Virus record (IMG/VR): IMGVR_UViG_3300017783_000133
Coordinates: 1-29,520 of that record
Reading direction: 5' to 3' (one strand)
Origin: a virus
Length of the DNA: 29,520 bases
Below are positions 1 to 29,520 of the stretch, piece after piece (position 1 is the first letter of the stretch; each line of letters opens with the position of its first letter). A program made the translations under genes and the position numbers. The notes under the pieces were generated by a model, which saw nothing but the letters and a program-made list of their open reading frames with translations, was not told the origin of the DNA and ran no database searches.

Positions 1-777
1 ACAGCTCGAATTAATTGCGAGCACATTAGTAGGGTCGCGGGAGGATCCTTCCCTATCTCACGAATCAAACCAGCCGTTGTCAATCAATGGTGTATTGAGT
101 GGGAAGACGAAGGTAAATCAGATGCGACTATCAATCGAATCGTCTCTGCACTCTCGACTGTCCTTAACCACCTACTCATCGATGAGTTAATCGAATCCGC
201 TCCTAAGTTTCGTAGGCGTAAGGAATCAGAAGGACGTGTATTTTGGTACACCAAAGATGAGGTTAACCAACTATCTCATTTGTCCACTGAAGTATTTATG
301 CGTGATGACTTATCTGACATCATTCAATTCGCTGCCTATACAGGTATGCGACAAGGTGAGATCTTAAGGCTAAGGAATCAAGACATTGATGTTGTATCTA
401 ACTTGATACATGTTGGTGGTGTACCTGATCAAGTAACGAAGGCTAAGAATGTCAGATCGATACCGATCCATGACAAGATCAAGGCCATTGTTTACTCCCG
501 TTGTTCACAATCGTCTTCTGCTATACGCATTTTCGGTGATGAATGGCGTGACAAAGATCAACTGTTAAGAGCCTTTAGAAAGGTCAACAAACTACTACCC
601 AAAGAGGATGCTTATGTATTCCACACACTTCGACACAGTTACGCAACATGGCTCGCTGAAGCTGGCGTCCCAATCAGATCCATCATGGCTCTCTGCGGAC
701 ACAAGCGTGTCGAGACAACGTTACGATATGCAAAGGCTACAGATGCAGCACTCACGGAAGCGATGGCTTCTATCTGA
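1..777 (+). CDS. int: Tyrosine-recombinase integrase, 5' end cut by the window
   Basis: Site-specific tyrosine recombinase, here 258 codons with the N-terminus missing because the reading frame is open from base 1. The catalytic set is visible: the first Arg in TGMRQGEIL (codes near 344-368), the HTLRHSYATW box (His-x-x-Arg), a GHKRVETTLRYA segment with the third-box His and the nucleophile Tyr. The upstream part (roughly codons 1-80) looks like the core-binding SAM-like domain. It lies directly upstream of a 41-bp tRNA-Leu half (861-901), the arrangement known from P-SSP7-like phages and typical of integrases that use tRNA genes as attachment sites. It would catalyse integration into and possibly excision from the host chromosome. 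Integration has rarely been seen in marine T7-like cyanophages, so activity is uncertain; all catalytic residues look intact. Confidence 0.93.
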   Translation, partial: TARINCEHISRVAGGSFPISRIKPAVVNQWCIEWEDEGKSDATINRIVSALSTVLNHLLIDELIESAPKFRRRKESEGRVFWYTKDEVNQLSHLSTEVFMRDDLSDIIQFAAYTGMRQGEILRLRNQDIDVVSNLIHVGGVPDQVTKAKNVRSIPIHDKIKAIVYSRCSQSSSAIRIFGDEWRDKDQLLRAFRKVNKLLPKEDAYVFHTLRHSYATWLAEAGVPIRSIMALCGHKRVETTLRYAKATDAALTEAMASI

Positions 778-860
778 GCGCGTCTAATGGGTAGCGTGAT
801 ACCATTTTCTAGCTGCAATAGCGGCGATTCTGCGGTGAGTCTCATCGTTGGAATCCCTCT

Positions 861-901
861 GCGGATGTGGCGGAATTGGTAGACGCGCTAGTTTCAGGTT
901 C
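861..901 (+). other. attP: Probable phage attachment site (attP): 5' half of a tRNA-Leu gene
   Basis: The segment matches the 5' half of a bacterial tRNA-Leu: acceptor strand GCGGATG, a D-arm with GGCGGAATTGGTAGACGCG, then the 5' anticodon stem and the loop TTCAGGT (anticodon CAG). The match stops just after the anticodon loop; the following bases (CCAAGGCG) cannot complete the anticodon stem and no T-arm or 3' acceptor strand follows, so it is not a working tRNA. Position just downstream of the integrase and a length near 41 bp are as expected for a core site at which recombination with the host tRNA-Leu gene could occur. P-SSP7 is known to carry a similar tRNA-Leu match of about 42 bp. The exact 3' limit depends on the host gene, which I cannot compare here. 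Confidence 0.85.
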
Positions 902-918
902 CAAGGCGAATCTTAATC

Positions 919-958
919 ACTGACGTATACCTCAGGTGAAAAAGCCTGAGGCGTCAGT
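919..958 (+). promoter_or_regulatory. Long bulged hairpin between attP and RNA polymerase gene
   Basis: Outer stem ACTGACG (919-925) pairs with CGTCAGT (952-958); inner stem CCTCAGG (930-936) pairs with CCTGAGG (945-951). That gives 14 base pairs, broken only by a 4-nt bulge (TATA) on the 5' side, and closed by an 8-nt loop. No T-run follows, so it is not a classical Rho-independent terminator. It may be an RNA processing site, a block to read-through from the integrase, or a recombination accessory structure. The 83 bases before the tRNA half (778-860) hold no gene, only a small imperfect ATGGTA/TACCAT inverted repeat near 787-805. Confidence 0.6.
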
Positions 959-986
959 TGTGCACACGTATCCACTAGGGTATGAT
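958..986 (+). promoter_or_regulatory. Putative host sigma-70 promoter before the RNA polymerase gene
   Basis: A -35-like TTGTGC (958-963) and a -10 TATGAT (981-986) are separated by exactly 17 bases. The -10 matches five of six consensus positions, the -35 only three. Transcription would begin near 992-994, leaving a leader of about 24 nt before the TTG start at 1017. A host-recognised promoter is expected here because the phage polymerase must first be made by host RNA polymerase. The -35 overlaps the 3' foot of the preceding hairpin. Confidence 0.55.
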
Positions 987-1016
987 TCTATTCACTGGTT
1001 CTAGCGGGGAATTTCA

Positions 1017-3353
1017 TTGGCAACACCAGCACAAATAGATGAGCAAATTCAATTTGAAAGAGATGCAATCCGACTCGGGCTTGAGCGTTTACGCAAGAAC
1101 ACGAGAGATCTCGAAGCAAAGTCATATGCATCCGCTAGCGTATATGGGTGCAGCAGTGTTTCTACTCTTCTGCCTCTGGTTACCAAGCGGATTGAAGACA
1201 CCAAATTACGACTTTCAAAAGGGGGTAATGGACCAGCCTTCAGAGAAATACGTCAATACCTTGAGCCAATAGAAGCTGCGGCCTGTGCCGCCATTGCGTT
1301 AAAGATTACCTTCGACAAAGTTTTTAGTTATAGAGATAAACAAAACAGACTTGTTGATGTATGTGATGCCATTGGCTACGCCGTTGAGCAAGAAGCACAA
1401 ATGCAGTTTTATGAGCGTAATTGTCCAGGTTTACTCAATACACTTCAAAAAAACTATTGGCATAATACAACTGGAACGCATCAAAAGTTTGTCATTATCC
1501 GTACACTCATTCAACGTTATGATGTGCCGCAATGGTCATCATGGTATCGACCTGATCGTGTAAAACTTGGAGGATGGTTACTCGATTGCATCGTGGAATC
1601 AAGTGGCTGGTTTACCAAACAAACAAAACAGCAAGGTAAGAAGAAAGAAAATTATGTAGTACCAACTCCTGAATTTATAGAAATAAAAGATTCGATAATG
1701 GCAACGGCTGAATTATTCAGTCCTATTGCGTACCCAATGCTGATTGAACCTAATGATTGGTCAGAAAATCGTCAAGGTGGGTACATCTTAAATGAGGTAA
1801 TGCGAGGCCATGACATGGTTAGGCGTAATGTCCCATGTATACAGGGGGAAACACCCTATGCTTTCTTGAATAAAATTCAGAAGGTAGGTTATCAAGTGAA
1901 CCCTTTCACAATCGACATCGCTGAGACGTTGATGCAAGCTGGAATGCCTATTGGTAAGTTTGTCCCTATTGTAGAGATCCCTCTACCTCCTAAGCCTGTA
2001 GATATTGCAGAGAACAAAGATTCTCGTAAAGACTACAGACGAAGAGCTGCTGAAGTATTAAATACAAATGCAGCTTCATTCAAAAGGTCATGTAGAACAC
2101 GCATGACAATGGAAGCAGCAAAGCTATTCAAAGATAAGAAGGAGTTCTTCATTCCTTGGTCCTTTGACTACAGAGGACGTGCTTATCCCATCCCTGCTTT
2201 CTTAACTCCTCAGGATACTGATTTTGGTAAGTCATTACTTAAATTTAGTGAGGAGTCATACATGACACCTGATGCTGAAGAATGGCTAGCGTTTCAAGTT
2301 GCTACTACTTATGGTCTTGATAAAGCACCTATGCATGAACGTATGCAATGGGTGCAAGAGAACGATGCGGTGATTTCTGCGGTCGCTCAAGACCCAATAA
2401 GCACCATATCTATGTGGGAAGCAGCAGAAGAACCCTGGCAGTTCTTAGCAGCATGTGATGAGTACTATCATTGTGTAATTAAATGTGATAGAAATTTTAC
2501 TTCTTTGCCAGTTGCAACCGATGCAACTTGTTCCGGGTTACAAATCCTCGCCGGACTCTGTAGAGATGCGTCCACTGCAAGATTGGTCAACGTCTTGCCG
2601 TCAGATCGGCCACAAGACGCCTATCAAATCGTTGCCGAGCAAGCCAAACCAAACTGTCCTGTAAGTATTCAACCTTACATGGATAGAAAGACTGTCAAAC
2701 GTGTAGTTATGACGGTGCCTTATAACGCTAAACCCCATAGTAATAGAGGATACATTCGTGATGCTCTAAAGGAAAAGGGTGTAGAGATTAGTAAGGAGGA
2801 CTTAACTGAAACTGTTAATGCTGTAAGAGCAGCAATGGATGTAGTAGTCCCTGGTCCTATGGCTGCTATGAAATGGATCGAGTCTGAGGTAGCTAAAGCT
2901 ATTAAGAAGGGTGCAACAGAACTTGAATGGGTAACTCCATCAGGGTTTATTGTTACTCAAAAATTAAACAAGAAACTAACAGTAGGTGTAAAGCTTCAAC
3001 TGTTAGGCCGTGTCAATATTACTATTGCTACGGAAGACAGCGACAAGGTAGATCTGAATCATCATAAAAATGCTACGGCTCCGAACTTAATCCACTCCTT
3101 AGATGCAAGTCTTCTTCACCTATCTGCATTAAAGTTCGATGCTCCGCTAGCACTAATACATGATTCTGTATTGTGTCGTGCAACGGATATGGGTACTCTT
3201 TCAGAGATCGTCCGTGAAACATACATGCACTTATTCGCTGAGAATTCTTACCTTGATACTTGGGCTAACCAAATAGGTGCTGAAACTAAACCTCCAATCA
3301 TTGGCGATCTCTGCCCTGAGTCAGTGATTGAATCAACCTATTTCTTCTGCTAG
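1017..3353 (+). CDS. T7-type single-subunit DNA-directed RNA polymerase
   Basis: 778 aa, shorter than T7 gp1 (883 aa) but usual for cyanopodoviruses. It transcribes the middle and late phage genes. Visible motifs: SFDYRGRAYPIPAF near residues 378-392, the first catalytic Asp in DATCSGLQ (D502; T7 D537), the O/Y-helix equivalents K561 and Y569 in KRVVMTVPYN (T7 K631 and Y639), and the second catalytic Asp in LIHDSVLC (H715, D716; T7 H811, D812). The start is a TTG at 1017; no ATG is available in a sensible place, and GGGGA at 1006-1010 lies 6 nt upstream as a ribosome binding site. A sigma-70-like promoter lies at 958-986. The stop overlaps the next start by 1 nt. A weak start codon could limit the amount of polymerase made; that is inference. 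Confidence 0.97.
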   Translation: MATPAQIDEQIQFERDAIRLGLERLRKNTRDLEAKSYASASVYGCSSVSTLLPLVTKRIEDTKLRLSKGGNGPAFREIRQYLEPIEAAACAAIALKITFDKVFSYRDKQNRLVDVCDAIGYAVEQEAQMQFYERNCPGLLNTLQKNYWHNTTGTHQKFVIIRTLIQRYDVPQWSSWYRPDRVKLGGWLLDCIVESSGWFTKQTKQQGKKKENYVVPTPEFIEIKDSIMATAELFSPIAYPMLIEPNDWSENRQGGYILNEVMRGHDMVRRNVPCIQGETPYAFLNKIQKVGYQVNPFTIDIAETLMQAGMPIGKFVPIVEIPLPPKPVDIAENKDSRKDYRRRAAEVLNTNAASFKRSCRTRMTMEAAKLFKDKKEFFIPWSFDYRGRAYPIPAFLTPQDTDFGKSLLKFSEESYMTPDAEEWLAFQVATTYGLDKAPMHERMQWVQENDAVISAVAQDPISTISMWEAAEEPWQFLAACDEYYHCVIKCDRNFTSLPVATDATCSGLQILAGLCRDASTARLVNVLPSDRPQDAYQIVAEQAKPNCPVSIQPYMDRKTVKRVVMTVPYNAKPHSNRGYIRDALKEKGVEISKEDLTETVNAVRAAMDVVVPGPMAAMKWIESEVAKAIKKGATELEWVTPSGFIVTQKLNKKLTVGVKLQLLGRVNITIATEDSDKVDLNHHKNATAPNLIHSLDASLLHLSALKFDAPLALIHDSVLCRATDMGTLSEIVRETYMHLFAENSYLDTWANQIGAETKPPIIGDLCPESVIESTYFFC

Positions 3354-3580
3354 TGAAACTGTACATTTACAGAAGTGAGTTCAATTGTGTAACCCACGAT
3401 GGTTGCATTCAGATTGGATTTCATAATCACACAGTAGAAGAACACATTAGGTTGTGTCCCACAATATATTGGATAGAAACATACTGGCTTCCAGATGTCT
3501 TCGCCAATAGATACAAACGTTCTTCAATGCAAGCACATATGCGTGTATCTGGAGAAAAATTCAACCTTGAAACTAATTAA
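3353..3580 (+). CDS. Small protein of unknown function
   Basis: 75 aa, starting at a GTG that overlaps the polymerase stop by 1 nt (TAG/GTG) and ending with a TAA that overlaps the next ATG by 1 nt. I do not recognise a family. The product has three Cys and several His in its first half (FNCVTHDGC, FHNHTVEEH, RLC), a pattern that might bind a metal but matches no zinc-finger spacing I know. The lack of a ribosome binding site suggests translation by reinitiation from the polymerase gene. Reality is supported mainly by exact end-to-end packing with both neighbours. Confidence 0.7.
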   Translation: MKLYIYRSEFNCVTHDGCIQIGFHNHTVEEHIRLCPTIYWIETYWLPDVFANRYKRSSMQAHMRVSGEKFNLETN

Positions 3581-4065
3581 TGCCACGTACTATCCACAAA
3601 ACTGAACAGCCTGTTGTCCTTGAAGGGTTCCAAGCTGTACTGAAGCCAAGTAAATTTGGCTATTCATTGTCCACTGTTATCGATGAGTCCATGATTGAAG
3701 CTCTTGAAGTAGATCGTGCTGAGAATATTAAATGGGCTGAATCAAAACTAAAGAACCCTAAGCGTTCTACTCTCAAGCCTGAACCATGGGAGGAGGTATC
3801 TGATGGACAATACAAGGTCAAGTTCTCATACAACGATGAGACCAAGCCACCTATTGTTGACACTGAAGGAACTCCAATTACAGACGAATCAACACCTCTA
3901 TACTCTGGCTCAAAGGTCAAGGTCGCGTTCTATCAGAAGCCATACATTCTCAAGGATGGTGTTACTTATGGTACTTCGCTTAAACTCGTTGGTGTGCAAG
4001 TTGTGTCTCTCAGCTCTGCTGCAGGAACCGACTCAGGGAACCTCAGCAGCGAAGATGTCGCGTAA
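3580..4065 (+). CDS. gp2.5-like single-stranded DNA-binding protein, cut short by an in-frame stop
   Basis: 161 aa to a TAA at 4063-4065. Position (after RNA polymerase, before endonuclease I and primase-helicase) and the OB-fold-like core with segments such as YKVKFSYNDETKPP and SKVKVAFYQKPYI point to the T7 gp2.5-type ssDNA-binding protein, which coats single strands and binds polymerase and helicase through an acidic C-terminal tail ending in Phe. Here that tail is absent from the ORF but lies immediately downstream in the same frame (4066-4146). With Glu or Gln instead of the stop, the protein would be 188 aa and end ELDDF. Start is ATG at 3580 overlapping the preceding stop by 1 nt. The gp2.5 identification rests on context plus the tail; I am fairly sure. 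Confidence 0.82.
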   Translation: MPRTIHKTEQPVVLEGFQAVLKPSKFGYSLSTVIDESMIEALEVDRAENIKWAESKLKNPKRSTLKPEPWEEVSDGQYKVKFSYNDETKPPIVDTEGTPITDESTPLYSGSKVKVAFYQKPYILKDGVTYGTSLKLVGVQVVSLSSAAGTDSGNLSSEDVA

Positions 4066-4146
4066 CTTTTCGGAAACACGAAAGGATATAAAGCCGCCGA
4101 ACCTAATGTAGTCCCTTCTACTGATACTGAGTTAGACGACTTCTGA
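4066..4146 (+). pseudogene. Detached acidic C-terminal tail of the ssDNA-binding protein
   Basis: Directly after the TAA at 4063-4065 the same frame stays open for 26 codons, beginning LFGNTKGYK and ending STDTELDDF, then TGA at 4144-4146. The TGA overlaps the hli ATG by 1 nt, exactly the gene-junction style seen across the window, which says this was the original stop. An acidic end with terminal Phe is the hallmark of T7 gp2.5. A single base change (GAA or CAA to TAA) explains the break. It would be translated only by stop-codon read-through. Confidence 0.75.
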
Positions 4147-4337
4147 TGACAGTTACTACTGAAGATGGAGATCGTCAAAACTTATTTGCTACAGAACCTT
4201 TAATGGAGATTATGGAAATGAACGAATCACACAATGAGCGTGCAGAGATGCTCAATGGGCGCCTTGCAATGCTAGGTGTTATCGCTGCAATTGGATCTTA
4301 TGCCATCACAGGTCAGCTAATCCCTGGTATTTGGTAA
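4146..4337 (+). CDS. hli: High-light-inducible protein (Hli), chlorophyll-binding
   Basis: 63 aa with a single membrane helix. The LHC-type chlorophyll-binding motif ExxNGRxAMxG is present as ERAEMLNGRLAMLG (residues 31-44: E34, N37, R39, M42), followed by the hydrophobic VIAAIGSYAITG. Hli proteins sit in the thylakoid membrane, bind chlorophyll and carotenoid and protect photosystems from excess light; phage copies are thought to sustain photosynthesis during infection. The gene lies among replication genes, between the ssDNA-binding protein and a small basic protein, about 12 kb from psbA, so it would be expressed earlier than psbA. Start ATG overlaps the preceding TGA by 1 nt, and its TAA overlaps the next ATG by 1 nt. 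Confidence 0.93.
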   Translation: MTVTTEDGDRQNLFATEPLMEIMEMNESHNERAEMLNGRLAMLGVIAAIGSYAITGQLIPGIW

Positions 4338-4576
4338 TGGCTAAAAACGTCAGTCTGAAAATTGGAGAACACAAATCAAGATCTGGAGGGCTGACGAAAG
4401 CTGGACGTGACAAGTACAACCGTGAAACTGGATCTAACTTGAAGGCGCCACAGCCTAAAGGTGGTCCAAGAAAGAAATCGTTTTGTGCTCGCATGTCTGG
4501 TAACAAAGGCCCAATGAAAGACGAGAAAGGTAGGCCTACACGTAAGGCCCTGGCTCTTCGCAAATGGAAATGTTAA
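4337..4576 (+). CDS. Small basic conserved phage protein (DUF6321-like)
   Basis: 79 aa, strongly basic. It contains the segments GGLTKAGRDKYNRETGSNLKAP and GGPRKKSFCARMSG, which I recognise from small cyanophage and marine-phage proteins grouped as DUF6321; no function is known. Two Cys (in SFCARM and the C-terminal KWKC) and many Lys/Arg suggest nucleic acid contact, but that is a guess. The ATG at 4337 overlaps the hli TAA by 1 nt; an in-frame TTG two codons earlier is less likely. It ends 0 nt before endonuclease I, so the two are probably co-translated. Confidence 0.82.
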   Translation: MAKNVSLKIGEHKSRSGGLTKAGRDKYNRETGSNLKAPQPKGGPRKKSFCARMSGNKGPMKDEKGRPTRKALALRKWKC

Positions 4577-4930
4577 ATGGCTTTTCGATCAGGACTTGAA
4601 GAAAGAGTTGCTGATCTTATGGTGGAGTTAGGAGTGAAGTATGAGTATGAATCCACTAAGGTTCCATATCAAATTCAACATAACTACACTCCTGATTTTC
4701 TTCTCCCTAACGGTATTTATCTTGAGTGCAAGGGGTACTGGGAAGCAGAGGATCGTCGTAAGATTAAGGCCGTCAAACAGCAACATCCAGAAATTGATTT
4801 AAGGATGGTCTTTCAAGCACCATATAACAAGATATCAAAGAAAAGTAAAACTACTTACGCCAAGTGGTGTGAGAACAACAACATTCTATGGACTAGCTTT
4901 GCAAACATACCAATCGACTGGTTCATTTGA
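4577..4930 (+). CDS. T7 gp3-like endonuclease I (Holliday junction resolvase)
   Basis: 117 aa; T7 gp3 is 149 aa. It cuts branched DNA, resolving replication intermediates and helping degrade host DNA. Clear matches: RSGLEERV near the N-terminus, YTPDFLLPNGI, ECKGYW, QHPEIDLRMVFQ and a C-terminal IPIDW. The catalytic residues of the family are all present: E8 (T7 E20), D40 (D55), E50 (E65) and K52 (K67). The start ATG follows the previous stop directly, and the 3' end overlaps the primase-helicase gene. Confidence 0.95.
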   Translation: MAFRSGLEERVADLMVELGVKYEYESTKVPYQIQHNYTPDFLLPNGIYLECKGYWEAEDRRKIKAVKQQHPEIDLRMVFQAPYNKISKKSKTTYAKWCENNNILWTSFANIPIDWFI

Positions 4931-6476
4931 ACGACATGATGCATGTACTGATTGCGGTTCATCTGATGGAGTTGCTGTGTATTCAGATGGGAATAGATTT
5001 TGCTTCGTATGTAACACCTTAACAAAATCAAATTCCACTCGTTCACAATCGACAAAAATGAAAAGCACCTACAAAGGTGAAGCAGTCCGTTTACCCAAGA
5101 GGAACCTCACTGAGAAAACTTGCGAAAAATTTAAGATCTACAGAGATGGAGATGTTCTTCGTTTCCACTATCAAAACTCGGATGGTCAAGTCATTGGCGC
5201 AAAAACGCGTACAACAAACAAGACCTTTTCCTATGAAGGTGATACTGATGGAACCTTCTTTGGACAACACCTTTGGCCTAGTACCGGTAAGCGAATTGTC
5301 ATTACTGAAGGCGAGCTTGATGCTGCCTCTTGTCATGAAATCGCTCCTACTTGGCCAGTGGTATCGCTACCATCTGGTGCTTCATCAGCAAAGAAGTCGA
5401 TACAAAAGAATCTACAATTTCTTCAAGGCTATGACGAGATTGTTTTATTCTTCGACAACGATGATGCAGGTATTGAGGCCTCTAAATCTGCCGCGGGGGT
5501 GTTACCACCTGGCAAGGTATCTATAGCCCGCCTAACCGCATATAAGGATGCTTCAGATGCATTACAAGCGAAGGATTATGACGCATTAACTCGTGCATTT
5601 TGGGATGCTAAACCCTACAGGCCGGACGGCATTGTTGATGGTAAATCCCTACTTGAATTAGTTACTACACCTAATCCCCCAAATGATTATGACTACCCCT
5701 TCGAAGGACTTAACCATAAACTCCATGGCATACGACGTGGAACACTGTGCACAATTACTTCAGGCAGCGGTATCGGCAAGTCCAGCTTCTGCAGGTGTAT
5801 TGCAAGTTCTCTTTTACAAGGGGGAGAACGAGTCGGTTATTTGGCTCTTGAAGAGTCCAATAGACAAACAGCTCTAGGTATTATGAGCAGTTCTGTAGGT
5901 AAATCTCTACACCTTGGAGAACCTACACATGAAGAACTGACAGAAGCATTCAATGAGACAATGGCTAACTGGGACTTATACCTATTTGATGGCTTTGGTT
6001 CCTACGATCCAGACGTTATCTACAATCGTATTGAGTACCTAGCAAGCGGTCTTGATTGCAAAATCATTTTTCTTGATCACCTATCTATCTTGCTATCAGG
6101 ATTAGATGGAGATGAAAGGAGAATGATTGATATCACTATGACCCGTCTCCGTTCGTTGGTTGAAAGAACTGGCATTGCACTATTCCTTGTATCACATTTA
6201 AAGAGAACAACTGGAGATAAAAATCATGAAGAAGGAGCACGAGTTACGCTCGGACAATTGCGAGGATCTGCTGCTATTGCTCAGCTCAGCGATACGGTCA
6301 TTGGACTTGAACGCGACCAGCAATCAGACCAAGCTGGAGGTGTTACGACAGTTAGAGTCCTTAAAAATCGCTATTCAGGCGAGACTGGTGTAGCTTGTGC
6401 ACTTACGTATAACCTTGAAACTTGTAAATTTACAGAGACACAAAGTGAAAGTTTCGATCCAACAATTGATTTCTAA
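4899..6476 (+). CDS. T7 gp4-like DNA primase-helicase
   Basis: Bifunctional hexameric protein, about 525 aa (T7 gp4 566 aa). Domains: zinc-binding primase domain with C16, C19, C35 and C38, nearly the T7 positions 17/20/36/39; TOPRIM with ITEGELD (about 135-141) and DNDDAG (186-191); helicase Walker A GSGIGKSS (289-296), Walker B IIFLDH (389-394), motif QLRGSAAIAQLSD (about 453-465), an Arg-finger candidate in KNRYSGETG (R491), and an acidic C-terminus ending in Phe that in T7 contacts the polymerase. The frame has no ATG upstream of the zinc domain. I chose TTG at 4899 because it places the cysteines as in T7; GTG at 4869 is the alternative (535 aa). Either start lies inside the endonuclease gene. 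Confidence 0.95.
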   Translation: MQTYQSTGSFERHDACTDCGSSDGVAVYSDGNRFCFVCNTLTKSNSTRSQSTKMKSTYKGEAVRLPKRNLTEKTCEKFKIYRDGDVLRFHYQNSDGQVIGAKTRTTNKTFSYEGDTDGTFFGQHLWPSTGKRIVITEGELDAASCHEIAPTWPVVSLPSGASSAKKSIQKNLQFLQGYDEIVLFFDNDDAGIEASKSAAGVLPPGKVSIARLTAYKDASDALQAKDYDALTRAFWDAKPYRPDGIVDGKSLLELVTTPNPPNDYDYPFEGLNHKLHGIRRGTLCTITSGSGIGKSSFCRCIASSLLQGGERVGYLALEESNRQTALGIMSSSVGKSLHLGEPTHEELTEAFNETMANWDLYLFDGFGSYDPDVIYNRIEYLASGLDCKIIFLDHLSILLSGLDGDERRMIDITMTRLRSLVERTGIALFLVSHLKRTTGDKNHEEGARVTLGQLRGSAAIAQLSDTVIGLERDQQSDQAGGVTTVRVLKNRYSGETGVACALTYNLETCKFTETQSESFDPTIDF

Positions 6477-6486
6477 TTTTCAAAAA

Positions 6487-6576
6487 ATGAAATTAAATAA
6501 ACCTAATCCCCCTACAGAAGCTGCTATCAAACGTGCTCAATTCGTAGACAAGACTTACGTATGGAAAACGAAGTGA
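6487..6576 (+). CDS. Tiny 29-aa ORF between primase-helicase and DNA polymerase
   Basis: ATG at 6487 to TGA at 6574-6576 encodes 29 residues beginning MKLNKPNPPTEAAIKRAQF and ending in a basic KTK. It fills the only gap between two replication genes. Its TGA overlaps a GTG at 6573 that is in frame with the polymerase exonuclease ORF (GTGA overlap), the same coupling style as elsewhere. No function can be assigned; it may serve only as a coupling leader. Confidence 0.45.
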   Translation: MKLNKPNPPTEAAIKRAQFVDKTYVWKTK

Positions 6577-7091
6577 GCCTTGTCTTTGACATTGAAACAA
6601 ATGGATTTTTAAGCACCGTTTCCTCTATCCACTGCATTGCTATTCATGATTTTGAGACTAAAGAAACTATTGCGTACAATGACACGGGTCAAGCGGAACC
6701 TGTTGTACGTGGGGTACAGAGACTCCAGGATGCTGATTGCATTATTGGTCATAACATTCTTGGGTATGACTGCCCTGTTCTCAGCAAATTATTTCCTTGG
6801 TTTACTGAGCCTGGCGTTATGGTTGATACTTTACTTCTATCTAGGTTGTATCATTCTGACATGATGTCGCTTGATAAAAAGCGTAGTTGGCAACATATGC
6901 CGTTGCAGTTATACGGCAGACACTCTCTGGAATCTTACGGTTATCGACTCGGTGAATTTAAAGGTTCATTTGGCAAAGACGCTGATTGGAAAGAATGGTC
7001 TCAATCAATGGAAGACTATTGCATCCAAGATGTACACGTTACCACCAAACTATTTTGTCACTTCCAAAAATACCTGAATGGGTGCAGTTAG
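6561..7091 (+). CDS. DNA polymerase A, 3'-5' exonuclease part (split gene, part 1)
   Basis: 176 aa equal to the proofreading domain of T7 gp5. Exonuclease motifs are complete: Exo I FDIETNG (D10, E12), Exo II GHNILGYD (D70), Exo III YCIQD (Y153, D157). The frame stops at 7089-7091, where the homologous protein would continue into the polymerase domain, which is found intact in the -1 frame from about 7073. The crossing point is an A5 run (7066-7070): slipping back one base on the AAA codon gives the natural sequence FQKIPEWVQLEHR. The start is ATG 6561, or GTG 6573 if coupled to the 29-aa ORF (GGA 7 nt upstream). The product may be a separate subunit, a slippage product or a broken gene. Confidence 0.92.
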   Translation: MENEVSLVFDIETNGFLSTVSSIHCIAIHDFETKETIAYNDTGQAEPVVRGVQRLQDADCIIGHNILGYDCPVLSKLFPWFTEPGVMVDTLLLSRLYHSDMMSLDKKRSWQHMPLQLYGRHSLESYGYRLGEFKGSFGKDADWKEWSQSMEDYCIQDVHVTTKLFCHFQKYLNGCS

Positions 7092-8320
7092 AGCATCGCG
7101 TTCAACAAATACTTACTAAACAGGAGATCCATGGATGGTATTTCAATGAGCGCTCTGCATGGCAACTTGCATCGACTCTCAGAAAAGAGCTTCTCATCAC
7201 TGAAGAAGTACTTCGCAAAAAGCACCCTTACGTCGCAGGAGCTAGCTTTACTCCAAAAAGAGATAACAAAACTTCAGGCTACATCAAAGGCGCCTCTTTT
7301 ACTAGATTAAAAGACACAAACTGTACTTCACGAGATCACATTGCATGGATATTGCAAACATTTTATGGCTGGATTCCGACGAGTTTGACAGCTACTGGGA
7401 AACCTATCATCGACGAAGTTGTTCTGACAGATATAGCGTCTCCGATTTCTACGCAGTTTGCGACCTGTTTGAAGGTAACGAAAATGCTTGGGATGATCTC
7501 AGAAGGCGTGAACGCTTGGCTGAAGCTATGTACGAATGACAGAATCCATCACCACTGTTCAGTCACAACAGCAACCCACAGAGCAAGCCATCGAAACCCA
7601 AACCTCGCACAAGTGCCAAGTGACGAAAGATTTAGAGCACTTTTCACAGCAAGTCCAGGTCTCACTATGGTCGGCGCTGATCTTAGTGGCATTGAGCTTC
7701 GCATGTTATCTCACTATCTTGCGAGATTCGACAGTGGAAGATATGCCGACATCCTCCTCAACGGAGACATTCATCAAGTTAATGCTGACAAAGTAGGAGT
7801 ATCTAGATCTCAAATAAAGACAATTAGCTACGCCTTTCTGTATGGAGCAGGCGATGAAAAAATCGGGCACTCTTATGACAAACAGTTATCCTCGTCTCAA
7901 GCAAAAAGAAAAGGTAAAGAGATTCGAGCGGCATATGTGGAGGCTATCGATGGACTTAGTGAGCTTCTCACCGCAATTAAAAAAGCGAGTGAAAGAGGCT
8001 ATGTGCAATCTATTGACAAGAGACGAATTGTACTTGATTCTCCACACAAAGCGTTGAACTATTTGCTCCAATCAGGAGCTGGGGTTATCGCTAAGAAATG
8101 GATGTGTATCAATCAAGATCACATCAAACAATTAAATTTATGCTGCTCTCAACTAGCATTTATCCATGATGAGTTGCAGTTCGAAGTAGAACCTAAACAT
8201 GCCAAAGACTTATGTTCATCCTTGGTACTTAGCGCAACAGAAGCTGGCGAGTACTACAAACTCCGATGCCGAATTGACGCTGAAGCAGTCCAAGGAACCA
8301 CCTGGAAAGACACCCACTAA
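7082..8320 (+). CDS. DNA polymerase A, polymerase part (split gene, part 2)
   Basis: Family A polymerase domain homologous to T7 gp5; 412 aa if begun at GTG 7082, which overlaps the stop of part 1 by 10 nt. The open frame extends further upstream (to 6986) but only codons from about 7073 resemble the family. Motifs: NPNLAQVPS, motif A GADLSGIELR (D200; T7 D475), O-helix RSQIKTISYAFLYGAGDEKIG positions with Lys and Tyr conserved, motif C FIHDELQ (H362, D363; T7 H653, D654). The two parts together give roughly 590 aa, a normal length for a cyanopodovirus polymerase. It copies the phage genome with the gp4-like helicase. No ribosome binding site is evident before GTG 7082, so a restart is not strongly supported. 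Confidence 0.92.
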   Translation: MQLEHRVQQILTKQEIHGWYFNERSAWQLASTLRKELLITEEVLRKKHPYVAGASFTPKRDNKTSGYIKGASFTRLKDTNCTSRDHIAWILQTFYGWIPTSLTATGKPIIDEVVLTDIASPISTQFATCLKVTKMLGMISEGVNAWLKLCTNDRIHHHCSVTTATHRASHRNPNLAQVPSDERFRALFTASPGLTMVGADLSGIELRMLSHYLARFDSGRYADILLNGDIHQVNADKVGVSRSQIKTISYAFLYGAGDEKIGHSYDKQLSSSQAKRKGKEIRAAYVEAIDGLSELLTAIKKASERGYVQSIDKRRIVLDSPHKALNYLLQSGAGVIAKKWMCINQDHIKQLNLCCSQLAFIHDELQFEVEPKHAKDLCSSLVLSATEAGEYYKLRCRIDAEAVQGTTWKDTH

Positions 8321-8436
8321 TGCTATACGGAAAAAAAGTTCAAAAAATTGATCGTCCTGGAAAAAAGACACGACAAGGACAAGGAAGGAGATCTAAGCCT
8401 AAAGGTGATCGCAAACTCAGCAGGGGGCAAGGATGA
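8320..8436 (+). CDS. Very small basic protein of unknown function
   Basis: 38 aa, from an ATG overlapping the polymerase TAA by 1 nt to a TGA overlapping the exonuclease ATG by 4 nt (ATGA). About 40% of residues are Lys or Arg, with the segment KKTRQGQGRRSKPKGDRK and a C-terminal RGQG. Small RGQG-ending basic proteins occur in other marine phages, but I cannot give a function. The exact overlap with both neighbours is the main reason to accept it. Confidence 0.62.
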   Translation: MLYGKKVQKIDRPGKKTRQGQGRRSKPKGDRKLSRGQG

Positions 8437-9296
8437 CTACTCTACTTATTGATGCTGATTACATTGTCTACAAATGCTGTGCAGCAGCAGAGTATGACAT
8501 TGATTGGGGTGATGATGTGATCATGGTCGGAAGTAAATTCAGTGAGGCTTATGCTGCAGTTATTAGAGACATTGATCGTATTAAATCCGAATTCTTTGAT
8601 GCTAATGTCATTCTTTTCTTCAGTGATTCTGTTAACTTTCGCAAGTCAGTTGCCGCTGATTACAAGGGGCACAGAAACCGCAAGAAACCCTGTGGATACA
8701 AACGAGTAATTCACAAGCTTCATGAGGATTATAAAGTGATCCGTATGCCACAACTAGAGGCAGATGATGCGATGGGAATACATGCAACATCGAATGATGA
8801 CTGCATTATTGTTTCTCCTGATAAGGATATGAAGCAGATACCTGGAATCCTATATGACCTCAAAGAAACGTTCACAATCGACAAACAAAGCGGTTGGGAA
8901 TGGTTCCTTATTCAAACATTGGCTGGTGATAGCACAGATGGTTACTCAGGTGCACCAGGATTCGGTGTAAAAACAAGCGCAAAATTTTTTGCTGATTATG
9001 GGTATACCTGGGATTCTGTAGTGCAAGCGTTTAAGTCAAAAGGCCTGACTGAAGGTGATGCTCTACGTAATGCACGACTAGCAAAAATACTTACATCAGA
9101 TGACTATGACGGAACCAAACCAATCTTATTCGATCCCTCCAATGCCCATCTTAGAACTAACGATGGAACAGGATCTGAAGATGAGACAAATCCAGGACAG
9201 CCTGAAGAAGATCTCAAAGGAGGATATGCAAACTTTATTTCTAACTCTGCAGCAGCAATGCTTCATTCTCACAAACAACGTTTCACAGCTAGTTAA
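8433..9296 (+). CDS. T7 gp6-like 5'-3' exonuclease
   Basis: 287 aa; T7 gp6 is 300 aa. FEN/5'-3' exonuclease family, which removes RNA primers and degrades host DNA. Motifs: LLIDADYIVYK at the start, FRKSVAADYKGHRNRKKP, MPQLEADDAMG (acidic metal-binding cluster), VSPDKDMKQIPG, and QTLAGDSTDGYSGAPGFGVKT (helix-hairpin-helix region). Homology seems to end near KPILFDPS (about residue 237). The remaining 50 residues are polar and unlike the family, and are encoded by the bases that in the +1 frame encode the NblA-like protein. This suggests that the original stop was lost and the tail is overprinted. Start ATG at 8433 overlaps the previous stop (ATGA). Confidence 0.93.
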   Translation: MTTLLIDADYIVYKCCAAAEYDIDWGDDVIMVGSKFSEAYAAVIRDIDRIKSEFFDANVILFFSDSVNFRKSVAADYKGHRNRKKPCGYKRVIHKLHEDYKVIRMPQLEADDAMGIHATSNDDCIIVSPDKDMKQIPGILYDLKETFTIDKQSGWEWFLIQTLAGDSTDGYSGAPGFGVKTSAKFFADYGYTWDSVVQAFKSKGLTEGDALRNARLAKILTSDDYDGTKPILFDPSNAHLRTNDGTGSEDETNPGQPEEDLKGGYANFISNSAAAMLHSHKQRFTAS

Positions 9297-9372
9297 GCAA
9301 TGGCCGAATCTCCCACCTACTACACACGAGGTTCCATGGAGCCTTGGGACTTTATACGAGACCAAGGACTAA
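9142..9372 (+). CDS. nblA: NblA-like phycobilisome degradation adaptor, overlapping both neighbours
   Basis: 76 aa from ATG 9142 (open frame begins at 9100). Residues 4-54 read LELTMEQDLKMRQ, then two amphipathic helices, and end QLVKQW. Cyanobacterial NblA has the same length core with the same landmarks: ELxLEQxFxxR at the start, an S-x-x-x-A/M-x-x-L/F turn, L-x-x-Q in helix 2 and L-x-K-x-Q-W at the end. NblA docks phycobilisome proteins onto Clp protease and triggers antenna breakdown. The gene lies inside the exonuclease tail (9142-9296) and the start of the DUF3310 gene (9300-9372); only 3 bases are its own. Its conserved core overlaps just the non-conserved exonuclease tail, so both can be real. 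ATG 9163 is an alternative start. No clear ribosome binding site. Identification is from memory of the family, unsupported by a search. Confidence 0.72.
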   Translation: MPILELTMEQDLKMRQIQDSLKKISKEDMQTLFLTLQQQCFILTNNVSQLVKQWPNLPPTTHEVPWSLGTLYETKD

Positions 9373-9578
9373 ACTATCATCTAGGGTGTGCTGTTAAATA
9401 TATCTGCAGAGCGGGATATAAAGACAGCAAAACTGAAGATCTTAAAAAAGCAATCCACTACTTACAGAATGAATTACAACACACAGAATCAAACTCTAAT
9501 GATGATGGCAACCCAATTCCGGTCAGCATACTCTTTGGAGATGACTCCGATGACTATGCAAAAGAGTTTGATCGATGA
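9300..9578 (+). CDS. DUF3310 protein (T7 gp1.7-like nucleotide kinase family)
   Basis: 92 aa. The conserved block YYTRGSMEPWDFIRDQGLNYHLG followed by AVKYICRAGYK and EDLKKAIHYL is the DUF3310 (SaV-like) signature shared with T7 gp1.7, an unusual nucleotide kinase acting on dGMP and dTMP. A role in nucleotide supply fits its place beside the MazG-like gene and ribonucleotide reductase, but T7 gp1.7 is longer and activity cannot be assumed. The first 24 codons overlap the nblA-like gene, and the last ~27 codons overlap the MazG-like gene. Confidence 0.88.
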   Translation: MAESPTYYTRGSMEPWDFIRDQGLNYHLGCAVKYICRAGYKDSKTEDLKKAIHYLQNELQHTESNSNDDGNPIPVSILFGDDSDDYAKEFDR

Positions 9579-9837
9579 GGAGTATCAAGAATTTTGTACA
9601 GCTTTTCAAGATGAAGGTTTTGAAGAGCAACTAAAAGAATTAGCTGACCTTGTTTATGTCTGCTATCAATACGCTGCTGCTAAGGAATGGGATCTGGACG
9701 AAGCAATGCAGCGTGTCCATAAATCTAACTTGTCAAAGCTAGACGAGTATGGAAAACCTATCCGTCGTGAAGATGGGAAGGTATTGAAAGGTCCTAACTA
9801 TGAACCACCTACACTAACCGATCTGATCAATGGCTGA
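9499..9837 (+). CDS. MazG-like nucleotide pyrophosphohydrolase
   Basis: 112 aa from the first of three consecutive ATGs (9499, 9502, 9505); the frame is open further upstream but that part does not resemble the family. Typical all-alpha NTP-pyrophosphohydrolase features: LIDEEYQEF (E-x-x-E), KELADLVYVCYQYA (the E-x-x-D metal site of MazG/PRA-PH), then VHKSNLSKLDEYGKPIRREDGKVLKGPNY reading as the usual phage C-terminal part. Such proteins hydrolyse NTPs or dNTPs to monophosphates; phage copies may recycle host nucleotides. It overlaps DUF3310 by 80 nt and the reductase start by 8 nt. Confidence 0.88.
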   Translation: MMMATQFRSAYSLEMTPMTMQKSLIDEEYQEFCTAFQDEGFEEQLKELADLVYVCYQYAAAKEWDLDEAMQRVHKSNLSKLDEYGKPIRREDGKVLKGPNYEPPTLTDLING

Positions 9838-11215
9838 ATTAATTTCTAGAACTGGACGTGTCCAATCATGGATCGATGATCCTAATGGCCGTTTACCTGT
9901 GTCGTGCACAGTATTCGTTGTTGACAATGAACTCGAAGGACCTAATGGAATTGAAGCATCTTGGCGTTTTTGTTCCCACGCTCTCCGCAATGGAGCAGGA
10001 GTTGCTATCCATCTATCAAGACTTGATGCTAAAGATACCGAGAGAGAGTCAGGCGTCGTTGCGAGTGGTCCTGTATCATTTGGACGAATCTACTCGGCTC
10101 TTAACGAAACTCTCAGAAGAGGCGGACGATTCAAAAACGGTGCAGTAGTTTTACATTTAGACGCGTCACATCCAGACTTAGAAGAGTTTATTGCTACGCC
10201 ACGTTCAGCTCTACCTTGGGTAAAACGTTGTGTCAATATCACACAAGAATGGTGGGATGAACTGCCATTAACAATCAAACATCTACTTATTCAATCAATT
10301 AAAGCTGGAGATGTCTGGCTAAACAAGGTAAAATATGAAGGAACAAAAAGAATCAGAGGAAATGTATGTCTTGAGGTGTACTTGCCATCCCGAGGTACGT
10401 GCTTATTGGAGCACATTAACCTTGGAGCCTGTAGCTTCGAACAGATCCCTAGTGCTTATGTTGAAGGGATGCAAGAGCTTTGCCAGTTACATTCAAAAAC
10501 AGGTGTGGGAGAGACTGGAGAATATTTATCTTCTTCCACAGATAGACAGGTTGGACTTGGAATCTTGGGTCTCGCAAACCTCTTGCGGAGGTACGGTGTC
10601 ACCTACGAACAGTTCGGACGAGCCTTAGATCAATACTCAGCAGGAGAAATAAAAGCTACTGCTGCTTATTCTCTTGTACAACAGATGGCTCATGGCATCC
10701 GTGATGCTTCGCTAGTTGCTCATAAGTATGGAATGAAGCGAGCCTTCGCTATCGCTCCTACAGCGTCTTGTAGCTACCGTTCAAAGGACGCTGATGGTTA
10801 CACCTGTACGCCTGAGATTGCACCACCTATCTCACGTACTGTTGATAGAGATTCTGGCACCTTTGGTGTTCAAACTTATAACTACGGTGATGTAGAAATT
10901 GCATCAGAAGTTGGCTGGGAAAATTACAAACGGGTAGCAGACGGCATCATGCGTCTCTACCAATCCAGTGGACTTCTTCACGGTTACTCTTTCAACTGGT
11001 GGTCAGATATGACTGTCATGGATGAGGACTTTATTGAAGAGTGGCTTCAGTCTCCACAAACCTCTTTATATTATTCGCTTCAAGTGATGGGAGATGTGCA
11101 AGATAAATCTAATGCTTATGCAGCAATCGCTGAAGATGAAGTGGATGATTATTTGAGCAGTCTCTTAGCACCTGAACGAGAAACAAATGAACCTCAATGT
11201 GATTGTGCAGAATGA
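9830..11215 (+). CDS. nrdA: Class I ribonucleotide reductase, large (alpha) subunit, short form
   Basis: 461 aa, far shorter than E. coli NrdA (761 aa); the ATP cone and part of the N-terminal domain are absent. It reduces ribonucleotides to deoxyribonucleotides. Active-site residues are visible: C26 in PVSCTVF, N178-V-C180-L-E182, C191 in GTCLLEHINLG, the phosphate-binding loop IAPTASCS (about 308-315), the paired radical-transfer tyrosines Y414-Y415 in SLYYSLQ, and a C-terminal redox pair C457/C459 (CDC). The YY pair and the adjacent small subunit mark class I. P-SSP7-type enzymes of this length were once annotated as class II and later reassigned to class I. It ends with ATGA overlap onto the small subunit. 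Confidence 0.93.
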   Translation: MAELISRTGRVQSWIDDPNGRLPVSCTVFVVDNELEGPNGIEASWRFCSHALRNGAGVAIHLSRLDAKDTERESGVVASGPVSFGRIYSALNETLRRGGRFKNGAVVLHLDASHPDLEEFIATPRSALPWVKRCVNITQEWWDELPLTIKHLLIQSIKAGDVWLNKVKYEGTKRIRGNVCLEVYLPSRGTCLLEHINLGACSFEQIPSAYVEGMQELCQLHSKTGVGETGEYLSSSTDRQVGLGILGLANLLRRYGVTYEQFGRALDQYSAGEIKATAAYSLVQQMAHGIRDASLVAHKYGMKRAFAIAPTASCSYRSKDADGYTCTPEIAPPISRTVDRDSGTFGVQTYNYGDVEIASEVGWENYKRVADGIMRLYQSSGLLHGYSFNWWSDMTVMDEDFIEEWLQSPQTSLYYSLQVMGDVQDKSNAYAAIAEDEVDDYLSSLLAPERETNEPQCDCAE

Positions 11216-11928
11216 ACCCATACGAAAAACTACTATCAAGGAAAAGAAAATGGACACCAGTTCAGACAAGTGCTGGTACATGCAAGACCGGTGCGGAGGA
11301 AACGATTCACCGTGCACTTGCTATGCGACATATGGAACTACCTGTGGGAGATTTTATCCGTGATGCCCTGGTTAATGAAGTTCCAGACGTGGCGAGGGAA
11401 CTACTCGAATCCAATGTCCGGGACGAAGAAAACCACGACGTGGCTCTTGGCTACATCGCCAATGCTTACGGGATGGATGAAACATCTGAAGCAGAAGCGT
11501 TACGGTTACGTGATGCTTGGGTCTCGCATCCTGATCACACAATTACCAAAGCAATGGTGGCCGAACGTGCAATTTTCTTCGTTCTTCTACCATTCTTTCG
11601 CTTTAATGGTGACGCTGGAATGCGAACAGTAAGTGCAGATATTTCTAGAGATGAACAAATTCATGTTGCTACCAATAGTATTGTTTGTAGGGAGCTGGGG
11701 CTTGATATCAGTCCTAGTCTTAATAAGCTCCGCTTGGCCACGATTAATTGGGTGATGCAACCACTTAAGGTAGGTGCATCCGATAGATATCTAGATAAAA
11801 AATTTTGGTTGGATTCTAGCGATAACTTAATGTATCAGGGTAAAGCACCACAGCTTTCTGCTACTAAGTCAGCAAGGATGCCAGCATTCTTCGAGCATAG
11901 TAATGTCAACTTACCTCAATACGCATGA
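11212..11928 (+). CDS. nrdB: Class I ribonucleotide reductase, small (beta) subunit lacking the radical Tyr
   Basis: 238 aa ferritin-like protein (E. coli NrdB 376 aa). The metal-site signature is visible: E72-x-x-H75 in DEENHD, E118 in MVAERAIFF, and E148-x-x-H151 in RDEQIHVAT. E42 lies about 30 residues before E72 and may be the first carboxylate. In E. coli the radical Tyr122 lies four residues after the first His; here that position is L79, with Y81 two residues on. The enzyme therefore probably uses a tyrosine-free or unusual cofactor, as in class Ic-like forms. Start ATG 11212 overlaps the alpha stop (ATGA), ensuring coupled production. Confidence 0.9.
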   Translation: MNPYEKLLSRKRKWTPVQTSAGTCKTGAEETIHRALAMRHMELPVGDFIRDALVNEVPDVARELLESNVRDEENHDVALGYIANAYGMDETSEAEALRLRDAWVSHPDHTITKAMVAERAIFFVLLPFFRFNGDAGMRTVSADISRDEQIHVATNSIVCRELGLDISPSLNKLRLATINWVMQPLKVGASDRYLDKKFWLDSSDNLMYQGKAPQLSATKSARMPAFFEHSNVNLPQYA

Positions 11929-12091
11929 CGTTATTGGTGTCCCTGACGCGACACTGCTAACAGAACTCAATGAGATTTTCCCACCAGTCTCACCTAACCC
12001 TGACGATTCCCTGAACAAAATTATGTACCAATCTGGTCAACGTTCAGTGGTTGAATGGGTCGCAAAACGTTTGGAAAAAGATCATGGCTAG
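11903..12091 (+). CDS. Small conserved cyanophage protein of unknown function
   Basis: 62 aa. ATG 11903 lies inside the nrdB end (26-nt overlap) and the gene ends 8 nt into the next one. The C-terminal part IMYQSGQRSVVEWVAKRL resembles a short motif found in small proteins of several marine phages; no function is known. The N-terminal half is Pro- and Asp-rich (PPVSPNPDDS). Confidence 0.68.
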   Translation: MSTYLNTHDVIGVPDATLLTELNEIFPPVSPNPDDSLNKIMYQSGQRSVVEWVAKRLEKDHG

Positions 12092-12524
12092 TACGTACAA
12101 AGGAGATCGTGACTACAAAGACACCGATGCCTACAAAAAAAATAAAAAACTTCTCGAAAAGAAACGATCAAATCGTGAAGTTAATATTACTGGGAAAGAT
12201 CGTAGAGTAACATCGGAGAAACAAACAGAATCTAATAGTAAGTTTGTAACTAACAGAATCAACAAGCTTCCCTCTCCTTTAAAGTTTCCGGGTAAACCAA
12301 AAAAGCCTAAGCTTAAAGAAATACCCAAGCTACAATTAAAGGGTAAAAACAAAGAGTCTTATTTGAAAGGCGATACGTTTAAGCCTACTAAAAGTAAGGT
12401 TAATAATCTTAAATTAAGAATACCACAGAAAGTATCTTATGATAACCCTAATTACCATAAAAAATCCTTGGAAGGTAAATTCAAAGGGGATTCAGAAGGT
12501 AAAACAGTTTCTAAAAAAAAGTAA
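12084..12524 (+). CDS. Lysine-rich basic protein of unknown function
   Basis: 146 aa from ATG 12084 (MASTYKGDRDYKD), overlapping the previous stop by 8 nt. Around a third of residues are Lys or Arg, with low-complexity stretches such as PGKPKKPKLKE and a C-terminal SKKK; predicted to be disordered. An AAAGGAG-type ribosome binding site is not placed correctly for it. It ends 4 bases before the portal gene. It might bind nucleic acid during packaging, or be a virion component, but this is only inferred from charge and position. Confidence 0.72.
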   Translation: MASTYKGDRDYKDTDAYKKNKKLLEKKRSNREVNITGKDRRVTSEKQTESNSKFVTNRINKLPSPLKFPGKPKKPKLKEIPKLQLKGKNKESYLKGDTFKPTKSKVNNLKLRIPQKVSYDNPNYHKKSLEGKFKGDSEGKTVSKKK

Positions 12525-12528
12525 GTAA

Positions 12529-14157
12529 ATGAACACTTGTAGACAACGCTATGATGAACTAACAGGTGATCGTTCTCAATTTCTAGACAAAGCATGGGAA
12601 GCCAGCAGGCTTACTCTCCCTTATCTTGTACGTCGTGAAGAAGATTATGTAAAAGGTATGCGTGTCCTCCCTACACCCTGGCAATCAGTTGGTGCTAAGG
12701 GTGTGAATGCATTGGCTGCAAAGCTTATGTTGGCATTGTTACCTACACAAACAGCATTCTTCAAGCTACAAATTAATGAATCCAATGTCCCAGATCTTGT
12801 TCAAGACCCCACAATTAGGGCCGAGATGGAGTTATCCTTCTCTAAAATTGAACGTACTATTCTGGAAAGTATCGCTGCATCAAGTGATCGTGTAGTTGTA
12901 CACCAGGCACTTAAGCATCTGATTGTCAGTGGTAACGCATTAGTATATATGGGAAAAGAAGGCCTAAAGCTTTACCCTTTAAATCGCTATGTCATAGATC
13001 GTGATGGGAATGGTAACGTATTAGAAATCATCACCAAAGAAAAAGTCAACAAAAAATTAGTTGAAAAGTATTTACCAAAAGAACAGCAAGATCCAAAACC
13101 GGATTCTGTTGGACGTCCAAAAGATTATTCTTCAAATGAAGTGGATGTTTACACCCACGTTCGCAGAGAGAATAATAGAGTCGTCTGGTATCAAGAGATT
13201 TTCGACAAAGCAATCCCTGGTAGCTACAGCAAAGCACCCCTTGATCAAAACCCATGGTTACCATTACGCTTCAATATTAGCGATGGTGAACCGTACGGTA
13301 GAGGCAGAGTAGAGGAGTTTATTGGTGATCTTAAATCACTCGAAGCTTTATCTCAAGCTCTTGTTGAGGGTAGTGCAGCAGCAGCTAAAGTTGTATTTGT
13401 TGTATCACCTAGTAGTACTACCAAACCTCAGACCCTTGCTAAGGCTGGTAATGGGGCAATCGTTACAGGTAGGCCCGATGATATTGGCGTCATTCAAGTT
13501 GGTAAAGGAGCAGACTTTGCTACGGCTCAGCAGCAGATGATGAACTATGAAAAACGTTTATCAGAAGCATTCCTTATTCTCAACGTGCGTGACTCTGAAC
13601 GTACAACTGCAGAAGAAGTACGTATGACACAGATGGAATTAGAAACTCAGCTCGGAGGATTATTCTCTTTGCTAACTACAGAGTTTCTCGTACCTTATCT
13701 TAATCGTAAACTCGCTGTCTTACAGCGGGATGGATCTATCCCTAAGCTTCCAAAAGATATTGTCTCTCCCACTATTGTGGCTGGAGTTAATGCTCTTGGC
13801 AGAGGACAGGATCGTGAAAGTCTTACTGCTTTTATTACCACCATTTCCCAAACAATGGGTCCGGAAGCAGTCGGATCCTATATTAATCAAGATGAGTTTA
13901 TTAAAAGACTAGCAGCAGCACAAGGTATTGATGTTCTTAATCTTGTCAAAGGACAGGAAGAGGTACAGCAGGCCGCACAAGCTTCTGCTCAGCAGCAGGT
14001 TCAATCTCAGAAAGATATTGAGCTTACTAAACAAGCTGCAGCCTTCGCTAACTCACCTGTGATGGATCCACAAGTTAATCCTAATGCACCCCAAGCTATA
14101 AATGACCAACAACAAACCAACCAGACCGCCTTCCAGCAAGGCGAAGCGGGCACCTAA
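12529..14157 (+). CDS. Portal protein (head-tail connector, T7 gp8-like)
   Basis: 542 aa, almost the length of T7 gp8 (536 aa). The N-terminus RYDELTGDRSQFLDKAWEAS, the TPWQSVGAKGVNALAAKLMLALLPTQTAFFKL segment and YGRGRVEEFIGDLKSLE are diagnostic of the Podoviridae head-tail connector family. Twelve copies form the ring at one capsid vertex through which DNA enters and leaves. The last 70 residues are Gln- and Ala-rich. The final 56 bases overlap the following small ORF in another frame. AAGTAAGTAA precedes the ATG; no strong ribosome binding site. Confidence 0.96.
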   Translation: MNTCRQRYDELTGDRSQFLDKAWEASRLTLPYLVRREEDYVKGMRVLPTPWQSVGAKGVNALAAKLMLALLPTQTAFFKLQINESNVPDLVQDPTIRAEMELSFSKIERTILESIAASSDRVVVHQALKHLIVSGNALVYMGKEGLKLYPLNRYVIDRDGNGNVLEIITKEKVNKKLVEKYLPKEQQDPKPDSVGRPKDYSSNEVDVYTHVRRENNRVVWYQEIFDKAIPGSYSKAPLDQNPWLPLRFNISDGEPYGRGRVEEFIGDLKSLEALSQALVEGSAAAAKVVFVVSPSSTTKPQTLAKAGNGAIVTGRPDDIGVIQVGKGADFATAQQQMMNYEKRLSEAFLILNVRDSERTTAEEVRMTQMELETQLGGLFSLLTTEFLVPYLNRKLAVLQRDGSIPKLPKDIVSPTIVAGVNALGRGQDRESLTAFITTISQTMGPEAVGSYINQDEFIKRLAAAQGIDVLNLVKGQEEVQQAAQASAQQQVQSQKDIELTKQAAAFANSPVMDPQVNPNAPQAINDQQQTNQTAFQQGEAGT

Positions 14158-14395
14158 ACCACAACCTGTGGCTAAAGCTCCACACCTTGAACCTGAAGAA
14201 CTTGTCGAAGATCTTCGGGATCTACCTGTCAGATCTAAGTTGTATCTGAAAGACCAACTACCACCCGACCGTTATCAAAAGAAAGCTAAAGTCGGTACCC
14301 CCACCCTTGGTAGAGAAACTGGTTATGTAACTGAGGTGGGGCTTGGTAATTTGACATCACTAACAGCATATGACAACACTGACATACCAACCTGA
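14102..14395 (+). CDS. Small protein between portal and scaffold, function unknown
   Basis: 97 aa, start ATG 14102 inside the portal end, stop 26 bases inside the scaffold gene. The N-terminus is basic and Pro-rich (PPSSKAKRAPKPQPVAKAP), followed by an acidic segment (LEPEELVEDLRDLP) and a Gly/Thr-rich end. It fills the gap of 212 bases between portal and scaffold that would otherwise be non-coding, in a genome with almost no gaps. I recognise no family. Confidence 0.65.
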   Translation: MTNNKPTRPPSSKAKRAPKPQPVAKAPHLEPEELVEDLRDLPVRSKLYLKDQLPPDRYQKKAKVGTPTLGRETGYVTEVGLGNLTSLTAYDNTDIPT

Positions 14396-15122
14396 TCAAC
14401 AGCAACCTGAGTTCTCTGATGATGAGCTTGACTCTATTCAGAAAGGTGAGGAGCTTGCACAAGAACAATCACAAGCCCTTGCAGGTAAATTCCAAAGTGC
14501 TGAAGAATTAGAAAAAGCATACCTAGAACTACAAAGTAAGTTCTCTCAAGAACAGCAGCCTGAATCTGAACAGGAGTATCAACAGGAAACTCAGGAAGCA
14601 GATACACAAGATATCTCTTTCTTAGATACTCTATGGGATGAGGCGCAAACTGAATGGTCTGAGGAAACACTGACTGCTCTTGGCAATATGGATGCTGCAG
14701 ATGTTGCTCAAATGTATCTTCAGTATCGCAATGAAAATGATACAACTCCTGAACTATCACAGGATAACATTCGTGCTATTTATGATGTAGTAGGTGGTCA
14801 ATCTGAGTATGACAGTATGGTTGAATGGGCAAGCTCTAATCTACAGGCCTCTGAATCTGAGTTGTATGACAGTGTCATGAATTCAGGTGATCCTGCTGCA
14901 TGTTTCTTTGCAGTCCAGGCCCTTGCTTATAGGTGGAGTGAATCCCAAGGTTGGCAGGGTTCTGAATTTCTCTCAGGTAACGCTGCTCCTACTCGACAAG
15001 ATGTTTTCCGTAGTCAAGCTGAAGTTGTGCAAGCAATGTCAGACTCTCGCTATGATAATGATCCGGCATATCGTCAAGATGTAATGGATAGACTTGAACG
15101 TTCCAATGATCTTATGTATTAA
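14370..15122 (+). CDS. Capsid assembly scaffolding protein (T7 gp9-like)
   Basis: 250 aa (T7 gp9 307 aa). Acidic, Gln/Glu-rich, mostly helical, with a basic-acidic C-terminus (DVMDRLERSNDLMY), typical of scaffolds that form a temporary core during prohead assembly and leave before packaging. The GKFQSAEELEKAYLELQSKF segment near residues 39-58 is a widespread scaffold motif in podoviruses. Position between portal and capsid genes supports the call. The stop (15120-15122) is followed by a cluster of tiny genes. Confidence 0.9.
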   Translation: MTTLTYQPDQQQPEFSDDELDSIQKGEELAQEQSQALAGKFQSAEELEKAYLELQSKFSQEQQPESEQEYQQETQEADTQDISFLDTLWDEAQTEWSEETLTALGNMDAADVAQMYLQYRNENDTTPELSQDNIRAIYDVVGGQSEYDSMVEWASSNLQASESELYDSVMNSGDPAACFFAVQALAYRWSESQGWQGSEFLSGNAAPTRQDVFRSQAEVVQAMSDSRYDNDPAYRQDVMDRLERSNDLMY

Positions 15123-15124
15123 TC

Positions 15125-15190
15125 ATGACTATTTCTACTAAGCAACGTGGTGGGTGTAAGGGAGGAAAAGGTGGTGGCAAAAAAAAGTAA
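15125..15190 (+). CDS. Tiny Gly/Lys-rich ORF (21 aa)
   Basis: ATG 15125 to TAA 15188-15190: MTISTKQRGGCKGGKGGGKKK is 21 residues long, Gly- and Lys-rich. It lies 2 bases after the scaffold stop and overlaps the next ORF, whose ribosome binding site (GGAGG 15161-15165) lies inside it. It may be a genuine micro-protein or a leader that couples translation; evidence is slight. Confidence 0.35.
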   Translation: MTISTKQRGGCKGGKGGGKKK

Positions 15191-15305
15191 AGCTAAAGCT
15201 ACTAACTCTCGCCTAGATCCTTCCTGTTGGAAAGGTTACAAAAAATCTGGTACCAAAGTTAAAGGTGGTACTCGTGTAAACAACTGCGTAAAAATTAAAA
15301 AATGA
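15174..15305 (+). CDS. Small basic Cys-containing protein (43 aa)
   Basis: GTG start at 15174 with an excellent ribosome binding site, GGAGG at 15161-15165, 8 nt upstream. The product contains LDPSCWKGYKKSGTKVKGG and a C-terminal NNCVKIKK. The WKGY...GTKxKGGxRVNNCV pattern recurs in tiny proteins of marine myoviruses and podoviruses (DUF5872-like in my memory), function unknown. Its TGA overlaps the next ATG (ATGA). Confidence 0.68.
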   Translation: MAKKSKAKATNSRLDPSCWKGYKKSGTKVKGGTRVNNCVKIKK

Positions 15306-15448
15306 AATACGGCAAACCTCCTAAGAAGCCTACTGCCCAAGCTAAGAAAAAGATGAATGACAAGATGGGATCTATTGCTTCACAACTTGGTGGCATACCT
15401 GGTCGTAATGGTCTTAATTCAAACTACCCAAAAAAAGGAAAGGCTTAA
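15302..15448 (+). CDS. Small basic protein (48 aa)
   Basis: ATG 15302 overlaps the preceding TGA (ATGA) and its TAA (15446-15448) overlaps the next ATG by 1 nt. The N-terminal half is Lys/Pro-rich (KYGKPPKKPTAQAKKK), then MGSIASQLGGIPGRNG. No recognised family. Placed between scaffold and late host-derived genes; reality is supported by precise packing on both sides. Confidence 0.62.
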   Translation: MKYGKPPKKPTAQAKKKMNDKMGSIASQLGGIPGRNGLNSNYPKKGKA

Positions 15449-15786
15449 TGTTTTATAAAAAAGATAAAGACGGCAAGAAAACACTTGACAAGAAACAGGT
15501 TGCTAAAGCAGCTTTGAATATTGGCAAGCTTGTAGCCGATTCACAACGTACTGCACCTGCAGCTCCAGGAACTGATCCTGGTTTTGTTTCAATGAAGCGA
15601 GATAAAAAGCCTCAGGCTGAGAGCCAGAAAGAACTTGTAAAGCAAAGTGGTGAAGCGGTAACACCTATAGATAATAGTGGGACTCAAGAGTATGACTCTG
15701 CAACCGGAACTGTTGGTAAGAAAAAGCCTAGGACTAACAACGGGTCTACTTTTACAAGAGATGATTACAAGGGATATCGTAGCTAA
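15448..15786 (+). CDS. Hypothetical protein, probably disordered
   Basis: 112 aa, hydrophilic, Lys-, Asp-, Thr- and Gly-rich, without membrane segments. N-terminus MFYKKDKDGKKTLDKKQVAKAALN; C-terminus DYKGYRS. The gene ends directly at the ATG of the RlpA-like gene. I recognise no family. It could be a minor virion or assembly component given its place in the structural region. Confidence 0.72.
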   Translation: MFYKKDKDGKKTLDKKQVAKAALNIGKLVADSQRTAPAAPGTDPGFVSMKRDKKPQAESQKELVKQSGEAVTPIDNSGTQEYDSATGTVGKKKPRTNNGSTFTRDDYKGYRS

Positions 15787-16083
15787 ATGATACCGCTCCT
15801 ATCCACTATCGTATTAACAGCTTCATGGTATGGCGATTATTTCCATGGTCGCACCGCTGCTAATGGCTCCGTGTACAACATGTATGCCAGTACTGCAGCT
15901 CACAAGTCCCTCCCCTTTGGCACCCGGCTACGGGTTTGTTATAAGACTTGCGAGGTGGTGATGATCACAGACAGAGGACCGTACATTCCTGGACGGCACC
16001 TTGACCTATCTAAAGGAACAGCTACACGCATTGGCATGAAAGATGTTGGTGTAGCACCTGTTGAAGTTTATCGAATGAACTAG
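15787..16083 (+). CDS. RlpA-like double-psi beta-barrel protein
   Basis: 98 aa. The whole chain is a DPBB domain: ASWYGDYFHGRTAANG (residues 12-27), TAAHKSLPFGTRLRV, ITDRGPYIPGRHLDLSKGTATRIG. In bacteria RlpA is a septal lytic transglycosylase acting on denuded glycan; the Asp of DRGP and the Asp of HLDLS are conserved here. The first 11 residues are hydrophobic (MIPLLSTIVLTA), a possible short signal or anchor. A cell-wall role in lysis or entry is plausible given the C39-type peptidase and the membrane protein 1.5-2 kb downstream. Two Cys (VCYKTC) could form a disulfide in the periplasm. Start ATG directly follows the previous stop. Confidence 0.88.
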   Translation: MIPLLSTIVLTASWYGDYFHGRTAANGSVYNMYASTAAHKSLPFGTRLRVCYKTCEVVMITDRGPYIPGRHLDLSKGTATRIGMKDVGVAPVEVYRMN

Positions 16084-16122
16084 CTGAATAGAATAAGGAG
16101 GGTGCAATTCCCTCCACAGCTA
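16081..16122 (+). ncRNA. Minihelix with tRNA T-arm-like hairpin upstream of psbA
   Basis: TAGCTG (16081-16086, including the RlpA stop codon) pairs with CAGCTA (16117-16122). GGAGGG (16097-16102) pairs with CCCTCC (16110-16115), closing a 7-nt loop TGCAATT. Twelve base pairs stack in line, with 10 unpaired A-rich bases (16087-16096) on the 5' side where a tRNA would carry its D and anticodon arms. The loop keeps T54, C56, purine 57 and A58 of a T-loop. No CCA and no T-run follow. A second hairpin GGAC/GTCC lies at 16125-16138. Candidate roles: mRNA processing or stability element, or a structured psbA leader such as the Rfam PhotoRC-II motif. A closely similar element precedes the capsid gene. 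Confidence 0.5.
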
Positions 16123-16187
16123 TTGGACAGCCAAGTCCTAAAAATGGTCTTACCTAATTGCTACAAAACAAATGCACTATTACTTTA

Positions 16188-17264
16188 ATGACCGCTATTC
16201 TTTCAGGACTACAAAAACAAAATAACTGGGAAGCCTTTTGTAAATGGGTTACCTCAACAGACAACAGGCTTTATGTTGGTTGGTTCGGTGTCTTAATGAT
16301 ACCTACTTTACTAGCAGCAACTATATGCTTCATCGTTGCATTCGTTGCAGCACCACCCGTTGATATCGACGGTATCCGTGAACCAGTCGCAGGCTCTTTA
16401 CTCTATGGCAACAACATCATTTCAGGCGCAGTCGTCCCAAGTTCCAACGCAATCGGTCTACATTTCTACCCTATCTGGGAGGCAGCAAGTCTCGATGAAT
16501 GGCTGTACAACGGAGGACCATTCCAACTTGTCGTCTTTCACTTCCTTGTCGGTATCTACGCTTACATGGGACGCGAATGGGAACTTAGTTATCGACTTGG
16601 AATGAGGCCCTGGATCTTTGTCGCATACTCAGCACCCGTTGCCGCAGCGTCTGCAGTCTTTCTTGTCTATCCATTTGGACAAGGTTCTTTCTCAGATGCA
16701 ATGCCTCTCGGGATATCCGGGACCTTTAATTACATGCTCGTCTTCCAAGCGGAGCATAATATTCTTATGCATCCTTTTCATATGCTTGGTGTTGCCGGCG
16801 TATTTGGTGGGGCTTTGTTCTCTGCTATGCACGGAAGCCTTGTCACGTCTTCTCTCATTCGTGAGACGACTGAACAGGTAAGTCAAAACTACGGTTATAA
16901 GTTCGGTCAAGAGGAAGAGACCTATAACATCGTGGCAGCTCATGGATACTTTGGTCGTCTTATTTTTCAGTACGCTTCTTTTAACAACAGCCGTAGTCTC
17001 CACTTCTTTTTGGCAGCTTGGCCTGTTGTTGGTATCTGGTTTACTGCTCTTGGTGTATCTACCATGGCTTTCAACCTAAACGGATTTAACTTTAATCAAT
17101 CGATTGTCCATGGAGGACATGTCGTAAATACTTGGGCTGACATTCTGAACCGTGCTGGTTTAGGTATGGAAGTCATGCATGAGCGTAATGCTCATAACTT
17201 CCCACTTGATCTTGCAGCAACTTCTACTACTGAAGTAGCACTGACTGCGCCTACTATTGGATAA
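16188..17264 (+). CDS. psbA: Photosystem II D1 protein, high-light (E130) form
   Basis: 358 aa, complete D1 with five membrane helices. It replaces photodamaged host D1 during infection. Start ATG 16188 aligns W14 and the N-terminus with cyanobacterial D1; the earlier TTG would add ten unlike residues. Conserved: E130 (GREWEL), the high-light isoform residue; D170, H190, QB-site segments, and the C-terminal [17 protein letters not shown]. Because the lumenal loop after NFNQSI is one residue shorter than in cyanobacteria, His332/Glu333/Asp342/Ala344 become 331/332/341/343. The 15-residue processed tail after DLA is present. There is no ribosome binding site of note; a structured leader lies at 16081-16138. 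Isolated from hli, unlike P-SSP7 where the two lie together. Confidence 0.97.
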
Positions 17265-17293
17265 AAGTAAACTTATCAATCTTGTAATTAATC

Positions 17294-17497
17294 ATGGCAT
17301 ACAATCCTAGCAACAGAGCTTTAAGTAAAGTTCAATATATGGTTAGCACCACTGGTGATCAGTGGTTTATTCCTACGACTGGTTATGGTGACAACCCTGA
17401 CTCCGGTACAACAGCACAGCGTCTCGATGCATGTGAAATGTTGACTGGTAAGAAGTCAGACGGCACTACTGATATCGGAGAAGAGGTGGTCGCCTAA
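17294..17497 (+). CDS. Small hypothetical protein after psbA
   Basis: 67 aa, soluble, with Thr- and Gly-rich stretches (TTGDQWFIPTTGYGDNPDSGTT) and an acidic C-terminus. Preceded by a 29-base AT-rich spacer without an obvious ribosome binding site; its TAA overlaps the next ATG by 1 nt. I recognise no family. Co-transcribed with psbA and the putative lysis genes. Confidence 0.72.
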   Translation: MAYNPSNRALSKVQYMVSTTGDQWFIPTTGYGDNPDSGTTAQRLDACEMLTGKKSDGTTDIGEEVVA

Positions 17498-17721
17498 TGA
17501 CTGAGATTGGTGTAACAGTTGCTCTTGCATTGTTCACTGCTCTTGGAGCTGCCACCCGACAGCTACACAGTAAAATTGATAGTCTAGATCGTCGTGTTGA
17601 TCATCATGAACTAAGGGTAGCTGAATCATATTTATCTAAAGCTGATTTTACTTCTGCTCTGGATCGTATGGAGAATCATATGGTCCGCATTGAAAATAAA
17701 CTCGACAAATTATCATCATGA
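17497..17721 (+). CDS. Holin-like membrane protein with coiled coil
   Basis: 74 aa. One membrane segment at residues 4-20 (IGVTVALALFTALGAAT) is followed by a heptad-patterned helix (LHSKIDSLDRRVDHHELRVAESYLSKADF... then MENHMVRIENKLDKL). Small one-helix proteins with this make-up sit next to endolysins in many phages and are annotated holin-like or as accessory lysis proteins. Its neighbours include an RlpA-like protein and a C39-type peptidase, so a lysis role is reasonable but unproven. The stop overlaps the next ATG (ATGA). Confidence 0.78.
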   Translation: MTEIGVTVALALFTALGAATRQLHSKIDSLDRRVDHHELRVAESYLSKADFTSALDRMENHMVRIENKLDKLSS

Positions 17722-17879
17722 TTATTACTGTACTTCGCCCTATTCTGTTTAGCTTCCTGACTAGCAAACAAGTCAAGCAACTTATTGTTGACGTGCTTGA
17801 AGCACTAGCTAAAAAAACTGAAAATACTCTCGATGATCAAGCAGTCTCTGCTGTTCGTCGTGCAATTCTACCTGAATAA
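17718..17879 (+). CDS. Small protein with hydrophobic N-terminus
   Basis: 53 aa, ATG 17718 overlapping the preceding TGA (ATGA), TAA 17877-17879, two bases before the peptidase gene. Residues 1-14 (MIITVLRPILFSFL) are hydrophobic and the remainder forms a likely amphipathic helix (KQVKQLIVDVLEALAKKT). Coupled translation with the holin-like gene suggests a joint function, perhaps in lysis. No family recognised. Confidence 0.68.
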   Translation: MIITVLRPILFSFLTSKQVKQLIVDVLEALAKKTENTLDDQAVSAVRRAILPE

Positions 17880-17881
17880 AT

Positions 17882-18409
17882 ATGACTAAAAAAATTCTGG
17901 ATGTACCATATCAATCTCAATTAGATAATGTAAGTGGCACCGGATACAGAGAATGTTTCTCATCCTCTTGTGCAATGATTGCTATGTATCATGGCTACAT
18001 TGAGGGGGATGATGCATACAATGCAGTTAGACAGAAGTATGGAGACAGCACTGATGCTATGGCACAGGAGTCTGCATTACGTAGTCTTGGACTTGATCCA
18101 AGGTTTCGTACTAACTGTGAAAAGAAAACCCTGATTGGTGAGATTGATCAGGGGAGACCAGTTGCTGTTGGTTGGCTACATTATGGCCCTCCTTCTGCAC
18201 CAACTGGTGGTGGTCATTGGTCCGTTGTTGTAGGTTATGATGACACTGGTTTTTACATGCATGACCCTAATGGTGATGCTAACCTTGGTTCAGGTGGTTA
18301 CCTCCCATCATTAGATGGTGAATGTCTCCATTACTCATTTAAGAATTGGCTTCCAAGATGGGCAATCCCTAATCCATATAATGGATGGGCAATGATTGTC
18401 ACTAAATAA
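17882..18409 (+). CDS. C39-type papain-like cysteine peptidase, putative endolysin or processing enzyme
   Basis: 175 aa matching the Peptidase_C39_2 layout: an N-terminal Gln for the oxyanion hole in VPYQSQLDN (about Q11), nucleophile Cys in ECFSSSCAM (C25, with C30 as the less likely choice), His in GGGHWSVVVGY (H112), and Asp in MHDPNGD (D128). The family cuts peptides, either bacteriocin leaders or cell-wall peptides. Next to a holin-like gene and with no other endolysin in the window, a role in peptidoglycan cross-bridge cleavage is attractive. Ribosome binding site is poor. Ends 73 bases before the next probable start; that gap holds a hairpin. Confidence 0.85.
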   Translation: MTKKILDVPYQSQLDNVSGTGYRECFSSSCAMIAMYHGYIEGDDAYNAVRQKYGDSTDAMAQESALRSLGLDPRFRTNCEKKTLIGEIDQGRPVAVGWLHYGPPSAPTGGGHWSVVVGYDDTGFYMHDPNGDANLGSGGYLPSLDGECLHYSFKNWLPRWAIPNPYNGWAMIVTK

Positions 18410-18440
18410 ATTACCTTACGTTCAACCTTTAGGTCGCATG

Positions 18441-18470
18441 ATACATAGCTATGGAACGGGAGCTATGCAT
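18441..18470 (+). promoter_or_regulatory. Ten-base-pair hairpin between peptidase and small ORF
   Basis: ATACATAGCT (18441-18450) pairs with AGCTATGCAT (18461-18470), with one A-C mismatch and a 10-nt loop. It fills the gap 18410-18482 and argues that the following small gene starts at ATG 18483, after the hairpin, rather than further upstream. No T-run follows, so it is not a terminator. Confidence 0.45.
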
Positions 18471-18482
18471 AAGGTACTACTA

Positions 18483-18590
18483 ATGTCCAACATCGTTACC
18501 CGCTACATCGCTAATCTAAAAAAGAAATCAGCAAACTATAAGGCTGATGCTCTTCGTTATCGCGGTGTAGTTTACAAACAGATTGGCTGA
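18483..18590 (+). CDS. Small basic protein with YRGVVY end (35 aa)
   Basis: ATG 18483 with AAGG 8-11 nt upstream; in-frame upstream starts at 18439 and 18465 exist but lie within or before a hairpin. The product MSNIVTRYIANLKKKSANYK is continued by ADALRYRGVVYKQIG. The RYRGVVY end recalls the YRGxxY motif of small cyanobacterial DUF4278 proteins, a tentative link. The stop codon lies within the 5' strand of the T-arm-like element 18581-18623. Confidence 0.5.
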   Translation: MSNIVTRYIANLKKKSANYKADALRYRGVVYKQIG

Positions 18591-18623
18591 TGGTGTAGGG
18601 GAGGTTCGATTCCTTCCCCAGTC
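18581..18623 (+). ncRNA. Minihelix with perfect tRNA T-loop upstream of capsid gene
   Basis: GATTG (18581-18585) pairs with CAGTC (18619-18623) including one G-T pair. GGGGAGG (18598-18604) pairs with CCTTCCC (18612-18618), including one G-T pair, and closes the loop TTCGATT, an exact T-loop (T54, T55, C56, G57, A58). The two stems give 12 base pairs, the number in a tRNA acceptor plus T-stem, with 12 unpaired bases (18586-18597) in place of the D and anticodon arms. A full tRNA cannot be drawn: no matching 5' acceptor strand is found 60-75 bases upstream. TTTT follows at 18624, so a weak terminator is the alternative. Confidence 0.5.
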
Positions 18624-18748
18624 TTTTAGCTTTGGCCCGTACGCGGACACCCTTAGCTGAACCGGTTCGTGAGGTTAACACGAAACAAATATACAATTTA
18701 ATACTTCTGACGTCAGAGGAATAGCAAAACTACAACCTCTTTAAAACA
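18624..18748 (+). promoter_or_regulatory. Structured leader of the major capsid gene
   Basis: A 125-base non-coding stretch. It holds a palindrome GAACCGGTTC (18659-18668), a hairpin TTCGTG/CACGAA (18666-18671/18679-18684, 7-nt loop) and a 12-base perfect palindrome TCTGACGTCAGA (18706-18717). AGAGG at about 18715-18719 can pair with CCTCT shortly before the ATG. A CGCGGACACCCTTAG segment (18642-18656) shares 9 of 15 bases with the phage Syn5 RNA polymerase promoter ATTGGGCACCCGTAA, too weak to claim a promoter. High expression of the capsid gene makes a phage promoter in this interval likely. Confidence 0.5.
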
Positions 18749-19816
18749 ATGACTGCTCCTAATGTAGGAACGGCTGTTAATAATACACGGCCTACTCCTT
18801 TCGGTTCGATTAACTCGAGCCCTCAACTAGCCCTGTCTCAGGGTTATCAAGACTCTGCCGCTACTGGCAAATATGCTCTCTATCTGAAACTGTTTAGTGG
18901 AGAGATGTTCAAAGCTTATGAGTCTAACTGCATCGCTAAAGGTACTATTCAGAACCGTACTCTCCGTAATGGTAAGAGTATGCAGTTCATCTTTACCGGT
19001 CGTATGCAAGCGGCTTACCACACTCCTGGTACTCCAATTCTTGGTGGTGGTGATCCCCCAGTGGCAGAGAAGACCATCATCATGGATGACCTGCTGATTA
19101 GTTCAGCATTCATTTATGACCTTGATGAGACTCTTGCTCATTACTCACTTCGTTCAGAGATCTCCAAAAAGATTGGACATGCTCTGGCTGAAGCTTATGA
19201 CAAGAAAGTCTTCCGTACTATTGCAAAGGCTGCGCGTGAAGCACATCCAGTGACTGCTGCACCAGGCCCTGAGCCAGGTGGTTCTGTCATCCGTTTGGGT
19301 GCTAACAATCAGTACAATGCTCAATCCTTAGTCGATTCATTCTTTGAAGCGGCCAGTATTTTGGATGAAAAAAATGTACCCCGTGATGGACGTTGTGCCA
19401 TCCTGTCTCCACGTCAGTACTACGCACTCGTATCGCAAGTAGATTCAAATATTCTCAACAGAGATTTTGGAAATACTCAGGGTAACCTGAACTCCGGAGA
19501 AGGTCTATATGAGATCGCTGGTATTTCTATCAAGCGTTCTAACAACCTCCCATTCATGTTGCAAGGCTCCAACGCTGGATCCGTTGCTCGTGTTGATGGT
19601 GAAAACAATGACTACTCTGGTGACTTCCGTACTCACGCTGGTCTGATTTATCAGAAAGATTGTGCTGGTGTTGTTGAAGGTATCGGTCCCTCTGTCCAGA
19701 CTACTGGTGCAGATGTTAAGACCATGTACCAAGGTGACATCATTGTCGGACGCCTCGCTATGGGTGTCGGTACTTTGAACCCTGCTTGTGCCATTGAGCT
19801 ACAAGCTGCTGCTTAA
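18749..19816 (+). CDS. Major capsid protein (T7 gp10-like)
   Basis: 355 aa (T7 gp10A 345 aa), HK97 fold expected. Recognised by order and by segments such as YALYLKLFSGEMFKAYES, SMQFIFTGRMQAAYHTPGTPI (start of the long helix region), MDDLLISSAFIYDLDETLAHY, and CAILSPRQYYALV, all standard in T7-like capsid proteins. It forms the icosahedral shell. A structured leader of 125 bases precedes it; there is no good ribosome binding site directly before the ATG. No evidence for a gp10B-type frameshift: the stop TAA is followed within 12 bases by a separate gene. Confidence 0.97.
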   Translation: MTAPNVGTAVNNTRPTPFGSINSSPQLALSQGYQDSAATGKYALYLKLFSGEMFKAYESNCIAKGTIQNRTLRNGKSMQFIFTGRMQAAYHTPGTPILGGGDPPVAEKTIIMDDLLISSAFIYDLDETLAHYSLRSEISKKIGHALAEAYDKKVFRTIAKAAREAHPVTAAPGPEPGGSVIRLGANNQYNAQSLVDSFFEAASILDEKNVPRDGRCAILSPRQYYALVSQVDSNILNRDFGNTQGNLNSGEGLYEIAGISIKRSNNLPFMLQGSNAGSVARVDGENNDYSGDFRTHAGLIYQKDCAGVVEGIGPSVQTTGADVKTMYQGDIIVGRLAMGVGTLNPACAIELQAAA

Positions 19817-19827
19817 TAGAGGTAAAA

Positions 19828-20034
19828 ATGTCAACTTACTTTGAAGGTACAACTCGCCGTGCTACTTGCGATAATGTGATTGGCACTGGTAAGCGGGCAT
19901 ACCTCGGTGGTCAAACGGTTCATAGCAATACTATGAATCCTTTTGTTGGTAAAGAGACAGGTGCTGCTAGCCCTTCTCTATCAACTGCGGCCGCTTGGGG
20001 TGGTGTCGGTTCTGACTCGTCCACAGCTATTTGA
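19828..20034 (+). CDS. Small protein downstream of the capsid gene
   Basis: 68 aa with a good ribosome binding site (GAGG at 19818-19821, 6 nt from the ATG). Rich in Gly, Thr, Ser and Ala, with no charged clusters; typical of small structural proteins. Sequence begins STYFEGTTRRATCDNVIGTG. I recognise no family. Placed between capsid and the next small gene, it may be a decoration or head completion protein. Confidence 0.78.
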   Translation: MSTYFEGTTRRATCDNVIGTGKRAYLGGQTVHSNTMNPFVGKETGAASPSLSTAAAWGGVGSDSSTAI

Positions 20035-20044
20035 GGAAAAATAA

Positions 20045-20488
20045 ATGGCATCTATTAAGGCTTACTCCGTTGCTAAAACGCAACGCTCGTTTGATCCTGC
20101 AACTGCTACTGCTGACTCGGGTGTTTACTCGTTGTCTGACGGTCGTCAGGGTGCATATGATCATCCTACTTCCGCTGGTCTTGTTGAAGGCCGCGTTCCA
20201 ACTCTACTAAATGGTGCACGCACTGTCGTGGATCATGACGTAACTGCAGTCGCTATTACTACCGCTGGTAGTGGTGGCCCTGTATCTACCGCTGTCGTTG
20301 CTACGACAACTAACGCTACTGTTGCTGATGATGATGCAGCCGGTCTGATTGTTCGTTTCACTACGAATGCTTCCGGCGCTGTTAATGGCACAGTTACCGT
20401 CGTTGCTGGTGGTGAGGGTTACTCAACTAGCGATACCGTCTCTGTTGATGGTATTGCTGGAAGTGTACTTACTCTTACTGCAGCTTGA
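20045..20488 (+). CDS. Possible capsid decoration/structural protein
   Basis: 147 aa, preceded by a GAGGAAAAATAA ribosome binding region 5-10 nt before the ATG. N-terminal 60 residues are polar; the rest is Thr/Val/Ala/Gly-rich and likely beta-sheet, ending with VAGGEGYSTSDTVSVDG. That GxGYxxxDTV pattern is a repeat found in many phage structural and adhesin proteins. It is the last gene before a strong terminator, in the same unit as the capsid gene, which suggests large amounts and a virion role. T7 has no counterpart. Confidence 0.75.
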   Translation: MASIKAYSVAKTQRSFDPATATADSGVYSLSDGRQGAYDHPTSAGLVEGRVPTLLNGARTVVDHDVTAVAITTAGSGGPVSTAVVATTTNATVADDDAAGLIVRFTTNASGAVNGTVTVVAGGEGYSTSDTVSVDGIAGSVLTLTAA

Positions 20489-20494
20489 TATATG

Positions 20495-20520
20495 GGAGGG
20501 CTTCGGCTCTCCTTTTTTTT
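20495..20520 (+). terminator. Strong Rho-independent terminator after the capsid unit
   Basis: GGAGGGC (20495-20501) pairs with GCTCTCC (20506-20512) around a TTCG tetraloop, with one G-T pair, followed by eight T residues (20513-20520). This matches the place of the T7 terminator T-phi just after the capsid gene and would set a higher level of capsid mRNA than of tail mRNA. A phage polymerase should respond to this structure, too. Confidence 0.92.
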
Positions 20521-20545
20521 ATTCGCTTATTGAGATCTATTATCA

Positions 20546-21205
20546 ATGACATCTTCCTGGAGAAATCCGCCAGCAACCGCTACGGTTGAACAATTGGCGG
20601 CTGTTAATGAGCTGCTTCAGTCAATCGGGCAGGCTCCTGTTACCACATTAGATACATCCAACCCGGACGTTGCGATGGCCTGGAACACGCTGGTGTCCAC
20701 CTCCCGGAATGTTCAAGCTGAAGGATGGACTTTCAATAGAGAGTTTCATTATCAAATGACACGATCATCATCTGCAGCATATACAAATTGGATTCTTATT
20801 CCAAATACAATGTTGCAGTGTGATCTTTCTGACGAGCGTATTAATAAAGGACATGACTCTGTTATGCGTTCTACATCAACTGATGTAATGTTCCTGTATG
20901 ACCGTGAGAAGCACAGTAATACTTGGGACTTTGATCCACACTGTGATGTGTTATGGATGTTTAATTGGGAAACACTTCCTGTACCCATTCAAAACTTTAT
21001 TATTGCAAGAGCTAGTGCCACGATGGCATTACGTGCTGTAGGAGATAGTGGACAATATTCTATGTTAAAAGAGATAGAAACATATACACGTACACAAGCC
21101 CTTGAGTATGACAACAATCAGGGTGATTTCAGTATGCTTACTGGCAATCCACAAGACTTCCATTACACACCATACGAAGTCGCTCGTTCACTGCAGAGGT
21201 TCTAA
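20546..21205 (+). CDS. Tail tubular protein A (T7 gp11-like)
   Basis: 219 aa (T7 gp11 196 aa). The N-terminal block EQLAAVNELLQSIGQAPVTTL followed by NPDVAMAWNTL and EGWTFNRE is the signature of the tail tubular protein A family; a dodecameric ring (gatekeeper) under the portal. The C-terminal part lists the usual YALRAVGDSGQ-like and PYEVARSLQR segments. Stop TAA overlaps the gp12-like ATG by 1 nt. Transcription likely passes the terminator at 20495 partially. Confidence 0.95.
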   Translation: MTSSWRNPPATATVEQLAAVNELLQSIGQAPVTTLDTSNPDVAMAWNTLVSTSRNVQAEGWTFNREFHYQMTRSSSAAYTNWILIPNTMLQCDLSDERINKGHDSVMRSTSTDVMFLYDREKHSNTWDFDPHCDVLWMFNWETLPVPIQNFIIARASATMALRAVGDSGQYSMLKEIETYTRTQALEYDNNQGDFSMLTGNPQDFHYTPYEVARSLQRF

Positions 21206-23373
21206 TGGCTGCAGTAACACAACAGATATCTTCTTACCTTGCAGGCGTAAGTAAAGAGCCTGACATTGAAATGAAACCCGGTTATGTGGATGATGCTATC
21301 AATGTCTTCCCTGATTTTCAGTTTGGTTTGATGAAACGGCCTGGTACTGCTCAGCTCGTAGAGATTGGCAATGAAGCTGACTATACTAATAGTTTTATTT
21401 TTCTTATTCGTATTGTAAATGCCGGTGATTATGTAGGTATTATTAGAAATGCTTCTCAAACATTAGAGGTTTACAATCTTTCAACTGGTGCTCAGAGTAG
21501 TGTTGTTGATTCTGGGGGCTCTGCCATTGGAACAATCGCCTATTTAAATGGTTCGAGGAGCAACTTTGAAACAACTTCTAGACAAAAAACTGTTCTTATT
21601 TTAAACAAGACGGTTACTGTTGCAGCTAATACTGCTGTTACTCCAGGTACTCACCTTCCTGCTAATACAGTTAACAGCGCAGGGTCCTTACCATATCCCC
21701 AATACGATACGAGCGGTAATTTAGTTCCTGGTACAATGCCAGCTACTGGTGTTATTTTTAAAGTATTAAATATTAGTGGTGCTGAGGATGATTATTTTGT
21801 TAAGTGGTCTGGGGTTGCGTGGGAAGAAACTGTAAAGCCTGGTATTTCTACAGGCCTTGATCCCTCAACGCTTCCGTATCTTTTGGAATATGTTAATGCT
21901 ACAACGTTTAGGTTAACTGTTACTCCTTGGAATGAAAGAATTACTGGTGACAATACTACTAATCCCTTCCCATCATTTACTACAAAAAAAATAAACAACA
22001 TTTTTAGATATAAGGAAAGACTTGTATTCCTATCTGAAGATGAAATTATCATGTCCCGTCCACTTGATAACTATAACTTCTTCCGTGCTTCTGCACTGAC
22101 TGCTACAGATGGCGATCCTATTGATCTCCAAGCTGCTTCTAACTCAACAGTAGACCTGTTCGATTCCATACCCACAACACAGGGTTTAATCGTCTTCAGC
22201 TCTAATGAACAGTTTATTATGACCGCTGGTACCAATGGGATACTTACGCCTTCCACAGCGGCTCTCAGGAGTGTCTCAAAGTACTCTGTATCAAACATAA
22301 ATATTGTTGAAATGAATGGCTCGGTTATGTTCTGCAACTCTGTTCCAGGATATACACGAGTGTTTAGTATGTACCCACAAGGAGAAAATAACTCTCCTAT
22401 TTTAACTGACATAAGTAAGATTGTTACTACTTGGATACCTTCTGGTATTGATAGAATGACAGTTGATAATAATAATTCTTTTATAGCTTTATTTGGTCCA
22501 GCTTCTCCCTACGTCTACTACTTCCGTACGTACTCTGAAGGACAAGATCTCAAGATCAAGTCTTGGTTCCGCTGGGAGTTTCCCGGCAATGTGCAATCCT
22601 TTGACATTATTAATGATGTTATTTTTGTTTCGTTTATGCACGCTGGTAAACTAAAGATGGCATCTGCATCAATTAATCCTACTGATAATAGCTTTACTGT
22701 TAAGGCTCCTACTGGTGACATTATTATAAACCCATGTTTGGATTTAATGTTTAATCCTACCAGCCTTACTTATAACGATGCTACAGATAGGACTTATCTA
22801 GCATTCACAAACTACACAGTACCTACCACAGCAGATCCTGATTTTGAATTTACTGCTCTCACCACAAGTGTCACATCTAGTCCTGGTTTGTTCTGGAGGC
22901 TTTTAAAAGATCCTATTGGTTGGTACATAACTGGCGACATTACCTCCACATATACGGCTAGTCAAATCGTTGTAGGGTTTACTTATAAGTATATAGTAAA
23001 TCTTCCTACAACATTTATGATGGCTCAGGCTGGACCTGATTATACAGCTTCATTAACTATCAGTCGTTATAAAGTTGCTATGGGATTGACTGGTAATCTT
23101 ACTTTTATGGTAGCACCACGTAATACTATTATTTCAGGCGAAGCAGTACCCCTTAATAACATACTTTATTCTGCTGTAGGGGAAGTTCCTCAGGCTAATT
23201 TCTACCAGTCTGATTCTGTTCCTATCGAAAAACATAATATCTTTAGTATACCTATACATAAAAAAAATAACGATTTTGATTTTCAAATTACATCTGACTC
23301 TCCTTTTCCTTCTTCTTTACTTTCATTGAAGTGGGAAGGAGTCTATTCACCTAGATTCTATAACCGATCATGA
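21205..23373 (+). CDS. Tail tubular protein B (T7 gp12-like)
   Basis: 722 aa (T7 gp12 794 aa). It forms the nozzle of the short tail. The N-terminus QQISSYLAGVSKEPDIEMKPGYVDDAINVFPDFQFGLMKRPGT is diagnostic, and FRYKERLVFLSEDEIIMSRPLDNYNFF and GLIVFSSNEQFIM are common family segments. The middle is beta-rich with many aromatic residues, as expected for a beta-propeller-type nozzle. ATG overlaps the previous stop by 1 nt; its own TGA overlaps the next ATG by 4 nt. Confidence 0.96.
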   Translation: MAAVTQQISSYLAGVSKEPDIEMKPGYVDDAINVFPDFQFGLMKRPGTAQLVEIGNEADYTNSFIFLIRIVNAGDYVGIIRNASQTLEVYNLSTGAQSSVVDSGGSAIGTIAYLNGSRSNFETTSRQKTVLILNKTVTVAANTAVTPGTHLPANTVNSAGSLPYPQYDTSGNLVPGTMPATGVIFKVLNISGAEDDYFVKWSGVAWEETVKPGISTGLDPSTLPYLLEYVNATTFRLTVTPWNERITGDNTTNPFPSFTTKKINNIFRYKERLVFLSEDEIIMSRPLDNYNFFRASALTATDGDPIDLQAASNSTVDLFDSIPTTQGLIVFSSNEQFIMTAGTNGILTPSTAALRSVSKYSVSNINIVEMNGSVMFCNSVPGYTRVFSMYPQGENNSPILTDISKIVTTWIPSGIDRMTVDNNNSFIALFGPASPYVYYFRTYSEGQDLKIKSWFRWEFPGNVQSFDIINDVIFVSFMHAGKLKMASASINPTDNSFTVKAPTGDIIINPCLDLMFNPTSLTYNDATDRTYLAFTNYTVPTTADPDFEFTALTTSVTSSPGLFWRLLKDPIGWYITGDITSTYTASQIVVGFTYKYIVNLPTTFMMAQAGPDYTASLTISRYKVAMGLTGNLTFMVAPRNTIISGEAVPLNNILYSAVGEVPQANFYQSDSVPIEKHNIFSIPIHKKNNDFDFQITSDSPFPSSLLSLKWEGVYSPRFYNRS

Positions 23374-23840
23374 CGACTGAATTACAACGAGAAGTTATAC
23401 AAGATAAATCTGCCTTCCTTATCAAAGAGTGTACCGCTGGTGATAAGGATGCCACAGAGTATCTTTGGGCAATAGCTCATGCTTCTCGTATTCTTGACGA
23501 TATTGTTGATCAAGACAAACCTATAAAACCTGAAGACTTTTTAAATCTAGCTGAGTATCTCTTTGTCAAGATTCATTCTAATAAGTTCTTTAGGGATAAC
23601 TACGATACTCTTGTATCACAGCACATAACTATCTGGAATACTTGGATGGCTGCAAATCATGCTGAAAAGTATGGCGACAATATCGACAAGCAACATGCCA
23701 GGACTTGGCGTAATTATCTTAATGAGTTATTACCTTTAGTCGCACTTCTTACACAAGGATGGAATCAAATGAAAAAAGTATCTGCACACATTCGTATCTA
23801 CCATAGTTGGTACGATCGAATGAAGGAGGAATTACGATGA
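23370..23840 (+). CDS. Protein at the gp13 position, possible internal virion protein A
   Basis: 156 aa, mainly helical and acidic in its first half (YLWAIAHASRILDDIVDQDKP), ending in KEELR. Its place between tail tubular protein B and the internal core protein equals T7 gp13, and its size (T7 gp13 138 aa) agrees, but I see no sequence feature that proves homology. The run LWxxxHASRxLDDIVD recurs in equivalents from related phages as far as I recall. It starts within ATGA of gp12 and ends in ATGA with the next gene. Confidence 0.65.
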   Translation: MTTELQREVIQDKSAFLIKECTAGDKDATEYLWAIAHASRILDDIVDQDKPIKPEDFLNLAEYLFVKIHSNKFFRDNYDTLVSQHITIWNTWMAANHAEKYGDNIDKQHARTWRNYLNELLPLVALLTQGWNQMKKVSAHIRIYHSWYDRMKEELR

Positions 23841-26485
23841 GTATTGGGGGAACTAATGAAAAGGTTGAGGCCAACAATAAGTTTGTTAAGAAGCAATATC
23901 AATATGACAAGGAGATGCGTGATTATAATTGGACTATTAGTCAAGACAATTATGAACAAGCAAAACAACTTCGCGATATTAAGGTCGCAAATGATAAGCA
24001 AAATGTTGATTATCAAAACGAGTCTGCAATCAATAGATATAATTACCAAACTCAACTTCAAGAGGATCAGTATTCCGATCAAGTAGCTGCTTATAACCGT
24101 AGCGCTGAAGATTATGATACTCAAAAAGAATTTAATCAATCAGCATTTGACCTTGCTAAGACTGCAGAAAAGACTAAACGGGATGAAGCACTAATTGGGA
24201 ATCTTTTTGATAAGAAAACAGATAAGCTCAACTATTTACAGAAGGACACTGCTCTTCAGTACGAGAAGGCAGGACAAGATCTTATAAAAGAAACTGCTAT
24301 AGCTACAAAAAAAAATGATACAGCAGCCATTAATATTCAGGATGAAGCTCGAAAAGAAATATTTAAACAAACAGATAAGATTTCCGATAAACAAAATAAT
24401 CTACTTCTTAATCAAAAGGATCAGCTAGCTAAGACTAAAGAGAATGAGGCGACTAAATTTGATAGTCAGCTTACTATTTCTAATGAGAATACAGCACAAT
24501 TACAGAATCAGAGTGCTCTTTTGACGGGGCTTAATTTAAATAATCAAGCAATTACTACTGAAAAAAACTCTCAGTTAAACACTGATATAGCTAGTATTGG
24601 ACTTCAGAAAGGTAATGTCGATGCCGATATATCTAGTATTGGACTTCAGAAAGATAGTGCCGATGCTGATATTACTCTTTCACAAGATAAAGCAGCATTG
24701 ATTGAAAGTAGCCAGTTGAAACGTGGTGAAATTACTGACAAGCGTGTTGACTCGGTCAATCAAGCTATTGCTAAACTCTCTTCAAAATCCACTGCAATAT
24801 CTAGTTCAGATCTTCAAGATGCGTCTATTACTCAGGCTAGGAAAGATATTCTTAACTCTGAAGCTAATAAGATTCGAGCTAAAAAGTCAATGCTTAATGA
24901 GCAAGATGCTGCTGATCTTACTATCTATGAGGCACAGCAGGGCATTAACCAAGCAGAAATTGATAAGAACACTGCTTCCTCTGATGCTGCTGATGCTCAA
25001 GATATAGAAGATGCAGGTCTCTCAGCATTACAAGACCAAGCACTGGGTGAGCAAAGCGAGCAAGCTTTAGAACAAGCTGGTTTTCTTGGTGGGGATGCTA
25101 GTCGTAAATATGCACAACAAGCTAATGAGAATATTGCAAAGCGTATGGAAAATTACGCTTCACAGATTCGTGCTAAAGGTGCTGTTGCTGCACAAGGTCG
25201 TCGTGGACAATCCGTTGACTCACAAGCACAATCGGCTCTAGCTACATACGGTCGTCAGCAAGCGCAGCTTGTTAACAGTCTTGTATTTGCTTCACAAGAT
25301 AAGTCATCTTCTGAACAGCAGCTCTCTAGTAAATCTACTTACGACCAAAAGCAATTCCTAAATGAGCGTAGCAAATTAACTAAGCAACGTTCTAAACAAG
25401 TCACTGATAAAAATCTAAAGAAAGATTTGCTATCATACGATACTAAAATTAAAGAACAGCAGTCAACTATTAAAGCTGCTGAACGTCAAAAGGCTGTACT
25501 CGCCAAACAGTTTGAAGTATCATTAGCTGATGAAAATTTAACTGGAACTGAAAAGCAAAAGCTTATTGCTGATTACGAGCGTAATAAACAGCTAATTGAC
25601 AAGAAGCTAAGTTCTGAAACAATTAGCTTTGAAAAAGATCAACGTGAAAATGATAAGAGTATTCTCAAGCAAGAGAATAGTATTTCCAATAATGAGGCTA
25701 AAGCTCGTAAAGCCGAACTTGAGGCTCAGCAAACTAAGCTAGGAATTAAAAAAGGTATCCTTGATAATGATTCTTCTAAGCTTACAAATCAAAAAAGTAT
25801 ACTCGGCAATAATGCGTCGAAGATTGAATCTGAGAAACGTATTAACACTCTTAATCAACAGAAGGATGATCTTTCTACTACAGCTAAAACCAATGAGCTA
25901 GGTTCTAAGGTTATTCAAGAAGAACAGAAAAGAAATATTATCAACGCTGATCGTAAAGAATTTAATCAGCAGAATGCACTTCAAAAAAAAGAATTAGAAA
26001 CTGCGTCTGATATTAATAGGCTAAATAAAAATATTAGTAGTTTTGAAAATCAGCAACAGAAGCAATTAAATCAAAATAAAAAGGATGGCTTATATAATGC
26101 TTTGCAGGCTACTAAAGAAGAAGTCAGGCTTGCTAAGGAGAACATCACTAATAGAGCAGGCTTCAATGATCAAGAGTGGCAAAATAATCAAGATGTATTC
26201 GAGGCTAATAACGCCAGTGCTGAGACTGCTTTCACTCAAGCTAAGAATAATCTTAAACTTGATAAGTACGCAGCCAATCTACAGGCCTTAGGTAATGTGA
26301 TGCAACCACCTTCAATGCCAGCACCTCTACCAATTCCACAAGAAATACCTTATACCAATATTATTCATCCATCTGAACCCCTTAAGCCACCTAAGCCTAT
26401 TAAAGGTGCTTTAGGTAAGACTTCAGTTTGGAATAATATTTCTGACGGTATAAATACTGCAGCATCAATTGTTCCATTTTTCTAA
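23837..26485 (+). CDS. Large internal virion (core) protein, gp14-like, coiled-coil
   Basis: 882 aa from ATG 23837, with AGGAGG (23824-23829) upstream and ATGA overlap; the frame extends upstream but without need. T7 gp14 is only 196 aa. The N-terminus (EKVEANNKFVKKQYQYDKEM) and a central block (LGGDASRKYAQQANENI..., KGAVAAQGRRGQSVDSQAQSALATYGRQQAQLVNSL) resemble gp14-type internal core proteins, which leave the virion to form the channel through the host envelope. Between and after these lie hundreds of residues of Lys/Gln/Asn/Ser/Ile-rich coiled coil, including a 14-residue repeat (24584-24667). Codons are noticeably A-rich compared with gp12. It looks like a gp14 core expanded by coiled coil. 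Confidence 0.82.
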   Translation: MSIGGTNEKVEANNKFVKKQYQYDKEMRDYNWTISQDNYEQAKQLRDIKVANDKQNVDYQNESAINRYNYQTQLQEDQYSDQVAAYNRSAEDYDTQKEFNQSAFDLAKTAEKTKRDEALIGNLFDKKTDKLNYLQKDTALQYEKAGQDLIKETAIATKKNDTAAINIQDEARKEIFKQTDKISDKQNNLLLNQKDQLAKTKENEATKFDSQLTISNENTAQLQNQSALLTGLNLNNQAITTEKNSQLNTDIASIGLQKGNVDADISSIGLQKDSADADITLSQDKAALIESSQLKRGEITDKRVDSVNQAIAKLSSKSTAISSSDLQDASITQARKDILNSEANKIRAKKSMLNEQDAADLTIYEAQQGINQAEIDKNTASSDAADAQDIEDAGLSALQDQALGEQSEQALEQAGFLGGDASRKYAQQANENIAKRMENYASQIRAKGAVAAQGRRGQSVDSQAQSALATYGRQQAQLVNSLVFASQDKSSSEQQLSSKSTYDQKQFLNERSKLTKQRSKQVTDKNLKKDLLSYDTKIKEQQSTIKAAERQKAVLAKQFEVSLADENLTGTEKQKLIADYERNKQLIDKKLSSETISFEKDQRENDKSILKQENSISNNEAKARKAELEAQQTKLGIKKGILDNDSSKLTNQKSILGNNASKIESEKRINTLNQQKDDLSTTAKTNELGSKVIQEEQKRNIINADRKEFNQQNALQKKELETASDINRLNKNISSFENQQQKQLNQNKKDGLYNALQATKEEVRLAKENITNRAGFNDQEWQNNQDVFEANNASAETAFTQAKNNLKLDKYAANLQALGNVMQPPSMPAPLPIPQEIPYTNIIHPSEPLKPPKPIKGALGKTSVWNNISDGINTAASIVPFF
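24584..24667 (+). repeat. Two tandem 42-bp repeats inside the gp14-like gene
   Basis: Copies at 24584-24625 and 24626-24667 differ at only a few bases and encode DIASIGLQKGNVDA and DISSIGLQKDSADA; a third start (GATATT) follows. Period 42 bases equals 14 residues, i.e. two heptads, so it lengthens the coiled coil without breaking phase. Confidence 0.9.
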
Positions 26486-26491
26486 TTAAAC

Positions 26492-29242
26492 ATGGCTACT
26501 TTTAGAGGACAGGCACGAAGCCAAGGTTTTGATCCTGTCAAATTACCAGATACAGCACGCCAAATGCTCGAAGCATCCAAACGTAAGCGTTTGGCCCAAG
26601 AGCGTGCTTATGAACTTGATCTTCGTCAACGTAGTGACTATAGCGATGCTATGCGTCGTAAGAGTGCTACTGAAGAGCGAGCTTTCGAATCGAACATTAA
26701 GCAGATGGACTCGTACCAACGAGCCTATCGTGATCAACTTAAGGAAAATTATGCTCGATTAGAAGAAAAAAATAAGCAAAAGACTCAGCAAGATATTCAG
26801 AATCTCAGCAGGCTTGGACAATTTTCTACGTCTGCTTTAAAACTTGCTGGGGATTTAAAAGACAATTACAAGCAGCAACAAGAGGATTTTGGTCGATCTC
26901 TTATCGCTAAGTACCGCGTCTCTAAGGAAGAGTACAATCAGCTTCGTATGTCTGAGGCTGATCTTCAGGCTGAAGGAGCTGCTAACAATCAGATTGTTGA
27001 GATCCTTAAAAATAAAGGAGCATCACCAGATGAGATCGCATCTATTCGTAAGTTGGATGGATGGAGACTGTATGGGGCTCAGCAAGAGTGGGCTATATCT
27101 GGCGGTAAGAATTTTGCAAATTATCTTAAAAAAAATGCAGATACAAAGATTGATATTGATGGTGTACAGCTCAGTCTTAATGAAGCCAAAACATACCAAG
27201 ATGGAGACTTATATGGCATTGTTCAAGATCGACTTATTGCAAAATATGCAAAACCTTATGGAAATCTAGATCCAACATTTGCTTCTCAGTATTTCTATCC
27301 ACAAATAGATCGAGCCATTCAAACAAATAATGCTGCCTACATTTCTGAAAGGCAGAATATAGTTCGAGCCAATGAACAAAATGCGCGATTAACAGAGATT
27401 AAGATTATAGCTGCTGGTCATGGCGACATAATGACTTATACGCAAAGTCAAGGATTGGATTATGCAAGTAATACTAAGCAAATGCTTTCTGATGTACAGG
27501 TATTGGTAGATCGTAATGTTGAGGATGCTGAAAAGGTTCTTCAATTGTTTTTACAGTCTCCTTCAGGCCAGAACCCAAAGCAAACAAATCAGCAGATTTA
27601 TATTGACACTCGTACAGAAAGTGCAATAGGTACTCAAATTAAAGTTTTAATTGACAGAATTGATGCTGAAAAGAGAAGCAACTACGAAACCAAAGAGGGC
27701 AATAATGAGCTTGCCCATAAACAAAGGCTTGAAAAACTAGAGGATAATGGCTTTTATGATTTACCACCTGCTACACAACAGCAGGTACGTCTTCAATATC
27801 AGAAAACCCATGGTAGAGATTTAAACCAAAACATGGTTAGTTTTATGAATCAGTCTGACGGTTTGTCGGATGAAGTTTTAGAGGATCATTTCTACACAAC
27901 TATTCTTAATGGTGCATCAATAACTCCTGAGCAAATAAAGAGACTAGGTAAAAATGCATCTCCTAAACTTGTCGCTAGTTTAGTTGCCAAGGTCCCCGAA
28001 AATAGTGTATATCAGCAGAAGTATAAGAAAACTCATACTTCCTTTGTACACGAATTAAAGTCGTCTTTAAGCAGAGCTGGTTCTATTAATCATGGAATCG
28101 AAGTAAACAACAGGGCTGACGAGGCTATGAAGGAAGTGTATACAAGGTTTACTGAATATCGTTCTAATAATAGACCTGAAGCAGCCTACACCAAAGCACT
28201 TCAAGACGTGATGGATTTAATTAGAGCTGGGCGTGGGAAGAATCCTTCAGGTCCATTCGCAGTCAAAGTTAATAGTGACGGCATACCTTTAGTAGGTGAT
28301 GAAGGCGGTTTTCAAGCTTTTGAGTCTACTGCAAATGAACCCGATGCAATTTTGTATAATACCTTGAGTCAGGATATTAAGGACGATGCTGATATTATAA
28401 ATACCAAGTTTCTTTTTGGAAAGCTTGATGATCCAAAATCTTGGATTTCTAAATTTGACAGCGTGTTATGGCGTAATAGCAGAGCAATTCCTTGGTATAT
28501 TAAAAAAGCTGCTGAACAATTTAAAGTTACCCCCGAGAAATTGATTAACACTCAACTTCTTAAATATAATAAACAGCCTGTTGATTTTTCGTTAAATAGA
28601 TATTCTGTTCCTGAAGAAGCTATTCCTCCTAACTTGCGGCGGATTATAAATAGCCACCCTTCTACTGGAAAGAAATCTCGTGCTTTTCAGATGACTCATG
28701 CAATGAGGGATCCTGGCGATAGATATAGGCCAATGCTTAATCTAATGGCTTCACAGGAATCTAGTAATGACACTGTTCATGGTGGATATGATGCATTAAA
28801 TACTGGCGGTTATGGGCGGTATCCTGAAGGTACAAGTACGGGTGAACGTAACCTCGGTCGTCCTTTAACTTCATTCACAGTAAAAGAAATCATGAATATG
28901 CAGCAGTCTGGTAAGTTAATGGCTGCAGGTCGTTATCAATTTGTCCCTGGTACTTTAATAGAACAAGTTAGGGATCAGAATATTGATCCTAGTGCATTAT
29001 TTGATGAAGCAACTCAGGATCAGCTTGCAATTGGCTATTTGAATTCTTCTATTGGGACCTTCCGTTCAACCGGTCAGGACGTAGTTTATGGGTTAGGTCA
29101 GCGTTGGCACGGTCTTCAAAATGTTTCTCGCGCTGAAATGCAACGTAATATTGATTTTCTAGATCAAGACCCTAGAGTAAATGATAATTTTTCAGGGCTT
29201 GATTATAGAGAAAGTGTACTTAAATCCCACTACAATAAATAA
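26492..29242 (+). CDS. Internal virion protein with C-terminal lysozyme-like domain
   Basis: 916 aa. Position fits T7 gp15 (747 aa), but a muralytic domain, in T7 found at the N-terminus of gp16, is at the C-terminus here. The N-terminal ~150 residues form a charged coiled coil (EASKRKRLAQERAYELDLRQ...). From about residue 750: LMASQESSNDTVHGGYDALN with the likely catalytic Glu756, GYGRYPEG, LTSFTVKEIMNMQQSGKLMAAGRYQFVPGTL, then ATQDQLAIGYLN. This AAGRYQFVPGTL pattern is shared by phage glycosidase/transglycosylase domains. It would open the peptidoglycan during DNA entry. A separate gp16-like gene begins just downstream. Confidence 0.85.
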   Translation: MATFRGQARSQGFDPVKLPDTARQMLEASKRKRLAQERAYELDLRQRSDYSDAMRRKSATEERAFESNIKQMDSYQRAYRDQLKENYARLEEKNKQKTQQDIQNLSRLGQFSTSALKLAGDLKDNYKQQQEDFGRSLIAKYRVSKEEYNQLRMSEADLQAEGAANNQIVEILKNKGASPDEIASIRKLDGWRLYGAQQEWAISGGKNFANYLKKNADTKIDIDGVQLSLNEAKTYQDGDLYGIVQDRLIAKYAKPYGNLDPTFASQYFYPQIDRAIQTNNAAYISERQNIVRANEQNARLTEIKIIAAGHGDIMTYTQSQGLDYASNTKQMLSDVQVLVDRNVEDAEKVLQLFLQSPSGQNPKQTNQQIYIDTRTESAIGTQIKVLIDRIDAEKRSNYETKEGNNELAHKQRLEKLEDNGFYDLPPATQQQVRLQYQKTHGRDLNQNMVSFMNQSDGLSDEVLEDHFYTTILNGASITPEQIKRLGKNASPKLVASLVAKVPENSVYQQKYKKTHTSFVHELKSSLSRAGSINHGIEVNNRADEAMKEVYTRFTEYRSNNRPEAAYTKALQDVMDLIRAGRGKNPSGPFAVKVNSDGIPLVGDEGGFQAFESTANEPDAILYNTLSQDIKDDADIINTKFLFGKLDDPKSWISKFDSVLWRNSRAIPWYIKKAAEQFKVTPEKLINTQLLKYNKQPVDFSLNRYSVPEEAIPPNLRRIINSHPSTGKKSRAFQMTHAMRDPGDRYRPMLNLMASQESSNDTVHGGYDALNTGGYGRYPEGTSTGERNLGRPLTSFTVKEIMNMQQSGKLMAAGRYQFVPGTLIEQVRDQNIDPSALFDEATQDQLAIGYLNSSIGTFRSTGQDVVYGLGQRWHGLQNVSRAEMQRNIDFLDQDPRVNDNFSGLDYRESVLKSHYNK

Positions 29243-29244
29243 CT

Positions 29245-29520
29245 ATGTATGATGATCAACAATCTGCTGAGTACCTTGAAGCGGTAAAGCAGCAAAACAT
29301 GAAGTTGGAGGATGCTTCTAATCAATCCCAACAGCAGCGAGAACAATTCCAAGATGAAAAACAACAACAGCTAGATGCTGACCAGCAGCGGTATAAAGAA
29401 ACTACCAATGAAGATGGTAGTATGAAGCCACAGCACGAAATCAAAGATACTAAAGATTTTGGTGTTACTGAAAATTTTCAAGACTTAGGTAATGCACTTA
29501 CTGCAGGTGCACAGGATGCT
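29245..29520 (+). CDS. Start of a further internal virion protein, cut by the window end
   Basis: ATG 29245, 2 bases after the previous stop; the frame is open through base 29520 (92 codons seen). The visible part is hydrophilic and extremely Gln-rich (KQQNMKLEDASNQSQQQREQ, then EKQQQLDADQQRY), probably helical or disordered. Position after the gp15-like gene suggests the gp16-like internal virion protein, the largest T7 core protein. Product name is inference from gene order. Confidence 0.75.
   Translation, partial: MYDDQQSAEYLEAVKQQNMKLEDASNQSQQQREQFQDEKQQQLDADQQRYKETTNEDGSMKPQHEIKDTKDFGVTENFQDLGNALTAGAQDA

Follow-up and report, generated by a model that had tools for sequence, protein, structure and literature searches.

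The question raised by this locus is what a partial tRNA-like fold is doing in front of the major capsid protein gene of a cyanobacterial virus, with a similar fold standing before psbA. The stretch of DNA analysed, here called the window, is 29,520 nucleotides long (virus record IMGVR_UViG_3300017783_000133, positions 1 to 29,520). According to the original prediction, the two elements share a function and may be tRNA mimics rather than tRNA debris. Both views are well supported by the comparisons presented here, the mimicry by covariation in the helices and in the elbow, and the shared function by covariation of the helices and of the D-/T-loop positions together with the fixed position of the element in cultured and uncultured cyanopodoviruses.

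Structure and surroundings of the elements in the window

A scan of the 29.5-kb window for hairpins that have a T-loop and an acceptor-like helix identified exactly two elements, the capsid copy and, as predicted, a copy of the same kind before psbA (Table 1). Most of what had been described for the capsid copy was recovered, namely a 7-bp T-arm with the exact loop TTCGATT, its closure by an acceptor-like helix to give a total stack of 12 bp, and the presence of the upstream gene's TGA stop codon (18588-18590) within the 5′ part of the element, where it overlaps the acceptor strand GGCTG. The division into helices of 5 and 7 bp also stands, but the 5′ strand of the former had been misplaced at GATTG (18581-18585); relatives pair GGCTG, which shifts the strand by 4 nt and reduces the unpaired linker from the 12 nt first proposed to 8 nt. 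The acceptor pairing is kept in relatives as GGCTG/CAGCC (L001), GACTG/CAGTC (L008), GCCGT/ACGGC (L035) and AGCAG/CTGCT (L143). In the psbA copy, a 1-nt bulge (A16116) lies between a 6-bp acceptor helix and a 6-bp T-arm, and this psbA-side element is also found in approximately 20 other loci.

Table 1. Coordinates of the two minihelices and of neighbouring features in the window.
Feature	Position	Strand	Remarks
Minihelix before psbA: TAGCTG / 10-nt linker AATAGAATAA / GGAGGG-TGCAATT-CCCTCC / bulged A / CAGCTA	16081..16122	+	
Leader hairpin of psbA message, GGAC-AGCCAA-GTCC	16124..16137	+	RNAfold -5.2 kcal/mol
Glutamine-II riboswitch aptamer, upstream of small ORF	18416..18467	+	Rfam RF01704, 44 bits, E 9e-08
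Small upstream ORF, 35 aa (...YRGVVYKQIG)	18483..18590	+	stop codon in capsid-side element
Acceptor-like helix, 5′ strand GGCTG	18585..18589	+	pairs with 18619-18623; covariation in alignment A4
8-nt linker ATGGTGTA in place of D, anticodon and variable arms	18590..18597	+	GG resembles that of the D-loop
T-arm, 7-bp stem GGGGAGG/CCTTCCC	18598..18618	+	loop TTCGATT at 18605-18611
Acceptor-like helix, 3′ strand CAGTC	18619..18623	+	cut predicted directly 3′; CCA not encoded
Leader hairpin of capsid message, TTTAGCT...CCG-TACG-CGG...AGCTGAA, directly downstream of element	18624..18663	+	RNAfold -11.4 kcal/mol
Major capsid protein gene, downstream of element	18749..19816	+	tblastn against annotated cyanophage capsids, 78% identity to DSL-LC07

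A single sequence cannot decide whether such an element is real, since its folding energy is not above chance for either the capsid copy (z -0.66 and -0.88) or the psbA copy (z -1.9) and model R1, from which the window was left out, matches both copies by their T-arms only (E 0.06 and 0.12). Thermodynamic stability, not being significant, was dropped as sole evidence for the element, and it is the comparative evidence that establishes it. ARAGORN found no tRNA in the window, and with its 8-nt linker and no match to the Rfam tRNA family at E≤10 the capsid element does not qualify as a canonical tRNA gene. No family in Rfam 15 reaches threshold for the element, Glutamine-II being the sole nearby match, and when the intergenic DNA was compared with named phages by similarity, only the riboswitch stretch of S-RIP1 and chance T-arm matches were returned. 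A structured RNA is known near cyanophage psbA, PhotoRC-II (Rfam RF01717) (PMC2864571), from which the psbA element is set apart by having no Rfam match even at E 10.

The small ORF behind the riboswitch of the window is of the YRGVxY type and ends in the minihelix. On the other side, the leader hairpin of the capsid message has the same CC-UACG-GG core in relatives, with RNAalifold recovering only 3 of its pairs because the outer stem was misaligned by MAFFT, and the psbA leader hairpin occurs in relatives as AGAC/GTCT and AGTC/GACT. A leader hairpin with a GCC-UACG-GGAUACC core comes after the element in all of the classes described below, and a similar GCCGGAUGCGUCCGACAACC motif precedes the capsid gene of Roseobacter phage CRP-227 (L404, approximately 430-500), which has no minihelix. 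The stretch ATTGGC...GCCCGTA behind the element was considered as a Syn5-type promoter and rejected, as its spacing is variable and it folds as the leader hairpin; the actual two Syn5 promoters are at 4929 and 44797. Behind the capsid gene of the window is a canonical terminator with a stem, a TTCG loop and a T8 run (20494-20513), in contrast to the minihelix. The window also has a 42-nt 5′ part of a tRNA-Leu gene (GCGGATGTGGCGGAATTGGTAGACGCG...) at 861-902, flanked by the integrase and RNA polymerase genes as it is in P-SSP7, and this is likely attP.

Conservation and covariation of the minihelix

Loci were fetched with the capsid protein of the window (80), of P-SSP7 (80) and of Syn5 (50), together with those of named phages, giving 195 upstream regions that are 230 nt or longer. 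The minihelix (class A) is present in 128 of the 195, 80-190 nt before the capsid gene, and a second type of hairpin (class B, described below) in 44. For class A, the controls yielded 0.2 with dinucleotide shuffling, 0 when the reverse strand was scanned and 3 among 2233 windows located 3′ of the capsid start; for class B all three were 0 (0/2233 for the last). In one scoring, 24 regions were recorded as having neither, many of these being visibly near misses.

Among named phages, class A precedes the capsid gene in P-SSP7, P-SSP2, Syn5, S-RIP1, S-TIP28, S-TIP37, S-CBP42, S-SBP1 and P-GSP1, with weaker forms in P60 and S-CBP2, while class B takes this place in S-CBP1, S-CBP4, S-SRP01, DSL-LC07, SS120-1, 9515-10a, NATL2A-133 and S-RIP2, and a tRNA in NATL1A-7. 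All 10 further cultured cyanopodophages checked have the minihelix or an equivalent, and the element is absent from the non-cyanobacterial relatives Roseobacter phage CRP-227 and Desulfovibrio phage ProddE. Nearly all T7-like marine cyanobacterial viruses checked thus have a minihelix, a whole tRNA or a class B hairpin before the coat-protein gene. In L057 (511-1031) the minihelix stands approximately 490 nt before the capsid gene, with an apparent homing-endonuclease ORF inserted between the two. Extra minihelices were also noted in other intergenic regions, mostly near early genes (L089:603-647, L090:1277-1323 and, on the minus strand, L085:23725-23770; phages P-SSP7, S-CBP2 and NATL1A-7).

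A search of cyanophage genomes with a model of the two copies had been suggested originally; the search was made with R1, which is not derived from these copies and was built from alignment A2, consisting of members with longer linkers and leaving out the window. It matches the sense strand only, upstream of capsid and psbA genes. Since R1 reaches the window copies by their T-arms alone, the 8-nt-linker subclass was aligned separately (A4).

In 88 distinct class A copies the helix is mostly 11-12 bp (range 10-13), split as 5+6, 6+6, 5+7, 6+5 and in other ways, and the loop is TTCRANY or TGCRANY with few exceptions, closed by a G-C pair in 88 of 88. All four Watson-Crick types occur at acceptor pairs 7-11. 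The alignment of 35 distinct R1 matches contains 60 double-change cells against 11.9 after shuffling (0/500), although this alignment was fitted to the structure, and for this reason greater weight is given to the raw copies and to the independent alignment A4. In the latter (11 distinct sequences) 100% of cells are paired and there are 35 double changes where shuffling gives 12.9 (0/500), with changes on both sides in 8 of the 12 pairs and a covariation score unreached by any shuffle. Linkers of at least 12 nt form a small hairpin (≥4 bp) in 77% of cases compared with 38% in shuffles.

In tRNA the D-loop and T-loop are joined by the contacts G18-55 and G19-C56, and the counterparts of these positions vary together in the minihelix. 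Where the loop is TTC (T55), the linker has GG in 44/44 elements, and GG is invariant in the 8-nt-linker subclass; with TGC loops (G55) the linker letters are AG, and AAGC occurs in 24 of 44 G55 elements and in 0 of 44 with T55. Both sites are switched jointly in a near-identical pair, L103 (GGTTAGGCGATC...TTCAAGT) and L109 (GGTTAAGCGATC...TGCAAGT). Residue 55 undergoes no fewer than 23 changes on the capsid tree, and approximately 14 independent pairs are concordant and 0 discordant (median p 0.0001), these pairs being less independent than they appear in that recombination may move whole modules. Because the covarying positions are those which touch in tRNA, the simplest reading is that the D-loop/T-loop contact has been retained. 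Along with the stack of approximately 12 bp and the T-loop letters, this contact, as deduced from covariation, gives the element the hallmarks of a tRNA-like fold. Judged by its sequence variation, the element is almost certainly a conserved phage RNA that mimics tRNA, with an acceptor/T-arm stack of approximately 12 bp and a reduced D-loop docking on the T-loop, and without an anticodon arm.

Whole tRNAs and class B hairpins in the same slot

The minihelix is interchanged with whole tRNAs. In 354 phage loci (2.83 Mb) ARAGORN identified 6 tRNAs, every one of them in the slot of the minihelix, a count that does not represent a genome-wide rate as the set is centred on capsid genes. These are tRNA-Gly (NATL1A-7, L364), tRNA-Asp (L015, L054) and tRNA-Trp (L285) before the capsid gene and tRNA-Pro (L035) before psbA, and each runs straight into the usual leader. 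The isoacceptors are of four kinds and the position is constant, as would be expected if any tRNA-like fold serves there. In five of the six, the upstream ORF stops approximately 30-60 nt before the tRNA with a separate hairpin between, whereas the stop codon is inside the element in 65 of the 82 class A elements that have an ORF ending close by. An extra small hairpin just upstream of the tRNA was seen in L015, L035, L054, L085 and L364, that of L035 being terminator-like with a T-run. A complete tRNA at this place in relatives had been named beforehand as the mark of a decayed tRNA; although six exist, decay is nonetheless unsupported and the mimic is not refuted, because the minihelices keep compensatory changes and far outnumber the tRNAs.

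Class B occupies the slot in approximately a quarter of capsid loci. It consists of a covarying stem closed on a 15-nt loop, CACCTCAGAGTCGGA (e.g., L082:5849, L081:5854, L028:134). Its five closing pairs are formed in every one of 77 distinct copies and also vary, and the evidence lies in their variation and not in the pairing, as at least 5 pairs were required for inclusion. In viral contigs, 106 of 120 class B places precede a capsid gene, and the hairpin is found before psbA in L028 and L066. Bacterial genomes gave 51 scattered matches, mostly chance-like. A single-cell contig of Prochlorococcus sp. AG-363-G03 (L246) has class B beside a phage capsid gene and psbA, and is probably that of an infecting phage. 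A third class B site, with a different leader hairpin (ATTCCCTTGACC...GGTCAAGGAAT) and another gene, was observed in L340 (114-144) and at the ends of L328 and L364. No Rfam family matched class B in the loci searched. The GGCACCUCNNNGUCGG of class B resembles the peptidyl-transferase strand of 23S rRNA, at about E. coli 2494-2509, possibly by chance. As class B fills the same slot and is not obviously tRNA-like, the shared function of the slot may be something other than cleavage by tRNA enzymes, and class B is a second new RNA family there that calls for explanation.

A putative processing site and its alternatives

In phage T7, RNase III sites between genes act as structured cut sites in the transcript, and these provide a working analogy, although the phage element has a different fold and presumably a different enzyme. 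Syn5 RNA polymerase has only two promoters in the genome and approximately 37 kb is taken as transcribed from one (PMC3950665); both are far from the capsid gene, and a long transcript is therefore the probable source of the capsid and psbA messages. A processing site is the best-supported role for the element, and on balance it would seem to act in the manner of a t-element, with host tRNA-maturation nucleases cutting at it in the polycistronic late transcript. It would mark off the capsid gene from the genes upstream, with the second copy before psbA. The main cut, by RNase Z, would fall 3′ of the minihelix, so that the upstream message would end in this structure with its stop codon kept and the capsid message would start a few nucleotides before its leader hairpin; in some members there may also be a 5′ cut by RNase P. 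Whole tRNAs in the slot would be excised by two-sided cutting and minihelices cut on one side only, a difference suggested by the stop codon lying inside the minihelix but before the tRNA with its extra hairpin.

Both enzymes are present in cyanobacteria (PMC10989914), acceptor/T-arm hairpins suffice as RNase P substrates (PMC11143913), and most picocyanobacterial elongator tRNAs have no encoded CCA, their 3′ ends requiring RNase Z (PMC5143459), which is paralleled by the element, with CCA within 5 nt of the 3′ end in 0 of 88 copies. Against an RNase P step, a 5′ cut would remove the stop codon of the upstream ORF, and against the cutting model in general, a promoter may lie between the element and the capsid gene. 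Minimal substrates are also often poorly cut, and RNase Z of some organisms disfavours long 5′ leaders.

Among known systems, the closest in fold and boundary position are plant mitochondrial t-elements which, like mitochondrial tRNA punctuation, place tRNA-like folds or tRNAs at gene boundaries of polycistronic transcripts (PMC8003010). The phage element shares this placement at mRNA boundaries, lying where the preceding ORF ends and before capsid or psbA, but differs in occurring family-wide in bacterial DNA phages with elbow covariation and a defined fold that lacks the anticodon arm, its cleavage being presumed. Model RNase P substrates such as AT1 likewise have acceptor stem, T-stem and T-loop in one stack (PMC11143913), but the phage element is natural, is situated within mRNA, has a D-loop-like linker of mostly 8-19 nt and has no 3′ RCCA. 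No description of the element was found in the open literature, subscription journals being outside the search. The tRNA-like domain of tmRNA also combines an acceptor, a T-arm and a reduced D region with no anticodon arm; the phage element differs in having no tag ORF, CCA or conserved G3-U70, and no tmRNA was called.

An uncut boundary or stability element, the compact fold of which blocks exonucleases or shields the leader such that any stable hairpin, tRNA or class B would serve, appears unlikely. The sharing of the slot by three different folds agrees with it, as does retention of the upstream stop codon by the minihelix in the manner of a 3′ cap for that message; however, it leaves unexplained the strict T-loop letters, the G-C closing pair (88/88), the constant 11-12 bp and the covariation of residue 55 with the linker, and host enzymes would excise a whole tRNA. 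Rather more doubtful is a translation-gated switch, in which ribosomes on the small ORF unfold the 5′ strand and capsid expression answers to translation or glutamine. The frequent presence of the stop codon inside the element (65/82) and a Glutamine-II riboswitch upstream, found in the window and also in L006, L033, L045 and L069, speak for such a switch, but many members have neither riboswitch nor small ORF (in the Syn5 group the scaffold gene precedes) and the stop-codon overlap may merely reflect compact genomes.

The T-arm and elbow are the part bound by several tRNA-binding factors, and the element could be a substrate of one of these (aminoacyl-tRNA synthetase, EF-Tu, CCA-adding enzyme or TruB), as are plant-virus tRNA-like structures. 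This is improbable, as the encoded, aminoacylatable CCA end of such structures is found in 0/88 copies and there is no conserved synthetase identity, given the free variation of acceptor pairs 7-11. A transcription terminator or pause site is very improbable: the window element is listed as terminator-like in a scan by virtue of its AGTCTTTTAG tail, but conservation of just a hairpin with a T-run, named originally as the sign of a terminator, was not what was found, only 7 of 88 copies having five or more T among the 8 nt that follow; a canonical T8 terminator also stands behind the capsid gene, and tRNAs replace the element in some loci. A decayed tRNA gene or attachment site, suggested by the complete tRNAs of some relatives and by the phage's integrase, can scarcely be maintained, being refuted as the main account by compensatory changes at variable pairs and, for attachment, by the likely attP beside the integrase gene, far from the element.

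Returning to cleavage by host enzymes, a wider system of tRNA punctuation may tentatively be envisaged, in which interchangeable cassettes (mimic, whole tRNA or class B) delimit the capsid and psbA messages and serve as cleavage sites for RNA-processing enzymes of the host. Translation and nitrogen status could then be coupled to folding and cleavage, since the small ORF terminates within the mimic and may itself be controlled by a glutamine riboswitch.

The cut-site reading offers a testable answer to how separate, abundant capsid and psbA messages could arise despite one or two phage-polymerase promoters per approximately 37 kb. The element, with its many natural variants, would also constitute a minimal tRNA-elbow substrate for studies of RNase P and RNase Z. 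Signals for cutting of a tRNA-like kind have so far been described mainly in organelles; if the proposed role is true, tRNA punctuation would extend from organelles to DNA phages, and gene expression in marine viruses of very high abundance would be linked to host tRNA maturation.
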